Shown here: positions 1-64,000 of the stretch, one piece after another
Position numbering within the stretch: the stretch's first letter is position 1
Layout of the letters: the number at the start of each line of letters is the position of its first letter
Assembly: GCF_023499215.1 (NCBI RefSeq)
Contig: NZ_JAKHSK010000015.1
Coordinates: 1 to 64,000 of the forward strand
DNA from: Zunongwangia pacifica
Lineage (GTDB): Bacteria > Bacteroidota > Bacteroidia > Flavobacteriales > Flavobacteriaceae
Direction: 5' to 3'
DNA: 64,000 nt
Notes under the pieces: generated by a model
Seen by the model: the letters and a program-made list of their open reading frames with translations, nothing else
Databases searched by the model: none
What the model was told of the DNA's origin: nothing
Made by a program: the position numbers and the translations under genes

Positions 1-58
1 CTTCTCCTGATTTGAACTGCTTTAAAAATTCGTCATCGAATAGATCTTCTTTTTTCAT
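1..58 (-). CDS. IS256-family transposase, N-terminal fragment (runs off window)
   Basis: The minus strand opens with ATG at 58 and reads MKKEDLFDDEFLKQFKSGE to the window edge without a stop. This resembles the N-terminus of Bacteroidota IS256-family (mutator) transposases, which begin with a DEFLKQFKxGEEL-like stretch. Only 19 codons are visible, so the DDE domain cannot be checked. The gene reads away from the integrase. A GGGACTGACTC-like sequence near 150-163 on the minus strand may be the terminal inverted repeat, but the other end of the element is outside the window. Family assignment rests on recall of a short motif. Confidence 0.6.
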   Translation of the reverse strand, partial: MKKEDLFDDEFLKQFKSGE

Positions 59-102
59 TGTTGTGTAAATATTAGCGCCTGAATTTCTCAGGCAAGGTTA
101 AA

Positions 103-134
103 AAAATATCGGGGTTTGCAAACCCCGATATTTT
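103..134. terminator. Perfect 32-bp palindrome, probable bidirectional terminator
   Basis: Sixteen bases (AAAATATCGGGGTTTG) are followed directly by their exact reverse complement. The GC-rich core is flanked by A runs on one side and T runs on the other, so it could act as a terminator on either strand. It lies between the transposase start and the integrase 3' end and may belong to the insertion sequence. Confidence 0.6.
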
Positions 135-226
135 CTAATTACACAGTTTTTGAGTCAGTCCCCCTTAAATAAATTAATTACCAAGTATCTTCCCGAGTTT
201 ATCCATATCTTTACTAATCTTATCCT

Positions 227-1396
227 CTAAGACCCTGCGTAAATTGGGGTGGTCGCTATTTTAGTATGTCCAAGTAATTTTGATACCGTTTCTATGGGAA
301 CGCCATTACTTAGGGTTACCGTAGTAGCAAAAGTATGCCGGGACATATGAAAAGTAAGATTCTTTTTTATCCCTACAATCATAGCCAGTTCCTTTAGATA
401 TAAATTCACTTTTTGATTACTACATTCTGGAAGCAACTTTCCAGTAGCCTGGGTTATGGGATGATCTTCATATTTTTTGAGAATACGTAAAGCCGATTCC
501 AGCAGGGGTACTTTCACAGCGTTATTCGTTTTATTTCTTGTGGTAATTATCCATGCTTTTCCATCAATACCAATGCTTATTTCCTCTTCACTTAGCTCCA
601 TCAGATCACCATAACTTAAACCTGTATAGCAACTAAAAATGAATAAATCCCGAATTCGATCCAGTCGGTCTATTGGAATTTCAGCGTGCTGAAGATTTAA
701 CAACTCATTTTTAGATAGAAATTCACGCTCCCTCTTTTCAAAGGTCATTTTCCACGTTCTAAAAGGATCTTTATCAAGCCATTCCAAATGAAAAGCCAGG
801 GTTACTATTTTACGCAAACGCTGAATATGTTTCATCACCGTATTATGGCTCATCGCTTTATAGTGACCTTTGGGATAGTAATTAAAAAGAAAAGCTTCAA
901 AATCACTCAGAAACCTATAGTTTAATTGGGAGAGGTAAATATCTGTTGTCCGCAACCTTTGATGTACATATTCCTTAATATACTTCTCACTTACTTTAAA
1001 ATTCCGAATACTCCCGGCACTATGGGTATTCCTAATTTTATCCTGATGATATTCGATAAGCTCATTTAAGGTTTTGGAACTCCCTCCTTCCCCATTGAAT
1101 TCAGCTTTAACCAAATCTGAAGTAATCAACTTTCCTTTGAATTTTAGATCCTGATAAATCTGAAAAAATCTTGCGTAAGTTTGATCTAGAAATTCGTTGA
1201 GCTCAAGGGTTTTCTTAGAATTTACTTTTAAGCGTTTCGTTTTAGAATTCCAAAGATCTATTGATGCATATCGCTTTAAACTAATATTGGCCCGTTTCGA
1301 ATTCACGGTAATACGGGCATAGATTAGACTTTGATTATTTTTGACTTTCTTTTTATTAAGCCAAAAAACCATTGAAAATGTTTTTGATGTACGCAT
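227..1396 (-). CDS. Tyrosine site-specific integrase with frameshifted C-terminus
   Basis: This is a phage_int_SAM_5/Arm-DNA-binding tyrosine recombinase of the type used by Bacteroidota conjugative and mobilisable elements. The N-terminal arm-binding region (about 1-100) and SAM-like core-binding domain (about 105-210) are followed by the catalytic domain. Visible catalytic motifs are HMSRHTFA, LLGHTKIATT and the nucleophile in PIY near residue 386. Arg I is replaced by Ser in TGLSYGDL, as in IntDOT. The frame stops at IYAGS. In the next frame the expected tail VLEDKISKDMDKL runs on to TAA at 174-176, so one base seems to have been lost near 231-236 (GCA-GG where GCA-AGG would be expected). 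The catalytic Tyr is kept but about 20 tail residues are lost, so activity is uncertain. Confidence 0.9.
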   Translation of the reverse strand: MRTSKTFSMVFWLNKKKVKNNQSLIYARITVNSKRANISLKRYASIDLWNSKTKRLKVNSKKTLELNEFLDQTYARFFQIYQDLKFKGKLITSDLVKAEFNGEGGSSKTLNELIEYHQDKIRNTHSAGSIRNFKVSEKYIKEYVHQRLRTTDIYLSQLNYRFLSDFEAFLFNYYPKGHYKAMSHNTVMKHIQRLRKIVTLAFHLEWLDKDPFRTWKMTFEKREREFLSKNELLNLQHAEIPIDRLDRIRDLFIFSCYTGLSYGDLMELSEEEISIGIDGKAWIITTRNKTNNAVKVPLLESALRILKKYEDHPITQATGKLLPECSNQKVNLYLKELAMIVGIKKNLTFHMSRHTFATTVTLSNGVPIETVSKLLGHTKIATTPIYAGS

Positions 1397-1476
1397 AATA
1401 ATGCATTTTTAAAGTGAATAATTCAGTTACTGGAAGTCAAATCCACCTTTAAAAATCATAACATCGAAAATCTATA

Positions 1477-1516
1477 AAATACACCTGAGGTGTACTTTTA
1501 ATTTAGAGGTATACTT
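1477..1516. promoter_or_regulatory. Operator-like repeats upstream of integrase
   Basis: About 85 bp upstream of the integrase start is a palindrome TACACCTGAGGTGTA, followed by direct repeats AGGTGTACTTT and AGGTATACTTT. Such short repeats could be integrase arm-type sites or binding sites for a regulator. This is inferred from sequence and position only. Confidence 0.3.
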
Positions 1517-1570
1517 TAGCTACCAAATAGAATGATATCCTATCATTTTAAATGTTCCTCTAAAAACGCG

Positions 1571-1604
1571 AAAACCACGCAATTCCTAAGATTTGCGTGG
1601 TTTT
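1571..1604. terminator. Stem-loop terminator beside left repeat
   Basis: The arms AAAACCACGCAA (1571-1582) and TTGCGTGGTTTT (1593-1604) form a perfect 12-bp stem with a 10-base loop, ending in a T run on the plus strand and an equivalent run on the minus strand. It lies between the integrase promoter region and the 44-bp repeat at 1637. Confidence 0.6.
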
Positions 1605-1636
1605 GTAGTCTATTGTCTTCTTTAAAAGTGAACGAT

Positions 1637-1680
1637 ATGGTACAAAACTCGAACCAATTAATAGAGGATTTAAAGCTTTT
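1637..1680. repeat. 44-bp direct repeat, left copy (candidate attachment site)
   Basis: This 44-bp stretch, beginning ATGGTACAAAACTCG and ending GATTTAAAGCTTTT, occurs again without a mismatch at 38233-38276 in the same orientation. Homology continues for about 34 more bases with scattered mismatches. The right copy is the 3' end of a small lipoprotein gene, and here only the 3' end is present. Insertion into a gene 3' end with a partly restoring copy is typical of tyrosine-integrase elements. The integrase gene lies 240 bp to the left, outside the interval. Confidence 0.55.
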
Positions 1681-1749
1681 AGCTGATATACTAGCTGCTT
1701 AAAAAATCAAACCACTTATTTACAAATGGTTTAAGAAGTAGTTTTGTTA

Positions 1750-1818
1750 AATTGCTTCTTTATTGCCCCTTTAAAGGCGTTTTTGCCCCTTTATTGCCCC
1801 TTTGAAGAATTATAGTAT
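1750..1818. repeat. About 70-bp imperfect duplicate of 2666-2735
   Basis: The stretch around CTTTATTGCCCCTTT at 1750-1818 aligns along its length with 2666-2735, which covers the 3' end and downstream region of the AlbA-type ATPase gene. Both contain two TTTATTKCCCCTTT-type blocks at similar spacing. The pair brackets the deaminase gene, which suggests that this gene was inserted into, or duplicated together with, the tail of the ATPase gene. No gene is seen in 1681-1963. Confidence 0.4.
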
Positions 1819-1963
1819 GTTCTTTCAATGAACTCTTTATGGACTTCATATATTAGACTAAAGAATATTTTATCACAATTTACTACTATCAGTATTAATC
1901 TCATTGTGCCTGGTATCTACACTTGGAATAGAACAATAATTTGATGGACAAGATTAATTGACA

Positions 1964-2470
1964 TTATTTATCATTCCAAGGTTGGGCAGATATTAAATCT
2001 TTGGATTTCCATTCTTCTAAAACGGTTATTGCATTTTTGTCAGGCACATATAAGAAATTAATTTTACGCTCATTGGCACTTTTTCGTAATTCATCAAATA
2101 TAAATGTATCATCAAACCCAACTTTAGCGGCATCAGCATTTGTATTCGCATAATAGACTTTGTGAATTTTTGCCCAATAAATAGCACCTAAGCACATAGG
2201 ACAGGGTTCTAATGTAGTGTACATTTGGCATTCAGATAATTGAAGATCATTGATATTTCTGCAAGCCCTTTCAATAGCGACCATTTCTCCGTGTGATGTT
2301 GGATTGACCCGCTCAAAAATTTCATTATGTCCCTCTCCAATAATTTTACCATTTCTAACAATTACACAGCCAATTGGAAGACCTTTGCCGCTCTTATATG
2401 CGATTTCCGAAAGCTCAATTGCTCTCAACATAAATTTAGGATGATAATCCTGATCCATAATTTCGTTCAT
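1964..2470 (-). CDS. Nucleoside/guanine deaminase (CMP/dCMP deaminase family)
   Basis: A 168-residue zinc-dependent deaminase of the cytidine deaminase-like fold. The zinc-site motifs are clear: HGE (in TSHGEMVAIE, with the proton-shuttle Glu) and PCPMC (in TTLEPCPMCLGAIYW). The C-terminal region with a YVPDKNAI stretch and the overall length are close to GuaD-type guanine deaminases (about 156 residues in Bacillus), which convert guanine to xanthine. tRNA adenosine deaminase is a less likely alternative. The gene stands alone on the minus strand downstream of the AlbA-type ATPase gene, bracketed by a 70-bp duplication. The start MNEIMDQDYH is followed by MDQDYH, so the true start could be four residues later. 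Confidence 0.85.
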   Translation of the reverse strand: MNEIMDQDYHPKFMLRAIELSEIAYKSGKGLPIGCVIVRNGKIIGEGHNEIFERVNPTSHGEMVAIERACRNINDLQLSECQMYTTLEPCPMCLGAIYWAKIHKVYYANTNADAAKVGFDDTFIFDELRKSANERKINFLYVPDKNAITVLEEWKSKDLISAQPWNDK

Positions 2471-2693
2471 TGCTTTAGCATTTGAGTTGCAAATTTATTC
2501 AATCCTTGCAGGTATTACTCTACTATAAATGAATTTTACATTTCACAAAAGGTATTTATCAACACCACAAACATACCTTGCGTGAGCGTTTGGATTTTGG
2601 AAATCGGAACAAAGTAATTACCTGTGTGGAGACAGAGGCAGATTCAATATATATAGTTTTTGTACAATTGCTCCTTTATTGCCCTTTTGGAGA

Positions 2694-4070
2694 CTATTTT
2701 ACTCCTTTATTTCCCCTTTGGAGAATATAGTAGGTCCCCTTTCCTGTGGAACCTATTTTGGTTATAAAATTTCTATCAACAAGCATTTGTAAATCATAAG
2801 ACACCATCCTCTTGGAGATTTCAAAAAGTGCTTGGTATTGTTTATTATTAATTCGACCATTCTCTTTTATAAATAACAAAGCTTTAATATGTCGAGATTC
2901 AAGATTGTATGTTTTCAGAATTTCTTCTGTATAAATATCCTTTAGAAAAGTAACACTTACCCCACCTTGATCTTCCTCAATAATCGGTTCAGGCAATCCT
3001 GCCTCTTTACAAGCATCAATGATTTTATTTATCCCTCGTCCCCAGGATTCGATATAACCAGCTTTAAAAAATGCATTGGCTATATTTCGATTTCGGGGAT
3101 AGGATGAATGTTCTTGTTTTAGTTTATCAATTGTCAATTCCTCTGGTAAAGTTCCCGGATTCCATAAATGTAATCGATCATCATACACTCGAAGAAATGT
3201 ATATGTGCTGGAATAATCCTTATGAATAATAGCATTCAATATTGCTTCTCTTAATGCCGTTTCTGGATATTCCAACGGTTCCATACGCTCCAATCCCTTA
3301 TAGGAAATAGGTCTAACCAAATATTTGGTTTTAAGGATTTCGATTACTTTATCAGCCATCTCAAAAATATTGGTTTCAACTATGTCTTGAAATAAAAGAT
3401 CATGGCTGGACTTTCCAAATCGCCCAATCTTGAAACTTGCCGTTACCGATACCTTGATTAGATTTTTCCCAAATAATAAAACGGCGGCATTTGTTAGCTG
3501 CCCTTGTTCTGTAAGAAGTCCAAGGTTTTTGAATAGGGTTTGTTTGCCAATCTTTAGCGTATTTGGAGGAATACGATCTTTCTCAATTGCTTTAATAATA
3601 AATTTTTGAATGCTATTACCATTAAGGTCGGAAAATGTTATTCCTTCAACTGCCATATCCTCCCATTTCTTTCCCATTTTATTGAGCAACAGATTTTGTA
3701 AAGCAATTCCTTTAAGTTCTTGTTTGGTGCTTCCGCTTCGGTAGTGATAAACTCCATGATAAGCAATGGGTACATTACTAATCGGAACGATAATTTCAAG
3801 ATAATTTTTTCCTTCAGCCGCATGTAGATTCACATCAACCACAAGTCCTAAATGGTTAACAGACTTGTTTGGAATGTCTTCCATCAGCTTTTTATAATTA
3901 TCTATCCCAGTAATATGACCATTATCATCAATACCAATATAGATTTGTCCTCCTCTTGCATTAGCAAAACCACAAATCCATTTCAGATATTCATCTCTCC
4001 AAGTCTGCTTATATTCAATATTTTGAGCTTCTCCTTGTTTCATTTTCACTCTGCATTTTCTCAAATACAA
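2694..4070 (-). CDS. AlbA_2/Schlafen-type putative transcriptional regulator or ATPase
   Basis: A 458-residue protein with an N-terminal AlbA_2 (Schlafen-like) domain, seen in EYKQTWRDEYLKWICGFAN and GGQIYIGIDDNGHITG, a middle region, and a RecG-C/HATPase_c_4-like segment (EAILNAIIHKDYS, then SWGRGINKIIDAC near 350). The C-terminus has a winged-helix look (KQYQALFEISKRMVSYDL). Such proteins are often annotated as ATP-dependent DNA helicase RecG-like or HTH regulators and are common beside defence genes. A start at residue 10 (MKQGEAQN, position 4043) is as good as the upstream one. It may be a regulator or an effector for the neighbouring defence genes. Exact function is unknown. Confidence 0.75.
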   Translation of the reverse strand: MYLRKCRVKMKQGEAQNIEYKQTWRDEYLKWICGFANARGGQIYIGIDDNGHITGIDNYKKLMEDIPNKSVNHLGLVVDVNLHAAEGKNYLEIIVPISNVPIAYHGVYHYRSGSTKQELKGIALQNLLLNKMGKKWEDMAVEGITFSDLNGNSIQKFIIKAIEKDRIPPNTLKIGKQTLFKNLGLLTEQGQLTNAAVLLFGKNLIKVSVTASFKIGRFGKSSHDLLFQDIVETNIFEMADKVIEILKTKYLVRPISYKGLERMEPLEYPETALREAILNAIIHKDYSSTYTFLRVYDDRLHLWNPGTLPEELTIDKLKQEHSSYPRNRNIANAFFKAGYIESWGRGINKIIDACKEAGLPEPIIEEDQGGVSVTFLKDIYTEEILKTYNLESRHIKALLFIKENGRINNKQYQALFEISKRMVSYDLQMLVDRNFITKIGSTGKGTYYILQRGNKGVK

Positions 4071-4236
4071 AGCTACCTATTATGTGTTTTTCTACCCTAC
4101 TCAAAATATGGTGGGGAATGTTAGCCTACAAAATTGGACAGCTTTTCTTTTTACCTAACCTTACAAGAAGAAATCATTTCGTCGAAAGTATTGGAATATA
4201 TTGACAATTTTCCAATAGCCAATCAAGTGTTGGTTA

Positions 4237-4392
4237 TTAAGAGTTAATGTTTATATAAAGATTTCTCAAGGTTTGTATTTCCCTTAATAAAATATCTCTA
4301 ACTATATGAACTTGCTCTTTTAGATTCAATGGAAAACCCTCTTGATTCGGAAAGTTAAACTGATAATAGGAGTCATGATCAACTATTTTCAT
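4237..4392 (-). CDS. Small ORF downstream of qatD, unknown function
   Basis: A 51-codon frame begins with ATG at 4392, 13 bases after the qatD stop and on the same strand, and ends at TAA 4237-4239. The product begins MKIVDHDSYYQFNFP and ends NLYININS. It has a mixed, protein-like composition with an amphipathic middle (EQVHIVRDILLREIQTLR). No family is recognised. Close spacing suggests that it is a fifth gene of the qat operon, or the start of a decayed downstream gene. The region 4071-4236 shows no other convincing frame. Confidence 0.4.
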   Translation of the reverse strand: MKIVDHDSYYQFNFPNQEGFPLNLKEQVHIVRDILLREIQTLRNLYININS

Positions 4393-4405
4393 TACATATA
4401 ATGCC

Positions 4406-5137
4406 TTATTTTATTTGGGTAATCATCCGTTTAAAATTTCTAAAAAGAATTGTTTTTACTTCCTTTTCACTTAATTGCCATTGGCTCGCTAAAAACAAAA
4501 TAACTTTTTGTACTTGCCCAGGTTTAATTGGAAGGCTATTTTCACTGACGAAAGGTCCATCTGTTTCGGTTAATATTAATTGCTTTGGTATTTTAGAAAT
4601 TATCTTTCTGCCTGACATAGATTTTACCATCGCAGGATTAATAGAGAAAAAATAGCCTGCTTCTGCAATAGCATCAATCAAATTTAATCCACCTGAATAC
4701 CAATGAAAAATTGCAGATTGTATATTGTTTTTTATTAAGAGGTCTAAAACTTCTTTCTCTGCTTTTCGGGAATGAATACTTAAGATTTTTTTTTGTCCTG
4801 AAATGACCATTAGTAGTTTAGAAAAAGTATCTAACTGAATATCTTTTGTAGAGATACCCTCTTTGGAAAAATCCAATCCAACCTCTCCGATATATGATGT
4901 TTTATGAATGTTTTTTAGGAATAAATCAAACTCCATTTTATGAAAATCAGCCATTAAAGGGTGCATTCCTAAAGCTAATCTTATCTTTTTTAATGACTGG
5001 AAATGAGAATATCCCATTTCAAAATGGCTTGGCAGATTGGTCATTGCTAATACCGTTACGTCAGATTTTACAGCATCTTGCAAAACCTGTCTTGGATTAG
5101 AGTACAAATCTATATGGCAGTGTGTATCAATAATCAT
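4406..5137 (-). CDS. qatD: QatD, TatD-family metal-dependent hydrolase of the Qat defence system
   Basis: A 243-residue TatD-type TIM-barrel hydrolase. Metal-binding motifs are visible: DTHCHIDLY at residues 3-11 (HxH), GEVGLDF in the middle (catalytic Glu), HSRKA, and TETDGPF near 190. It overlaps qatC by the four bases ATGA, so it is translationally coupled. In Qat systems (QatABCD, defined by Gao and colleagues as an anti-phage system) QatD is the TatD-like nuclease and is required for protection. The context of KAP ATPase, QatB, QueC-like QatC and TatD in this order makes the assignment firm, although a housekeeping TatD would look similar in isolation. Confidence 0.9.
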   Translation of the reverse strand: MIIDTHCHIDLYSNPRQVLQDAVKSDVTVLAMTNLPSHFEMGYSHFQSLKKIRLALGMHPLMADFHKMEFDLFLKNIHKTSYIGEVGLDFSKEGISTKDIQLDTFSKLLMVISGQKKILSIHSRKAEKEVLDLLIKNNIQSAIFHWYSGGLNLIDAIAEAGYFFSINPAMVKSMSGRKIISKIPKQLILTETDGPFVSENSLPIKPGQVQKVILFLASQWQLSEKEVKTILFRNFKRMITQIK

Positions 5138-6492
5138 CTTAACCCCAACTCAGATTTTACAAATCTATTCCCTTTATCATTAAACAATTTTAGAACTTCT
5201 GTTTTGCTTCTTAATACCATTTCTGCATAATCAGTAAGATTATTAATATCAATGTTACCATTCACAAGTAAGTCTCTTTTCATTTTTTCCAATGGGATAT
5301 TTCTTTTCAAGTAACTGAATAATGCAGGTAAATCATTATTTCCTAAAGATGACACTTTTGTAATAAAGTTTCCATACTGGTTTTCATTGTCCAGACCCGC
5401 TTTATTCAATGCCGCTCGCCTATAAATACAAGGCATACATCTTCCACAATTATGTTTCTCATTAGGATTGTCAAAATGAAATTGCCTTCTACCTCTTTTA
5501 CCACAAGAAACCGAATCTTTATAAATATTCTTCAAAAAAGTTTGGTTTGTACATTCAACAAACATCTCTCCTTTTGTCTTAAAAGTATAGGGATTATGTA
5601 TTACAGTAGATAGCCCCAATTCGGCAAGTAATTCTTGAGTATTTTTTAAAACATAAGGATGCGTTGTTCTTGTACTTAAAGAGCTTACTCTTGATGGTGT
5701 CAATGGATAATTGATTGAAATTGTTCCATTCTCGGGAATTATTAATTCATCAATTGGGGACAGGTAACTACCTAAACCAATAAAAAATAGAGAACGACTA
5801 CGGTAATTGTTTTCTATGGTTACCCTGTTGCCATCAGTATCTTTTCTTGATAGTGCTAATTTTGATTGTACCCAATATATTTTATTTGGGTATTGGGTTA
5901 TTAAATGCCTCAATAACTTTCTTTGGTCTCCATTCGGGCCTGGTGATTTTGAATCAAAATGAGATACCAAAAGTATTCTTTCATTATTACTAAGTTTTTC
6001 CAATTCATCAATAACTCCAATTAAAGAATCTAAACCACCTGAGAATAAACTTACAGATTTGATGGTGTCTTTGTTGTAACTTGGAATTTTCCTTCTATTC
6101 GTACGTGGTTGAAACAAATCAACATCTTCTATTTCTCGGAAAGAAATTTGCCAATTATCTCCTGTTAGGAAATCTAAAATCTGTTTCAATCTATCTTCTT
6201 TACCGTTCCAAACAGCCAAGTTGTTTACAGGAAACTCTACTGCTATATCTCTTGTCCAACCATCATTTGAATAAATAGCTCGACTGAGTAGGTTATCTAT
6301 ACCATAAACTATTGCAGATACAAGAAAGAAATCAAATTTTACTGAGGTGAAATCAGTCGTGAAATCAAAAACTCTTTCATAACCTAAGAAAGATAATGGA
6401 ACTTTTCTATTCACTCTGTTATCTATATAACAAAGCTCTAAGTCTGAAAATTTACCATAACCTGCGTTATCAATAACTATATTTACTCTCAT
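5134..6492 (-). CDS. qatC: QatC, QueC-like PP-loop protein of the Qat defence system
   Basis: A 452-residue protein with the PP-loop ATP pyrophosphatase motif SLFSGGLDSLIGV around residue 150 and a Cys cluster HNCGRCMPCIYRR around 350, both as in QueC (7-cyano-7-deazaguanine synthase). It is longer than housekeeping QueC (about 220-230 residues) because of an N-terminal extension of about 140 residues, as is usual for QatC. The role in defence is probably a nucleobase or protein modification step; the substrate is unknown. The start is 2 bases after the qatB stop and the stop overlaps the qatD start. Confidence 0.9.
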   Translation of the reverse strand: MRVNIVIDNAGYGKFSDLELCYIDNRVNRKVPLSFLGYERVFDFTTDFTSVKFDFFLVSAIVYGIDNLLSRAIYSNDGWTRDIAVEFPVNNLAVWNGKEDRLKQILDFLTGDNWQISFREIEDVDLFQPRTNRRKIPSYNKDTIKSVSLFSGGLDSLIGVIDELEKLSNNERILLVSHFDSKSPGPNGDQRKLLRHLITQYPNKIYWVQSKLALSRKDTDGNRVTIENNYRSRSLFFIGLGSYLSPIDELIIPENGTISINYPLTPSRVSSLSTRTTHPYVLKNTQELLAELGLSTVIHNPYTFKTKGEMFVECTNQTFLKNIYKDSVSCGKRGRRQFHFDNPNEKHNCGRCMPCIYRRAALNKAGLDNENQYGNFITKVSSLGNNDLPALFSYLKRNIPLEKMKRDLLVNGNIDINNLTDYAEMVLRSKTEVLKLFNDKGNRFVKSELGLR

Positions 6493-6494
6493 AA

Positions 6495-7235
6495 CTATTC
6501 AAATACGGTTAATACATCTTGTTGAATATTTTTTACAAGCCTATCGGCTTCTTCGGAACTCCAATCAATGTTTTGCAATGGATTTTTTTTGTGCATATCG
6601 CCCACTCTTTCGACTATGAAATTTTTTATCTGACTGAAAAGATTATTACAATTACTTTCACTCTTGTTTTTTATTAAATTTTCATAGAACCACTTTGATA
6701 AAAGCTCATTAATGTAATACCCGAAATACTTTATTATTACATCTTCCAATGTATTAGCTGTAAAGGTTTCTTCTAATAAAGTTTGTACTTCGTCAATGGA
6801 CTCAGCTTGTCCCATTAGTTCTTCCAATAATAGTCTTGTAGCCTCTTTCGCTGCATTATCATCAATAGAAGTTGCACTACCGGAACAATACTCAATCAAA
6901 TGATTAATTACATCGCCCACGGTTTTATTATCAATATCTGTTAAACCGGTGGATTCAAGCGTTTCTCTAATATTATTACCCGAACTGATAAATTTTGAAA
7001 AGACTCCTCCGATTTTCTTTGCAGTTCTGATACTGCTTCTTCCTCCTGCTTTTGAACCACCACGTCCTCCTGTTGATGCTCCGCCCAATGCTGAAACAAA
7101 ATGTCCCATAATATTCTGTAGCTTCTGAGCTGGAAGAACAGAAGAATCACAATTTGAGGTAAGCGAAGAACTAAGCGTACCCCAATTCGGAACCATTGAA
7201 TGTTTTACATCAGAAAATGATTTAGATGTTCCCAT
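6495..7235 (-). CDS. qatB: QatB, Qat defence system protein of unknown biochemical role
   Basis: A 246-residue protein with a Ser-rich N-terminus (MGTSKSFSDVKHSMVPNWG), a Gly-rich linker near residues 50-70 (ALGGASTGGRGGSKAGG), and a mostly helical C-terminal half. These features match QatB of Qat systems, which has no known enzymatic motif. It sits between the KAP ATPase and the QueC-like gene, with 2-base gaps on both sides, so it is part of a tight operon. Identification relies on both the sequence style and the gene order. Confidence 0.85.
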   Translation of the reverse strand: MGTSKSFSDVKHSMVPNWGTLSSSLTSNCDSSVLPAQKLQNIMGHFVSALGGASTGGRGGSKAGGRSSIRTAKKIGGVFSKFISSGNNIRETLESTGLTDIDNKTVGDVINHLIEYCSGSATSIDDNAAKEATRLLLEELMGQAESIDEVQTLLEETFTANTLEDVIIKYFGYYINELLSKWFYENLIKNKSESNCNNLFSQIKNFIVERVGDMHKKNPLQNIDWSSEEADRLVKNIQQDVLTVFE

Positions 7236-7237
7236 TT

Positions 7238-9136
7238 CTATTTTTTAAGATTAAACGCCTTACTTGCTCTTGATTTTCCATCTTTGAAATAATCATTCAA
7301 AAACGTTCCAATTTCAGGTTCTGATTTAAAGTCTGCTAATCTCGTAGCAACCGCAGGTTCAATATCGGATACACTGATTATTTTAAGAGTTTCCATATAA
7401 TGATAAACTGTATTTTCTATTTTCTCTTCTGTCATTGTATTGAAAATGTCATACAACCGCTTTTGCTGAGGGTTCCTTTTCAAATTTGAAGATAGAAGAT
7501 TGAAAAATGCATCTTTTTCAATGTCGCTAAAAGGTTGAAATTTTGTAGATAGTAGGGATTTTGTAACTGTTGCCGTCATATTATCAGGCAATAACTCATT
7601 AAACAAAGCCCTTACTACTGGTGGAATCATACTCGTTGCTGTGATAGAATTTTCTAACTTATCACGAGCAATCCAATAATAATCCCGTAAATCAACTCCT
7701 GATAACAAAGGTTCTATTTGAAACCATTTTATTATTTTTGGTTTACTCCATTCTTTGAAATCTGTATCTTTTATTTCTGAAAGAATATCTTCAATTCCTT
7801 TCTCTTTACATAGAGCTTCTATATCGGTTATTTCTTTTGGTACTCCATCTTGAATTATTTGCCACTCAAATAACTTCTTGAATAACTTAGGTTCAGAATA
7901 TTCAAGTATCATCATTTTTGCAAGAACAGCGTCATTAAAGTTTTGTAACGATGCTACTTCTGCAAGTCTTTTTCTGATAGTATAAGTATTTAGAAACCGT
8001 TTAATTTGTCTGGGATTCCCATACAAACTATTAGTAATTAAAGGAACTAATGAAGGAATCGTAATTACATTATCTTTAACTTTTCCGAATTCCTCGGCTT
8101 CTAAAATTTTTTCAAAGTTGGATAGTCCAAATGCAGAATATTTGTTTGTTAATCTATATCTCTTAAATTCATCAAGTACGTTTTTAAACTTGGCATCGCC
8201 TATCTCTTTTTTACAGATTAGCATGGATATGTAAGTTTCCACTTCAGATTCCGAAAGTCTTGGCAAAGAATAGGGAAGCTGAATTAATTTTTCTAAGTAA
8301 TCAATAACAATACGGTTGTTATCTTCTTCGATTTCTTTATTGTTTTTGTACTTATGCTCAATAGCGTATTTCACAATTCGAGGGTCAGCTCCAATTATGA
8401 ATGCAGTTTTAGGTACATTTAGAAAAAGTTTAATTGCCTCAAGGTTTTCAATAATTCTTTCAGGACTACACCTATCTAAATCATCAATAATCACAACTAG
8501 TCTTTTGAAATTTGTGGTTTCTAAAAGTTCCGAAAAATCCTTTCTAAATTCTGCAACTGCATTTATAGCATTTTTGTCTTCCTCTTTCCCTTCTTTTATA
8601 AAGGCTTTATATATTTTTTTCCCTTCTTCCGATTGAAGTTTTTCAATTATTTTTTCTGGATTATCTCCCCATTCTGTTAGTTTCTGAATAGCAAGAGGAA
8701 CTAGACTAAGTCCCCCTGTAAAATATGCCGTAACAGCAGGCAAGGCAACATTTTTCATAACCATACCTGCTCCACGCATCCAATCAATAGATTTCCAAAG
8801 CTTTTTTGATTTTTCTTTTATTGTATCTTTTACTTCTTCGGAAATCTTTTTATTGTTTTCCAATTCTTTAAGGATTGAATTGAGCAGTGCAGCTTTAGCG
8901 TCATCATATCCCTCAAAAGTCCATCCATTAAAATATATACAAAGTGAGTCCTTATCTTCATTCTTATCAAATTCTTCTTTTACAATTTGTAAGATGCTGG
9001 ATTTTCCACTTCCCCAATCTCCAAACACGCCTATTGTAATTGGCAAAACAGATTCATCTTTGATAACATTGATTAACAAATCTGCGTGTACTTTAAATCC
9101 TAAAAGGTCTTCTGACGTTTCGTTATCTGCCCACAT
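7238..9136 (-). CDS. qatA: QatA, KAP-family P-loop NTPase of the Qat defence system
   Basis: A 632-residue KAP NTPase. Walker A is GVFGDWGSGKSSIL near residues 36-49 and Walker B is RLVVIIDDLDRCSPE near 210-225. The typical KAP insertion between them carries a hydrophobic pair of segments (GAGMVMKNVALPAVTAYF, GGLSLVPLAIQKL) that may be membrane-associated. The NPRQIKRFLNTY motif, a KAP hallmark, is near residue 380. It is the first gene of the qat operon, with a 75-base gap to the upstream AAA_13 gene that could hold its promoter. QatA is thought to be the sensor or regulatory ATPase of the system. Confidence 0.92.
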   Translation of the reverse strand: MWADNETSEDLLGFKVHADLLINVIKDESVLPITIGVFGDWGSGKSSILQIVKEEFDKNEDKDSLCIYFNGWTFEGYDDAKAALLNSILKELENNKKISEEVKDTIKEKSKKLWKSIDWMRGAGMVMKNVALPAVTAYFTGGLSLVPLAIQKLTEWGDNPEKIIEKLQSEEGKKIYKAFIKEGKEEDKNAINAVAEFRKDFSELLETTNFKRLVVIIDDLDRCSPERIIENLEAIKLFLNVPKTAFIIGADPRIVKYAIEHKYKNNKEIEEDNNRIVIDYLEKLIQLPYSLPRLSESEVETYISMLICKKEIGDAKFKNVLDEFKRYRLTNKYSAFGLSNFEKILEAEEFGKVKDNVITIPSLVPLITNSLYGNPRQIKRFLNTYTIRKRLAEVASLQNFNDAVLAKMMILEYSEPKLFKKLFEWQIIQDGVPKEITDIEALCKEKGIEDILSEIKDTDFKEWSKPKIIKWFQIEPLLSGVDLRDYYWIARDKLENSITATSMIPPVVRALFNELLPDNMTATVTKSLLSTKFQPFSDIEKDAFFNLLSSNLKRNPQQKRLYDIFNTMTEEKIENTVYHYMETLKIISVSDIEPAVATRLADFKSEPEIGTFLNDYFKDGKSRASKAFNLKK

Positions 9137-9211
9137 AATATGATATTGTTTGTTTCACGTGATAAAAATTATAGAGTTTTTAGACAACTCATTTTCTGTT
9201 CTTATTTATTA

Positions 9212-11434
9212 TTATGCAATCTTTTCTTCATCTACAACCCTATGCATCATATTATAATGTTCGATGTGGCCTGTTTTTTTGAATATTTGTTTAAAAACTT
9301 CAAAGTAACGATCAATAACTGCGTCTTGCTGTTCTATATAAAGATCATCAGGCAACCCATGAGAACCATCATTGATCCAACATACCAGTGATCGGCATAT
9401 TTCCTGTTCTTGATGATTAACAAAGCTTTTTATCAAATCATCATCTGCATATCTGCCCAATATTTTAAAATAGTTTTCAATAATTCTTCGCATAGTATTC
9501 TGGATAGTAATTCCTGAGTTTTTTGAAGAATTACTAAGTTCCTTCCAAAGCAATTCATATGAACTATGAATTGGGTTTTCCATTTCAAAAGCTTGAATTG
9601 AAGATACATTGTGATTCTTTCTAATAATCCAATAATGAGTATCTCCATTTTTAGGGGTCCTTCCATCAACAAATGAAACTTCTTTATGAAAATACACGTT
9701 ATGGGTGAGAAGAATAAGTTGTTTTATATTGCCCGTATTACCTTTTATGGTTTTGACAATTTCTTTGATTAATGAACTCACCACAAAAAGAACATTGCTA
9801 TCCAAACTTGAAATTGGGTCGTCAATGACCAAGATACGTTCTTCTGTTATGGATTCCTCATTGGTGCTTCCTTTTGCTAACTGCAAATAATACAAAAATG
9901 TGATAAAAGTAGCTTCACCTTCACTTAATGTAGATTCTGCAACTGAACCATCTTCTCTTTGTATCTGATACTGATTAGGTTCCTTCTTAGACGGAACTAT
10001 CTGGAAGTTCAGAAACCCGTAAGATGTAAGTATTTGATTTATTTCATCAACAGAAGGTTGAACGCTGGTAACATCTTTATTAGCCTCCCTTATTTTCTTA
10101 TTTATTTCTACAAATTTATCTTGTAAATCTTTATGTTTCTGTTGCAATATCTGTATCCCTTTCTCCAGACCTTCTTGTTTTTTTATAAATGTTTCAATAG
10201 TTGCTCGATGCCCTTCAATCAAGTATTTCCAAATAGCCTTAAGTAAATTGTTTTTTTGATTTGTATAATCATTGACAATATCATTGTGAGTCGTTATTTC
10301 TTTATTGCTTTCAATAATCAAATTTTGAATACTTTCTAATTGTTCTTTTGTTGAAAACAACTCTATACTTCTACTTGGTTCTTTCTTTTTATTTCCCAAA
10401 AGCTCTTTGTTAGTAACAAATTGACTTATCAGTGTTCTTAAAAAAGCTGAGAATTGTTCTATATTAAGTTTAGAGTCTGGATTGCCTTTCTGCTGTAATT
10501 CCATTTGCTCCAAAAGATTCTGTAGATTTTGACATCCCTGCGTATATTCATCTGATAAAGTCCTGACTTTTGTTATATCCTGAAGAAAAGATTCATCAAA
10601 GAAATTCTCCAATTGTCTCTTAAAGCTTTCCGAAATCGTTTTCTGCTGACAGAATGGACATATTTCATCCTCTGTGATATAATTTCTCCCCTCATTGACC
10701 CAATCATTCAAATTCAATTTCTGAATTAATCCTGCAATTGGCACATCTGCTTTACCAATAATCTTCTTATTCCAGATTTTATCAGATTCTATTTCCAATA
10801 GTTTTTTAAACTCTATTATGGAAAGAAGAGGTAATATAGTAGGCGTTCTGCCAAAAATTGTTTGAGATTTTTCCTTTAAATCTTGAATTGTCAATAAAGT
10901 TTCTTCGTTATTTTTGAACTCTTCCAATATTTTATCTCTAAAAGAATCCTTTTTCATGAAACCTCTAAAGGCTTCTTTAAATTCGTTTTCATTTTCCTTG
11001 TATATATCAAGCCAAATTGCCTCTTTGAACTCATTATTTTCCTGAGATTTCTTTTCTTGCTGTTTTTCTAATGTTTTTTTCTTCTCTATACCATTATTTT
11101 TAATTTCTTCTAATTCCAAAAGCATTTTATCAATAGCTTGAATCTCTTCCTTAGTAGCTTGTCCCAATGTAAAAACACCATCTATCTTTCCCTTACCAAA
11201 ATTTCTTTCACGAAAGTCTTTGTTATATACAAGTACATTAACAGGCAGATTACCTTTCCATGCTAAGTCGCAATCAGAGAATGCCATATCAGTCGGATTA
11301 TAAATCAGCTTAGAAAGAGTGGTTTTTCCACAACCATTAGTTCCGTAGATAAAATTGATTTTTCTCAAATTATCTATTTGGATACCTGTTGCATCATAAG
11401 TTGCAACTCCCTTAATTGTTATTGATTCAAGCAT
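9212..11434 (-). CDS. AAA_13-family ATPase, RloC/PrrC-like
   Basis: A 740-residue ABC-type ATPase. Walker A is YGTNGCGKTTLS near residue 30, the signature-like motif is LSEGEATFITFL near 515, Walker B is RILVIDDPISSLDSN near 545, and LTHNVYF is the H-loop. Two long coiled coils flank a CPFC motif near residue 260, which could be a small zinc hook. The C-terminal domain has RRIIE (R649, E653) and DGSH (H692), a layout like the R-E-H triad of PrrC/RloC anticodon nucleases. That is an inference, not proof. It sits between sbcC (48-base gap) and qatA (75-base gap) and may be an independent defence gene. No partner toxin gene is adjacent. Confidence 0.8.
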   Translation of the reverse strand: MLESITIKGVATYDATGIQIDNLRKINFIYGTNGCGKTTLSKLIYNPTDMAFSDCDLAWKGNLPVNVLVYNKDFRERNFGKGKIDGVFTLGQATKEEIQAIDKMLLELEEIKNNGIEKKKTLEKQQEKKSQENNEFKEAIWLDIYKENENEFKEAFRGFMKKDSFRDKILEEFKNNEETLLTIQDLKEKSQTIFGRTPTILPLLSIIEFKKLLEIESDKIWNKKIIGKADVPIAGLIQKLNLNDWVNEGRNYITEDEICPFCQQKTISESFKRQLENFFDESFLQDITKVRTLSDEYTQGCQNLQNLLEQMELQQKGNPDSKLNIEQFSAFLRTLISQFVTNKELLGNKKKEPSRSIELFSTKEQLESIQNLIIESNKEITTHNDIVNDYTNQKNNLLKAIWKYLIEGHRATIETFIKKQEGLEKGIQILQQKHKDLQDKFVEINKKIREANKDVTSVQPSVDEINQILTSYGFLNFQIVPSKKEPNQYQIQREDGSVAESTLSEGEATFITFLYYLQLAKGSTNEESITEERILVIDDPISSLDSNVLFVVSSLIKEIVKTIKGNTGNIKQLILLTHNVYFHKEVSFVDGRTPKNGDTHYWIIRKNHNVSSIQAFEMENPIHSSYELLWKELSNSSKNSGITIQNTMRRIIENYFKILGRYADDDLIKSFVNHQEQEICRSLVCWINDGSHGLPDDLYIEQQDAVIDRYFEVFKQIFKKTGHIEHYNMMHRVVDEEKIA

Positions 11435-11482
11435 TTTGTTACCATTTTATAAGATTTATACTTTGCCTGTTTTTGTAATATC

Positions 11483-14400
11483 CTAATATCCAATTACCTC
11501 CACCGTACTCTTGCCACTTTGCTGTTTACTTACCTTGATTTGTACTGGTATCCGCTCTGTCATTTCCTGTACGTGGGAAATCACACCTACTTTTCGGCCT
11601 TGATTGTGCAATCGTTCCAATGCATCCATTGCTATATTGAGGGTAGCCGGATCAAGTGAACCGAAACCTTCGTCAATAAATAAAGATTCCACTTTCATGC
11701 GACTGGAAGACAGAGATGCCAAACCTAAAGCCAATGCCATTGATACCAAAAATGACTCTCCTCCGGATAGCGAATATACCGTGCGTACTTCATCCCCCAT
11801 ATCCTGGTCAATGACCTGTAATCCCAGCGAATTCGGAATTCGTTGCAAGACATATCGTTTACTCAATACTTCCAAATGAACATTGGCATAACTTAACAAA
11901 ACATCAATGGTATATTCCTGGGCAATCTGACGGAATTTTTTTCCATCTGCCGAACCAATTATTTCATTCAGCTTTGCCCAATTTTCCACTATAGCCGCCT
12001 GCCTTTCAATATTCTGTAACAAGGTGCCGATACGCTGCTTGTTTAATTTGTCTTCTTTTATCTTAAAATCAATCTCATGGGCTTGTTGGGTATGCTGTTT
12101 TAGCAATTCCTGCGTTGCACTTCGCAATGTGACTAACTCTTCCAATGTTCGCTCCGAAGGCTGTTGGCCAGTATGAGTTGCCAATGTTTTCGTCCGTTCC
12201 TCCAATATGGATTTGATCTGCATTACCTTATCATCAATAGCACGTAAACTGTTTCTTTCTGTTTCTATCCAGTCTTGGCTAAAAATTAAAAGCTCAGCTA
12301 ATTCGTCAAGGGTAAGTTCTGTTTCATACTGTTGATTATAATTTGCAACCCAATTAGCAAGTTGTCCTTTCTGGCCTGCTTCCTGTTTAGACAAACTGCT
12401 TATATCCTTTTCAAGTTGTTCGTGTTGTGCACTATTCCGAGTTAGATCTCCTTGTATTTTTTCTGCCGTTGTTCTTTGGTTCTCTAAGGTCTGTTTTGCA
12501 AAATCAATTGCCTCTTTTAGTCTTTTTTCCGTTTCCGCTACAGGAGCCCCTGCAAAAAGAGCCATTCTCTTATCAGATAATTCTTTGTTTTGGATTTGTA
12601 TCGTAGAAAGCTTTTGCTCATTTGCTTGTACTTCTTTATGGATATTTGTTAGTTGCTCTTCTAGCCCGTTCCTTTTTTCTGTCAGTATAGTTTGTTTATG
12701 AGCATATTCTTCAAGTCGGGTTATATTGGTCTTCCATTCACCGGCAAATTTCTTGATGTCGGCCACAAAATCGCCTGGATTGGCCTGCCAGTTTTCAAAC
12801 CACTGTTCCGATGAGAAATAGACAACTAAGGCCTGTCTTATCTCTTCCAGTTTTTTATCTTGATTTTGCTGTTCTATAGAATCATTTTTTTGCTGCTCCT
12901 CTAAAGATTTAAGAAGTCTTTCCGTATCCTTGACTTGATTTTCATTATTGTTTAATTCTTTTTCCAAGCTTGTAAGCTGTGCCTTATGAGCTTCCAATTG
13001 TTCTTTTTGCCTCTTATAAGCCTGTATATGTTCTTGTAATTGCTGTTGTCTTATTTTTTGTTGTTGCAATTGTTGTTGTAGCCAGGCAGTTCTTTCCTCA
13101 AGAGGATATTCATTACATTTCGTAGCTATCTGAAATTCTAACCATGTGGTTTGAAGTTCATTTAGGGATGTATTGTTCTGTAAGGTTTGATCTTCCTGCT
13201 CTCCAATTTTCTTTGTTAATTCTTGGCAATTTTGGTTCAGTGCGGTATATAAAGTAAATTGCTGTGTATAGTTAGCTTCTATTTTTGTATGCTCGGTTTC
13301 CAGTTCTAAAAGGACTTTATCAAGTCTCGGATGATGTGTTGCATACGGATGTTCAGTACTACCGCAAACCGGACAAGGCTCATTGGGTTCCAATTGATTT
13401 CGAAGCTGATCCACACTTTCTGCCGCCGCCAATTTTGCTTTTTCAAGCATTTTTAAAGAAGTAGCCTTTTCTGAGGTTGTACTTTCCAGAAGCTTTTGGG
13501 TCTCTGACAACTGAACGCTACTTTGTTCCAGTGCTTCTCTGTTTTCTTTAAGTGATTGTTGTAATTTGTTCTTTTCAAGGATAGCCTGGAACAGTAATTT
13601 CCAATGGGCTGTTGCAGCAATAAGATCTTCGATGGAAGTATCTAAGGAAATTTTTTCCTTTTCAACATCTTGGATAGAAATGTCCGATAATGCAGAATTT
13701 AAAGATTCGTATTCCCCTTGTTTTTGCTTCAGTGAATTTTGAATAATATGTTGTTGCTCCAATAAAGCCTGTTTCTCTTGTCGCTTCTTTGCTATATTTT
13801 CTTTTGTGGTATGAAGACGGGTATTATAATCTTGAAGACTTTTTAAAATACTTTCTGAATCGTTCAATTTGGATAATATCAGATGCTCCTGTTCTGCAAT
13901 GGACTGGTAGTTTTTATGATCATCTTTCCATTGATTCAGTTTAACGATTCCCTCTTCAATAACTTCCAATTCTTTTTTAGTATCCGAATATTGATCTTTT
14001 TGTTGTGCTTCTTTTTTACAAACACTGGTCACATCTTCTGTAGCTTGCTTTATCTGTTCTGCCTTTTCACCAAGCTGTACGTCCAATGCTTTAGCCATAT
14101 TTAGCAAAGGCTGTGCCTGCTGTTCTTCCTGTATCCTCTTGTTTAATGTTTCGGTTGCTTGCTGGAAGGCAGCATCGGATGATTTTTTTTGTTCTTTTAA
14201 ACCATTTATCGTAGTAGAGAGTCCTTCTGCCTCTTTTGATCGAGAAGTAATCTGCTCCTGTACATTTTGTAGTCCAGTAATAATAGACCTTGCAGGCTGG
14301 ACACGGGTAATCTGTTGAAATTGATACTCCCGGGGCTTTGCCTCTGTTTTTGCTATGATTGCCTTATTATGTATTTCGTTGGCGGACTCAACGCTTTCCT

Positions 14401-15214
14401 GTAATTTTTTAAGTTGTTCATGCCAGTCCAACTCTTTATTCAAATCAGTGATTTGCTTTTCGTCAGTTTCGATAGAGGATTTTAACTCCTTCTTCTGCTC
14501 TTGCAGTACATGCAATTCTTCGGAAGTAAGTGTAGCTATTCCTTCTCTTTGTAGGTTTAGTTGTCTTAGTTGTTGTTGTTCTTCTCGGTGGTGTTCATAT
14601 ATTTTTTTAGAAATTTCAGAGTAAATATGCGTCCCCGTCAATTTTTCTAATAAGGATGATTTTTCATCTTTACCTGCTTTCAGGAAAGCCGTAAAATCCC
14701 CTTGTGCCAATAAAACAGAACGGGTGAATTGTTCAAAATTCAACCCGACTAAACGCTCTATTTCTGTCAATAACTCCGTTTTTCTACCCGGTATATCCTG
14801 ATTAGATGAGAGATTTTTCAAAGACATTTCGTAGGCCTGTAAATTGCCTTCAGCTTTATTGCGAGCTCTTCTTACACTCCATCTTGCTCTATAGTACTGG
14901 TCGTCAATACCAATAAAATCAACTTCTGCATAACCATTTGATGTTCCATCTCTTAAAATTCCACGTACATCGTCTTGTTTAATCGTACTTCCCTGTACAT
15001 CAAGAATATCAATTCCATTCTCAGCCAATCTATATCGTGGTGTTCTGGCATAGAGCGCAAGACATAAAGCATCCAACACCGTGGATTTTCCGGCACCTGT
15101 GGGACCTGTTATGGCAAAAATCCCTGCGGAATAAAGTGGTTCTTCACTAAAATTAATCTCTGTATTTCCATCCAGAGATGCTAAATTTTGAATGCGTATA
15201 GACTGTATCTTCAT
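11483..15214 (-). CDS. sbcC: SbcC, ATPase subunit of the SbcCD exonuclease
   Basis: A 1243-residue SMC/Rad50-type protein. Walker A is GPTGAGKSTVLDAL near residue 37. Two very long Gln/Glu/Lys-rich coiled coils surround the zinc hook CPVCGSTEHPY near 613. The C-terminal lobe has the signature YSLSGGESFLVS and Walker B SLFIDEGFGSLDP. It is longer than E. coli SbcC (1048 residues) because of longer coiled coils. With SbcD it forms a Mre11-Rad50-like complex that cuts DNA hairpins and protein-blocked ends. It starts 2 bases after sbcD. Being the last gene of an operon headed by rloA-rloB suggests a role in defence or element maintenance rather than only housekeeping repair. Confidence 0.93.
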   Translation of the reverse strand: MKIQSIRIQNLASLDGNTEINFSEEPLYSAGIFAITGPTGAGKSTVLDALCLALYARTPRYRLAENGIDILDVQGSTIKQDDVRGILRDGTSNGYAEVDFIGIDDQYYRARWSVRRARNKAEGNLQAYEMSLKNLSSNQDIPGRKTELLTEIERLVGLNFEQFTRSVLLAQGDFTAFLKAGKDEKSSLLEKLTGTHIYSEISKKIYEHHREEQQQLRQLNLQREGIATLTSEELHVLQEQKKELKSSIETDEKQITDLNKELDWHEQLKKLQESVESANEIHNKAIIAKTEAKPREYQFQQITRVQPARSIITGLQNVQEQITSRSKEAEGLSTTINGLKEQKKSSDAAFQQATETLNKRIQEEQQAQPLLNMAKALDVQLGEKAEQIKQATEDVTSVCKKEAQQKDQYSDTKKELEVIEEGIVKLNQWKDDHKNYQSIAEQEHLILSKLNDSESILKSLQDYNTRLHTTKENIAKKRQEKQALLEQQHIIQNSLKQKQGEYESLNSALSDISIQDVEKEKISLDTSIEDLIAATAHWKLLFQAILEKNKLQQSLKENREALEQSSVQLSETQKLLESTTSEKATSLKMLEKAKLAAAESVDQLRNQLEPNEPCPVCGSTEHPYATHHPRLDKVLLELETEHTKIEANYTQQFTLYTALNQNCQELTKKIGEQEDQTLQNNTSLNELQTTWLEFQIATKCNEYPLEERTAWLQQQLQQQKIRQQQLQEHIQAYKRQKEQLEAHKAQLTSLEKELNNNENQVKDTERLLKSLEEQQKNDSIEQQNQDKKLEEIRQALVVYFSSEQWFENWQANPGDFVADIKKFAGEWKTNITRLEEYAHKQTILTEKRNGLEEQLTNIHKEVQANEQKLSTIQIQNKELSDKRMALFAGAPVAETEKRLKEAIDFAKQTLENQRTTAEKIQGDLTRNSAQHEQLEKDISSLSKQEAGQKGQLANWVANYNQQYETELTLDELAELLIFSQDWIETERNSLRAIDDKVMQIKSILEERTKTLATHTGQQPSERTLEELVTLRSATQELLKQHTQQAHEIDFKIKEDKLNKQRIGTLLQNIERQAAIVENWAKLNEIIGSADGKKFRQIAQEYTIDVLLSYANVHLEVLSKRYVLQRIPNSLGLQVIDQDMGDEVRTVYSLSGGESFLVSMALALGLASLSSSRMKVESLFIDEGFGSLDPATLNIAMDALERLHNQGRKVGVISHVQEMTERIPVQIKVSKQQSGKSTVEVIGY

Positions 15215-15216
15215 AC

Positions 15217-16464
15217 TTAAACCTCCGATTCATTTACTTCCTGTGCAACCTCCTGAAAAAGCTTTTGAAGGTCTTCGGGAATGGGATTATTGTATTTACT
15301 CTGGTAAACTTTATGTAACACTTCCAACGGTTGTAGTTCGTTAAGCTGTTCGGGGTTTACAATAGCATTTTCCTCTGATTTCATTGTAGAAGTACTATAG
15401 CGTACATCAATTTTTGACAGTCTAAAATTTTTACCGACAAGTACCTCTTCTACTTTGTGTCTAAGTCCGGGTTCCGGTCCTTCCAATAATACACGGACTT
15501 CCAGATAAGGTGCCGTATGGATATCCCCTTCAAAAACTTCTAACTGTTGTAATGAACTAAGGACTTCTGCAAGTGTGCTATGTACAGCCGGAACTCTTTT
15601 GAGCGGGACAGCAACTGGTATTTCGATGGTTCGCAGCTCTTCTAAATGGTCATTTTCTATGTCAAATACAACGACCTGATGTTTGTAATTTGTTTCGGAA
15701 AAAGACATTGGTAAGGGACTTCCACTATAACGAATATGCTCTTTTCCTCCAATTCGTTGTGCTTTGTGAATATGCCCTAATGCCACATATCGAATAGTAT
15801 CATCAAATGCAGCTGCTGAAATACACTCCACGCCTCCCATGATCAATCTTTCCATTTTATCTATATCACTCACCTCAGCCTGTTGTGCATGCAAGTGGCC
15901 CATTGCTATGATAGCTTGTCCTGATTCTTTTTTAGAAGCAACATATTCATAAGCTTCTTTATAAAAAGAAGTAATGCCTTCTGCATAAGGGTTGGCACAA
16001 TCCGGTATTGAAGGATAATCCCCCATTCGTAAAAATGGGACGGCGATACACCATACCTGTATATTACCATCCTTATCTTTTATAGGTATAGTGATTTTGC
16101 TATAATCAATTATCCCATTTTCGTCTTTTTCTATCAAGCCGACAATGTGGATATTAGAAGATTCCAGAAGCGGTTTGGGAGATTCTAATCGAGATGCCGA
16201 ATCGTGATTACCAGCAGTAATAATGATTTGTAAATCAGAATTTCTTTTTACCGCTTGATTTAAAAATGAGTAAAACATCTTTATAGATGCTGCTGAAGGA
16301 TTGGATAAGTCAAATACATCTCCACTGATTAATAAAACACCTACCTGTTCTGCTATCAAAGTCTCCAACAGCCAATCCAAGAACTGCCTATGTTCATATC
16401 CCCGGTCATATTCATGAAAGAGCTGTCCGATGTGCCAATCGGCCGTATGTAAAAATCTTATCAT
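15217..16464 (-). CDS. sbcD: SbcD, nuclease subunit of the SbcCD exonuclease
   Basis: A Mre11-type calcineurin-like phosphoesterase of 415 residues when started at MIRFLHTADWHIGQ (ATG at 16464). The longer upstream frame begins with a Gly/Val-rich stretch overlapping rloB and is unlikely. The metal-binding motifs are HTADWHIG (DxH), LLISGDVFD (GD), ITAGNHDS (GNHD) and GHLHAQ/ALGHIHKAQ (GHxH). A C-terminal capping domain follows. The start lies 5 bases after the rloB stop and the end is 2 bases before sbcC, so all three are likely translated from one mRNA. Confidence 0.93.
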   Translation of the reverse strand: MIRFLHTADWHIGQLFHEYDRGYEHRQFLDWLLETLIAEQVGVLLISGDVFDLSNPSAASIKMFYSFLNQAVKRNSDLQIIITAGNHDSASRLESPKPLLESSNIHIVGLIEKDENGIIDYSKITIPIKDKDGNIQVWCIAVPFLRMGDYPSIPDCANPYAEGITSFYKEAYEYVASKKESGQAIIAMGHLHAQQAEVSDIDKMERLIMGGVECISAAAFDDTIRYVALGHIHKAQRIGGKEHIRYSGSPLPMSFSETNYKHQVVVFDIENDHLEELRTIEIPVAVPLKRVPAVHSTLAEVLSSLQQLEVFEGDIHTAPYLEVRVLLEGPEPGLRHKVEEVLVGKNFRLSKIDVRYSTSTMKSEENAIVNPEQLNELQPLEVLHKVYQSKYNNPIPEDLQKLFQEVAQEVNESEV

Positions 16465-16469
16465 CTCAT

Positions 16470-17156
16470 TTATTTTAATTTCATAAGTTCCTCCACCAAC
16501 ACCCACACCTCTGTACAAGGATTGTGATTGGCATAATCTTGACGCTGCCCATACTTACTTGATAACCGTTTCCCATTTCGGATAGCATCTTCTTGGCTAC
16601 CATGCTCCTTTAGAAGTGCATACATCTGTTCACTGTTTTTCTCGTATCGGAATGTTTCTCCTAAAACAGGTTTTAGGCTGTTCTCAATTAACCCCTTAAA
16701 ATCCCTTCTGGACATGGCATTTTCGTAATATTGAAAATGTAACAAATACCAAAGTTCAAAAGCCTCATTACTCCAGGCACATCCAATATCAGTATTTCCA
16801 CAACGTTGAATAGCGGCATTAAAATCCTGTGGCGAAAAACTGTCCTTATCAAACACCACCCAGAGTTTATCCACCTGTCGGGTGGTACTTTTTTCATAAG
16901 CTTCTTTTAAACGTAAGGCTTCGTCCACCAATGATTGGGTATTCCGGCCTGTTCCTGCTATATCAATTTGATAGGCGGTCAACACACCCTTAGGTAAATC
17001 CTGCTTTAGCCCTTCAAAATAGTTAGGCTCCGTTGCTTCACCCTCACAAACAATAAGATAATACTTCCGTTTGTTGCGGATGTTTTTCTTCCGTTTTTGC
17101 TCTTCTCGTGCAAATCGCTTTAGCCGTTCATTGGGTATTTTTATTTTTCTTGCCAT
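16470..17156 (-). CDS. rloB: RloB-family protein (AbiLii-like, Toprim-type putative nuclease)
   Basis: A 228-residue RloB-domain protein. The N-terminus is highly basic (ERLKRFAREEQKRKKNIRNKRK) and is followed by YYLIVCEGEATEPNYFEGL, the family's conserved acidic motif that resembles the Toprim Glu. WVVFDKDSF near residue 105 would be the DxD-like site, and CAWSNEAFELWYLLHF is another family hallmark. RloA/RloB pairs are linked to restriction loci and are homologous to the AbiL abortive-infection pair. The start overlaps the end of rloA by 16 bases. The end is 5 bases before sbcD, which is an unusual continuation of the pair. Confidence 0.88.
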   Translation of the reverse strand: MARKIKIPNERLKRFAREEQKRKKNIRNKRKYYLIVCEGEATEPNYFEGLKQDLPKGVLTAYQIDIAGTGRNTQSLVDEALRLKEAYEKSTTRQVDKLWVVFDKDSFSPQDFNAAIQRCGNTDIGCAWSNEAFELWYLLHFQYYENAMSRRDFKGLIENSLKPVLGETFRYEKNSEQMYALLKEHGSQEDAIRNGKRLSSKYGQRQDYANHNPCTEVWVLVEELMKLK

Positions 17157-18433
17157 TCCGTTACAACATTTGACAGGTTACCAATAAACGGAATGGCTCC
17201 GTAACGTCCTTCTATATAATCTTTTTCAAAGGAACGGTCTTTACGAATCGTTTTTCCTTCTTCCTTATATTCTACCAAAGAATACATATCCGAAGCCCCA
17301 TATTGATCCTTTTCTACAAAATAGATCTGGTCTCTCCGGTAATTACCATAGTATAATAAGTTCGTATCATGCGTTGCAAAAATGAGCTGTGCATTATTAG
17401 GATTAAATTGCTTTGAATTAAAAAGCCTTGTAACAGCCAGAGTCAACAGCGGATGCAGGCTGGCATCCAGTTCATCCACCACCAATACACCACCATCATT
17501 TAAAACATCAAATACAGGCCCGGAAATATTAAATATTTTGTTTGTGCCGGAGGATTCCTGACTACGCATATCAAATTCTACATCGCCTACAGCTTTACCT
17601 TGGTCATTATATTTCTTATGTATGGTTTTTATATCAATTTTATACGCCCCTTCTAAATCAGTTACTAATTGTCTCACAAGGCTTTCCGGCATATCATTGG
17701 GAAGCTCTTTGGCATCAAAAGGTTTTTTATTGATTGCTATATCATCAAATCCTAAATCCAACCTTTTATAGAAATTAAGTAGCTTAGAACTGGTCTGTTT
17801 ATCCTCCAGCATCCCAAAAGTCACACCTTTATATCCCTCATGGGTGAGACCTGATATGGTAATGAAGTTATCAAACCATTTCATGATTTTTTTAGCTATT
17901 CTTCCATTAAACTGATCAGCCACGGCTAGAAATAATGCATTATCACGTGTACGCTCTTCCAAGTCCCTTCCTTCTGGGAAATTCCTGGTTACTTCTATAC
18001 CGTCACCTTCACGAAGAAACATAGGTTTTTCAGCATTTTTGGGTGCTTCAAAAAGCCATTCGGCGTGTACCTGCTTATCATCTACTTCAAAACCATATCG
18101 ATATCGAATATTATCAATGAGAAAAATTGCTTCAAAAAGTGAAGGAGATTTTTCGGTCCCCGTACTCAATAGGAAGGGAGTCACATCCAGCTCATCCGTT
18201 GAAGATTGGTCAAAAGATTGCAGAACCAAACGTCTCATGGTGGACATAGCTCGGACAAAATTACTTTTGCCACTGGCGTTGGCTCCGTATATCACGGCAC
18301 CTTTCAACAAATCCCTGCGTTCGGTGGAGAATATATTCGTATCTATATGCTCCTTTATAGAGGTTGCAGCAAGACTCAGTGTTGTTTTTGCTTTGAATGA
18401 AAGAAAATTACCAACTGAAAATTCGAGTAACAT
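17141..18433 (-). CDS. rloA: RloA-family AAA ATPase (AbiLi-like)
   Basis: A 430-residue AAA_15/AAA_21 ATPase. It begins MLLEFSVGNFLSFKAKTTL, typical of the family. Walker A is IYGANASGKSNFVRAM near residue 48, the distal motif SSGTNKIFN near 290 replaces a classical signature, and Walker B is GVLVVDELDASLHPLL near 315. IFATHDTNLL is the H-loop region. It is the predicted sensor ATPase of an RloAB/AbiL-type pair, with RloB as effector. It heads a four-gene operon continuing into sbcD and sbcC. Two 15-bp palindromes lie just upstream. PARIS AriA is a related ATPase, but the partner here is RloB, not a DUF4435 protein. Confidence 0.88.
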   Translation of the reverse strand: MLLEFSVGNFLSFKAKTTLSLAATSIKEHIDTNIFSTERRDLLKGAVIYGANASGKSNFVRAMSTMRRLVLQSFDQSSTDELDVTPFLLSTGTEKSPSLFEAIFLIDNIRYRYGFEVDDKQVHAEWLFEAPKNAEKPMFLREGDGIEVTRNFPEGRDLEERTRDNALFLAVADQFNGRIAKKIMKWFDNFITISGLTHEGYKGVTFGMLEDKQTSSKLLNFYKRLDLGFDDIAINKKPFDAKELPNDMPESLVRQLVTDLEGAYKIDIKTIHKKYNDQGKAVGDVEFDMRSQESSGTNKIFNISGPVFDVLNDGGVLVVDELDASLHPLLTLAVTRLFNSKQFNPNNAQLIFATHDTNLLYYGNYRRDQIYFVEKDQYGASDMYSLVEYKEEGKTIRKDRSFEKDYIEGRYGAIPFIGNLSNVVTEWQEK

Positions 18434-18446
18434 ATTTTTGTGTTTA

Positions 18447-18511
18447 TGAGAAATTTTCTCAAAAATACGAAATATTAAAACACAAAATGAATTTTTTGAG
18501 ATATTTTCTCA
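18447..18511 (-). promoter_or_regulatory. Paired operator-like palindromes in the rloA promoter region
   Basis: Two nearly identical 15-bp inverted repeats lie in the 80-base gap before rloA: TGAGAAATTTTCTCA at 18447-18461 and TGAGATATTTTCTCA at 18497-18511, with centres exactly 50 bp apart. On the minus strand TATTTTTG (18467-18460) fits the Bacteroidota -7 element TAnnTTTG and overlaps the proximal palindrome, about 27 bases before the rloA start. This suggests repression by a dimeric regulator binding both sites. No regulator gene is adjacent. Confidence 0.6.
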
Positions 18512-18513
18512 TT

Positions 18514-20505
18514 TTAACCCTTCCTCACCACTATATGTCTCAACCCCGGATCATTCAGTAGCCGCTCCATTTCAGACTGGATAATATCCTGAATATCCCG
18601 TTTAATTTGGAAATAGTTTCGTTGTACCATGCCCGAATCCAACTTCCTTATGACTTCAATGTCATGGTAATTTTCTTCCTCACGCTTAAGGCTATCGTGG
18701 TCATTAATAATCTCACAATGGAAAGCTTTTAAATCAATTTTACAATCGGGATTATCGGCCACCATCCCCACAAATTCCCCGGAACTTAACCCTGATATTT
18801 TGGAAGGTGGTATGGCTGCTTCCAATTGTTTGGATCGACTAATCGAATTGTCTCCACTGTTGATGGAATAACTCTCCCTGTCCTGCATGATTTTCCCAAA
18901 GCGTTCCGATAGTTGTTTGGCCGTATCCCCCGTAACCTGACCACTAACGATATTCCCCGTAATATTCATAATTACATCGGCTTGCTCTCGACCATAGTCC
19001 TTACGGAGCTGACTAAAATCCTGAATCCCCAGGCAGGTAGAAACTTTATTGCTCCGTGCAGTGGCAATCAGACTATCCATATTGTTCAGGTAGATGGTTG
19101 GGAACTCATCAAAAATGAGACTACTCTTTAGCTTTCCTTTTTTGTTCACCAGCTTGATTAGCCGGTTTACATAGAGGGATAATACCGCTCCATAAATCTG
19201 TATTTTTTGCGGATTGTTTCCCATACACACAATCTTTGGATCATCGGGATTATTAATATCCAGATTGAAATCATTTCCTGATAACACATAGTATAATTGT
19301 GGGGATGAAAGCCTGGCCATTGCCACTTTTGCTGAGGCAATCTGACCTTCCAATTGTTCCATAACATCATTTAGGTATGCATTAACAAAAGGATTTATCA
19401 GTACTTCAATTTCCTTCTCGGTTCGTAATAATGTGAACAGGCTATCATAATCTACCTGCATTAATTCTATAACATGTGGTAAGGTGCAGAATTCTCCATC
19501 CTTGTATTTTTTCAGATACCAGATAATAGCGGTTAGAAAGTTGATCGGGGATTCCACAAAGAAGTCTCCCTGGCGTTTAATCCATTCCCTGTTTAACCCC
19601 ATCAAAATAGTACGGGCACTTTCTGCCGCATCCGTAATATCGGTCATCGCTGAAGGCTCTAAGGGATTACACCGATGGCTACGGGTCAAATCATCGAAAT
19701 TAATCACATAAAATGCCGGTGGCTTGGTATATCGATGTTGGTTTTTCAGCCAAGTGTTATAGGCTATTTTGGAAAGGTCATCAAACTTAAAGTCGTACAC
19801 AAACATGGTAAACTTTTTGCGGATATGCTGGGTAATCACATGACGTATCACAAAGTAGGATTTCCCGGAACCGGGAGTTCCCAATACCATAATCGCCCGA
19901 AATGGATTAATGATATTGACCCAACTTTTCCGCTGCTTGTCTTTTAATTGATACTGCGCCGGAAGATTAATCGAGTATTCATTTTCCAGCAATCGTTCTT
20001 CCTGCGGGAAAGTTTCGTTTTCCTTATTAAAGATGTCCTTGTTATTAATTTTATTCCTGATGATTCGGGAAAGCAAAGTACCTCCTGTCAACACCAGAAG
20101 AAAGCCTATTCCTGTAAGTGCCATATACAGAATAGCAGTCGTCATTATAGGAGTATTCAACTTCATACACAGATAGCTGATAAAATAAATAAGCAGTCCG
20201 GTAATCAGGTAAGCAAAAGCCGTTCTGTGGTTTAATTTCTCATCCTTTTTTCCTTTGGCTCCTATAAGGGATATCCCCAAAAAACCAAGCGCAATTAATT
20301 TCGATTTATGAAAATTGTTAAACAATCCCGTCTTATAAATATTGCTTAAAATTCGGTCACTAAATGTGCTTTGCCATCCCCATAGTTCAAAAGCACTGTA
20401 GCAGTAATAATAGAAATGGATGATTAATATCATAATACTGATAAGCCTGGTCATATCCAGTATCTTTCTCAGTGCCTGTTCATTTTCTCCGGTATGCATT
20501 GCCAT
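18514..20505 (-). CDS. mobC: Type IV coupling protein of the VirD4/TraG family (MobC/YWFCY type)
   Basis: A 663-residue conjugative coupling ATPase. The N-terminus holds several membrane segments (about residues 15-40, 65-80, 90-150) with an HFYYYCYSAFELWGW stretch characteristic of the YWFCY domain of Bacteroidota MobC. Walker A is VLGTPGSGKSYFVIRH near 207 and Walker B is LIFDEFPTIYL near 430. GIQDFSQL near 460 is a conserved TraG motif. It would link the relaxase-DNA complex to a type IV secretion channel. No tra genes are in the window, so transfer would depend on a helper element. It follows the relaxase gene by 11 bases. Confidence 0.92.
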   Translation of the reverse strand: MAMHTGENEQALRKILDMTRLISIMILIIHFYYYCYSAFELWGWQSTFSDRILSNIYKTGLFNNFHKSKLIALGFLGISLIGAKGKKDEKLNHRTAFAYLITGLLIYFISYLCMKLNTPIMTTAILYMALTGIGFLLVLTGGTLLSRIIRNKINNKDIFNKENETFPQEERLLENEYSINLPAQYQLKDKQRKSWVNIINPFRAIMVLGTPGSGKSYFVIRHVITQHIRKKFTMFVYDFKFDDLSKIAYNTWLKNQHRYTKPPAFYVINFDDLTRSHRCNPLEPSAMTDITDAAESARTILMGLNREWIKRQGDFFVESPINFLTAIIWYLKKYKDGEFCTLPHVIELMQVDYDSLFTLLRTEKEIEVLINPFVNAYLNDVMEQLEGQIASAKVAMARLSSPQLYYVLSGNDFNLDINNPDDPKIVCMGNNPQKIQIYGAVLSLYVNRLIKLVNKKGKLKSSLIFDEFPTIYLNNMDSLIATARSNKVSTCLGIQDFSQLRKDYGREQADVIMNITGNIVSGQVTGDTAKQLSERFGKIMQDRESYSINSGDNSISRSKQLEAAIPPSKISGLSSGEFVGMVADNPDCKIDLKAFHCEIINDHDSLKREEENYHDIEVIRKLDSGMVQRNYFQIKRDIQDIIQSEMERLLNDPGLRHIVVRKG

Positions 20506-20516
20506 AGCTTTATTTT

Positions 20517-21821
20517 TTACTGATTATTATTCAGGTTTCTTTTTTTCTTCTTTTTACGTTTCTTTTTAAGCTGATTAGGTAGGTAATCCGAGGTGTTTTC
20601 TGCCTGGGTTAAAACCTCCAATACATTTTCTTTTCCTGTTGGTATAGTAGCAGATTGAACCTCTTTATCAGCTTCTTTGGTTTCTGCCGCAGCGGTAGTC
20701 TGTGGCTGTAACCCAATGGTTTGTTTCGGGTCGGGATGCCTTAGCAAATCCTGTCCTGAAACACCTTCCGACCAACACCTTTCCTGAATAGCTTTGGCAC
20801 TATAGGCTTTACCCAAAGCACTTCCGTTAAAAACACATTTGGTTTGGTGATCCACATAGGTGATACCATATAAAATTCCGTTAGTGTTTTGCCTGAGTAC
20901 AACATAAATCCCTTGTTTTTCTAATGCTTTTATTAGTTCTGGAATGGATATCTTTTTTGACAACAATTCCTTGTCCACAGCATTTTTTATCCGTCTTTTA
21001 AAAGGTGTTCTTTTTGCTACATTTTCTTTGAATTTCTGCTCTAGAAATTTCAGGGTAGGTTTATTATAAAACAAGCTGGCTTTGATAGGGACGCCTACCG
21101 GATTACCATCAGTATCTAGTACCCGATATAACAATCCGCCAGTCTGATAAACTTTTGAATTTTCTGTTCCCCGTTCTGCCTTTACATTATATTGATTGAG
21201 TACTGCATTCAGTTCCGGAAGGCTGGTATATTTGTATGGATTTATTACATTTTCCAGAATGTTTTGGATAGCCATTTTGGTTTGCGATTTACCATACTTT
21301 GCCTTGCCGACAGCTACGGGTTTTAACTTATAATTTTCATCTTTCTTTTGGGATTCGGCCTGCACCAAACCGAACTCTTTTTCCAGTGCTTTACGAGCTG
21401 GTTCAGATTTACGGATACCCAAATGGTGCAGGTCAATTCGTTTGCCATCGGCTTTAATATTGGTAGTGACCAAATGGATGTGTGGATGTCCTGCATCGTG
21501 GTGTTGATAGACCAGATAAGGTTGCTCACCGAAACCGATTTTATCAAGATAACTGTCGGCGATTTCAAGCAGTTTTTGCTTTGATAAATGGTGCTCTGAA
21601 ACATCAAAATTGAGTGAAATATGGACACTATTCCGCTTTGTTTTTTCATTTAATTCCATCTGTTTCAAGAAACGATTGAGCTTCATGGTAAAGCTCATTT
21701 TATCTGGGTCAACAGGATAATTCCCTGCCCCGATACATTTCGCAACTCCTTGTTTCACCTTGTTTTCATTGTAGTTTAAAATGCGGTGAATGGAGTGCCC
21801 TGTTTTGATTACTGCAACCAT
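20517..21821 (-). CDS. mobB: Relaxase/mobilisation nuclease (MobB type, MOBP-like)
   Basis: A 434-residue relaxase. Conserved N-terminal motifs are HSIHRILNYNENKV, a middle RNSVHISLNFDVSE strand, and the metal-binding histidines in YQHHDAGHPHIHLVTTN near residues 105-120. A nucleophilic Tyr is not certain by eye; Y104 or nearby is a candidate. The C-terminal 60 residues are Lys/Glu/Thr-rich and end in a basic tail (KKKRKKKKKRN). It would nick oriT, probably located upstream at 22217-22433, with the help of the overlapping MobA-like gene (13-base overlap). Confidence 0.92.
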   Translation of the reverse strand: MVAVIKTGHSIHRILNYNENKVKQGVAKCIGAGNYPVDPDKMSFTMKLNRFLKQMELNEKTKRNSVHISLNFDVSEHHLSKQKLLEIADSYLDKIGFGEQPYLVYQHHDAGHPHIHLVTTNIKADGKRIDLHHLGIRKSEPARKALEKEFGLVQAESQKKDENYKLKPVAVGKAKYGKSQTKMAIQNILENVINPYKYTSLPELNAVLNQYNVKAERGTENSKVYQTGGLLYRVLDTDGNPVGVPIKASLFYNKPTLKFLEQKFKENVAKRTPFKRRIKNAVDKELLSKKISIPELIKALEKQGIYVVLRQNTNGILYGITYVDHQTKCVFNGSALGKAYSAKAIQERCWSEGVSGQDLLRHPDPKQTIGLQPQTTAAAETKEADKEVQSATIPTGKENVLEVLTQAENTSDYLPNQLKKKRKKKKKRNLNNNQ

Positions 21822-22216
21822 ATTTCCGCCATTTTTTGGATGTGCTTTTTAATCTCATCCACTTTATTGAACAGGGTTCGTTTTTCCACTTCATAGGCAA
21901 TCAGCCAGCTTTTAAATTCTGTAATTTTTTGAAGCGTATGGAGTTTTTTTACCGCCTGATTAAAGTTGTTGCCTACGTGGTTAAGTTCTTTTCTAAGCTG
22001 AGCCATTTCTGCCATAAAATCATCGACAGATTGGTTGCGGTAGGTAGTTACAATGGGCTTTTCAAAAAGGCTGCGTCGAACATATTCGCTTAGCTTTCGG
22101 CAGGTACTGTTTTGCCATTTCTTTTCGATTTTTTCATACTCATCGGGTGTTAAACGCAGCCCGACAATGCGTGTTCTGTTTGATTTTTTTCCTTCCATCT
22201 CCTTCTCCTTTATCAC
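21809..22216 (-). CDS. mobA: Relaxosome accessory protein (MobA type, ribbon-helix-helix)
   Basis: A small basic protein of 135 residues, or 129 if started at MEGKKSNRTRIVGL. The N-terminal TRIVGLRLTPDEYEKIEKKW followed by CRKLSEYVRRSLFEKP is the ribbon-helix-helix and downstream helix typical of MobC/MobA relaxosome proteins in Bacteroidota. The second half has the conserved LRKELNHVGNNFNQAVKKLH stretch. It binds oriT and positions the relaxase. It overlaps the relaxase gene start, which points to translational coupling. The upstream non-coding region carries the stem-loops expected of oriT. Confidence 0.9.
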   Translation of the reverse strand: MIKEKEMEGKKSNRTRIVGLRLTPDEYEKIEKKWQNSTCRKLSEYVRRSLFEKPIVTTYRNQSVDDFMAEMAQLRKELNHVGNNFNQAVKKLHTLQKITEFKSWLIAYEVEKRTLFNKVDEIKKHIQKMAEIWLQ

Positions 22217-22433
22217 GTTATCAAACTCAAAAATTCATTCTATACGACCTGCCCACGAGTTCCGAGTGATAGGCAGCAAGATGTCGGTTGTTTAACAACC
22301 GTTCATCTTGCCGTTTGCAGGAACGTTGCAAACTCGCCGTCTTGCCAAAGTCTCCCAGCTGCTTATTATGCACTTTCAGGGATTTTGGCGATTTTCTAAA
22401 TAGTGAAGTTTTCTAAAATGCTTAACAATACTA
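22217..22433. other. Candidate oriT region with two stem-loops
   Basis: A 217-base gap directly upstream of the mob genes. It contains GCAAGATG (22276-22283) paired with CATCTTGC (22304-22311) around an inner stem CGGTTG/CAACCG, and a second hairpin GTTTGCA/TGCAAAC (22313-22333) with a 7-base loop. Bacteroidota mobilisable elements carry oriT directly upstream of mobA, so this is the best position for the nick site. The nick sequence itself cannot be named by eye. Confidence 0.5.
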
Positions 22434-23333
22434 TTACAGTTTATTCCCTAAGCGTTTCTTCTGCTGCTTTCCAATATGCACAAGCCAGTCATTAAGGTCT
22501 TTGTGGTTTTGGTAAAGCTTGCTATGATCGTTATATTTCTTGCTATTAGACAATGCTTCCCTGGCAACTTTTTGTCCAGCAGCATCATTGTCCAAATACA
22601 GGTTTATTGACTTGTGCGATTCCAGAAATGGACGTGCTTTTTCAAACAGGGAGAGAGAATTTAAAATGACAAAATCAGAAGTATTATTTATCTCATTTTC
22701 TCTGATACTTTTGAACGAAAGAAAATCCATAAAGCCTTCGAATACAGCCACCTCATCGGAAGCATTTTTTACTGTGGTAATGTCCTTTGGAGAACTGCTT
22801 GCTTTGAAATAAGGATTACGTATTTCAAAACCGCCGGAATCATTTTTAAAACCAATCCCATAATAGTTTTTAGCATTCAATTCATAATATACTTCCCGGC
22901 AATATCGGGTTGCAACTTCAACAGGGATTTTTCGTTGTTCCAAGTAGCGTATCAATGCATGTGAACTAAGTGCAACATCTTTTAAAATTTTAAGTTGATG
23001 CTCCGGTTCATTTTTTCTTTTGGGAAAACTTTTTGAGGGCTCTTGAAAAGAAAAACCACCATTCATTTCTTTTAGAAATTCTCCAACGGAACAATCAAAA
23101 TATTGAATCCCAAAATCGATAATATTGCCTCCTTCACCAAGGCCATGATCGTACCATCGGTTCAGCTTTCGATTTACCTTAAATGAGGCTGTATTTTCTT
23201 CCCTTAACGGAGAACGATACCAGTAGTCATTGTTCCTGATTTTTGAAGGTTCATGACCTAATAAGGACAGGTACTGAACCATATCCATTTCCTTAGCTTC
23301 TGTAATAGAAAGTTTTTGTTTCCTGAAATCCAT
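22434..23333 (-). CDS. Toprim-domain DNA primase-like protein of mobile elements
   Basis: A 299-residue protein with an N-terminal CHC2-like zinc-finger-derived domain lacking most cysteines (NDYWYRSPLREENTASFKV, RWYDHGLGEGGNIIDFG) and a C-terminal Toprim domain (EVAVFEGFMDFLSF near residue 195, NLYLDNDAAGQK near 247). Such proteins are standard cargo of Bacteroidota conjugative and mobilisable elements and probably prime the incoming single strand after transfer. It lies upstream of the oriT/mob region on the same strand. The start MDFRKQKLSITEAKEMDMV fits the family well. Confidence 0.9.
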   Translation of the reverse strand: MDFRKQKLSITEAKEMDMVQYLSLLGHEPSKIRNNDYWYRSPLREENTASFKVNRKLNRWYDHGLGEGGNIIDFGIQYFDCSVGEFLKEMNGGFSFQEPSKSFPKRKNEPEHQLKILKDVALSSHALIRYLEQRKIPVEVATRYCREVYYELNAKNYYGIGFKNDSGGFEIRNPYFKASSSPKDITTVKNASDEVAVFEGFMDFLSFKSIRENEINNTSDFVILNSLSLFEKARPFLESHKSINLYLDNDAAGQKVAREALSNSKKYNDHSKLYQNHKDLNDWLVHIGKQQKKRLGNKL

Positions 23334-23568
23334 AACCGCATATTTTCATCTTCACTATTCAGTTTACTGACGTAAAGTTAAACAAGTGGTATGGCTTTTA
23401 CCCATCCTCTCTATATTTTGAATGGGATGGTAGTCAGGATATTAAAAGGTATTCCAGAATTAATTTTACTCAATCCACACTTCCCTGGATAGGATATTCT
23501 TCTTTTAAAGGAAAAAGTTTTATTCGGTATATGAGAGAATACTCTTATATGATAATAAGAAGAATAAT

Positions 23569-24210
23569 TTAATTTGTAATAACAATAGAACTATATAGAG
23601 AATATAGCTCCCAGCCTAAAGATTCGTATAAAATTTTCCCTTCCTCAGTTGCTACTAAAAAATTTTTGAACACACCTTTTGAGATAGCGATTTTCTCTAA
23701 TTCACTCATAACAAAAGTTGCAAGACCTTTTTTTCTATGATTGATGTCTGTTATAATTCTATCATACACTGCCATGTCATCTAAAAGTACAACCCTGCCT
23801 ATTGAAGCTAATTGTCCTCCATACGTAACAACCCTTATCACATATGTTGAATTATAAGACTCCTTTTCTAAAGTATATTCACTTCCTAAAAACCCATTCT
23901 GAAACGTCATCTGTTTAAGGCAAGACATCATATATCCTTGGGGTTGAATTTTCCATTTAGGAGAGACTATATCTTTGAATTCTTCTGGTGAGGCACAAAC
24001 TTTCAAAAAAATCCAAGGATCACTAATATTTTTTGATAATTGAAAAAAGTCTTTGTTGAGTACTGGAAACACATAACGTACTTTCTGTTTTTTTTCTCCA
24101 ACATCTACTCTAAAACCAGACTTATACCTAACAGGAAGAGAAACCTGTCTTGACAACGACCAAGCTCTTAGCCATTTTTCAATAATATTTGAAGAAACAC
24201 CAAATTCCAT
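23569..24210 (-). CDS. GNAT-family N-acetyltransferase
   Basis: A 213-residue protein. The C-terminal 90 residues show the GNAT fold: strands GGQLASIGRVVLLDDMAVYDRIITD, then a variant acetyl-CoA loop HRKKGLATFVMSELEKIA (normally Q/RxxGxG/A), and LYESLGWEL near the end. The N-terminal half (about 1-110) is not recognised and may set substrate specificity. It is isolated between the primase and an AAA_28 gene, with a 235-base gap (23334-23568) in which nothing is seen. Substrate is unknown; amino acid or antibiotic acetylation are possibilities. Confidence 0.75.
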   Translation of the reverse strand: MEFGVSSNIIEKWLRAWSLSRQVSLPVRYKSGFRVDVGEKKQKVRYVFPVLNKDFFQLSKNISDPWIFLKVCASPEEFKDIVSPKWKIQPQGYMMSCLKQMTFQNGFLGSEYTLEKESYNSTYVIRVVTYGGQLASIGRVVLLDDMAVYDRIITDINHRKKGLATFVMSELEKIAISKGVFKNFLVATEEGKILYESLGWELYSLYSSIVITN

Positions 24211-24271
24211 GATTATATATTACTCTGGTAAAGGTAAATGTTTTATTGCGAATGTTAGAAAGATAATAATA

Positions 24272-24850
24272 CTATGAACAGTTGCTTATCAAATGTTTAA
24301 TTATGAAATTAACTCTCTTTAAAATTGTAGTTTTAGGCAGTTCAACTAATTTATACCCCAAGAAAGAATAGCTTTCCTTCATGATATGATACGTAGCAAC
24401 TGCTTCTTCAAAAGTCTGTTTTCTTTCGGCATCATTTGCATAAATAGCTTTCCAAGGTGGAGTTATAAAAACCGTAGTATTATATCGGTTTTCTTTCGCT
24501 GCCCGCCACATTGTTTCAGGAATGGAAATATTGCACAGTTTTAGGTATCCGATAACATCTGGAATACCACGGTCAAAAAATGTCAATCCACACTTCTCCG
24601 ATACATTTTGAAAATCTTTAAGGGATTGCTGAAACATAGCCATTGCAAATCCTTCTTTATCAAGCCACGGTAAACGATTTCCATATGTTTTAATTTCTTT
24701 TTGGATAATACTTCTACCGGTTTCTGCAACCGAATGATATCCCATAACTGAAAGTTGTTCTATCACGGATGTCTTTCCCATTCCGGGACCTCCTGAAATA
24801 ATAATAGCGTTTGATTTGTTTTCCATAGTTCTAATAATTATCTCCTTCAT
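24272..24850 (-). CDS. AAA_28-family ATP-binding protein
   Basis: A P-loop protein of 192 residues from the ATG at 24850 (MKEIIIRTMENKSN); a start at MENKSNAII (24826) is also possible. The longer frame would overlap the divergent gene beginning at 24924 and is less likely. Walker A is IISGGPGMGKTSVIEQL and a Walker B-like strand is LTFFDRGIPDVIGYL. The family resembles predicted nucleotide or nucleoside kinases (NadR/AAA_28) that phosphorylate small substrates. It is probably an accessory gene of the element with an unknown substrate. Confidence 0.75.
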   Translation of the reverse strand: MKEIIIRTMENKSNAIIISGGPGMGKTSVIEQLSVMGYHSVAETGRSIIQKEIKTYGNRLPWLDKEGFAMAMFQQSLKDFQNVSEKCGLTFFDRGIPDVIGYLKLCNISIPETMWRAAKENRYNTTVFITPPWKAIYANDAERKQTFEEAVATYHIMKESYSFLGYKLVELPKTTILKRVNFIIKHLISNCS

Positions 24851-24923
24851 ATTTTGATGAGGATGATTTCTTTTACTCTTAATACTTTTGTTATTAATGT
24901 TGAATGATTTAAAACGTGTGATT

Positions 24924-25214
24924 ATGTTGACAACAAATGATGTAGCCAAAGTTTATGATACCATCTTAAGTATCCCTGGCATGAATGACACAGTGAAGAT
25001 TGATTTGAGGATCTCACGTAAAAATGTGCTATTACTAAACCATGTAATTGAGCGTGGATTGGTCGTGAAAAATGATGAGAAAAATGATGGACTTCTATCT
25101 AATGTGCCCGAAGAAAATCTGGAAGAATTGAAAAGTATTGCCGATCAATATCTCGAAAAAGCCGGACTTATTGAACTCAAAGAAAAGTTGAATGAGTTAG
25201 GAAATGGGAAGTAA
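24924..25214 (+). CDS. Conserved small protein of Bacteroidota mobile elements, unknown function
   Basis: A 96-residue protein when started at MLTTNDVAKVYDTIL; the 12-codon upstream extension overlaps the divergent ATPase gene region. The sequence is acidic and helical, with PGMNDTVKIDLRISRKNVLLL and a C-terminal coiled-coil-like LEELKSIADQYLEKAGLIEL. No catalytic motif is seen. Similar small proteins occur on Bacteroidota elements near mobilisation genes, according to general knowledge. It is convergent with the next gene, leaving a 14-base gap. Confidence 0.65.
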   Translation: MLTTNDVAKVYDTILSIPGMNDTVKIDLRISRKNVLLLNHVIERGLVVKNDEKNDGLLSNVPEENLEELKSIADQYLEKAGLIELKEKLNELGNGK

Positions 25215-25228
25215 CGTATTCAGGCTGG

Positions 25229-25438
25229 TTATTCGGTTATCCAGCCTTCTTCTTTTCTGATATTTTGAACCTTGTTTGCTATGAGCCAATCTTCAAATAA
25301 TGAATCGTTAATAGGAGTAAATTTAATAAATTCTCCTGAGGATAGCATTAAGGTAAAATCTTTTGCTACGGTAATGTATTTGAGGAGTTCTGAAGCTGAA
25401 TAATGAAATCCGGGAAAATGCTGGGCGGCTGCTTTCAT
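25229..25438 (-). CDS. Hypothetical protein, 69 residues
   Basis: A small protein beginning MKAAAQHFPGFHYSAS and ending RKEEGWITE. It contains no recognisable domain or membrane segment. The long rod-like inverted repeat at 25497-25605 lies about 60 bases upstream of its start, so that RNA could form part of its leader. Its convergent layout with the plus-strand gene before it and the start quality support it as real, but only moderately. Confidence 0.5.
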   Translation of the reverse strand: MKAAAQHFPGFHYSASELLKYITVAKDFTLMLSSGEFIKFTPINDSLFEDWLIANKVQNIRKEEGWITE

Positions 25439-25496
25439 ATCAATATTTTTATGGATTAATACCGCCTGATTTAAAATAGCGCAGGCAGCAACTTAC

Positions 25497-25605
25497 AGCA
25501 CTGAGGTCTTAGGAAACCCAACAACAATAAGTGCGCCCACGCAGTAGCATGAGCGTTCTTCACTTGTTGTCCTGCTGTTATCGAAATTTCCTAAGTTTCA
25601 GTGCC
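25497..25605 (-). ncRNA. Rod-like nested inverted repeat (candidate structured RNA or single-strand origin)
   Basis: The interval folds end to end. CAGCACTGAGGTCTTAGGAAA on the left opposes TTTCCTAAGTTTCAGTG on the right (6 bp plus 9 bp with an internal loop). Inside, CAACAATAAGTG opposes CACTTGTTG. The tip is ACGC-AGTAGCATGA-GCGT. About 110 bases are involved and no good frame crosses it. It sits in the 297-base gap between a small hypothetical gene and the MocR gene. It could be a leader RNA, a replication or conjugation origin, or a recombination site. Confidence 0.45.
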
Positions 25606-25735
25606 GGACTCAAAGCAAAACGCTTCAAGAATATTTTTTACAAAGATAGCTTTTTGGGTTCAAACTTTATATAAAAAGATGTCCTTACAAATAGCTATCT
25701 ATACCTAGTAAATCATAGAACAGATTATTTAACAA

Positions 25736-27145
25736 TTACGACATTCTTTTAGCTATTCTTCCTAATAACTTTAGTTTGTCATCAATATGTTCTGACCAAG
25801 GTTGGCCATAGCTTAGCCGCATACAATTGTTAAATTGATTTTGTAGCGAAAACATCCTGCCCGGAGCTATGCTTATATTTTGAAGCATCGCTTTTTCATA
25901 CAATGCTGCCGTATCTATTTTCTCTTCCAATTCTACCCACAGCATGAATCCTCCCTGAGGGTTGCTGATTTTTGTTTTTTCCGGAAAATACTCTGCTATT
26001 GCCCTGGCATAGTGTAAACTGTTGGCGTATAATGTTTTTCGCAACGTTCTCAAATAATTCTCATAACGTCCTTTCTCCAAAAAGTTGGCAATTGCTTCTT
26101 GTGTTATGGTTGTGGAAGAAACGGTATGGATCAATTTCTGATGAATGATTTTATCTTTGAATTTTCCGGGGGCTATCCAGCCTACCCGATAGCCCGGGGC
26201 AAGCGTTTTAGAAACCGATCCTATCCATAAAACCAATCCTTCTTTGTCAAACGCCTTACAGGGCTTAGGGCGGTTGCTTCCAAAATATACATCTCCATAC
26301 AGATCATCTTCTATCAAAGGAATTCCATATCTGGCTAGCATAGAAACCACTTCCTTTTTATGTGCATCAGGCATACAACTCCCCAATGGATTGTTGAAAT
26401 TAGAAATCAGGATACAGGTTTTAATTTTAGGAATTACTTTTTTTAAAGCTTCCAGTTCCACGCCGGTAATAGGGTTTGTAGGAAGTTCAATAACGTGCAG
26501 CCCCAGGCTTTTTGCGAGTTGTAATATTCCGAAATAAACAGGGCTTTCTACTGCAATGGTATCTCCCTTTTTGGTAAGTGCCATCAATGCAAATGAAAGG
26601 GCATTCATTGCCCCTGCGGTAGTAATAATGTCTTCCTTCTGCAAATTACCATTCCAGGTATAGGTAAACCGGGCAATATCCCTGCGTAGCTTTTGGTTCC
26701 CCTGTATATTTTCATACTCAGTTCCACCTCCCTTAAGGTTTCGCATGGCATTCACCAGTTCCTTGTTCAATTTTGCTATAGGCAACAATTCATTCTCCGG
26801 TACTCCCAAAGAGAATCGGGTAATCCTGGTATCATTTAATGAGGTATATACTTTAGCGATTAGGCTTTCCACACATTCCGGCTCCTCAATTCCTTCTGGA
26901 TTACTGGTTGAGGGTACAGATAATTGATTGGGTTTGTAATTAACAAAATACCCTGATTTAGGTCTGGAGATAATTAACCCTTGTGATTCCAGTTCCAGGT
27001 AGGCCTGAATAACCGTGTTCATACTAACCCCATATTCTCTCTTTAGATCTCTAAGAGAAGGCATTTTTTCCCCGGTCTTTATAGTGCCGCTTTGAATCTG
27101 ATCTGATAATGTTTCGGCAATTTTTTGATATAGTGTAGTCTTCAT
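25736..27145 (-). CDS. MocR-type transcriptional regulator (GntR helix-turn-helix plus aminotransferase domain)
   Basis: A 469-residue protein when started at MKTTLYQKIAETLS (27145); the track frame extends 16 residues further with no domain support. The winged-helix GntR domain occupies about residues 1-70 (GEKMPSLRDLKREYGVSMNTVIQAYLEL). The rest is a fold-type I aminotransferase with NFNNPLGSCMP, DDLYGDVYF and the PLP lysine in SVSKTLAPGYRVGW. MocR proteins sense PLP, amino acids or related ligands and usually control the divergent gene. Here that is an EamA transporter heading a long operon. Direct repeats in the intergenic region could be its sites. Confidence 0.9.
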   Translation of the reverse strand: MKTTLYQKIAETLSDQIQSGTIKTGEKMPSLRDLKREYGVSMNTVIQAYLELESQGLIISRPKSGYFVNYKPNQLSVPSTSNPEGIEEPECVESLIAKVYTSLNDTRITRFSLGVPENELLPIAKLNKELVNAMRNLKGGGTEYENIQGNQKLRRDIARFTYTWNGNLQKEDIITTAGAMNALSFALMALTKKGDTIAVESPVYFGILQLAKSLGLHVIELPTNPITGVELEALKKVIPKIKTCILISNFNNPLGSCMPDAHKKEVVSMLARYGIPLIEDDLYGDVYFGSNRPKPCKAFDKEGLVLWIGSVSKTLAPGYRVGWIAPGKFKDKIIHQKLIHTVSSTTITQEAIANFLEKGRYENYLRTLRKTLYANSLHYARAIAEYFPEKTKISNPQGGFMLWVELEEKIDTAALYEKAMLQNISIAPGRMFSLQNQFNNCMRLSYGQPWSEHIDDKLKLLGRIAKRMS

Positions 27146-27151
27146 TATAAA

Positions 27152-27188
27152 ATCTGTATCCCTCAAAATTAATAAAATTGTATCTGTA
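27152..27188. promoter_or_regulatory. Direct repeats between MocR gene and divergent operon
   Basis: In the 92-base divergent intergenic region ATCTGTATC (27152-27160) and GTATCTGTA (27180-27188) share TGTATC 24 bases apart on the same strand. MocR/PdxR regulators commonly bind direct repeats near divergent promoters, so these are candidate sites. This is inferred from sequence and arrangement only. Confidence 0.35.
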
Positions 27189-27237
27189 ACCATTCATTTT
27201 TTCTGCTTTATTTTGTTATAAAAATTACCTACTTGCT

Positions 27238-28140
27238 ATGAATAAAAATCTATTAGCCTATTTATCTCTTAGTATCGTATGCTTGGTATGGGGCTCTACC
27301 TACTTTGCAATCCGAATAGGCGTAGCCACTTTTCCTCCCTTTCTATTTTCTGCTATTCGGCAAATCATGGCAGGAGGCATCATGCTGGTCGCATTAAAAA
27401 TCATTGGAAAACTTCAGCTTAGAAGATCGGATTTACTTAATCAATCCATTACCGGGATTTTAATGGTCACTTTAGGCAATGGCGTAATTGGTTGGTGCGA
27501 ACGTTACATTACCAGTGGACTGGCCGCATTGATATTATCACTTATTCCTGTATTTGTGGTAGTAATCAGCTATCTGTTTGGTTTTGATAGAAGAAGACCG
27601 CACATTTTGATCTTATTTGGATTGATATTGGGTTGTTTGGGAATCATACTCATTTTCAGGGATAATCTAAAAGATATTGCCAATCCGGAATATTTTCTAG
27701 GAATGCTTATTGCATTTGGAGCCTGCCTGGCATGGGCTTCGGGAAGTGTCTTCAGTAAGTTCAAAATTTTAAATCATAAAAGTGTTTTCCAAAATGCAGC
27801 CTTACAACTGCTCACGGGAGGGATTGCATTAGTGCTTTTTAGCCTCTTTTTAGACGACTACACAGAGCTAAAAGTAATTTCAGGCAAAAGTATATGGGCA
27901 TTGGCATACCTTATCGTATTTGGCTCTATTATCGCTTACTCCAGTTTTGTATATGCCCTGAAAAATTTACCCATTGGTGTCTCCTCTTTATACGCATACA
28001 TTAATCCTTTTATAGCCATTATGCTAGGGTATTTTTTCCTGAATGAACCCCTTACGGATATAACGCTATTAGCTTTAACCGCTACACTTTCCGGTGTGTA
28101 TTGTATTAACAGAGGATATCTAAAAATGGTAATACAATGA
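27238..28140 (+). CDS. EamA/DMT-family transporter
   Basis: A 300-residue inner-membrane protein with ten predicted hydrophobic segments and two EamA repeats. The start MNKNLLAYLSLSIVCLVWGSTYFAIR with WGSTYFA is a family hallmark, and GSIIAYSSFVYALKNLPIG plus YINPFIAIMLGYFFLNEP mark the second repeat. EamA proteins export amino acids or metabolites. It is the first gene of the operon divergent from the MocR regulator, a common pairing. Its end overlaps the next start by ATGA. Confidence 0.9.
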   Translation: MNKNLLAYLSLSIVCLVWGSTYFAIRIGVATFPPFLFSAIRQIMAGGIMLVALKIIGKLQLRRSDLLNQSITGILMVTLGNGVIGWCERYITSGLAALILSLIPVFVVVISYLFGFDRRRPHILILFGLILGCLGIILIFRDNLKDIANPEYFLGMLIAFGACLAWASGSVFSKFKILNHKSVFQNAALQLLTGGIALVLFSLFLDDYTELKVISGKSIWALAYLIVFGSIIAYSSFVYALKNLPIGVSSLYAYINPFIAIMLGYFFLNEPLTDITLLALTATLSGVYCINRGYLKMVIQ

Positions 28141-28646
28141 GAATAGAACAAACCATCATAACAGATATTTCCAGTGTTGAAAAAATATACACAGAAGCAA
28201 TTGCATATCAACATCATCAAACTGGTTACAGTTGGTATCCATTCAGCTCATCTTTCATAAAACAAGAGATTGAAGAGAAAAGAAATTTTAAGGTAGTGAC
28301 TGACGAAGATGAAATTGCAGGCGTTTTTTCCGTAATGAATGTTGACCCCATCATTTGGAATGATGATAAAGGAAAGGAAGCCATCTATCTACATCGAATG
28401 GCAATTCTCAACAATTACAGAGGGAAAAATATAGCTAAAAGAGTTGTAGAATGGGCTATGATTGAAGCCTTTAAAAGCAAAAAGAAATTTATAAGAATTG
28501 ATACCTGGGCCAATAATAAGAAATTGATAACCTATTGCCAAAACTTAGGGTTCCGGTTAATCGGGAAAAAACAATTGCCCCCTAAAAGTAATCTTCCTGC
28601 CCATTACAACAATATTGAAGTCAGCTTATTTGAAATAAAATTATGA
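28137..28646 (+). CDS. GNAT-family N-acetyltransferase
   Basis: A 169-residue GNAT protein. EAIYLHRMAILNNYRGKNIAKRVVEWA is the acetyl-CoA-binding strand and loop (RGKNIA as R/QxxGxA), followed by IRIDTWANNKKLITYCQNLGFRLIGK. The start overlaps the transporter stop by four bases and the stop overlaps the next start. Many such small GNATs acetylate amino acids, amines or xenobiotics; the substrate here is unknown. It is one of three acetyltransferases in this operon. Confidence 0.85.
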   Translation: MRIEQTIITDISSVEKIYTEAIAYQHHQTGYSWYPFSSSFIKQEIEEKRNFKVVTDEDEIAGVFSVMNVDPIIWNDDKGKEAIYLHRMAILNNYRGKNIAKRVVEWAMIEAFKSKKKFIRIDTWANNKKLITYCQNLGFRLIGKKQLPPKSNLPAHYNNIEVSLFEIKL

Positions 28647-29107
28647 CAAACATACACATAGCACCATACCGTCCTGAATGGCAACCTTACTTTGAAAAAT
28701 TCAACAAAGCTTGGATTGAAAAACATTTTGTATTGGAAGCTATTGACAACTATGTCCTAACTCATCCTGAAGAAGCTATTTTAAAAGATGGGGGAGAAAT
28801 TTTATTTGCGCTTCATAATCAAACGGTAATAGGTGCAGTGGCACTGAAAAAAATAGACAATGCTACTATGGAACTTACCAAAATGGCTGTGGACGAGGCT
28901 TTTCACGGACTTGGGGCAGGTACAATACTATGTAAATCAGCCCTAGAAAAGGCAAAAGAACTAGCAGTAAAAAAATTAGTGCTTTATACCCAATCTGCTT
29001 TAAAACCTGCTTTAAGTATTTATAAAAAATTTGGGTTTCAACAAATACCCATAGAACAGGGCATTTATAAAAGAGCAGACACTAAAATGGAATTAAACAT
29101 AAAATAG
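28643..29107 (+). CDS. GNAT-family N-acetyltransferase
   Basis: A 154-residue GNAT protein. The core is TMELTKMAVDEAFHGLGAGTILCKSALEKA, with HGLGAG as the acetyl-CoA loop, then LVLYTQSALKPALSIYKKFGFQQIP. It overlaps the preceding gene by four bases and ends 6 bases before the aminotransferase gene, so it is co-translated. It is distinct in sequence from its neighbour, which argues against a recent duplication. Substrate unknown. Confidence 0.85.
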   Translation: MTNIHIAPYRPEWQPYFEKFNKAWIEKHFVLEAIDNYVLTHPEEAILKDGGEILFALHNQTVIGAVALKKIDNATMELTKMAVDEAFHGLGAGTILCKSALEKAKELAVKKLVLYTQSALKPALSIYKKFGFQQIPIEQGIYKRADTKMELNIK

Positions 29108-29113
29108 TAAGCT

Positions 29114-30172
29114 ATGGAAACACTGGCAATAGACATTCACAAAAATAATCAGAGTAAACAATCAGCATTCAATTATGATGATTTTAATTTTGGGACACAG
29201 CTTACCGATCACCTATTCCTGAGCGAATATGATAAAGGAAACTGGAGGTCTCCAAGAATTGTACCCACACAACATTTTTCATTAAGTCCTTTTGCGCTTT
29301 GTCTTCACTATGGGCAAACCGTTTTTGAAGGAATGAAAGCTTTTCGTCAAGATAACGGACAAGTACATATTTTTCGCCCCGAAAAGCATCACCAACGTTT
29401 CAATCGTTCTTTGGAGCGTATGTGCATGCCGCCCATAGAAAAAGAGCTTTTCATCAATGCTTTGGAAGAATTAGTAAGGCTTGAACAGCATTGGATCCCA
29501 CAGGATAAAGAAGTAAGTCTATATATCCGTCCCTTTGTTTTTGCTACGGAGCCACGTTTGGGGGTTAAAGTGGCTGATAACTATACGTTTTGTATTACCT
29601 GTACCCCGATGGGGCTGTACTATCCCAAACCGGTAAGGGTAAAAATTGAAACCGAATACGTTAGGGCAGCAGAAGGCGGTGTGGGCTACGTGAAATGTGG
29701 CGGAAACTACGGAGCTGCCTTTTACCCTACACAACAGGCAAAAGAACAGGGGTTCGATCAAATTATCTGGACAGATGCCAAAACACATCAGTTTTTGGAA
29801 GAAGCCGGAACTATGAATATGATGGTTATGCTCAAGGATACACTCATCACTCCACGTTTAAGCACTTCTATCCTGGATGGGGTAACCCGAAATTCCATTA
29901 TCCAAATTGCCAGGGATAAAGGAATGAAGGTGGAAGAACGGGCTATCGGCTATCAGGAACTGGAAGATGCGTTTAATGCCGGAAATCGAGTGGAACTTTT
30001 TGGTGTGGGTACTGCAGCAGTTATTTCCCCTGTATATAGCATTCAGATACAAGACAAAGACTATTCTCCTTATATAGGGGACGATGCTATGATGTTTCAA
30101 CTGAAAACAGCTTTGGAGAACATCCGAAAAGGAAGAGCAAAAGACACCCACTCGTGGAATCACTTTATCTAA
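29114..30172 (+). CDS. ilvE: Branched-chain amino acid aminotransferase
   Basis: A 352-residue fold-type IV PLP enzyme. LHYGQTVFEGMKAFRQ, YIRPFVFATEPRLGV and GGVGYVKCGGNYGAAF (PLP lysine in the YVK motif) are family signatures, with EEAGTMNMMVML, LDGVTRNSIIQIA and GVGTAAVISPV near the cofactor phosphate. It exchanges amino groups between Val/Leu/Ile and 2-oxoglutarate. Length matches long bacterial/eukaryotic-type BCATs (about 350). On this element it is an accessory copy and may supply or use an unusual amino acid. It lies 6 bases after the previous gene. Confidence 0.9.
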   Translation: METLAIDIHKNNQSKQSAFNYDDFNFGTQLTDHLFLSEYDKGNWRSPRIVPTQHFSLSPFALCLHYGQTVFEGMKAFRQDNGQVHIFRPEKHHQRFNRSLERMCMPPIEKELFINALEELVRLEQHWIPQDKEVSLYIRPFVFATEPRLGVKVADNYTFCITCTPMGLYYPKPVRVKIETEYVRAAEGGVGYVKCGGNYGAAFYPTQQAKEQGFDQIIWTDAKTHQFLEEAGTMNMMVMLKDTLITPRLSTSILDGVTRNSIIQIARDKGMKVEERAIGYQELEDAFNAGNRVELFGVGTAAVISPVYSIQIQDKDYSPYIGDDAMMFQLKTALENIRKGRAKDTHSWNHFI

Positions 30173-30184
30173 AATAAGCATCGT

Positions 30185-30719
30185 ATGAATGAAAAAGATC
30201 AATATCCAATAGGCCGATATATAGAAAACCTGGAATTACCTCAGCAGATGCAACAACAATGGATTGCTACTATTGCATCATTGCCTTTCCGTATCAAAGA
30301 AGAAGTACAGTCGCTCACGCAGCTTCAATTGGACACCCCGTACCGGGAAAATGTTTGGACAGTCAGGCAGGTCATTCATCATCTGGCAGACAGTAATATA
30401 AATTGTTTTGCACGTATCAAATTTGCGTTGACCGAAGAAAATCCAAGTATTAAACCTTTTGCAGAAAAGCCTTGGGCAGACCTGTTTGATGCCAAACTAA
30501 CAGACATTGCCCCTTCTCTAAAAATACTCGAAGGGATTCATGAGCGCTGGGTTGCTCTTTTGGAAAATCTGGAAGAAAAGGATTGGCAAAAATCCTTTTT
30601 TCATCCTGAACTCCAAAAAAAAACAGACTATAGCTCAGGCAATGGACAAATACAGTTGGCACTGCAAACATCATTTGGCGCACATTGTAAATACAAAAGA
30701 AAAAATGGGATGGAATTGA
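30185..30719 (+). pseudogene. YfiT-like DinB-family protein with a frameshift in an A run
   Basis: The frame begins MNEKDQYPIGRYIENLE and matches YfiT-type bacillithiol/metal-dependent hydrolases (DinB fold): VWTVRQVIHHLADSN carries the first metal His, then FFHPELQKK. After CTCC followed by nine A residues (30615-30623) the reading continues into nonsense. With eight A residues the expected tail DKYSWHCKHHLAHI, with the HxxxH metal ligands, and TKEKMGWN* appears, ending at TGA 30717-30719. One extra A therefore disrupts the gene. Phase variation or a sequencing error are both possible. The apparent fusion to the next GNAT is an artefact. Confidence 0.8.
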
Positions 30720-31144
30720 GGAAAAACTACAGCATAAAAACAGGGTATAACAATATGGATATCCAGGCTATTCACCAATTTCTATGCATGGAGAGCTATT
30801 GGGCTAAAGGAATTTCGAAGGAACTGGTTGAAAAAGCTTTGCAGCACTCTTTTTGTATCGGGGTGTTTCTAGCTGACAAACAAATAGGCTTCGCCAGACT
30901 GATTACAGATTATACCACATTTGCTTATTTGGCAGATGTGTATATTCTGGAACAGCACCGAGGAGAAGGACTATCCAAAAAACTGATGGAATATATAATG
31001 AGTTTAGACAACGTAAAAGGAATGAGAAGGATATTATTGGCTACACTCGATGCACACGCACTATATAGCAAATTCGGTTTCCAATCTCCTGAACACCCGG
31101 AAAGACTTATGGAGATAAAAAGAAATAATTTATACAGCAAATAG
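30710..31144 (+). CDS. GNAT-family N-acetyltransferase
   Basis: A 144-residue protein from MELRKNYSIKTGYNNMD (ATG at 30710), overlapping the restored end of the YfiT gene by 10 bases. Features are CMESYWAKGISKELVEKAL, then IGFARLITDYTTFAYLADV, YILEQHRGEGLSKKLMEYI (acetyl-CoA loop RGEGLS) and DAHALYSKFGF. It belongs to a well-known GNAT subgroup with an N-terminal SYWA motif. It is not fused to the upstream DinB-type protein; the apparent fusion frame arises from the extra A. Substrate unknown. Confidence 0.85.
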   Translation: MELRKNYSIKTGYNNMDIQAIHQFLCMESYWAKGISKELVEKALQHSFCIGVFLADKQIGFARLITDYTTFAYLADVYILEQHRGEGLSKKLMEYIMSLDNVKGMRRILLATLDAHALYSKFGFQSPEHPERLMEIKRNNLYSK

Positions 31145-31163
31145 CTGTTGAAATAACATAAAA

Positions 31164-31234
31164 GGTCGGATGGCTGAGTGGTTAGGCAAGGATACGCAAT
31201 ATCCTTTACAATGGTTCAAATCCATTTCCGACCT
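31164..31234 (+). tRNA. tRNA-Cys-like gene, anticodon GCA, with C33
   Basis: A cloverleaf can be drawn: acceptor GGTCGGA/TCCGACC, D-arm GCTGAGTGGTTAGGC, anticodon stem AGGAT/ATCCT with loop ACGCAAT, T-arm AATGG-TTCAAAT-CCATT. The anticodon position reads GCA (Cys) and the base after the acceptor is T, as in tRNA-Cys (U73). D-arm and size resemble flavobacterial tRNA-Cys, but position 33 is C instead of the near-universal U. CCA is not encoded. It lies between two operon genes. It may be a degenerate, decoy or specialised element-borne tRNA. Confidence 0.65.
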
Positions 31235-31355
31235 CAAATCAATAACCTTGGGGCGATTCCACAATTTATGAATCGAACCACCTTTTTAAAATTTTGGGGC
31301 AAGCCTCGAAAAAAGAGTCCCTCAATTAGGAATTAAAACTTTAGAAAATACAACC

Positions 31356-31382
31356 AATATTCATTTTCGAAAAATGAATATT
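31356..31382. terminator. 12-bp stem hairpin before the AAA ATPase gene
   Basis: AATATTCATTTT pairs with AAAATGAATATT around the loop CGA. It ends 18 bases before the ATPase start and about 120 bases after the tRNA-like gene. It has no strong GC core, so it could be a weak terminator, an RNA-processing site or a binding site. The rest of 31235-31355 shows nothing clear. Confidence 0.35.
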
Positions 31383-31400
31383 TAGGATAGCAATAAATTT

Positions 31401-32129
31401 ATGAATGTATATGATCTGCTTATAAATGATAAAGAAAAGGTTCTCCTTGATGAAGTTTTACTTGACTGTGAAAATCAAAATCAAATAAAGCAACTCATTA
31501 GGGAACACAAACACATTAACGAACTATCAAAATACGGGCTGCCTGTTAATAATAAAATTTTGTTTCACGGCAGTTCAGGATGTGGTAAAACAATGACTGC
31601 AAAAGCTATTGCAAGTAGTTTGGGTAAAAACATCCTTATACTCAATTTGAGCAATATTGTCTGTTCTCGAATAGGGGAAACATCAAAAAACCTCAAACAG
31701 ATTTTTGATAAAGCAGGCAGAGAAAAGTCGGTGTTGTTTTTAGATGAATTTGACCAAGTAGGCAAAGCAAGAGGAAGCGATGAAAAGGATGTAGGGGAAA
31801 TGAGAAGATTAGTAAATACCATTATCCAATTAATGGATTATTTCCCTGAAAATGCCTTATTGATTTGCGCCACGAATCATAAGGAAATGATTGACACAGC
31901 ACTGATAAGGAGATTTCAGATTAGGATTGAATACAGCTTGCCTAGCAAGGAATTATTAGACAGCTATTACAACAAATTGCTGGCTGTATTTCCCGAAAAT
32001 ATACAAACTATTAAAAGGGATTATAGTCTATCATTTGCTGAAGCTAAAGATTATACCTACACACTTATAAAATCTATGTTGCTGGATGAGTTAGAGCAAC
32101 AGGAAAAAACAATGCAATATGAACAGTGA
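31401..32129 (+). CDS. AAA+ ATPase
   Basis: A 242-residue AAA+ protein. Walker A is LFHGSSGCGKTMTAKAIA near residue 53, Walker B is SVLFLDEFDQVG near 110, and sensor 1 is LICATNHKEM. TALIRRFQIRIEY carries the arginine residues of the second region of homology. It has no N-terminal recognition domain and no fused protease, so it resembles small ATPases that act with a partner. The end overlaps the YggS gene by 11 bases, which ties it to the operon. Function unknown. Confidence 0.8.
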   Translation: MNVYDLLINDKEKVLLDEVLLDCENQNQIKQLIREHKHINELSKYGLPVNNKILFHGSSGCGKTMTAKAIASSLGKNILILNLSNIVCSRIGETSKNLKQIFDKAGREKSVLFLDEFDQVGKARGSDEKDVGEMRRLVNTIIQLMDYFPENALLICATNHKEMIDTALIRRFQIRIEYSLPSKELLDSYYNKLLAVFPENIQTIKRDYSLSFAEAKDYTYTLIKSMLLDELEQQEKTMQYEQ

Positions 32130-32859
32130 AATAATACATAACCTGCAAACTATTCAACAGCGAATACAAAACGCCTGTACCGAAAGCAATCGTGATTGTA
32201 GTGAGGTAAAATTACTATTGGCCACCAAAACCGTTTCGGCAGAGCGTATTAAAGCAGCCTTAAATTTAGGACAAACATTGATTGCCGAAAATAAAGTGCA
32301 GGAATTGAAAGCTAAATACGATGCCTTAAAAGGCACCCCGCACATCAGTCATTTTATCGGGCATTTACAGACCAATAAGATCAAAGAAATTTTAAAATAT
32401 GAGGTCTCTTGCATTCAATCCCTTGACCGGTTGGACTTAGCAGAGAAATTACAACAGCGATTGGAATTTGAGAACAAGAAAATAGAGGTTTTTATACAAG
32501 TAAACACTTCTAATGAAGAAAGTAAATTCGGTGTACATCCAAGCAAAGCTATTGACTTGGTGCAACAAGTAGCAAAATTCGATAGACTAAAAATAAAAGG
32601 ATTAATGACCATAGGATTATTTAGTGCCGAAACGGAAAAAGTCCGTCAATGTTTCCGCTTGCTGAAAAACATACAGCAGGAAATTATTGCTTTAAATATC
32701 CCCAACGTGGCAATGAAGGAATTGTCAATGGGAATGAGTGCAGATTTAGAAACAGCCATAAAAGAAGGGGCTACAATAGTCAGGGTGGGCACAGCAGTCT
32801 TCGGGCAGCGTATGTACCCTGACAGTTATTATTGGAATGAAAATAAAGCATGCCTATGA
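32119..32859 (+). CDS. YggS-family pyridoxal phosphate-binding protein
   Basis: A 246-residue PLPBP/YggS protein with the alanine racemase N-terminal barrel only. LLLATKTVSAERI holds the PLP lysine, IAENKVQELKAKYD, HFIGHLQTNKIKEI, IEVFIQVNTSNEESKFGV, KGLMTIG and SMGMSADLETAI are all family signatures. These proteins buffer PLP and influence amino acid pools and have no established enzymatic activity. Its location in an operon run by a MocR (PLP-type) regulator and with an aminotransferase supports a PLP theme. It overlaps both neighbours. Confidence 0.9.
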   Translation: MNSEIIHNLQTIQQRIQNACTESNRDCSEVKLLLATKTVSAERIKAALNLGQTLIAENKVQELKAKYDALKGTPHISHFIGHLQTNKIKEILKYEVSCIQSLDRLDLAEKLQQRLEFENKKIEVFIQVNTSNEESKFGVHPSKAIDLVQQVAKFDRLKIKGLMTIGLFSAETEKVRQCFRLLKNIQQEIIALNIPNVAMKELSMGMSADLETAIKEGATIVRVGTAVFGQRMYPDSYYWNENKACL

Positions 32860-33566
32860 ATGTCCATTATTTACAACACGTACCCTTTGAAGGTTTAGGA
32901 GCCATTAAAATCTGGTTGGATGACAAAGAACACAAAATATCCTCCACAAAATTTTATGATCCCGGGTTTCTACTACCTGATATTTCAGAGATAGATGCCT
33001 TGATTGTACTGGGAGGCCCAATGAGTATTCACGAAGAATCGGTATATCAATGGTTAAAGGCAGAAAAATTGTTTATCAAATCCTGTATAGCCGCAGGCAA
33101 AAAAGTATTGGGAATTTGTTTGGGTGCACAACTCATTGCGGATTGTTTAGGTGCAAAAGTAACTCCTGCCACTCATAAAGAGATAGGTTGGTTTCCGGTT
33201 TTCCCTACCGAAGAAAGTAAAAAGCTACCTTGGTTTTATAAGCTGTTCAGCAATAAACCCATCGTCTTTCACTGGCACGGAGACCGGTTCGATATTCCTG
33301 ATAACGGAAGTTTAGACCTATTGTATTCAGAAGCTAATGCGCATCAGGCTTTTTACTACAATAAAAATGTAATAGGACTTCAATTTCATTTGGAAGTAAC
33401 ACAAACCAGCTTATTGCAAATGCTTGAAAATGGAAAAGAAGACATAGAACCGCTTCTTTATGTACAATCTGAAGCAGAAATCCATACAGGGGTACAAAAC
33501 ACAAGTACGTGCAACACACTTATGAATGAATTTTTAAATAATTGGTTCTATGAAAACAATCAGTAA
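32850..33566 (+). CDS. Class I glutamine amidotransferase (GMP synthase-like)
   Basis: A stand-alone class I GATase of 236-238 residues; the start is MPMNVHY or MNVHY (32856). VLGGPMSIHEES is the oxyanion region, VLGICLGAQLIADCL contains the nucleophilic Cys, HWHGDRFDIPD is typical, and LQFHLEVTQ supplies the catalytic His and Glu. Such GATases are often annotated as YfeJ-like and can hydrolyse glutamine or gamma-glutamyl compounds. It overlaps yggS and the thioesterase gene (17 bases), so it is part of the operon. Confidence 0.88.
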   Translation: MPMNVHYLQHVPFEGLGAIKIWLDDKEHKISSTKFYDPGFLLPDISEIDALIVLGGPMSIHEESVYQWLKAEKLFIKSCIAAGKKVLGICLGAQLIADCLGAKVTPATHKEIGWFPVFPTEESKKLPWFYKLFSNKPIVFHWHGDRFDIPDNGSLDLLYSEANAHQAFYYNKNVIGLQFHLEVTQTSLLQMLENGKEDIEPLLYVQSEAEIHTGVQNTSTCNTLMNEFLNNWFYENNQ

Positions 33567-34005
33567 CGAACGAAAAAAGCAATTACAGGAAAGTTTTAAC
33601 CGTTCCAAAATGATGGAATTATTTGGAGCAGAAATAACCGGAATTGGCGAGGGCTATTTTGAAATTACCGTTGCTAAACAAGAATTTATGGCTCGCCCCG
33701 CAGGAATGTTCAACGGCAGTACCATTGCTACTTTAGTAGATGTTTCCTCTGGTTATGCCGGAGCTTCGGCAAAACCGGAAGACAGTTACTTTACTACGGT
33801 TGAATTAAAAGTGAATTATCTAAATCCCGCTTTTGGAGAACAATTGGTGGCTAAAGCGCAGGTGGTAAAAAACGGAAAAGTACTTACTGTGGTACGTTCG
33901 GATGTATTTAGTATTACGAATAAAGGCGAGGAAACACTAGCGGCAACTTCATTAGTAACCTTAATGCAGTTATCTAAAAAAGCGCCTGACAAACAAATAG
34001 ATTAG
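33550..34005 (+). CDS. PaaI-family hotdog thioesterase
   Basis: A 151-residue hotdog protein. FNGSTIATLVDVSSGYAGAS is the central helix with the expected Asp, followed by YFTTVELKVNYLNPAFGEQLVAKAQVVKNGK and GEETLAATSLVTLM. The fold and motif order are those of PaaI/YiiD thioesterases that cleave acyl-CoA or acyl-ACP. It overlaps the GATase gene by 17 bases and ends 3 bases before the next gene. Its acyl substrate is unknown. Confidence 0.88.
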   Translation: MKTISNERKKQLQESFNRSKMMELFGAEITGIGEGYFEITVAKQEFMARPAGMFNGSTIATLVDVSSGYAGASAKPEDSYFTTVELKVNYLNPAFGEQLVAKAQVVKNGKVLTVVRSDVFSITNKGEETLAATSLVTLMQLSKKAPDKQID

Positions 34006-34008
34006 GCA

Positions 34009-34362
34009 ATGGAAAGAAAACTCTTCAAATACCGTATTCTACCTGAAAAAGTTGAGCAATTACATCAATGGATGCAAACGCTTAACAGTAGAAAAGAAGA
34101 ATTATTGCAAACCATTGAAAACGAAAAAGTCTATATCGAAAACATTTTTTTTTCGGAAGAAGAAGGTTTTCAGTGGTTGTATTTCTATATGCTGGCAGAC
34201 GATATTGAATTTGCGTTGGAACAGTATGTCAAAGGCATTTTTGAGATAGACCGAATTCATCTTGGTTTTGCCAAAGAATGCATTGACTTCAGTTATACAG
34301 CACCCGATTTTAAAGAAATGGTTTACATCTCTAGGGAAACCGATAGAATTATAAATGATTAA
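34009..34362 (+). CDS. DUF6176-like small protein
   Basis: A 117-residue protein beginning MERKLFKYRILPEKVEQLHQWMQTL. It has a strand-helix pattern reminiscent of ferredoxin-like dimeric alpha/beta-barrel proteins: LFKYRILPEK, helix, VYIENIFFSEEEGFQWLYFYMLAD, helix. It resembles the family listed as DUF6176, but this is recalled from the sequence style and is not certain. Operon position, 3 bases after the thioesterase, supports a shared function. No catalytic motif is evident. Confidence 0.65.
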   Translation: MERKLFKYRILPEKVEQLHQWMQTLNSRKEELLQTIENEKVYIENIFFSEEEGFQWLYFYMLADDIEFALEQYVKGIFEIDRIHLGFAKECIDFSYTAPDFKEMVYISRETDRIIND

Positions 34363-34373
34363 AAAGGATAAGT

Positions 34374-34877
34374 ATGGAAATAACCAATATGGAAAATTTT
34401 CTGGAGTACTACGAAAAAATCAGGCAACGCACCAATCGCCTGATTGCCGTTATTCCACCGAAATATATGGATTGGGCATACAAGCCCGGCAAATTTACCA
34501 TTGCCGACCAGATACGTCATATTGCAGCAATAGAAAGATATATGTTTGCCGAAACCATTTTAGGAAAGCCATGTAGCTATAGCGGTTGTGGTAAAGAATT
34601 AGCAGATGGATACAATGAGATAATCGGGTATTTTAATGAGAAACACGAGGAAGCATTAGCCATTTTAAAAAAGCTTAGCAATGATGATTTGCAACGAAAA
34701 TGCCTGACACCAGCCAATACACCTATTACGGTATGGAAGTGGCTTCGTGCAATGACCGAACACGAAATTCATCACAGAGCACAGCTTTATATTTATCTGA
34801 ACCTGTTGGATGTAAAGACACCGCCAATGTTTGGATTGAGTTCAGAAGAAATTATTCAAAACAGTCGATTAAAATAA
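34374..34877 (+). CDS. DinB-family protein
   Basis: A 162-167-residue DinB-fold four-helix protein; the start MEITNMENFLEYY could also be at MENFLEYY (34389). Putative metal histidines appear in TIADQIRHIAAIERYM and AMTEHEIHHRAQLYIYL (HxxxH-type). DinB/YfiT proteins include thiol-S-transferases and metal-dependent hydrolases often linked to stress or xenobiotic detoxification. It is one of three DinB-fold proteins in the operon. Confidence 0.85.
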   Translation: MEITNMENFLEYYEKIRQRTNRLIAVIPPKYMDWAYKPGKFTIADQIRHIAAIERYMFAETILGKPCSYSGCGKELADGYNEIIGYFNEKHEEALAILKKLSNDDLQRKCLTPANTPITVWKWLRAMTEHEIHHRAQLYIYLNLLDVKTPPMFGLSSEEIIQNSRLK

Positions 34878-34883
34878 ACGGAT

Positions 34884-35231
34884 ATGAATACAGATTTTGC
34901 ACAGGAGTGGCTCATGGCGTGGAACAGTCACGATTTGAATAAAATAATGGAGCATTACAGCGAAAAAATTGATTTTGTATCTCCTATTATCCAGCAAATG
35001 GGAATAAACGCAGAAGGTAAAATTTCCAATAAAAGTGATTTAAAGGATTATTTTTCAAAAGCCCTGCAAAAATACCCCGACCTGCACTTTGAATTATATC
35101 ACGAACTCAAAGGATCTCATTCAATCGTTTTGTTTTACCGAAGTGTAAATAACTCCTTTTCGGCAGAATATATGGAATTGAATAATGAAGGAAAAGTAAG
35201 TAAAGTAAGAGTACATTATAAAATCCAGTAA
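34884..35231 (+). CDS. NTF2-like (SnoaL-type) protein
   Basis: A 115-residue protein of the cone-shaped NTF2-like fold. FAQEWLMAWNSHDLNKIMEHYSEKIDFVSP is the classic N-terminal helix pair, then GKISNKSDLKDYFSKAL and HSIVLFYRSVNNSFSAEYMEL. SnoaL-like proteins include isomerases, cyclases and binding proteins. Start is 6 bases after the DinB stop. No catalytic residues can be assigned. Confidence 0.8.
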   Translation: MNTDFAQEWLMAWNSHDLNKIMEHYSEKIDFVSPIIQQMGINAEGKISNKSDLKDYFSKALQKYPDLHFELYHELKGSHSIVLFYRSVNNSFSAEYMELNNEGKVSKVRVHYKIQ

Positions 35232-35235
35232 GAAA

Positions 35236-35886
35236 ATGGAATACACAAAAATGAATTGGAATAGGAGTGCCTTGATCATCATTGACATGCAAAAGGATTT
35301 TGCAAAAAAAGATGGTGCATCATATATACAGGGAACCGAAGACGTTACGGAAAATATTGCCAAACTGGCATCTGTATTTCGTAACTGCCAACTTCCGGTC
35401 ATCCACGTCATTAGACTTTATAAAGAGGATGGCAGTAATGCTGAGCTATGCAGAAAGAGCTTGTTTCAAGATGGTAAAAAAATCGTTTCCCCGAGTAGTA
35501 ATGGAGCTAAAATAGTTACGGAATTATTACCCGAAAATGCAGAAAATTATTCAGATATATCGCTGCTAAACGGTCAGATTATACCAATAGCCCCTTATGA
35601 TTTTATAGTCTATAAACCTCGCTGGGGAGCTTTCTATAGCACACAATTAGATGATTGGCTTACCAGTCATCAAATCAATTCGTTGTTGATTGCAGGCTGC
35701 AATTTCCCCAATTGCCCCAGAACTACCATATATGAAGCTAGTGAAAGAGATTACCATATTAGTATTGTTCCTGAGACTATCTCCGGAATTTACCCCAAAG
35801 GTATCGATGAATTGAAAGGGATAGGTGTAGGTATTTGCTCCGTTAAAGAATTAAAAAATAGAATCAAAACTAAAAGAGATGAATAG
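35236..35886 (+). CDS. Cysteine hydrolase of the isochorismatase family
   Basis: A 216-residue isochorismatase-like hydrolase. SALIIIDMQKDFAK gives the catalytic Asp, KPRWGAFYSTQL gives the catalytic Lys region, and LLIAGCNFPNCPRTTIYEASERDYH gives the nucleophilic Cys with a cis-peptide environment. The VIHVIRLYKEDGSNAE segment is also typical. Family members hydrolyse nicotinamide, ureidoacrylate, N-carbamoyl or vinyl-ether substrates. The end overlaps the DUF1572 gene by 8 bases. Confidence 0.88.
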   Translation: MEYTKMNWNRSALIIIDMQKDFAKKDGASYIQGTEDVTENIAKLASVFRNCQLPVIHVIRLYKEDGSNAELCRKSLFQDGKKIVSPSSNGAKIVTELLPENAENYSDISLLNGQIIPIAPYDFIVYKPRWGAFYSTQLDDWLTSHQINSLLIAGCNFPNCPRTTIYEASERDYHISIVPETISGIYPKGIDELKGIGVGICSVKELKNRIKTKRDE

Positions 35887-36430
35887 TTATTTGGAAAGCA
35901 TTAAAAAACAGTTTCTCTATTATAAAATGTTAGGAGAAAAAGCGATGGAACAACTAACTGAAGAACAATTGTTTTGGCAATACAATGAAGAAAGCAATAG
36001 CATCGCCATTCTAGTAAATCATATTGCAGGAAATATGTTATCAAGATTTACCGATTTTCTAACCACAGATGGAGAAAAGGGCTGGCGTAATAGGGATTCT
36101 GAATTTACGAATTCATTTTTGAACAAAACAGAAATGATGAACTATTGGAATAAAGGATGGGAATGTCTCTTAACTACGCTTGAACAATTATCAGAAAAAG
36201 ACTTGGAAAAAATTATTTATATACGGAATGATGGCCATACCGTAGTAGAAGCCATTAATAGACAATTAGCTCACTACCCATATCATATTGGTCAGATGGT
36301 TTTCATTGCCAAAATTCTGAAAAACGAAGCGTGGAATACATTATCCATAGCCAGAAATAAATCAGGAGATTACAACAATCGAAAATTTTCACAGGAGAAA
36401 AGCAAAAGACATTATACAGATGACTTATAA
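35879..36430 (+). CDS. DUF1572/DinB-fold protein
   Basis: A 183-residue protein of the DUF1572 branch of the DinB superfamily. ESNSIAILVNHIAGNMLSRF, SDFLTTDGEKGWRNRDSEF and QLAHYPYHIGQMVFIAKIL are family-like, with His residues at the metal-binding positions. The C-terminus is polar. It starts inside the hydrolase gene by 8 bases and is the third DinB-fold gene in the cluster. The reaction is unknown, but glutathione- or bacillithiol-like transfer is plausible. Confidence 0.85.
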   Translation: MNSYLESIKKQFLYYKMLGEKAMEQLTEEQLFWQYNEESNSIAILVNHIAGNMLSRFTDFLTTDGEKGWRNRDSEFTNSFLNKTEMMNYWNKGWECLLTTLEQLSEKDLEKIIYIRNDGHTVVEAINRQLAHYPYHIGQMVFIAKILKNEAWNTLSIARNKSGDYNNRKFSQEKSKRHYTDDL

Positions 36431-36442
36431 CCTCTAAAAATT

Positions 36443-36781
36443 ATGATTACAAATACAGAAAATACCCCTCACTACACATGGGGAAATCATTGTGATGCTT
36501 GGACATTAATACAATCAGACCAAGTCATCATCAAAGAAGAAAAAATGCCACTAAATACGGAAGAACAAACACATTATCATAATGAAACTGCGCAATTCTT
36601 TTATATTCTTGAAGGCGTTGCAACATTTCTACTCAACAAAAAAGAAATTGTTGTAAAACAAAATGAAGGGATTAAAATTGAAAAAAAACAATCTCATAAA
36701 ATTTGTAATAGACACTCAGAATACCTACGTTTTTTAGTGATATCATTTCCCGGCAATCCTATGGATAGAATCAATTTATAA
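36443..36781 (+). CDS. Cupin-domain protein
   Basis: A 112-residue single-domain cupin. HYHNETAQFFYILEGVATFLLNKKEIVVKQNEGIKI matches cupin motif 1 (GxxxxHxHxxxE-like, with HYHNET) and QSHKICNRHSEYLRFLVISFP matches motif 2. The His/Glu ligands suggest a metal-binding site. It closes the MocR-divergent operon; the next gene starts 79 bases later. Small cupins act as isomerases, dioxygenases or binding proteins. Confidence 0.88.
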   Translation: MITNTENTPHYTWGNHCDAWTLIQSDQVIIKEEKMPLNTEEQTHYHNETAQFFYILEGVATFLLNKKEIVVKQNEGIKIEKKQSHKICNRHSEYLRFLVISFPGNPMDRINL

Positions 36782-36860
36782 TCCTATAAAACAACCTGAA
36801 TATTATAAAAAGGAAGAATATATAATTAACTGTAAGAATAGAGTCCGCAAACAAATTGTC

Positions 36861-38069
36861 TTGAAAAATGAACATCAATCATATCCTTTAGAATGGCTAG
36901 ATTTACTTATTACAGTCACGCTCAACCCCTCCAAAACAGATATAGAGGCAATTACCGATGTGCAGTTAAATAATATTATCCTCCGAATTTCTGAGGAAAA
37001 TCTTCGTTTACAACTACTCATAAAAAGCCAGGTCTTTTCCACAAACAAGGAAAATGAAATAAAACTGCTTATCAGACAATACCACTCTTCCTTTATCATA
37101 TTATTAAATCAAACACTAGAAAATCAAAAAGCGGCAATCCCAAGGAAATTAATTTTAAAGAATACCTATAAAAACTTACTTGTAAATATTGACGAACTTC
37201 TTTCTTTCATAGAAACCCACTTTGCCAATTATCTAAGCCCTGAAGAAGAGGTCCCAGAAACCTATCTTTCGGTAACACGTAAAGAGCTCAGGAAAAAATT
37301 GGATAGATTAAAATCAAAACATAAAAGAATTACAAATCCTGTTATGGATATTGTATTAAAGCGATTATATCGTTTTACAGACACCAACTTGAGATATAAA
37401 ATAGCTTTTAGAGATATTTTTTACAAAAAAGATCTGGTACGGGGGTTGGAAGAAATAGATTGGAATTCAGTAAATAATGAAGCTTTTTCTCCTATTGATG
37501 AGCTACTAATCTATTTAAATTTCAACAGTAAAGGCTACATTAATTTACTTACTGAACGTATTTCTCAATGTATTAATAGCTGTGATAATTCTATTGAGAA
37601 AATGGATAGATTGCTATACTATTACAAAGCTTTCAACCAATTACATCGCAAGCCAGGTTTAGTACTGAACCCTAACTATCATGATCTGGAAACAATTTTG
37701 GGAAATTGGTTTACACAAGAGATTCTTTACCTAGAAAAGAAATTACATCTATCAGTTGTCCCGCTGCAAAGTAAAAAGGAAAACCCAGTAGAAAAGCAAT
37801 CAACCGCAAAGGAGAAGCAGAAAGTGCTTTGTATGCTTTCTACTGACCAGATAGGGCTTATCCTTCGTGCTTCCGATGAGCTACGAATATTGTTTGCAAA
37901 ATCCATGAGCCAGGTATTTAAAACTATAGTCCCTCATTTATCAACCCCCTATAAAGAAGACCTGTCCTACGATGGTATGCGCAGCAAATCGTATGTAGCA
38001 GAAGAACGAGACAAACAAATAGCCATTGAAACCCTGGAGCGGATTATTAAAAAAATCGAGGAATATTAA
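36861..38069 (+). CDS. Hypothetical protein of mobile-element ends, 402 residues
   Basis: A soluble, helix-rich protein with a basic middle (VTRKELRKKLDRLKSKHKR) and a C-terminal section CMLSTDQIGLILRASDELRILFAKSMSQVFKTIVPH, then DGMRSKSYVAEERDKQIAIETLERIIKKI. The last segment recalls proteins found at ends of Bacteroidota conjugative elements, which may be regulators. The frame has no near ATG. The TTG at 36861 (TTGAAAAATGAA) is the assumed start and the open frame extends further upstream. No domain is recognised with confidence. It precedes the lipoprotein gene that carries the right repeat. Confidence 0.6.
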   Translation: MKNEHQSYPLEWLDLLITVTLNPSKTDIEAITDVQLNNIILRISEENLRLQLLIKSQVFSTNKENEIKLLIRQYHSSFIILLNQTLENQKAAIPRKLILKNTYKNLLVNIDELLSFIETHFANYLSPEEEVPETYLSVTRKELRKKLDRLKSKHKRITNPVMDIVLKRLYRFTDTNLRYKIAFRDIFYKKDLVRGLEEIDWNSVNNEAFSPIDELLIYLNFNSKGYINLLTERISQCINSCDNSIEKMDRLLYYYKAFNQLHRKPGLVLNPNYHDLETILGNWFTQEILYLEKKLHLSVVPLQSKKENPVEKQSTAKEKQKVLCMLSTDQIGLILRASDELRILFAKSMSQVFKTIVPHLSTPYKEDLSYDGMRSKSYVAEERDKQIAIETLERIIKKIEEY

Positions 38070-38081
38070 AACCACTATACT

Positions 38082-38306
38082 ATGAAAAAACTATTTCTCA
38101 TATTCATTATCATCCCTGTGATTGGATGTCAAACAAATCAAAAACCTGATAAGGAGACTGTCTTAAAAAGAATCAATGATGATCTAAACTTTCCACGTAC
38201 TATTGATTATGAAATCTTTTGTAGTGACCCCGATGGTACAAAACTCGAACCAATTAATAGAGGATTTAAAGCTTTTGGCAGGTATACTGGCTGTTTAACA
38301 AATTAA
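38082..38306 (+). CDS. Small lipoprotein spanning the right 44-bp repeat
   Basis: A 74-residue protein. MKKLFLIFIIIPVIGCQTNQ is a lipoprotein signal with a lipobox ending in Cys. The mature part ends GTKLEPINRGFKAFGRYTGCL and is encoded by the 44-bp direct repeat. It starts 12 bases after the preceding gene. The 3' end matches the left repeat at 1637 with divergence beyond 44 bases, so the gene or its end may be the integration target. Function unknown. Confidence 0.65.
   Translation: MKKLFLIFIIIPVIGCQTNQKPDKETVLKRINDDLNFPRTIDYEIFCSDPDGTKLEPINRGFKAFGRYTGCLTN
38233..38276. repeat. 44-bp direct repeat, right copy (candidate attachment site)
   Basis: Identical to 1637-1680 in sequence and orientation. 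Beyond the 44 bases the two copies are still alignable for about 34 bases but with several substitutions. The two copies bracket 36.6 kb holding the defence, mobilisation and MocR-linked genes, so this is the most likely right end of an integrated element. Confidence 0.55.
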
Positions 38307-38320
38307 TATACCCCTTTTAA

Positions 38321-39022
38321 TTACTGCTTGCTATTTTGAATTTGGACTAAAATTTGCTGAAAATTTTGGTTCTCCGGATTCAAACTAATTAATTCCTGGC
38401 ACACTTTTTTGGCTTGGTTTATCTTATTAAGCCGCATTAACCCAATTAACTTTACATACAATAATTCAGAATTATCAGGTAATTCCTGTAAAGCTCTATT
38501 TGTAACATTTAATGATTCTGAAAATTGCTGCTTTTGTTACAATTTTAGGGCGTAATTGTAATAAGCTCTAAAATTAAAGGGTTCTCGCTCACTCGCTTGT
38601 TTTAAGTAATTTAACGAAGCCTTGTCTTTTCCTAATTCATTAAACAGCAAACCTAACATATAATACGGGTAACTATTATCGGGCTCTTGTTTAATCACTT
38701 TATCGTATAATCTAGCTGCTCTTTTTATATCGTTTTGTTGATAGTATAAATAAGCAAGATTTAAACGTGCATTATTGTTATAATCATCAAAGGCTAAAGC
38801 GGTTTCATAGGCTTTAATAGCCTTCTTTGGATTATTTTTTAGATACTCGTATTCTGCTATCTCTTCTTGTCCACCTGAAAAATCGGCATTCATCTCTAAG
38901 AAATTTAAATATTCGGTATGCGCTTTTTTAAATGCTTTTTTGATAGAATCGCCTCCAAAAACTGATACATATTTGGCACTAAGCATTCGAACCAAACGAG
39001 ATGAATCCTTTAACTTGAATAT
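38321..39022 (-). pseudogene. Truncated TPR/multihaem-cytochrome-type gene with an in-frame stop
   Basis: The frame 38995-38537 encodes RLVRMLSAKYVSVFGG followed by three or more TPR units (AIKAYETALAFDDYNNNARLNL, AARLYDKVIKQEPDNSYPYYMLG). It stops at TAA (38537-38539), but the same frame continues for 71 codons (QKQQFSESLNVTNRAL and more TPR) to TAA at 38321. A single C-to-T change of CAA would explain the stop. The 5' side ends at an in-frame TAA (39025-39023), so N-terminal parts are missing. The composition resembles the C-terminus of multihaem cytochrome c-TPR proteins often found with denitrification genes. Confidence 0.65.
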
Positions 39023-39814
39023 TTATACTTGAAAGAGGGAAAAATAAATATTATTAATAATATCCTGGAAGATCAAGAAACATTTTAATCTTCAAAATTA
39101 ATTATGAAGATTAAAATATTCACAATGAATCCACAGTAAATCATCATTGCGGTAGAGATGCAAAAAAGGGCGAACAATTTTTCTAAGACCTGTGCTACAT
39201 TTTTAAATTGATAAAATTGTTGTTCCACTTTTTTAGTAAGGAATTTTATGAAGTTGCTACTTTTACTCGGATATAATTAATTTATGCCCCATACTGGTTT
39301 CTATTGACTCTTTTTGCCCCTTAGATGATAGTTTCGTTTCTTATAGATGAGCAGCCAAAGATCTTGATCGTTTTTTTAAAACTTTTTATTGATTCAAAAA
39401 TTTCTTTAGCTCCAACTCCAAAATCACCAAATTCTTTATCAATAGTTTTGGCATAGTGAAAATTCAAGTCGACATTGTGTTTGGTTAAAAACTGATTTGC
39501 TGAAATTTCCTTTTGGTTTTATATAAAAGATGAAGTAAATGATAATACTATCAAATTTCAGTTACATCCCCTTAAAGACATCTTTTTTAGATTATTAGAA
39601 TTTGGAAAGGATGAATTTCATGGGAGATATTTCCATACCCTTAACTGACGAGTAATATTAAGCAAAAGGACATCGCTTGATAATTCCGTAGTTTTTGTAA
39701 AGAATGTTACTAAGCTAATAGATACGCACGCTTTTTTTAAATTTAAATACCTTCTAATAAATTTAATAGCGTTCATTGTATTTTACAAGCATATCATATT
39801 ATCCAATTTCCATT
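39023..39814. other. Gene-poor interval with two short decayed coding-like stretches
   Basis: No complete gene is seen. On the minus strand 39523-39346 reads NQKEISANQFLTKHNVDLNF and continues to a stop. On the plus strand 39516-39649 reads FWFYIKDEVNDNTIKFQLHP and continues to a stop. Both look like remnants of unknown proteins. This AT-rich zone lies between the pseudogene at the element border and the Crp/Fnr gene, so it probably holds scars of past insertions. Confidence 0.35.
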
Positions 39815-40411
39815 TTATCGATAAACCTTTCTCGAAATAATTTTAAGTTCTCCTTTTTTCTCTAATGACTTCATGGCCCGGATCACCGTTTCTACACGTA
39901 AACCTGTCAAGTCAGCAATTTGCTGGCGGGTTAGATTTACTTTAAAACTGAAGGGAACTTCCTTTTTATGAACATGGTTTTTAAAATAATCAAGAATTCT
40001 TAAAATACGATGCTCTGGCTCTTGGCTAGAAATTTCTGAAACCATAATCGCTTTGTAAAAAAGTCTTTTAGCTAGTGTCTGGGTTATTTTAAGATGAATT
40101 TCCGGGTTTCTAGCAAGTAAATCGAGAAAATGTTTTTTTGACAATTTGAAAACTATAGAATTTACAATAGCTTCAGCATTAGCAGGATATTTTACATCTG
40201 CAAATAAAGGGGGTTCCCCAAAACTTTGCCCATCTTTAAAAATTCCTTGTATAAATTCTTTTCCGTCTAAATTATAATTATTCATTTTAATTTCACCGGA
40301 GATCACCTGGTAGTAATTTTGGGCCATCTCGCCTTCTCCAAATAACCGATCCCCTTTATTATATTCGCATTTTTGAGCACCAAATTCTAAAAGTATCCCT
40401 GTTTCGATCAT
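39815..40411 (-). CDS. Crp/Fnr-family transcriptional regulator
   Basis: A 198-residue regulator. The cyclic nucleotide-binding-like domain (about 10-125) includes GDRLFGEGEMAQNYYQVISGEIKM and FGEPPLFADVKYPANAEA. The C-terminal helix-turn-helix is NLTRQQIADLTGLRVETVIRAMKSLEKKG. No N-terminal Cys cluster of Fnr is visible, so it is more like NO-responsive DNR/NnrR-type proteins. It is next to NO and N2O reductase genes. TTATGA-N6-TCATAA sites upstream of the RIC and nos genes are its likely targets. Confidence 0.88.
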   Translation of the reverse strand: MIETGILLEFGAQKCEYNKGDRLFGEGEMAQNYYQVISGEIKMNNYNLDGKEFIQGIFKDGQSFGEPPLFADVKYPANAEAIVNSIVFKLSKKHFLDLLARNPEIHLKITQTLAKRLFYKAIMVSEISSQEPEHRILRILDYFKNHVHKKEVPFSFKVNLTRQQIADLTGLRVETVIRAMKSLEKKGELKIISRKVYR

Positions 40412-40457
40412 TTTTTAGTTTTTATAAAAATAACTTGTTTTAGTATAAAATCACATC

Positions 40458-41681
40458 TCATTTTTCATTATCTCCAGTCGCTTTTCTTTTTAAATTCTGA
40501 AATAAAATAATCCCTATAGAAACAGGAATCAGCGCGCTAATCCCAACCAGTATCTCAAAATAATTGTTAAGTAAGCCCCATCTCATCCATAAGAATACAC
40601 CTTTATAAAAAATTAAACCTTCCGATAATATAAAACCGGTAACATACAACCAAAATTGCCCGCGATTTATTTTTATAAAATTGAAATGATTTAAAAAACC
40701 GAATAGTGCTAAGCTTATAACACCCAAGAAGGTCCAGTGTAAATATCCGATCACAAAATCGGTATACTTAAAGGATAATTCAGCGAAAAAAGGCAATGCA
40801 CTAAATAACTGAAGTAAAATTTTTATGCTTAAACATCCTGCGCTTATCTTCAATAATAAAGCGCTTATGACGGTAAGTTGATCTTGGAGGTATTTCCATA
40901 TCTTTTTAATTATGTAAAAAAACTCAAAAAAAGCGGCCACTTGTAACATTGCGCCAAGTGCAGCAAGCCAGTAAAATATAGCAGGAGGTTTCAGCCATAA
41001 AACCGATAAGAAAAAACTGAAAACAATACCTGCATTTATTAACCAGAAAAAACGAAAAAATTTTTGTTTGGGAATATCGATTTTAACCCTTTCTGCAATA
41101 AAAAATAGTACTCCAATCAGCGCCAGGATAAACCATCCGTTATATTGAAAATGCAAATAAAAATAGATCGCTAATTTATACCATATCGAGGATTTACCCA
41201 GAGTACCCATTATCCCACCAACAGCCCAAGGACCAAGACTCGACAAAACCATATAGCAGAGTGCGGCCTTAACACACCAGTAGGAACAGCTTTTTTTAAA
41301 ATTAGAGGGAACCTTTTTTAAAAAAAACCATGCCAGCAAATAAGAAGCAATTAGAAAAAGTGTTGAAAAAATAATAGAAAATAAAGCATAGCCCTGGAAG
41401 GGAAAGGAAAACATCATTCCTAAAATGCTCATATTGGTTAGCAGAAATATCTTTTGATAAGCTTTATCTACTACTTTTTCTGAAAAATACATTCTGTAAA
41501 TAATGGTCGATATCGCCAAATATACCCAACCCAGTAAGGCTACGTGAGAATGTGCATGAACGATATATCGATAATTTACTAATACAGGCGTTACATAAAA
41601 AAGCCGAAGCAAGACCCCCATAGCTCCAACCATCAAAAAGTAAAGTAGTGCAATATTTATATGTTTCTTTAATTGAAGCAT
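40458..41681 (-). CDS. Polytopic membrane protein, haem-copper oxidase/NorB-like
   Basis: A 407-residue protein with about eleven hydrophobic segments. YIVHAHSHVALLGWVYLAIST carries the His-rich motif seen in cytochrome oxidase subunit I-like and NorB-related proteins, and YLHFQYNGWFILALIGVLFF and VIGYLHWTFLGVISLALF add further conserved His residues. It may bind haem, but the full set of haem-copper ligands is not evident. Such genes are common near nor/nos genes in Bacteroidota. A strong terminator separates it from norZ upstream. Confidence 0.7.
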   Translation of the reverse strand: MLQLKKHINIALLYFLMVGAMGVLLRLFYVTPVLVNYRYIVHAHSHVALLGWVYLAISTIIYRMYFSEKVVDKAYQKIFLLTNMSILGMMFSFPFQGYALFSIIFSTLFLIASYLLAWFFLKKVPSNFKKSCSYWCVKAALCYMVLSSLGPWAVGGIMGTLGKSSIWYKLAIYFYLHFQYNGWFILALIGVLFFIAERVKIDIPKQKFFRFFWLINAGIVFSFFLSVLWLKPPAIFYWLAALGAMLQVAAFFEFFYIIKKIWKYLQDQLTVISALLLKISAGCLSIKILLQLFSALPFFAELSFKYTDFVIGYLHWTFLGVISLALFGFLNHFNFIKINRGQFWLYVTGFILSEGLIFYKGVFLWMRWGLLNNYFEILVGISALIPVSIGIILFQNLKRKATGDNEK

Positions 41682-41704
41682 TCTCTAAAATATCCAAAAA
41701 AACC

Positions 41705-41743
41705 TGAATTCAATTCTTGTGATTTCAACAAGAATTGAATTCA
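41705..41743. terminator. Strong 16-bp-stem terminator between norZ and next gene
   Basis: TGAATTCAATTCTTGT (41705-41720) pairs perfectly with ACAAGAATTGAATTCA (41728-41743) across a 7-base loop. A T run follows on each side (plus strand from 41746, minus strand from about 41701). It lies 19 bases beyond the norZ stop on the minus strand and likely ends that transcript. Confidence 0.75.
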
Positions 41744-41762
41744 AATTTTTTTATTATAATCA

Positions 41763-44021
41763 TTATTCCAGCCTGCTTTTATTATCAGGAATATTTTTAT
41801 CCTTTTTAAGACTAAATACAAAGCAAACAAAAGTTACTAAGCCTATGGCAAAAATAGTATCTCCTATCACTCTTAACCATTTAAGAACAGCCATTTCTGG
41901 TTGTTGCATAAATTCTGCCGACCTTGCATACCACATCCCGTGGTTTACACTGGCTACAGTTTGTAAAAGCCCAATTGGGAGCACACTTAATACAACCATC
42001 AGCAATAAACCTATATTAATACTCCAAAACGAAAAACGAAGTAATTTATCATTCCATATCTGGAAACGGTAAAGGCTGCGCAACACAAAAAGCATCAAAC
42101 CAATTCCCAGCATTCCATAAACTCCAAATAAAGCGGTATGAGCATGGACGGCCGTGGTATTTAAACCTTGCATATAATATAAAGCAATTGGTGGATTAAT
42201 CACAAATCCAAATATTCCTGCTCCCAGAAAATTCCAGAATGCTACAGCAATTAAGCAGTAAATAGGCCATTTATAATCTTTAATCCACCGGGTGGCGCGG
42301 CTTAATTTATAATTTTCATAAACCTCGTAACCAATAAGTACCAGCGGAACTACTTCTAACGCACTAAAGGTAGCACCCAGCGCCATTACCGCAGTTGGAG
42401 TCCCGCTAAAATAGAGGTGGTGAAAAGTACCTATAATCCCACCAGAAAGAAAAATAATAGTAGCTAGCAACACACTTAAAGTTGCAGTTTTTGTCCGTAA
42501 CAATCCTAATCTTACAAATAGAAATACCGAGACGACCGTAGCAAAAACCTCAAAAAAGCCTTCTACCCAAAGGTGAACCACCCACCACCGCCAATATTCT
42601 GCAATTGACAGATTGGTTTGTCTACCCCACATAAGCCCTGCACCATAAAATAAAGCAATAGCGGCAGAAGATACCAGAAACATAATAAGTAGATTTTTTT
42701 CTGAAGTTTTTCTTCTTAAGACCGGTATTAATGGTCTCACCATAAGCGCAAGCCACACAAAAAGGCCCACAAATAAAAATATCTGCCAAAAACGTCCCAA
42801 ATCTACATACTCATAACCCTGGTGGCCAAACCAAAAGTTTTCTACTAGCCCCAGTTTCTGCATAATTCCCATCCATTGTCCTACCATAGACCCCAGTACA
42901 ATAATAAGCAGGCAGATAAATAAGAAATTAACTCCAAAAACCTGGAATTTAGGGTCTTTCCCAGAAACTGCGGGGGCTATATACAGTCCCGTGGCAAGCC
43001 ATGCAGTTGCGATCCATAAAATCCCCAGCTGTACGTGCCAGGTTCGGGAAATGGAATAAGGTAAAATATCAGCCAGGTCAAGACCATAAAAAGCATCGCC
43101 TTCTACCCCATAATGTGCGGTAATCACTCCAAAACTTACCTGAATAAGAATCAATAAACTCACTACCCACATATATTTTTTTACAGCATACATCGATGAG
43201 GTAATATTTTGCCGCATTAGCGGATCTTCTTTGGGTATTTCTGGAGTTTCTTCTTCCTTAAGACGTGCATGATGAAAGATCATCACCCCCACTCCAAAAA
43301 GTAATAAAATGATACTGAATCCCGTCCAGATTATTAAATCGCCCGTAGCTTTATTCCCAATTAAATCATCTGCCGGCCAATTATGGGTATAAGTTACTTC
43401 ACTATCTGGGCGTTCTGTAATTGCAGCCCAGGATGCCCAAAAGAAAAAGGCATTCATTTTATACATTTTATCCTGGTCTTTTATAGAATATTTTGGGATC
43501 GCGTAATCCGATCTTAATTCATCCAAATCAGGATTTCCCATAAATAGCCCCGCATAATAATCGCTTAAAAATGCAATTGCTTTGGCTCTTAAAGGAGAAA
43601 TAGTAATCGTCCTATTTTTTTCGTCATAGGTGTTTTTCCTTATTTCTAGTTGTAAGCGCTTTTGCAGTGCAGCCTGCTGCTCTTCCCCTAACTGATCATA
43701 AGCATTGCCAAAATCTTCTCTAGCCCAATGATTTAAAAAAAATAATGCTTCCCGGTGAAGCCAATCTGCCGTCCAATCTGGAGCGGTATAAGCACCATGA
43801 CCCCATATTGATCCTACTTCCTGCCCGCCTATACTTTGCCAGACATTCTGCCCATCTTTAATTTCTTGTCCATCAAAAATTTTTTCTCCATCAGTAGTTA
43901 CAATTTTATTTGGTAGCGGAGGCGCTTCCTGATAAATTTTAAAGCCGTAATAGCCCAAAACTGCGAAAGATGCAATCATCACCAAAATAAAGGTGAGCCA
44001 CAATTTTTTCTCTTTAGTCAT
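41763..44021 (-). CDS. norZ: Quinol-dependent nitric oxide reductase (qNOR)
   Basis: A 752-residue single-subunit NO reductase. The N-terminus has one membrane helix followed by a cytochrome c-like extracellular domain lacking haem motifs (QNVWQSIGGQEVGSIWGHGAYTAPDWTADW), which is characteristic of qNOR. Twelve or so membrane helices follow, with LWVEGFFEVFATV, HHLYFSG and TAVHAHTALFGVYGMLG carrying the haem b, haem b3 and FeB ligands. It reduces two NO to N2O at the membrane, using quinol. The gene stands alone between two terminators or gaps. N2O is then consumed by the nos operon. Confidence 0.95.
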   Translation of the reverse strand: MTKEKKLWLTFILVMIASFAVLGYYGFKIYQEAPPLPNKIVTTDGEKIFDGQEIKDGQNVWQSIGGQEVGSIWGHGAYTAPDWTADWLHREALFFLNHWAREDFGNAYDQLGEEQQAALQKRLQLEIRKNTYDEKNRTITISPLRAKAIAFLSDYYAGLFMGNPDLDELRSDYAIPKYSIKDQDKMYKMNAFFFWASWAAITERPDSEVTYTHNWPADDLIGNKATGDLIIWTGFSIILLLFGVGVMIFHHARLKEEETPEIPKEDPLMRQNITSSMYAVKKYMWVVSLLILIQVSFGVITAHYGVEGDAFYGLDLADILPYSISRTWHVQLGILWIATAWLATGLYIAPAVSGKDPKFQVFGVNFLFICLLIIVLGSMVGQWMGIMQKLGLVENFWFGHQGYEYVDLGRFWQIFLFVGLFVWLALMVRPLIPVLRRKTSEKNLLIMFLVSSAAIALFYGAGLMWGRQTNLSIAEYWRWWVVHLWVEGFFEVFATVVSVFLFVRLGLLRTKTATLSVLLATIIFLSGGIIGTFHHLYFSGTPTAVMALGATFSALEVVPLVLIGYEVYENYKLSRATRWIKDYKWPIYCLIAVAFWNFLGAGIFGFVINPPIALYYMQGLNTTAVHAHTALFGVYGMLGIGLMLFVLRSLYRFQIWNDKLLRFSFWSINIGLLLMVVLSVLPIGLLQTVASVNHGMWYARSAEFMQQPEMAVLKWLRVIGDTIFAIGLVTFVCFVFSLKKDKNIPDNKSRLE

Positions 44022-44104
44022 ATAAAAAGTTTAAAAAGAGACAAAACCAAAAGTTTTGCTTCAGATTAGGTATTTAATAAGTGAACCCAGCCAAAAAGGC
44101 TATA

Positions 44105-44833
44105 TTATTCGGAATACTGAATCGTTTTTTCTAATTGAAGGGCTTTAGGAAACAAAATATTATTTTCCAGATGTATATGATGGTGAAGATCCTGTTCAAA
44201 TTCATCTAATTTAGAGAAAAAAGCACGATAGGTATTGCAGGCACCTTCAGGTGGTGTATAGTTATTACTAAGCTTGGCAATTTTTCTTAAAATTTCGCCC
44301 GCTTCTTCGTGTTCAGCCTCCATCATTTTTATAGGATTATCTACTTTCTCAAATTGTGGATGAGCTAATTCGGTATTCTCAGTTTTGGACTGAAGCATTT
44401 TTTTGATAAAAGGAAATAAAATGAGCTCTTCTTTTCGTAAATGCCCGCTAAGCTCTGTAGCGACCATTGCAAAAAGCGCTTGGATTTCCAGCAATTCAGG
44501 ATGGCCATCACCGTGTACTTTAGCTACTTTTGTACCGTATTGCACTAACATTGGGATACTTTCTTCAACATATCTATGATGGATATTGATAATATGATCG
44601 ATTAAAAAATCCAACTCCCAGTTATTATAATCTGTAGCACGATCTTTAATATGATCAAGGTTTTGTAGATCTTGTGCTACATCTTCAAAAGAAACATTAG
44701 CACGATCACAGGCTTTTTGGATGCTAATCCCGCCACCACAGCAAAAGTCGATATTATACTTTTTGAAAACATGTGCGGCTTTAACATTTTGAGTAACCAT
44801 TTGACCTACTGTTTTTGTTTGTAACATATTCAT
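44105..44833 (-). CDS. ric: RIC-type di-iron iron-sulfur cluster repair protein (ScdA/YtfE)
   Basis: A 242-residue hemerythrin-like di-iron protein. The N-terminal ScdA domain has VGQMVTQNVKAAHVFKKYNIDFCCGGG with the CC pair. The hemerythrin part shows HIINIHHRYVEES, SGHLRKEELILFPFIKK, EAEHEEAGEIL and LHHHIHLENNILFPKAL, giving the His/Glu ligands. It repairs Fe-S clusters damaged by nitrosative stress. A Crp/Fnr-type palindrome lies 55 bases upstream of the start (44888-44905), matching that of the nos operon. Confidence 0.93.
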   Translation of the reverse strand: MNMLQTKTVGQMVTQNVKAAHVFKKYNIDFCCGGGISIQKACDRANVSFEDVAQDLQNLDHIKDRATDYNNWELDFLIDHIINIHHRYVEESIPMLVQYGTKVAKVHGDGHPELLEIQALFAMVATELSGHLRKEELILFPFIKKMLQSKTENTELAHPQFEKVDNPIKMMEAEHEEAGEILRKIAKLSNNYTPPEGACNTYRAFFSKLDEFEQDLHHHIHLENNILFPKALQLEKTIQYSE

Positions 44834-44887
44834 AACGATGATTTTTAAATTCTACGTTACAAAGTTGAAGAACTGCTGGCTTTTAAA

Positions 44888-44905
44888 TTATGAGTGAACT
44901 CATAA
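44888..44905 (-). promoter_or_regulatory. Crp/Fnr-type operator upstream of ric
   Basis: The sequence TTATGAGTGAACTCATAA is a perfect palindrome except for the central GA. It contains TTATGA-N6-TCATAA and lies 55 bases before the ric start codon. The same arm sequence and spacing recur upstream of the nos operon at 52056-52073. The spacing and arms fit Crp/Fnr-family binding sites. Confidence 0.75.
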
Positions 44906-45242
44906 CAATTCTTTTAATCTAAAATATTTTAGGATAGATAGCCTAAAAGTTATTTTGGATATTTTTAGAGCAAAAAAAATTCTGTAAACATAGCAGTAAA
45001 AGAATTGTAACCGTTCCCACTGGAGAGATGACTATCTTCCACCTTAATTCATAATGAAACTGCTGATATACCCGAATCTTCCTGAGAAAATTATTTCATT
45101 TTCCATTGACTTGAACACAGAAGTTAAAAAATTAAATTATAAGTCAATTAGATAACTGAGAGCTTACTGAGCAGTTAGAGTCAGCAGCTCAGTTCACTCT
45201 AAAACATCTAAAAGAAGTATATTAAAATAGTATTAGGGAAAA

Positions 45243-45466
45243 GGAAACTGCTGGAACAATGCCGAAGCGGAATCCTTTTTTAAATCTCTAAAAGTAGATT
45301 GGGTATATTGGCATAAATATAAACTTAGATCAAAGGCATAATTATCTATCTTTCATTTCAATGGAAAGAAACCTGGTACAATATCAGAAGAAGCCATTCC
45401 TATTTAGGAAACAGAACCATTAAAGAATTTGAAATAGATATGCATCATCAAAAACTAGCAACATAG
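45243..45466 (+). pseudogene. IS3-family transposase C-terminal remnant
   Basis: The frame from GGA at 45243 reads NCWNNAEAESFFKSLKVDW, then is interrupted by a stop and frameshift. It resumes as WYNIRRSHSYLGNRTIKEFE and ends at TAG 45464-45466. These are the NCWDNAxAESFF and WYNxxRRHSxL motifs of IS3/IS150 integrase-core transposases. The gene is broken and 5'-truncated. Apart from this and the ric operator, 44834-45573 shows nothing coding. Confidence 0.75.
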
Positions 45467-45573
45467 TCACTCAACTTAAAGTCCAGCTTTTTGTTGCAAG
45501 TTCATATAAAAATTCACCAAATTTTCAACTAGTTTGTTCAAGGTTTATAAGACTTCCATCTGAGGTAGTTTAG

Positions 45574-46356
45574 CTAAAAATCTTTTTTTTCAGAAATATA
45601 TTTTATTCGCCAAACCGGTAAAATAACCCAACAAATTAATACTGAAAAAGATATGATAGTTCCTAAAGCTGTTCCAAAAAAATCTTTAAAAACAGCTCCG
45701 GTATATCCTAATAAAGCCGAGATGTCCAACTTCAGCAAAATAAGAATACGCGAAAGATCTATTGGATTAAGCATAATCGTGATTAAAGAAAACTTATCTA
45801 ATGGATAATCCTGAAAATAAACTAATGCCACCAAAAAAAGTCCGTCATATACTATAGCCATAAACAACCATAGTAGAATCGCCAACCCAAAACCTTTTAT
45901 CTTGTTTTCGTTGGATAAAGCGATATTTAAAGCCAATGCGGTAAATATTAAACTTAAAAATACTCCTGAAATTAATAGTGAGGCAAAATCCCAAATTGCA
46001 CCAGATTGTAACACTCCATAAGCTATAAAAGGTAGGCCAAGGCCCAAAATAAGGCTAGTTGATAAAGATATGGCCAAACCAAAATACTGTCCTAAAAATA
46101 TGCTGTTTCTACTAACTGGTAAGGCTAAAAGAAGTTCTGTAAATTCGCGCGAATTGTAAAAATACATCACCCCAAAAATGGTACTGATAAGCGGTACTAA
46201 AATAATGATAACATTCATTAAGGTAATTACCGCATTAGACAGATCGTTATTTAAAAAAAGTAATACAACTCCTAAAAGCAAATAGAAAAAGAAGTATACG
46301 TAACTCCAGCGGCTACGGGATAAATCGTAAAAGCTATACTTTAATATTTTAAGCAT
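45574..46356 (-). CDS. nosY: NosY, ABC transporter permease for N2O reductase maturation
   Basis: A 260-residue membrane protein of the ABC-2 permease type with six predicted helices. YNSREFTELLLALPVSRNSIFLGQYFGLA is the characteristic NosY cytoplasmic loop after helix 2. The start overlaps the nosF end by 8 bases. NosFY with NosD form the transporter needed for assembly of the CuZ cluster of NosZ. It is the last gene of the operon on the minus strand. Confidence 0.93.
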   Translation of the reverse strand: MLKILKYSFYDLSRSRWSYVYFFFYLLLGVVLLFLNNDLSNAVITLMNVIIILVPLISTIFGVMYFYNSREFTELLLALPVSRNSIFLGQYFGLAISLSTSLILGLGLPFIAYGVLQSGAIWDFASLLISGVFLSLIFTALALNIALSNENKIKGFGLAILLWLFMAIVYDGLFLVALVYFQDYPLDKFSLITIMLNPIDLSRILILLKLDISALLGYTGAVFKDFFGTALGTIISFSVLICWVILPVWRIKYISEKKDF

Positions 46357-47056
46357 GATTACTGGTTAAAATGTTGGCAATTGCATGTTCAAAATTTGGC
46401 TCTCCGGTTACGGTTTTTAAATCGTTCACCGTGCCTTTAAAATAAATTTTACCTTCTAGTAAAAAAATAATTCTATCTGATATTTCTTCCACAAAACTCA
46501 TAATATGGGAGGTGATAAGTATGGTTTTCCCCTTTACTTTTTCTTGCTGAATAAGCTCCCTTAACCGGATAAGTGAAACAGGGTCTAGTCCAGAAGTTGG
46601 TTCATCCAGAATAATTAGAGGGCTATCAAACATAAAGCATAAAACTAAATTTACTTTTTGCCGGCTCCCACCAGAAAGCTTACCAAGCTTTTTATCTAGA
46701 TAAGGTTCTAACTTAAAAAGTTGAATTAATTCCTTATCTCGTGTGGACTGGCCACGAAGATCCTTTACCATTTCGATAAGTTCTTTCACCTTTAAATTGC
46801 TAGGGAAATTAGCAATTTGCGGTAAATAATCGATTTTTTGTCGGTAACCATAGCGTTTATGCACTTTACTATCAATTACTTTTATTTCTCCCTGCTGTGG
46901 CAACACCATCCCTAAAATGCTTTTTATTAAAGTAGTCTTTCCAGAACCATTAGGGCCTAAGATAGCGATAATGCCTGCTTCTGTAATCTGGAGGTTTAAG
47001 CCATTTAAAACCTTTAGGTTCCCAAATTGTTTATGAAGATTTGTAATTGTTACCAT
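46349..47056 (-). CDS. nosF: NosF, ABC transporter ATPase for N2O reductase maturation
   Basis: A 235-residue ABC ATPase. Walker A is ILGPNGSGKTTLIKSIL, the signature is LSGGSRQKVNLVLCFM, Walker B is LIILDEPTSGLDP, and the H-loop is ITSHIMSF. It pairs with NosY and NosD. It overlaps nosD by 7 bases and nosY by 8 bases, giving a compact nosDFY unit. Energy from ATP hydrolysis supports copper or sulfur delivery for CuZ assembly. Confidence 0.94.
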   Translation of the reverse strand: MVTITNLHKQFGNLKVLNGLNLQITEAGIIAILGPNGSGKTTLIKSILGMVLPQQGEIKVIDSKVHKRYGYRQKIDYLPQIANFPSNLKVKELIEMVKDLRGQSTRDKELIQLFKLEPYLDKKLGKLSGGSRQKVNLVLCFMFDSPLIILDEPTSGLDPVSLIRLRELIQQEKVKGKTILITSHIMSFVEEISDRIIFLLEGKIYFKGTVNDLKTVTGEPNFEHAIANILTSNHA

Positions 47057-48321
47057 ACTATCTTTTTCATTTTAGGTTGTTTATCTATAAGATCTGCCGG
47101 AGTAAAAATAGGAGAGACTTTTTCTGAAAAATTAAGCAGATCAATAAACATACTTCTTAAAAGTATAATTGCTTCAGGGGTTTTATTTACCACGTAAGAG
47201 AATAAACTTACCGGCCTAAAAGGAACATCACCAATCCCATCTTTATCCAAATCGTAACCAGAATAATTACTCCAATAATTGTTCAGAAATTCATTATTAT
47301 TAAGTTTCCCGGTGTAAGCAACATCAAAAGAGTTGTATAAGAAATTGTTTCGCTTAAATTTATTATCGTAAACCGCACCACGTATTCTTACGGCATAACC
47401 ATTATTTTTGAAATCATTTTCCAGAAAATCTATGCGATTAGTATTATCGGCACTAATTGCAATGGTATTATCTTCAAAATTGTTATTTTTTAATGTTGAA
47501 TCTGTTATTTCTTTAAGCAGAAGTCCGTACGAAGCACTACCCCAGTTTTTCCTGAAGTGATTATGCTGCATATCAATAAATTTTGAATACATTACTGCTA
47601 CACCGGCACCATTATTTTCAAAAACGTTGGATTTATATAAATCATTATTCGAGAACATAAAATGCAGTCCATACCGTAAATTATTTTTACAGGTATTATT
47701 GATGATTTTCGATTTATCTACAAATTCAAAATAAATACCATCTCTTAAACCTTTTACCGTATTATTTTTTACAAGTATATTTTCAGATTTCCAGATATGT
47801 ATACCGTTGCCAGAAGTTGCCTGTTCTTTTGAATTACTTTCAATTCTATTCCCTGAAATAATCCCTTCTGAAGATCTTTCAATTAAAATTCCAAAAAAAA
47901 CATCGTCCAAAATGTTGTTTTTTAATTCAAATTTTTTGCCTTCAGAAATCAGAATGCCTGCAAAATCCTTAGTATGACTGGTGCCTACATTGATAATTTT
48001 CAAAGCTTCAACAGAAAAATTCTCAGCCTTAATTTTTAAACCCATCCCCCCCATTTCAGCATCAATCACCGGATAATTTTCGCCTTTTATATGTAAAGCC
48101 TTATCAATAATAACATCGTGTTCTTTATAAATTCCGTTTTTTATGAAAATAGTATCGTTTGCTTCGGCTTGTTGAATGGCTGTCTGTAGACTATTAACTT
48201 CACAGTTTTCACAAACTATTATTTTTTGTGCTGCGATATTTTCAATCATAAAACCAATAAGCGCAACACATAGAAATTTAGATTTCAGATAAAAAAAAAC
48301 ACGATGTAATTGTTTAATCAT
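47050..48321 (-). CDS. nosD: NosD, periplasmic copper/sulfur-handling protein for N2O reductase maturation
   Basis: A 423-residue right-handed beta-helix protein if started at MIKQLHRVFFYLKSKF (48321), overlapping the nosL stop by 8 bases; the longer frame runs into nosL. The N-terminal signal peptide ends near IENIAAQ. Multiple parallel-beta-helix repeats such as NNTVKGLRDGIYFEFVDKSKI and NNLRYGLHFMFSNNDLYKSN carry the NosD/CASH pattern. It acts with NosFY in the periplasm on NosZ. Confidence 0.93.
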   Translation of the reverse strand: MIKQLHRVFFYLKSKFLCVALIGFMIENIAAQKIIVCENCEVNSLQTAIQQAEANDTIFIKNGIYKEHDVIIDKALHIKGENYPVIDAEMGGMGLKIKAENFSVEALKIINVGTSHTKDFAGILISEGKKFELKNNILDDVFFGILIERSSEGIISGNRIESNSKEQATSGNGIHIWKSENILVKNNTVKGLRDGIYFEFVDKSKIINNTCKNNLRYGLHFMFSNNDLYKSNVFENNGAGVAVMYSKFIDMQHNHFRKNWGSASYGLLLKEITDSTLKNNNFEDNTIAISADNTNRIDFLENDFKNNGYAVRIRGAVYDNKFKRNNFLYNSFDVAYTGKLNNNEFLNNYWSNYSGYDLDKDGIGDVPFRPVSLFSYVVNKTPEAIILLRSMFIDLLNFSEKVSPIFTPADLIDKQPKMKKIVW

Positions 48322-48724
48322 GGTCGCTATATTTTTCTTGAAGTTCATTCCAACTCCACAATTTTCCTGCTTTATTGCTTTTATCCTTAAATGCTGCAAT
48401 GTTACCTCCCATTGGTGATTTTATACTGTCGTTTATTACAAACATCGCTTTATAAGCATTTAGCATTTCCCCAGGATTTTTATAATCTGAAACTAGATTC
48501 GTAGCGATTGTATATTGATTTTGTAATTGATCCTGTAGCATGCACTCTATGGCATCGTATTTATATTGTTTGCCTTTATCTGTTACCGCCTGGCTTGCAA
48601 AAGATTGGTCTACAATCGTCATTTCGCAAAAATCGCAATGATCGTTACCATAATTAATAGCCTGCGGTTTGGTATTACAAGCGGCCAAAATCAGTAAAAT
48701 GCTTATAAAAAATAGCTTTTTCAT
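48314..48724 (-). CDS. nosL: NosL, copper-binding lipoprotein
   Basis: A 136-residue lipoprotein. The signal ends with LLILAACNTKP. The mature protein includes HCDFCEMTIVDQSFASQAV, where CDFCEM is the copper-binding motif of NosL, followed by YDAIECMLQDQL. NosL delivers Cu(I) to apo-NosZ. The end overlaps nosD by 8 bases. It is 5 bases after the upstream membrane-protein gene. Confidence 0.94.
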   Translation of the reverse strand: MKKLFFISILLILAACNTKPQAINYGNDHCDFCEMTIVDQSFASQAVTDKGKQYKYDAIECMLQDQLQNQYTIATNLVSDYKNPGEMLNAYKAMFVINDSIKSPMGGNIAAFKDKSNKAGKLWSWNELQEKYSDHD

Positions 48725-48729
48725 CAGTT

Positions 48730-49335
48730 TCAGTTTTTTACACGTTTAGCGGTCCACCACGAGATTAAAACGCATAACATCCCTAATAACATAAAATAAG
48801 CTCCTCCACGAGGATAAGAATGTGCCGTAAAATTCAGTATTTTTTGGGATCCAAATAGGGGTGGCTTGTAACTTAAAGGATTACCCTGAGCATCGGTTAA
48901 CTTAAGAATCGCTTTAGGATCTAGATTGGTTCCATAATTGATAAGCCAGGTATTAAAATCTATCATTCCTAATATTCCCAACACCAGCATTAAAATAAAC
49001 CACCCTAAAAACCAGTTGACATTTATTTTTTTTAAATATCCTAAAATACCTAATAAAATCCCCAACGCTGCCATAATTCCAATCACTATGGGAAATATGT
49101 TGAACTCCCACATTTCAGATGGAGTTGGTATTTTTTTCATACCGATATAATGGTTCACTCCGTCTATATTCTGGATATCGAATTCTTCTTCTCCTTGAAT
49201 TCCGCCTATGTAAATATCCATTCCCAAAGGATCGGGATACTGTGGTGCCTCAAGTTGGATATTCCAAAGCGGAAATACAAAGAGGCCAAGTAATAAAGCA
49301 GAACCAATAATCATTAAAATTCCTGATTGCTTCAT
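48730..49335 (-). CDS. Membrane protein of the Bacteroidota nos cluster
   Basis: A 201-residue protein with an N-terminal helix (GILMIIGSALLLGLFVFPLW), a periplasmic loop with YPDPLGMDIYIGGIQGEEEF, two close helices (VIGIMAALGILLGILGYL and WFLGWFILMLVLGILGMID) and a C-terminal helix (AYFMLLGMLCVLISWWTA). It has no catalytic motif. Similar genes sit between nosZ and nosL in Bacteroidota, so it probably supports maturation or electron supply. A terminator (49351-49382) lies between it and nosZ. Confidence 0.75.
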   Translation of the reverse strand: MKQSGILMIIGSALLLGLFVFPLWNIQLEAPQYPDPLGMDIYIGGIQGEEEFDIQNIDGVNHYIGMKKIPTPSEMWEFNIFPIVIGIMAALGILLGILGYLKKINVNWFLGWFILMLVLGILGMIDFNTWLINYGTNLDPKAILKLTDAQGNPLSYKPPLFGSQKILNFTAHSYPRGGAYFMLLGMLCVLISWWTAKRVKN

Positions 49336-49350
49336 GAGTAAAAGTTTTTA

Positions 49351-49382
49351 AAAAGCAGGCAAACCGCAATTTGCCTGCTTTT
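49351..49382. terminator. Attenuator/terminator after nosZ
   Basis: AAAAGCAGGCAAA (49351-49363) pairs with TTTGCCTGCTTTT (49370-49382) over a 6-base loop. It lies between the nosZ stop and the next nos gene, so it may reduce downstream transcription and make nosZ the most abundant message. Confidence 0.7.
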
Positions 49383-49410
49383 CCCTCTAACTAAATTTCA
49401 ACAAATTAGA

Positions 49411-51378
49411 TTACTTAATTTCTTCGTCATCTAATGTCCATTTTAATGGAACATTGGCATTTTTACCAGAAACCCTTATATAACCCTGCATTTCCTGATG
49501 AAGTGCCGAGCAGAAATCGGTACAATAAAACGGCCATACACCTTCTCGTTTTGGTTCCCAGATAATGGTTTTAGTTTGGCCTGGCATAATCAATAGCTCA
49601 GATGTATTTGCTCCAATCATGGCAAAGCCGTGCGGAACATCAAAATCCTGTTCTAAGTTTGTTACATGAAAGTATACTTTATCCCCTACTTTAATACCCT
49701 CTAGGTTATCTGGGGAAAAATGGCTTCTTACGGTAGTTAAATAAATATGCACTTCGTTGCCATCCCTTTCCATCCTGGTTTCAGATTCCTGTTTTGCGGC
49801 ATATTTGTGTTCGTTTTCATCTAAGCGATAAATTTTTCTGGATTTCGATTTAATAATTTCAGCTGGGATACCTGCGGCGTAATGAGGTTCTCCATGAGTT
49901 GGAAAATCTAAAAGTAGTTCCATTTTATCCCCAGAAATATCAAATAATTGTGCAGAATGTTCTAATTCTGGGCCAGTTGGTAAATAGCGATCTTTTGTGA
50001 TTTTATTTAGAGAAATCATGTATTTACCAAAAGGTTTTCTGGAATTCCCACCGGGAATCATAAGATGCCCTACACTGTAATAGCTGGGTTGGCGATCTAA
50101 TACTTCAAAGGTTTTAAGGTTCCATTTTACAACTTCAGAAGAAATAAAAAACGTAGTATAGGCATTTCCTTTCCCGTCAAACTCGGTATGCAAAGGTCCT
50201 AAACCACCCTCTTTAACGGTGCCTGCTAAAGTCGATTCAAAATTAAGGATAGGAATACCATAAGCATCACCATCAAAATCTTTATTTTCTATAGCTTTTA
50301 GCATTTTGGAAAAAGAATGTACGGTAAGATTTGTTGATAGTTTCCCGTTACCTACAATATATTCGCCAGAAGGATCTACATCACAACCGTGTGGAGATTT
50401 TGGTGTAGGCATAAAAAATACTGCATCTTCTACCTTTCTTGGATCTACACGCAGCACCTTTTTTTCAATCGTACTGGTTGCGGTTTGCGTATGATGATCG
50501 AAAACATTGTGTGCATATTTCGCCTCAATTTCTTCACCACCACCATCTTTTACGTATTGCTGAATTTTCTTCCAGTTAATCGCGGCAATAAAATCTTTAT
50601 CGTTTTGGGAAGCATTTACTTCCTGCATGGTGTGCGCTTCTTCTGTATTATAGGTAGTAAAGAAAAACCAGCCATGAGAATCGCCACGCCCGGGATGAGA
50701 AAGATCATAATTAAAACCAGGCATATCCAATTGAAAATCGATATTCATCCTACCTTCATCATTAATAGCAATAAAAGTAAGTGGTCCTTTAAAATTGCCT
50801 TTCATTTTATCGATAGCCATATCTTCCTGTGGGTAAGGAATAGAAAAACGGGTACCCGCAACGATATACTCCGAATTTTCTGTAACATAAGCAGAAGAGT
50901 GATTCCCTGCGCTATGCGGAATTTCAATGATTTCTTCAGTTTCAAAAGTTTCCAGGCTAATACGGGCTATTCTTGGCGTATTATTTTCATTTATAAAAAT
51001 CCATCGCCCGTCCAGCTCGCCATTCGTTTGCGAAATATCAGGGTGGTGCGCATCTCCCCATGGCACCATACCAAATGAGGTATTTAGCATAGGTGCTGTT
51101 TCTTCTGAATAGCCATAACCATTGGTAGGAAATTGCGAAAAAACAGGAATTTCTTTAAGCATTCTTCCGGAAGGCAAACCATAGACGGTTAAATTACCGC
51201 TGTAGCCCCCAGATAAAAATGCATAATATTCATCATGTTCTCCCGGGGCTACATAAACACGTTCTGCCGCATTAGAAGTAATAGCGCCAGATTTTTTTGA
51301 AGCCGAATCCTGGTTGCCGCAGGATTGTAAAATAAGCCCAATAATACCCAAGATCGTGAGTGAAATATATCTTTTCAT
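49411..51378 (-). CDS. nosZ: Nitrous oxide reductase NosZ, clade II
   Basis: A 655-residue enzyme that reduces N2O to N2 with a CuA and a CuZ centre. The N-terminus is a Sec/lipoprotein signal (LGIIGLILQSCGNQD), not the Tat signal of clade I, so it is clade II. GDAHHPDISQTNG near residue 109, PHGCDVDPSGEYIVG, and GEPHYAAG carry CuZ histidines. The C-terminal cupredoxin domain ends with WPFYCTDFCSALHQEMQGY (CxxxCxxxHxxM), the CuA site. It lies between a cytochrome c gene and the nosL/D/F/Y maturation genes. Confidence 0.96.
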   Translation of the reverse strand: MKRYISLTILGIIGLILQSCGNQDSASKKSGAITSNAAERVYVAPGEHDEYYAFLSGGYSGNLTVYGLPSGRMLKEIPVFSQFPTNGYGYSEETAPMLNTSFGMVPWGDAHHPDISQTNGELDGRWIFINENNTPRIARISLETFETEEIIEIPHSAGNHSSAYVTENSEYIVAGTRFSIPYPQEDMAIDKMKGNFKGPLTFIAINDEGRMNIDFQLDMPGFNYDLSHPGRGDSHGWFFFTTYNTEEAHTMQEVNASQNDKDFIAAINWKKIQQYVKDGGGEEIEAKYAHNVFDHHTQTATSTIEKKVLRVDPRKVEDAVFFMPTPKSPHGCDVDPSGEYIVGNGKLSTNLTVHSFSKMLKAIENKDFDGDAYGIPILNFESTLAGTVKEGGLGPLHTEFDGKGNAYTTFFISSEVVKWNLKTFEVLDRQPSYYSVGHLMIPGGNSRKPFGKYMISLNKITKDRYLPTGPELEHSAQLFDISGDKMELLLDFPTHGEPHYAAGIPAEIIKSKSRKIYRLDENEHKYAAKQESETRMERDGNEVHIYLTTVRSHFSPDNLEGIKVGDKVYFHVTNLEQDFDVPHGFAMIGANTSELLIMPGQTKTIIWEPKREGVWPFYCTDFCSALHQEMQGYIRVSGKNANVPLKWTLDDEEIK

Positions 51379-51487
51379 TAGGTTTAATTTTTAAAATAGT
51401 TTGATTAGTGAAATAGGTATGTAAATTTTAGCTACTCCATGGAAGTGGCCAAACGGGGATTATTATAATTGCTGAAAATGGCTAAAA

Positions 51488-52000
51488 TTAATTAGCTTTA
51501 TCGTGTTCTCTAAAGTATTCTAAGATTGCTCGTGCTTCCTCTTCATTAAGACCTTGGTTAGCCATCATTGCCATGTTCGATACTACCATAAGTTGCTTGG
51601 CAATAGGATCTTCTTTTATCATTTTTTCAGGGCTAAGAATCATGTTCATAATCCATTCTGGCGAGCGGCGTTCTGTAACTCCGCCTAAAGATGGACCTAC
51701 AAATTTCTTATCCATTTTATGGCAAGCGGTACACATTTTACTAAAAACCTCGCTGCCGGTTTTGGCCATTTCAGTATCGATATTAGAAGAAATAGATACC
51801 GATTTTATGGGACCAACTCCCTTGTTGGACATATCGACCTCAACCTTAGCCGAAGACTTTTTTTCTACTTTTTCGGTCCCGGGTGAACCATAATCGTTAA
51901 GACGGATGCCGTCTTCGTCCTTTTTTTTATCTGAATTTCCGCAGCTTGCCAAACAAAGTGCTAAAACAACGCCCAACCCAGTTTTTACAATTGATTTCAT
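51488..52000 (-). CDS. Mono-haem cytochrome c lipoprotein of the nos operon
   Basis: A 170-residue lipoprotein. The signal ends LALCLASCGNSDKK. An acidic linker is followed by a class I cytochrome domain with the haem motif MCTACHKMD (CxxCH) near residue 90 and methionine ligands in NMILSPEKMIKE or MMANQGL. It likely passes electrons to NosZ, its downstream neighbour. The start is 53 bases from the centre of a TTATGA-N6-TCATAA site, so it probably is the first gene of the NO/anaerobiosis-responsive nos operon. Confidence 0.9.
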   Translation of the reverse strand: MKSIVKTGLGVVLALCLASCGNSDKKKDEDGIRLNDYGSPGTEKVEKKSSAKVEVDMSNKGVGPIKSVSISSNIDTEMAKTGSEVFSKMCTACHKMDKKFVGPSLGGVTERRSPEWIMNMILSPEKMIKEDPIAKQLMVVSNMAMMANQGLNEEEARAILEYFREHDKAN

Positions 52001-52054
52001 AAATAATCTGTTTTTAAAATCTGATAGTAAAACTAAAGGATATGTTAATTTTGT

Positions 52055-52074
52055 TTTATGATTTGAGTCATAAA
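52055..52074 (-). promoter_or_regulatory. Crp/Fnr-type operator upstream of the nos operon
   Basis: TTTATGATTTGAGTCATAAA contains TTATGA-N6-TCATAA with 7-bp arms. It lies about 55 bases upstream of the cytochrome c start. The site has the same arms and spacing as that before ric. It overlaps the 3' end of a decayed upstream gene. Confidence 0.75.
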
Positions 52075-52321
52075 GGAATAACAGCTAAATAGAGGCTATA
52101 AAACAAAAAAATCAATGCTACGCCTGCACTGACCATCTCCCCCAGCGAAACAGGTTCTTTAACCAATCCAAGCTGGAGTAAAAATAGGCCAGTAGAACCA
52201 TCATGCCTATCATTAACAGAAAACTGTCGAAACCTACTTTACTTAATATTACTAATAACTTCTTCAATGTCCTCTTTCTATACTTTTTGGTTGATCCTAA
52301 ATTATTTATCAATTCATACAT
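52068..52321 (-). pseudogene. Remnant of a small membrane protein, frameshifted
   Basis: The frame from ATG 52321 reads MYELINNLGSTKKYRKRTLKKL and a hydrophobic stretch LLMIGMMVLLAYFYSS, then becomes implausible (LKNLFRWGRWSVQA). In another frame the same DNA reads LGLVKEPVSLGEMVSAG and ALIFLFYSLYLAVIPL to a TGA at 52068-52070, a far better membrane-protein tail. A frameshift near 52170-52190 and loss of upstream sequence are indicated. The family is not recognised with confidence. Confidence 0.45.
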
Positions 52322-52353
52322 TAGAACTAAATCCCAAATTCTTTGCGTATAAT

Positions 52354-52557
52354 TTAAGCTTCTGTACTCAAAGCACTTAACTTCACTCTGGCTACGTTTC
52401 TGAACGAAGGTGCCATACCACAGTTGGTACAGGGATAAAGGTTTTCGATATCTACAAACTCAAGAACTTTACGCAATGTATCGGCCACTTTTTCGGGGGT
52501 TTCGATAGCATTCGTTGCTACATCAATTGTGCCCACCATAACTTTTTTTTCGCACAC
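52354..52557 (-). pseudogene. C-terminal fragment of a MetE-like methyltransferase
   Basis: About 67 residues beginning KKVMVGTIDVATNAIETPEKVADTLRKVLEFVDIENLYPCTNCGMAPSFRNVARVKLSAL. This is the C-terminus of MetE-like methionine synthases and related UroD/MetE-fold proteins: the CTNCGMAP motif binds zinc. Normal proteins have about 340 residues or more, so the 5' two thirds are missing. The truncated end abuts the similarly truncated Lrp-type gene at 52590. Confidence 0.7.
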
Positions 52558-52589
52558 AGTTCAATTAAGTCAATAGGTACGTGTGAGTT

Positions 52590-52919
52590 ATGACATTCCA
52601 ATGGCACCGCATCAAACGCTTGGAAAGGGAAGGAATAATCAAAAAATACGTGGCATTGGTGGAAGCAGAAAAAGTTGAAAAAGGACTTATCTTTTTCTGC
52701 GATATTACTCTAAAAGAGCATACTAAAGAAATAGACCATCAATTTGTTATAGATATCACGGCTTCCAAGTATGTCTGTGAGTGTTATAATATTTCAGGGG
52801 AATATAATTTTAGATTAAAGGTGATGGTAAAGGATATAAAACATTATCAAGATTTTGTATTCAATGATTTAGGTTCAATTAAAACATTGGAAATGCCCAA
52901 AATACATTTGAGGGTGTAA
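52590..52919 (+). pseudogene. Lrp/AsnC-family regulator lacking its N-terminus
   Basis: A 109-codon frame begins within the helix-turn-helix (WHRIKRLEREGIIKKYVALVEAEKV) and continues through the effector domain (VIDITASKYVCECYNISGEYNFRLKVMVKDIKHYQDFV). About 25-30 residues of the N-terminal HTH are missing relative to complete Lrp proteins, and no start is seen upstream. It is divergent from the truncated MetE-like fragment, so a deletion probably removed both 5' ends and their shared promoter. Confidence 0.7.
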
Positions 52920-53126
52920 AACACGCCTGTGCTGTGCCACTTTAAATTGTAATACCATTCACGAATCAGCTATTAGATCTTGTTTTACGTAAAGAGCATA
53001 ATTAAACACTTCAAATATGAGGTTTCTTATACTGTATCATCTTTGTCTATTGTATTGAATGGTTTCATTGTAGTTTGCTACAATCGTATAATTTTATAGT
53101 TTCCAATCATTGATGTTGAATTTTAT

Positions 53127-53759
53127 TCAGTCAAAACAGCAATCTTTGTCACTTTTTGCTTTTTCAAAACATTCCCGACCTTCTTTAAAAACAAAATAGG
53201 AAAGACCGAGTGTTCTTTTACTGTAAATGTATGGAATCTCGAACAACTCATAAATACCTCTGCTTACAAAAAGGATTATGGAAATGTATACACAGATCAC
53301 GATACAATTCGTATCAACCAAAATCGGTGCAAAATTAAGTTGTCTTTCATTCAACGCTTCTTTTCCACATCCCCAAAATCCACATCATTAGGATTGAAAT
53401 TATTGAAACAACTACACCCCAGAATATTGTGAATGGTTTATGCCTTGTCCAAATATTGTAAATCCTGGTAATGACAAGCCAAAAAACCAAAATATAAAAC
53501 GCAATTCCCATAATTCTTAATGCTGTTCGTTCGAAATTATCTAGTTTGCTATGGGAATAATTCTGAATTCTTACGTGCATATGGGCTATTCCAAATCCTA
53601 AAATAATCTCGATAAAACTATCGGATCCGAAACCAAAAGTGCAAGGCTTTCATCTTCAAATCCCAGATATGTCGAAATTAAATCTTCTGCAACATTATAA
53701 ACTATCGTAAACAGGGCCAGGCCAAAAGCTATTTTGTATAAGGTTTTGTTGTTCATCAT
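53127..53759 (-). pseudogene. Cation-efflux-type membrane protein, two frameshifts
   Basis: Three frames together reconstruct one protein of about 210 residues. ATG at 53759 begins MMNNKTLYKIAFGLALF, continuing to GFEDESLAL. A one-base loss in a T run then shifts to FGSDSFIEIILGFGIAHM and VRIQNYSHSKLDNFERTALR through ISILMMWILG. A second shift leads to NERQLNFAPILVDTNCIVIC and SYFVFKEGRECFEKAKSD, ending at 53127. The GIAHM, ILVDTNC and FKEGRECFEKA pattern matches a flavobacterial cation transporter family. The split into separate small frames is due to the mutations. 52920-53126 shows nothing. Confidence 0.75.
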
Positions 53760-53969
53760 ATTAGTCATCTTCACAGTATTCTCTTTAATAATTACTCCGT
53801 GAATGAGTTCATAAAGTAGACAGAAATGCCACTAAAAGGATACAAAAACTTTGGTTCGAATACCATGAGCTCATCCTTTTGAAAAGTTCGAACCATACTA
53901 AAAAAAGTAATAAATAGGAATTTTGAGATAAAAATTGAAGAATTTACTAACGAAAGAGAAGGTTTTAAA

Positions 53970-54000
53970 AAAAAGGGATGCTAAAATAGCATCCCTTTTT
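53970..54000 (-). terminator. tRNA-type terminator next to a tRNA 3'-end fragment
   Basis: AAAAAGGGATGCT (53970-53982) pairs with AGCATCCCTTTTT (53988-54000). On the minus strand it follows the GGGGTCAC end of a tRNA fragment, as terminators follow complete flavobacterial tRNA genes. Confidence 0.75.
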
Positions 54001-54034
54001 GTGACCCCGGCAGGATTCACCGATGTCACAAAAA
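54001..54034 (-). other. tRNA 3'-end fragment with inverted repeats (candidate attachment scar)
   Basis: On the minus strand GAATCCTGCCGGGGTCAC (54018-54001) equals the last part of a T-arm and acceptor of a typical tRNA, but the body of a tRNA does not follow. TTTTTGTGAC (53996-54005) and GTCACAAAAA (54025-54034) form a 10-bp inverted repeat across it. Elements integrating into tRNA 3' ends leave such fragments at the distal end. Confidence 0.55.
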
Positions 54035-54233
54035 GCCTGTAAATGCTAAAGATTTTTTTCTATGTTGACGATTTGTGAACCACAAATTTGTGCTTTTTTG
54101 TTTCGTCTTGATAAAGATAATAATATTCTAATTAATCTGAAATTAAGTTTTTTATCCTTAACATTTCCTCTTTTTGATTAAATATATGGTATCGTGAAAA
54201 CAATTACTTGTCCTAAATAATTCTATTTGTGCT

Positions 54234-54371
54234 TTTGCATTCCCTTTTTTGAGCCAAACATATCCTGTAGATTCAGAATCGAATCAAGGATTTATAAATA
54301 GGTTATAACCGGCTTTATGCAATCCGTCGATTCTGAGTCTATTTCTTTGGCAAGAAAAAAGGGAATGCAAA
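54234..54371. repeat. 138-bp nested inverted repeat (MITE-like or structured RNA)
   Basis: The outer arms TTTGCATTCCCTTTTTT (54234-54250) and AAAAAAGGGAATGCAAA (54355-54371) are perfectly complementary over 17 bp. Inside are CCAAA/TTTGG and a 14-bp arm AGATTCAGAATCGA (54269-54282) against TCGATTCTGAGTCT (54327-54340) with one mismatch. No target duplication is visible. The remaining sequence from 54372 to 54900 has no clear gene; one weak inverted repeat (TTTTACTAAAAA/TTTTTAGTAAAA) lies near 54535-54595. Confidence 0.6.
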
Positions 54372-54904
54372 CTAAAAAGTGTAACGAAAAGATTTTTTGA
54401 AGTTTCCAGGCGGATGCAAATCGAACCAGTGAGGTTTGGGTCCAAGATATTCAAGCGCACCTCTTTTGCAGAATTGAGGTTTACCGAAACGAGGCAAATG
54501 TGGTAAGCGTATTTATTGTCAAGTAATCCATTTTTTACTAAAAAACCAACGCTTTTACTGTGCTTAAATCAATTTTTAGTAAAATGAGCTAAAATTTTGA
54601 ACTCAGGTAATTTACTTAGTCCATCTTATCAACCCAATTGAAATTATATAATCGTCATTTTTGCATGAAAAATTTGCCTGTTTATAAGGATTCCGAAGTT
54701 TTTTCACGCAAAAATTAGATAAAATTCAATAGATAAAAAAATACAAGTAGCTTAAAATGAATGGATTATATTAGACGTAACATGCGCAGCGTGTTACCCT
54801 CTTGCTATTCCCTTAGTTTAGCTTTGTTATTTGTTTAGGGATTATTATTGGTTTAGATAACTTATCAACTAAGGCTCTTTTCTTTAAGTAATTCCCCATA
54901 ATAA

Positions 54905-55056
54905 TAAATAACGATCTAGCCGATAAAGGTGCTTTATACGCACTCCAAAGTTCGAGGCTTATTTATTAAAAATCCTTTATCGGTTTTCTCTGAACAGTAT
55001 CAAATGGAAATCCAGGTTAAAGACCTAATTATTGGGGTTCGATAGGCATTCAGGTT
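54905..55056 (+). ncRNA. Candidate IS110 bridge-RNA-like unit A
   Basis: The unit contains two stem-loops. Stem 1 is CCGATAAAGG (54920-54929) with CCTTTATCGG (54974-54983), a perfect 10-bp pairing around a 44-base loop. Stem 2 is CTGAA (54990-54994) with TTCAG (55049-55053), extended by GTATC/GATA. The order and size resemble the two-loop bridge RNA of IS110 elements, which is encoded beside the transposase gene. It is a diverged copy of unit B, about 230 bases upstream of it. Confidence 0.55.
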
Positions 55057-55130
55057 AAACTCTTTACATTTCAACACTCTTGTTATACAATAAATTATAG
55101 TTATTCTCTTAGAGATAAAGATCTTTGTGA

Positions 55131-55292
55131 TAGTGAATAACAATCAACCGGTTAAGGCGCTTGAATTGCTCTTCAAAGTTTTCAGACTTAGAACTATTGA
55201 TTACATCCTTTCTCGGTTATTATCTGAAATAGCATCAGATGGAAATTCAGGATTTTAGGCCTATTAACAGGGATTAGATAAGCGTTCAGATT
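55131..55292 (+). ncRNA. Candidate IS110 bridge-RNA-like unit B
   Basis: This unit aligns along its length with unit A. The stem AACCGGTTAAGG (55146-55157) pairs imperfectly with CCTTTCTCGGTT (55207-55218), and TCTGAA (55223-55228) pairs with TTCAGA (55285-55290). The closing stems and the ATGGAAATYCAGG block are kept, while the loop sequences differ. It ends about 45 bases before the IS110 transposase start, where a bridge RNA gene is expected in the IS110 group. Confidence 0.6.
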
Positions 55293-55336
55293 GTTGATTG
55301 TATTTCTTATTAATTGTTCATTTTAATTTTTTAATC

Positions 55337-56335
55337 ATGGTCCATTCTAATTTTATTTACTTTGTCGGTATCGACATTTCTAAAAGTACTTTTGATGTTG
55401 CAATTATTGATCAGCATCAATCGCCCACCTCCTTTAAATTTCAAAATACAGGCAAAGGGGTGAATGCTTTTCTTCGGTTATTAAAGAATAAAAAGTATCC
55501 TTTACAAGATACTCTTATCTGTATGGAACATACCGGAGTGTATGGGCGGATCATTATAGCTAAATTGGCAGAAAAACAAGCTAATTTCTGTGTAGAGATG
55601 TCTTTGAGGATTGCTAAAAGCATCGGTATACAACGGGGTAAAAATGATAAGGTTGATGCTATACGAATAGCTAAGTATGCTGAAAAAAACAGTAATGAAT
55701 TAGAGTTGTACACACCAATTCCTTTGGTATTGGAGAAGGTAAAACTATTGATTAAGATCCGTGAAAAATTGGTGCAATTTAAAGCTGATTTACAAAAGCA
55801 TCCTAATGAAATGAAGGCTTTTGATCCAGAGCTGGGTAAACTCGCTGAGAAAAACATTAAAAAAACAATCAAATGTTTTACTAATGAAATTAAACGGATT
55901 GAGGAGGAATTAAAAGAGCTTATCCTTTCTGATAACCAGCTCAATAGTACCATAGGCTTGGTAACCTCGGTGACTGGAATAGGCACTATTACAGCTTTAT
56001 ATTTTACCATTTTTACAAATTTCTTTACTCGTTATACCAATCCGAAACAATTGGCTTGTTATTGTGGTGTTGTACCCTTTGAACATACTTCTGGATCAAG
56101 TGTTCACAAGCAATCCAAAACACATCCTATTGCTAACCAAACCCTCAAAAAACAACTACATATGTGCGCCCTTGCTGCTGTGCGGCACGATCCTGACCTA
56201 AAGGTCTATTACCACCGAAAAGCAGAAGAAGGAAAAAACAAAATGCTTGTTCTAAACAATGTTAGAAATAAACTAGTGCTACGTATATGTGCTGTTGTAA
56301 AAAGACAAAAACCTTATAAAAAGCAGGTAGCCTAA
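55337..56335 (+). CDS. IS110-family transposase
   Basis: A 332-residue transposase from MVHSNFIYFVGIDISKS; the upstream extension MYFLLIVHFN is unlikely. The N-terminal DEDD RuvC-like domain has FVGIDISKSTFDVAI, ICMEHTGVYGR and GKNDKVDAIRIAKYAE, giving the Asp, Glu, Asp, Asp set. The C-terminal transposase_20 domain has TGIGTITALYF and ACYCGVVPFEHTSGSSVHK with the catalytic Ser. IS110 enzymes act with a bridge RNA to choose target and donor DNA. The gene seems intact, with two candidate RNA units upstream. The downstream non-coding part continues into a gap (56336-56857). Confidence 0.92.
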   Translation: MVHSNFIYFVGIDISKSTFDVAIIDQHQSPTSFKFQNTGKGVNAFLRLLKNKKYPLQDTLICMEHTGVYGRIIIAKLAEKQANFCVEMSLRIAKSIGIQRGKNDKVDAIRIAKYAEKNSNELELYTPIPLVLEKVKLLIKIREKLVQFKADLQKHPNEMKAFDPELGKLAEKNIKKTIKCFTNEIKRIEEELKELILSDNQLNSTIGLVTSVTGIGTITALYFTIFTNFFTRYTNPKQLACYCGVVPFEHTSGSSVHKQSKTHPIANQTLKKQLHMCALAAVRHDPDLKVYYHRKAEEGKNKMLVLNNVRNKLVLRICAVVKRQKPYKKQVA

Positions 56336-56857
56336 ACTTACTTTTTGTGCCATATGATATTTATCCATTTTTATTTGGTTTTAACATGGAAATCCATTCA
56401 TTCATTATTTTTAATTAAAATCAAATTTTTATTGATCAATATCTGGTGTATCTGCACTTCTTTATCAATTGAGAATGCATTTCTTAGAAAATTTTATCAA
56501 AACTATTAGGATCAAAATTCTAAAAAATGAGCAAAATCAATTTTATCGAATTGCTTCAATTTTGCTATAATGAATTGTAATTTTAAAACTAAAAAAAAGA
56601 TTTACTTTTAAGCATTGTTAAAGCGAGACCAATCCGATAACCAAATTTTCTGAATCTCTTCACAGTATTTTAAGTACACAAAGTTTAAAAATGGTCATAC
56701 CCTCTGAAGTTATTCAACATACTTCATATAAATGTGATTATAATTAAAGTCAAGGTTAGTTAATTTATCTGCACGAAACATTTTTCAAAATTATTGCTAT
56801 AAATTTCAAAATTCTAATAACGCTAATATTATTAATTCTCCAGATAATATAATCTAA
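56336..56857. other. Non-coding gap between IS110 gene and sulfatase
   Basis: About 520 AT-rich bases without a convincing frame, repeat or strong hairpin. It probably includes the right end of the IS110 element and the 3' flank of the sulfatase gene (minus strand). No terminal inverted repeats are seen, as expected for IS110. Confidence 0.5.
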
Positions 56858-58519
56858 CTAGTGCTTTCGCATATAATAGCCGGAATCTTTTCCTTTTATC
56901 TTTGAAAACATTTCATAAGCACGATCAACCTGCTGGGTTGTAGAATGCTGAAAATCGGCTGTATCTTTATAATTTTTCCTAATGGAATCCAGCTTTTGAT
57001 GAAGCCTTTTTTGAATCTCAGAATATTTATCAACATTATAAATATTATTTTTTTCTTCAGGATCCTTCTGAATATCATACATTTCCCATTGGTCGATATT
57101 ATCGTAAAAATGCATAAGCGCATAACGATCGGTCCGTATCCCGTAGTGCTTTTTGACCATGTGGAAAGCTGGGAAATCATAATAATGATAATAGAGCGCC
57201 TTCCTAAATTCTTCGTCTGAAACCTCTCCTTCCAAAAGAGGTTTTAAGGAGCGACCCTGAAAGCTTTCAGGAACCGGGGCATTGGCATAATCGAGAAAAG
57301 TCTCGGCAAAATCAAGGTTCTGCGTCATCGCATTGATCTTGGAATTAGGTTTTATGCGACCAGGATATTGCATTAAAAGTGGCATTCTGAAAGAGGTTTC
57401 ATACATAAAACGCTTGTCAAACCAGCCATTTTCACCCAGGTAAAAACCCTGATCAGAAGTATATACAACCAGGGTATTCTCATCCAGTCCGTTTTCATTA
57501 AGATAATCCAGGATTTTTCCCACGCCATCGTCCACCGCTTTTACAGTAGCTAAATATTCCTGTAAAAAACGCTGACCTTTCCAGCGTGCAAGTTCTTTTC
57601 CTTTTAGATTTGCTTTGTGAAAAGCGTCGTTCTTTATCTGATAGGCGCTGTCCCACCTGGAACGCTGGGCTTCTGTCATGCGGCTGAACTCATTATGCCA
57701 CGGGTCATGCGCCAGTTCTGGACTTCCTTCTTTTAAAGTCATTTTCAGGTCATAGCCCTCATACATATCTTCATAAATAGTCATCAACTGGTCCTGAGCG
57801 GCGATCTGTGTGGAATCAAATTCTTCAAAATACGTCTTGGGTAAAGGAAATTCTGTAGAATCAAATAAATTATAGTAACGCTCGGGTGGCATCCAGTTCC
57901 TGTGGGGGGCCTTATGGTGAACCATAAGAAAGAATGGTTTACTCGAATCTTTTTGTTTTTTAATCCAATCAATACTTTTTTCAGTGATCAAATCAGTGGT
58001 ATAACCCTGAACCCTAGTAGTATCCCCATTGTTGATAAAATCAGGATTATAATAATGGCCTTGATCGTTTAAAATATCGTAGTAATTGAAGCCAGTAGGA
58101 ATCGTCCCCAAATGCCATTTCCCGATAATTGCCGTATTATACCCATTTTTTCGAAGGACTTTTGGCAAAGTAACCTGGGAACCGTCGAACTGATCCCCAT
58201 TCATTCGAAAACCATTTTCATTGCTAAATTTCCCGGTAAGGATGGTCGCCCGGCTAGGACCGCAGAGTGAATTGGTACAATAATTCCTTAAAAACAGCGC
58301 GCCATCCCGGGCTATCCTGTCAATATTCGGTGTTGGAGCAAGCTTACTAAGCGGATGACCATAGGCACTAATCGCCTGAAATGCATGATCATCGGCCATA
58401 ATAAAAATAATATTTGGCCGTTCTGAATATTTATTATCTGTTTGCGTATCTCCTTTATTACATGAAACCATAAAGGATAAATAGCTCACTATCCCCAAAC
58501 CAATAAATATCTTTTTCAT
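56858..58519 (-). CDS. Sulfatase (arylsulfatase/N-sulfoglucosamine sulfohydrolase-like)
   Basis: A 553-residue lipoprotein sulfatase. The signal ends FMVSCNKGDT. RPNIIFIMADDHAFQAISAYG provides the calcium-binding DD, CGPSRATILTGKF is the CxPSR formylglycine signature with Cys near residue 87, and KWHLG is present near 155. The DQGFYLGENGWFDKR motif is conserved in S1 family 8/11-type enzymes. It hydrolyses sulfate esters of polysaccharides or glycosaminoglycan-like substrates in the periplasm. A formylglycine-generating or anSME enzyme must be provided elsewhere. The start is 6 bases after the preceding sulfatase stop. Confidence 0.93.
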   Translation of the reverse strand: MKKIFIGLGIVSYLSFMVSCNKGDTQTDNKYSERPNIIFIMADDHAFQAISAYGHPLSKLAPTPNIDRIARDGALFLRNYCTNSLCGPSRATILTGKFSNENGFRMNGDQFDGSQVTLPKVLRKNGYNTAIIGKWHLGTIPTGFNYYDILNDQGHYYNPDFINNGDTTRVQGYTTDLITEKSIDWIKKQKDSSKPFFLMVHHKAPHRNWMPPERYYNLFDSTEFPLPKTYFEEFDSTQIAAQDQLMTIYEDMYEGYDLKMTLKEGSPELAHDPWHNEFSRMTEAQRSRWDSAYQIKNDAFHKANLKGKELARWKGQRFLQEYLATVKAVDDGVGKILDYLNENGLDENTLVVYTSDQGFYLGENGWFDKRFMYETSFRMPLLMQYPGRIKPNSKINAMTQNLDFAETFLDYANAPVPESFQGRSLKPLLEGEVSDEEFRKALYYHYYDFPAFHMVKKHYGIRTDRYALMHFYDNIDQWEMYDIQKDPEEKNNIYNVDKYSEIQKRLHQKLDSIRKNYKDTADFQHSTTQQVDRAYEMFSKIKGKDSGYYMRKH

Positions 58520-58525
58520 TCTAAA

Positions 58526-60112
58526 TTAATTAGCAGGTCTTGTTTGATTAGAATTCTTAATTTTTTCCAACTCTTTCTTCATTTCCTTTACTTTCTCTGG
58601 ATATTTATTATAAAGATTTTCTGTTTGCCTCAAATCTTCCTTAAGGTTGTAAAGCTGGGCGGGTGCGGCATCAGCTTTGATTTTTCCATTTTCAATATCG
58701 CTGTTCTTCTCATTGGTGAAAGTTGTAGCCGAAGCACCTCCAAAATCGTGCATTCCCCGATATTCTGCATTAAAACCTCCGCCGCCCTGGGCCGAAATAT
58801 ACATCCACTCCCCTTTTCTTAAAGCCATATTGCGCAAATCGTTTGGAGCGATCATCATTTCATTCCGAATCTCCTTGCTGGTTTCATCCAGGAAAATAGG
58901 CATCACATTATAACTGTCTACCGCTTCTCCTTTCTTCAATTTTCTATTGAAAAGTGATGCGAAAGTGGCGACCATATCTAAATTACTGCTGATCAATTGA
59001 TCTGAAACCGTATTAGCCTTCACCTTACCGGGCCACCGTATGATAAAAGGAATCCTGTGACCTCCTTCCCAGGCATCAAATTTAAAACCGAACAAATCAC
59101 CGTTCATATGGTGTCCCATTTTAAAGGCATCCTGCCCTCCACGATTTAACATTCCCCCGTTATCACTGGTCAGTACTACGATCGTATTCTCTCGTAAGCC
59201 TTCTTCATCCAGAGTATTCATAACTTCACCTACAAGCCAGTCCAGCTCGGCAATGAAATCTCCATACCTTCCCGCGTCACTTTCACCCAGAAAACGTTTG
59301 GCGGGAGTGAACGGGTGGTGAATATTAGTGGTAGCATAATAAAGAAAAAAGGGATCTTCTTTATGACGTTTTATAAATGCTACAGCCGAATCTTTTAGGG
59401 TTGTTCCAACCTTTTCATCGATATATAAAGAATGAGCTTTATCGGCACCGCCAATTTTCTGGTCGCCACGATTCCATTTTTCGGGATAAGGGCGTGTATT
59501 TGCTTCCTCTCCCCAAACAAAAGGATCGTCCTCTTCAAGACCAACAACCTTATGATCTTGCACATATACAAAAGGTGGATGGCTGTTGAGAACTGGCACC
59601 CCGAAATACGAGTCGAACCCCAGTTCTAAAGGTCCGGGTTTCAATTCTTCGTTCCAGTTTACAGGTTTTTTGGTACCAAAACCCAAATGCCACTTCCCCA
59701 CAATTCCTGTGGCGTATCCCTGTTCTTTGAACAAATCGGCCAAGGTGAATTGATTGGGATTAATCAAAAGAGAATCCCTGTCAAAAATCGCACTGGAAAG
59801 ATTATTGGCACGCACCGGGTACTCGCCGGTGATCAGAGCATAACGGGACGGCGTACAAACGGCAGATGCGGTGTGAGCATCGGTAAACCTTTTTCCTTGA
59901 GAAGCTAATTTATCAATATTTGGCGTCTGCACTTTTGTAGCGCCATAAGCCCCGATATCTCCAAAGCCAAGATCATCTACATAAATAAAAACGACATTAG
60001 GCTTTTTTTTATTTGTATTTTGAGCGTTCAGGCTGGTTGCTGGCAGTAATAAAACTGTCAGAACGGCCATTATAAAAGTGTATCTTACTTGCAACATTTT
60101 TCCTCTTTTCAT
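58526..60112 (-). CDS. Sulfatase (arylsulfatase A-like)
   Basis: A 528-residue secreted sulfatase with a signal peptide (LLPATSLNAQ). KPNVVFIYVDDLGFGDIGAYGA gives the calcium ligands, ASAVCTPSRYALITGEYP is the CxPSR signature near residue 84, GKWHLGFG is near 140, and LTSDNGGMLNRGG is the usual DN motif. It is different in sequence from the neighbouring sulfatase, so the two may act on different sulfate positions of one polysaccharide. It lies directly upstream of that gene and downstream of a GH172 gene, in a co-directional run. Confidence 0.93.
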   Translation of the reverse strand: MKRGKMLQVRYTFIMAVLTVLLLPATSLNAQNTNKKKPNVVFIYVDDLGFGDIGAYGATKVQTPNIDKLASQGKRFTDAHTASAVCTPSRYALITGEYPVRANNLSSAIFDRDSLLINPNQFTLADLFKEQGYATGIVGKWHLGFGTKKPVNWNEELKPGPLELGFDSYFGVPVLNSHPPFVYVQDHKVVGLEEDDPFVWGEEANTRPYPEKWNRGDQKIGGADKAHSLYIDEKVGTTLKDSAVAFIKRHKEDPFFLYYATTNIHHPFTPAKRFLGESDAGRYGDFIAELDWLVGEVMNTLDEEGLRENTIVVLTSDNGGMLNRGGQDAFKMGHHMNGDLFGFKFDAWEGGHRIPFIIRWPGKVKANTVSDQLISSNLDMVATFASLFNRKLKKGEAVDSYNVMPIFLDETSKEIRNEMMIAPNDLRNMALRKGEWMYISAQGGGGFNAEYRGMHDFGGASATTFTNEKNSDIENGKIKADAAPAQLYNLKEDLRQTENLYNKYPEKVKEMKKELEKIKNSNQTRPAN

Positions 60113-60118
60113 TATTTT

Positions 60119-61339
60119 TTATTTTTTCTGAAGATTTTGTGTACGTGTTTTTACAGTTTGTAAAGCTGGCAAATCGTTCACAGGCTTGTTTAAATAGAAA
60201 TAAGCCGTCGCCGAAACATCATCGCTGCGATAGAAATTTGTCCAGCCCTGGGGAATATCCTTTTTACTGAAATCGATGGCTCTTTCATTTTCTAAAAGTT
60301 TGTAAAACCGATCTTCAGCATCGATGGTGATGGGCTGCAATTCTGCTCCATTTTTCAGGAATTCCCTTACTTTATCCTGAGGTGCACCTCCAATTTGCTG
60401 TATGGTTACTTTAATACCTTCGTAGAAATATACAGGATCTGGAATGTGATACCTGTAAAAGGCAAATTTGCCATTTTCGGGATCGGCTATGGAGGAACCC
60501 TGGTAGCGTTGGGAATAAGCTCCCTGGCCGTATGCCGTACCCACATAATCTTCAGTTCCCGAGCCTACCAGGCTTGGCGCAGTGGTATCTCCGTCTAAAT
60601 AAATCTTTACTTCTCCTTCGCCAAACCAGGAATCCTCATACATTTCATCTGTCACCACACCTACATTGGTGCCCAAGAACCGGCCTTTACCCTGAACAGG
60701 CGGTAAGATCTGGAAATCTTCTCCTAATTTGGTATTCAATTCACGGTTCCAGTAAGCATGAAAATAAAGTAGTTCCTGAGTTTCATGAGTTTCTTTGGTA
60801 ATATTCACGTCATAAAAAATCGCCTTCAGGTCCTTATCCGCATCATTGCTGACGGTGATCTTTGCTCCTTCAGCAAAAGGCATGGGTATAAAACATAAAA
60901 AAGACCTGCCTTCGGGATCTGCAAAAAGTTCACTTTCAAAAGGCACACGCTGTCCAAGTCCAATTCCAAAGAAATCTCCCAGGGGAACCGAGACGGCTGC
61001 TTCTTCCCTATTATCCCAATACATATTGATTCGTAAAGACCGTAACATTTCTGGACTGCGATCATTGATCGTTAACCATATTCTTCTCACGGTGCCGCTT
61101 CCCTGCACATCTAACAATGTCACGCTGCCTCCTGCCTTGATTGGATGAAAAGGATGGCCTTTGGCACCCTTATTTTCTAGGGCTCCGGCTCCTTTTTCGG
61201 CACCGCTGTTCTCAAAACTGGACCAGCGTGTCTTTGTATTTTCAGGAAGTTCATATAACTCCTGTGAAACCGCATATAACGGCAGTATTAAAAGGATCAA
61301 TAATCCTATAATTTTCTTCATGATGTTATTTTTTTTCAA
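60119..61339 (-). CDS. GH172-family (DUF2961) glycoside hydrolase
   Basis: A 406-residue DUF2961 protein with a signal peptide (IIGLLILLILPLYAVSQE). GSGTVRRIWLTINDRSPEMLRSLRIN and YWDNREEAAVSVPLGDFFG contain the family core, and PSLVGSGTEDYVGTAYGQGAYSQ carries an acidic catalytic-region motif. GH172 enzymes include difructose-dianhydride and D-arabinofuranan or fructan hydrolases. Here the sulfatase context suggests a sulfated polysaccharide. It overlaps the next GH172 gene by 14 bases. The start could also be MKKIIGLL, 6 residues in. Confidence 0.88.
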   Translation of the reverse strand: MKKNNIMKKIIGLLILLILPLYAVSQELYELPENTKTRWSSFENSGAEKGAGALENKGAKGHPFHPIKAGGSVTLLDVQGSGTVRRIWLTINDRSPEMLRSLRINMYWDNREEAAVSVPLGDFFGIGLGQRVPFESELFADPEGRSFLCFIPMPFAEGAKITVSNDADKDLKAIFYDVNITKETHETQELLYFHAYWNRELNTKLGEDFQILPPVQGKGRFLGTNVGVVTDEMYEDSWFGEGEVKIYLDGDTTAPSLVGSGTEDYVGTAYGQGAYSQRYQGSSIADPENGKFAFYRYHIPDPVYFYEGIKVTIQQIGGAPQDKVREFLKNGAELQPITIDAEDRFYKLLENERAIDFSKKDIPQGWTNFYRSDDVSATAYFYLNKPVNDLPALQTVKTRTQNLQKK

Positions 61340-63389
61340 ATTCCAGATAATCCAGTTTGATGGGCTGTGGATGATCTACTACCTCGCCATTGGCTTCAAT
61401 TTTCAAGTTCTGAATTCCCGCCTTGAGGTTAATCGTCCCCAGCAAAACCTTTTTGGTAGTGAGCGTATCGCGACTTTTTAAATCGAGACTGCCCAGTTTT
61501 TTCTGATTCAGAAAAAGATCAAAATTACCACCTTTATCGGTTTTCACCACATTAGCGTAAATGGTATAGTGGCCAGACTGTGGCCAGGCGAATTGGGCCT
61601 GTAGGCTGTTTTCTTTATCTTTCTGCGGAAACCATAGCAGGATCTTATGGCCGCTCACTGTATTGTACAGCTTTTCATTGGCAAAATTTTCAGTGGTTCC
61701 CCATCCTCCCGAATTTGAAACGATCTTCATATTCTCCCCTTCCACCACCCGGGTTGAATCCTTTCGGAAAACTTCAAAAGGAATTTCGTAGCCATAACGA
61801 TCATTCATGGCAACTTCTTCCAAATTATCTTCTCCTCCCGGTTCCAAATACCAATATACAATGGCGGCGTACTGGGTGGGCCACTCATTAGGAAAATATT
61901 TTTCAAGATACCCGTGAAAAGATTGCTGAAAAGGGATATTATCAATAATATGCCAGCGATTTACCGGCTGGTAACCCATATTGTCGTTATCCTGTGTCTG
62001 GCTGTGGAAAGCACGTTCAAACTCTGATGGGTCGCACCAGGCATAACCAAAATAATCCTCGGTTCCAGTACCGAAAGTAGAAGGAAATGTTTCGCCATCT
62101 ACAAAGAATTTCTCATCTCCTTCTCCCCACCAGTAATAACCCGGGCCGCCGAGAGAGCAACTGCCCCCTTTGGGATTCCAGACTAACAGGTGTGTTCCCA
62201 GAAATCGTCCTCTTCCTTCAGTTTCCAGCAAACGCCAGTCTGGCCAGCGCTCTTTTGGTAAGGGTTTTAGATCACGGTGCCACTTGGCATGAAACCTGCC
62301 GTAATTTTCGATATTGTCAGTAAGCTTTTCATGTTTGATTTCTATCTGCAGGTTAACCGGTTCCTGAAATTCGTTCTCAAAGATTAATTCTGCCCCCTTT
62401 TCAAAAGGCATATACCAGTAAGAATACATCCAGTCTTTGGTCATTCCCATGGGAAGTGTTTGATATTCATTCCAGCCGGGCGATGTACCAAAGAAATCAC
62501 CCAGAGGTGACCATACCGCCGATTCTTCACTCCCATCCCATTTTATACTGATACTGGTTTTGCGAAGCAGTTCGGGGAAATTTTTAGCAGTTTTATGCTG
62601 AATTTTTATGCGTAATTCGGCAATGGCTCCGGTTCCTTCCAGAACTACCGATTTTTTTTCAGCAGGTTTTAGGGAAACGGTTTTCGAAGTGGTTTTAAAA
62701 CCCTCTTCGGCATATGGCGACTCTCCCATATTTTGCTTAAAAAAGGAATTTACTTCAGATAAAGCTTTTTGGTGAGAATCTGCCAGTTCAGGATTGAAAA
62801 CCTCCAGTTTGGTGCCCTCTGGAAAAGTGATGTAATTGAACTGATAATACTGGCCCCAACCCGGTTCTGCAACGATCTTGCAACTTTTATTATAGGTTAT
62901 TGGAACGTAATTATTGAAACCTTTGGCGTTGGTTTCATAGACCAGTTCGCTAAAATCAAATGCAGGAATACTGGGTTTAAAATAGTCTATAAAAGATTCG
63001 TCTATAACCGGCTGTTCTTGGTCATCTATATAGATTTTTACTTTTCCTTTTTTGGGGCTGGCAGACCACATTCTCACAATGGCTCCCGGCCCCTGCATCT
63101 CTGCTAGCACCTCATTTTCTCCTTCTTTCCTGATATATTGCGGCCGCAAACCATCAATATTCGCAGCCCAATCTATATAATTCCCTGCCCTGTCAATTTT
63201 ACTATCCCTATCGTAGCTGGACCACATAGCACTTTTCTCTCCCTTTTTTGGTAAAACTGCTAGTGATTTCATATTCATAAGCCTGTCCACCAAATCTGTA
63301 TAGGCAAGTTCTTTCTCTTGATGATGATCAACACCACAAGCTGTAAAGAAAGTGATCAATATTAAAAATTTCTGAAATTTTTGACACAT
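61326..63389 (-). CDS. GH172-family (DUF2961) glycoside hydrolase with a C-terminal extension
   Basis: A 687-residue lipoprotein (ILITFFTACGVD). GPGAIVRMWSASPKKGKVKIYIDD, WDGSEESAVWSPLGDFFGTSPGWNEY and FPSTFGTGTEDYFGYAWCDPSEF are typical DUF2961 motifs. The extra 130 or so residues at the end (GHYTIYANVVKTDKGGNFDLFLNQKKLGSL) look like a carbohydrate-binding beta-sandwich. It overlaps the next gene by 14 bases. It is larger than and distinct from the neighbour, so the pair is not a recent duplication. Confidence 0.87.
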   Translation of the reverse strand: MCQKFQKFLILITFFTACGVDHHQEKELAYTDLVDRLMNMKSLAVLPKKGEKSAMWSSYDRDSKIDRAGNYIDWAANIDGLRPQYIRKEGENEVLAEMQGPGAIVRMWSASPKKGKVKIYIDDQEQPVIDESFIDYFKPSIPAFDFSELVYETNAKGFNNYVPITYNKSCKIVAEPGWGQYYQFNYITFPEGTKLEVFNPELADSHQKALSEVNSFFKQNMGESPYAEEGFKTTSKTVSLKPAEKKSVVLEGTGAIAELRIKIQHKTAKNFPELLRKTSISIKWDGSEESAVWSPLGDFFGTSPGWNEYQTLPMGMTKDWMYSYWYMPFEKGAELIFENEFQEPVNLQIEIKHEKLTDNIENYGRFHAKWHRDLKPLPKERWPDWRLLETEGRGRFLGTHLLVWNPKGGSCSLGGPGYYWWGEGDEKFFVDGETFPSTFGTGTEDYFGYAWCDPSEFERAFHSQTQDNDNMGYQPVNRWHIIDNIPFQQSFHGYLEKYFPNEWPTQYAAIVYWYLEPGGEDNLEEVAMNDRYGYEIPFEVFRKDSTRVVEGENMKIVSNSGGWGTTENFANEKLYNTVSGHKILLWFPQKDKENSLQAQFAWPQSGHYTIYANVVKTDKGGNFDLFLNQKKLGSLDLKSRDTLTTKKVLLGTINLKAGIQNLKIEANGEVVDHPQPIKLDYLEFEKK

Positions 63390-63465
63390 AATATTGGAAC
63401 TGGATTATTAAACGGAAGTTATGATCTATATAATTTCTCTGATCACAACTTCCGAATTTTTCGTT

Positions 63466-64000
63466 TTAATAGCCCGGGTTTTGTTCTAAATTTGAGTTTT
63501 TGTCAATTTCAGACTGCGGTATTGGGAAAAGTACTTGAAAATCTTGTGCCGCCTTACCTCTTGCTAAAGCCTTACTAATAAAAGTGCCCTGCCTGATCAA
63601 GTCCTGTCTTCTTAGGGCTTCAGTAAAAAATTCACGCCCTCTTTCAGTAAAAATAAAATCTCTCAATGATGTAGTCCCTGAAAAGTCACTTAGGCTTATT
63701 TGTGGAACTCCAGCTGCGATTCTTACCATATTAATTAAATCAATGGTCTCCTGATTTGGCCCCTGTATTTCATTAAGAGCTTCTGCTCTGGTAAGTAAAA
63801 TATCGGCATACCGCAATAATGGGAAATCATTTCCACTAACGTCTCCAACTCCATTTGGATCCTCAGGATATTTAAAGCTTCTTACATCATCTTGTCCCAA
63901 AGTAACAGTTTCACCGGCCAGGTTTTGATATTCAAAAACAAATGAATTAAGTCGTTGATCTTCGTCGCTAAACATATCAATAAATTCAGAACGAGTTTTA
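63466..64000 (-). CDS. RagB/SusD-family outer-membrane lipoprotein, C-terminal part
   Basis: The frame is open from the window edge, so the N-terminus is outside. Visible are SGNDFPLLRYADILLTRAEALNEI and IDLINMVRIAAGVP, then RDFIFTERGREFFTEALRRQDLIRQG and VLFPIPQSEIDKNSNLEQNPGY, the classic C-terminal signature of SusD proteins. With a TonB-dependent SusC partner, expected further upstream, it binds oligosaccharides at the outer membrane. It precedes the GH172 and sulfatase genes, which makes this a polysaccharide-utilisation locus. A gap of 76 bases separates it from the GH172 gene. Confidence 0.93.
   Translation of the reverse strand, partial: KTRSEFIDMFSDEDQRLNSFVFEYQNLAGETVTLGQDDVRSFKYPEDPNGVGDVSGNDFPLLRYADILLTRAEALNEIQGPNQETIDLINMVRIAAGVPQISLSDFSGTTSLRDFIFTERGREFFTEALRRQDLIRQGTFISKALARGKAAQDFQVLFPIPQSEIDKNSNLEQNPGY

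Follow-up and report, generated by a model that had tools for sequence, protein, structure and literature searches.

An inverted repeat ahead of a 69-residue gene

The window, meaning the whole 64,000-nucleotide stretch of Zunongwangia pacifica DNA analysed here, carries a mobilisable element whose MobC-like gene passes its NCBIfam cut-off; the MobA- and MobB-like genes fall short of theirs. Beside these mobilisation genes, an AAA-type ATPase gene and its partner (16470–18433) resemble RloA/RloB by eye, for which NCBIfam gave no confirmation. A gene for a 69-residue protein lies on the minus strand, and ahead of it lies the inverted repeat examined here (hereafter the rod). The coordinates of the rod, its parts and its flanking features are given in Table 1.

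Table 1. Features of the putative leader unit and the gene behind it.
Feature	Position	Strand	Basis or remark
−7 box TATCTTTG	25641–25648	−	Read in sequence; matches TAnnTTTG
Leader RNA core (match to model R1)	25496–25631	−	75 bits, E 6.5e-14; window copy outside model
Segment 1, small 5′ hairpin (P1)	25609–25629	−	Folding; 1:2 pairing counted
Linker GUCC, complement of GGAC at 25569–25572	25606–25609	−	Linker × bulge swap test
Rod (inverted repeat)	25495–25606	−	Folding, shuffles, covariation, tiling
Bulge GGAC, alternative partner of linker	25569–25572	−	Swap test, folding
Segment 2, inner 5′ arm of rod	25547–25565	−	Folding
Segment 3, inner 3′ arm GCGTGGGCGCACTTATTG	25525–25542	−	Preceded by T, not G; matched by dCas12f guides in other genomes
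Segment 4, tail; can pair with segment 3 as terminator-like stem	25479–25496	−	Arm × tail duplex
Weak U run UAUUUU after tail	25473–25478	−	Sequence
69-residue gene, presumed regulated gene	25229–25438	−	Conserved in 14/14 subtype loci

The initial annotation had described an inverted repeat at 25497–25605 built of nested stems with a tip, less AT-rich than its surroundings and crossed by no reading frame, and each of these points is borne out. The pairing extends slightly beyond those limits (Table 1), and the rod has nested stems with an apical hairpin, GCTCATGC/GCGTGGGC. Its G+C content is 46.8%, compared with 35.9% for the window and 33.8% for 23000–25490, and a stop lies inside it in all six frames. 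The minus strand of the rod folds at −51.8 kcal/mol (z = −4.06), with none of 200 shuffles as good, and the plus strand at −40.6 kcal/mol (z = −2.15), with six of 200 shuffles as good. When the window was tiled into 426 pieces of 135 nt, taking the better strand of each, none matched the −52.3 kcal/mol of the rod. The RNA sense of the rod is the minus strand.

The conserved unit exceeds the rod and includes a small 5′ hairpin, a 3′ tail and a promoter-like box. We take this box to be the −7 box of the Bacteroidota type, with TAnnTTTG presumably its consensus, and transcription is expected to start a few bases downstream of it. Among 99 relatives, 88 have a strict TAnnTTTG at most 60 nt upstream, as against 4 of 99 in one shuffle, and a sigma-70 promoter scan found sites no more commonly than in shuffled sequence. 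In the window subtype, a GCAGG-like stretch seen by eye just downstream may offer the tail an alternative pairing.

The rod belongs to an RNA family of the Bacteroidota

The rod is one copy of an RNA family that spans the Bacteroidota and is apparently uncatalogued, Rfam 15 holding no match to it. Rfam returned no match in the window and, with the threshold relaxed to E 10, no relevant hit on 25380–25740; other Rfam families considered for the rod were set aside, none being relevant or reaching its gathering score. We built a covariance model (R1) from five distant copies, including one on contig C12 of this genome and excluding the window copy, which R1 recognises with the score given in Table 1. 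The window rod is a genuine representative of this RNA family, which extends over the phylum. The search across the Bacteroidota proposed with the initial annotation recovered the family, with compensatory changes: R1 scored hits in 70 of the 397 genomes screened from the taxonomic family, and a sample of 395 genomes from the phylum gave 47 carriers. No more than eight candidates per genome were scored, making copies per genome lower bounds, and the highest number seen in a single genome is at least eight. A similarity search of 198 genomes yielded copies at 69–91% identity that have the small 5′ hairpin, the rod and a T-run tail in common.

Within this genome, a second copy is 93% identical over 121 bases and lies inside 1344 bases at 95% identity, and three more distant copies are found on contigs C12, C100 and C8. 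A third, degenerate copy of the module (L009 4725–5177; G000:C7, about 101 kb) lacks a stretch of 177 bp that takes in half the rod and the beginning of the 69-residue gene. The homology with the sister copy on contig C8 ends at 25656, 8 bp past the promoter-like box; this junction is older than the genome, because L235, L240 and L241 share the right-hand genes of the window. Two IMG/VR contigs also carry rod copies (L245 and L246, E 6e-12 and 2.1e-13), and collections of plasmids and phages gave only short, chance-like matches to the rod. For the tail, a search for a second site returned only matches of 8–12 bases inside 24 loci; against its own genome at up to three mismatches, the tail has two exact matches (the two rods) and 33 others at two or three mismatches.

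Judged by titles and the opening lines of abstracts, a literature search whose coverage excluded most preprints and subscription papers found none on the rod leader or on sigma-dCas12f, which is weak evidence of absence. Small RNAs of Flavobacterium psychrophilum are described in PMC9723704, and PMC13418256 has TldR as its subject, with 'Cas12f' absent from its main text.

Two competing folds

We divide the leader into four putative segments: the 5′ hairpin and linker (1), the inner arms of the rod (2 and 3), and the tail before the U run (4). At the level of the family, these can form two mutually exclusive folds, 2:3 (fold A, the rod) and 1:2 with 3:4 (fold T), each with compensatory change, as in a four-segment attenuator. 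For fold A, 93.4% of cells are paired across 99 copies, compared with 78.2% in shuffles, and 18 of 26 pairs have changed on both sides, giving 356 such cells against 104.6, in an alignment (A4, 99 sequences) that was fitted to the model and with shuffles that ignore relatedness. For fold T, a MAFFT alignment took in 63 of the 66 non-redundant copies, leaving out L135 and L166, which are cut inside the tail, and the distant L033. Here, 94.9% of cells are paired, compared with 92.1% in shuffles and at most 50.2% when slid, and 16 of 25 pairs have changed on both sides against 5.5, in 56 cells against 11.1, the shuffles again ignoring relatedness. Neither the linker nor the tail is paired in fold A, so covariation in these two stretches adds a separate line of evidence. 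The excess of G–U over A–C cells is slight (102 to 74, and 60 to 73 without one column), so this comparison does not favour RNA over DNA.

Swapping partners between copies gave the same picture. Arms paired with their own tails at −25.7 kcal/mol and with swapped tails at −23.0 kcal/mol, and linkers paired with their own bulges at −6.53 kcal/mol and with swapped bulges at −5.46 kcal/mol; none of 2000 permutations did as well in either case, with relatedness ignored. In the window, the arm × tail duplex reaches −22.1, compared with a mean of −17.7 for foreign tails (rank 0.07), and linker × bulge reaches −6.7, compared with a mean of −3.5 for foreign partners. The arm × tail pairing is lost in G002, of the same genus (−11.0 versus −17.1 with foreign tails), and the linker pairing in L033.

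The stability of the two folds varies among copies. Over 115 copies, the mean gap between folds A and T is 4.6 kcal/mol, and several susC-type copies are near-balanced (L052, −59.4/−57.9; L072, −51.3/−49.5; L128, −56.4/−54.7). A run of at least four U follows within 45 nt in 110 of the 115; the constrained fold ends no more than 4 nt from the U run in 70 of them and not next to it in 45. In the window copy, the folds are not of comparable stability: the forced terminator fold has −47.1 kcal/mol against −62.7 kcal/mol for the rod, 15.6 weaker, and the U run is short. In five other copies of the mobile type, fold T is 6.7–19.4 kcal/mol weaker. For the window subtype, this instability of fold T is where the attenuator reading is weakest.

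Genes behind the rod

The alignment and neighbour count cover 99 copies from 97 loci, with 20 weaker loci left out. A divergent upstream gene, falling in two HTH-like clusters, accompanies 89 of the 99 copies. Behind the rod, taking the first same-strand gene of at least 90 residues, 95 of the 99 copies have such a gene and four have none. This gene is of the susC type in 50 copies and a sigma factor gene in 21 (two L169 copies sharing one sigma frame), with dCas12f next in 15. Three copies precede a receiver-domain gene, three an AAA_28 gene of the window type (the 69-residue gene, under the size limit, lying between) and six some other gene. A further 12 rods precede a gene of about 110 codons (110 aa) without a Pfam match, in loci of G024 and G330 (e.g. 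L051, L057 and L111). Pfam matches on representatives were to TonB plug, CarbopepD_reg_2, SusD, HTH_3 or HTH_26, Response_reg and Sigma70; neighbours beyond these representatives were assigned to classes via BLAST clustering. The distance from rod to susC is 222–1231 bp, more than a simple attenuator would be expected to have. In this gap, the 8-mer TGCCTATG is found at 13 of 22 loci, often 104–113 bp before the start codon and then followed by a CCTCC/GGAGG hairpin, and the two together are possibly a second control element.

The gene behind the rod could be merely adjacent, the RNA itself being a free-standing, trans-acting small RNA of about 150–190 nt with its own promoter and terminator. 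A promoter-like box and U run flanking the unit, several copies per genome and susC starts hundreds of bases downstream would all suit such an RNA. We consider it unlikely nonetheless, as genes of a few recurring kinds follow on the same strand in nearly all copies, the same small gene sits 56–69 bp behind at all 14 loci of the window subtype, and two competing folds, one of them a terminator, fit a cis-acting switch better.

Sigma-dCas12f guides and the 3′ arm

The 365-aa protein encoded behind the sigma gene of locus L082 matches PDB 9n9c, 'Nuclease-deactivated Cas12f' (E 3e-195; the same sequence in 9n9q), and the L082 sigma factor matches chain C, 'RpoE', of 9n9q (E 1.6e-102). A conserved scaffold, whose last bases are ATACAAC, sits immediately 3′ of dcas12f and leads into the guide. 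We rejected the rod as the dCas12f guide RNA, with its tail as the guide, given this separate scaffold and the near-constant tail.

Of 27 guides, 26 were scored against rods of the same genome, leaving out that of G459, which has no rod. Thirteen beat shuffles (p < 0.05) and the other 13 match no rod better than chance. Eleven match the 3′ arm of the rod at 14–16 of 16 bases, all after a G, as expected of a sigma-dCas12f target site; many guides are near-identical, so these 11 are not independent. The two remaining significant guides match weakly, at 12 and 11 of 16 bases, and guide/rod pairs at first read in G226 and G390 did not survive the scored test. A G precedes the arm in 95 of 99 rods and in six of the 14 named loci of the window subtype; sigma-dCas12f is said to require a 5′-G, with start sites that follow the R-loop. 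Counting fragments, dCas12f occurs in 19 of the 397 genomes of the taxonomic family, 18 of which have rods (Fisher p 6e-14), and 52 rod-bearing genomes gave no dCas12f hit. One guide of G003 without a rod match (L201) shares, by eye, the 15 bases AAAAGCCTTCCCGCG with a stretch just upstream of the L072 susC-type gene, and further guide targets may lie close to these genes.

These matches, the G and the joint occurrence would be expected if the rod were chiefly a DNA element, a docking site for sigma-dCas12f kept because guides aim there, with RNA folding secondary. We regard this as improbable. Rods are present in many genomes with no dCas12f hit, stems far from the target covary, half of the guides match no rod beyond chance, the guides that do are not independent, and the apical stem may itself be what keeps the G. 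The window arm follows a T, and this genome yielded no dCas12f hit, although G001 and G003 of the same genus carry dCas12f. Nor did searches of this genome turn up a match to the scaffold (in a search run without a positive control) or the arm motif a third time. The most fitting reading of the window copy is therefore an RNA leader that lacks RNA-guided docking.

A subtype on mobile elements

The window copy is of a mobile-element subtype and lies 57 bp ahead of the 69-residue gene. A pattern search through named genomes found 14 subtype loci, in Sphingobacterium, Pedobacter, Flavobacterium, Flagellimonas, Mesonia, Salegentibacter, Aequorivita and unclassified Bacteroidota. All 14 (including L231 and L239) have a 68–72 residue gene like that of the window behind the rod, and many have a convergent 98–120 aa gene and a primase-like gene further on. 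The 69-residue protein is 50–97% identical to that of the window across the eight of 14 loci compared (L232, L233, L242 and L243 were missed by the filter, and L235 and L241 duplicate others). Synonymous codon changes relative to the window gene outnumber non-synonymous ones in five of seven comparisons and equal them in two. The protein has no family match, and its predicted structure (mean pLDDT 51) was set aside.

The family could be functional elsewhere and the window copy a decayed passenger that no longer switches, as its weak terminator fold, its short U run, the half-deleted copy in the same genome and, in G002, a broken 69-residue frame together with a broken tail might suggest. This is very improbable: the window arm pairs better with its own tail than with foreign tails, the rod is nearly unchanged in other genera, and the 69-residue frame is kept.

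Besides a regulatory RNA or leader of the 69-residue gene, the initial annotation had suggested a single-strand replication origin or an integration site. The former suggestion has held up, in light of the compensatory changes, the promoter-like box shared by relatives and the same small gene downstream at every subtype locus. We find the latter two, or a non-autonomous transposable repeat, barely credible despite the sister-copy homology that ends just past the unit, the recurrence of copies within one genome and an integrase-like gene near three Sphingobacterium copies, since 71 of 99 relatives precede susC-type or sigma genes and such roles leave the conserved promoter box, tail and U run unexplained.

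Proposed mechanism

From the sequences we infer that the rod is an RNA. The family is most likely a cis-acting, attenuator-like leader, in the window that of a mobile-element gene, which would be transcribed and would switch between its folds. On balance, we favour the view that the rod is the core of a structured leader RNA, transcribed from the minus strand, that would control the gene behind it in cis. The conserved architecture, covariation for both folds, the promoter-like box, the U run and the position ahead of same-strand genes all point this way.

In such a leader, pairing of segments 2 and 3 would form the rod, leave the tail free and let polymerase read on, while pairing of 1 with 2 would release arm 3 to pair with 4 as an intrinsic-terminator hairpin. 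In the window, the regulated gene would be the 69-residue gene of the mobilisable element. With its weak terminator fold, this copy is likely to lean towards read-through, or else to terminate only on a strong signal. In genomes with sigma-dCas12f, the guide RNA probably also targets the DNA of arm 3, and initiation there could start transcripts beyond the terminator.

We propose, tentatively and with more doubt than confidence, that RNA attenuation and RNA-guided transcription converge on the leader, with guides that are copies of arm 3, self-regulation of the system and mobile copies that escape control. Sigma-dCas12f on the DNA of arm 3 would initiate transcription past the arm, giving transcripts in which the terminator could not form. 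The guide RNA could also pair with leader segments 2 and 4, tipping the switch. Self-regulation would follow from the presence of the leader ahead of the sigma-dCas12f operon as well. Copies on mobile elements, which keep the RNA switch and have partly lost the docking G, might thereby escape the RNA-guided control of the host.

If these proposals are true, a phylum-wide leader RNA precedes many TonB-dependent transporter genes in the Bacteroidota, and a native target can be named for RNA-guided transcription. The guides of separate dCas12f loci would then resemble each other as they all aim at a shared leader, which is testable, and mobilisable elements would carry their own version of the leader ahead of a small gene.

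Comparison with known systems

The rod is, like 6S-Flavo RNA (RF01685), a rod-like structured RNA found in the same genomes. We rejected the rod as a 6S RNA, as 6S-Flavo is a separate locus in six of the seven rod-bearing genomes searched, this one included, and no Rfam match falls at the rod.

As in the sigma-dCas12f systems (PDB 9n9c and 9n9q), rods precede sigma-dCas12f operons and susC-type genes, and the 3′ arm is matched by guides where it follows a G. Unlike a sigma-dCas12f guide RNA, the rod probably serves as target and leader, and most rod-bearing genomes, including this one, have no dCas12f hit.

The trp leader is a four-segment transcription attenuator, in which 1:2 pairing with the 3:4 terminator competes with the 2:3 antiterminator. 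The rod leader resembles trp-type attenuators in having 1:2 and 3:4 pairings opposed to 2:3, ahead of a presumed regulated gene. It differs from them in that no leader peptide was seen by eye, the 2:3 pairing lies within a long rod, and its sequence is conserved across the phylum.
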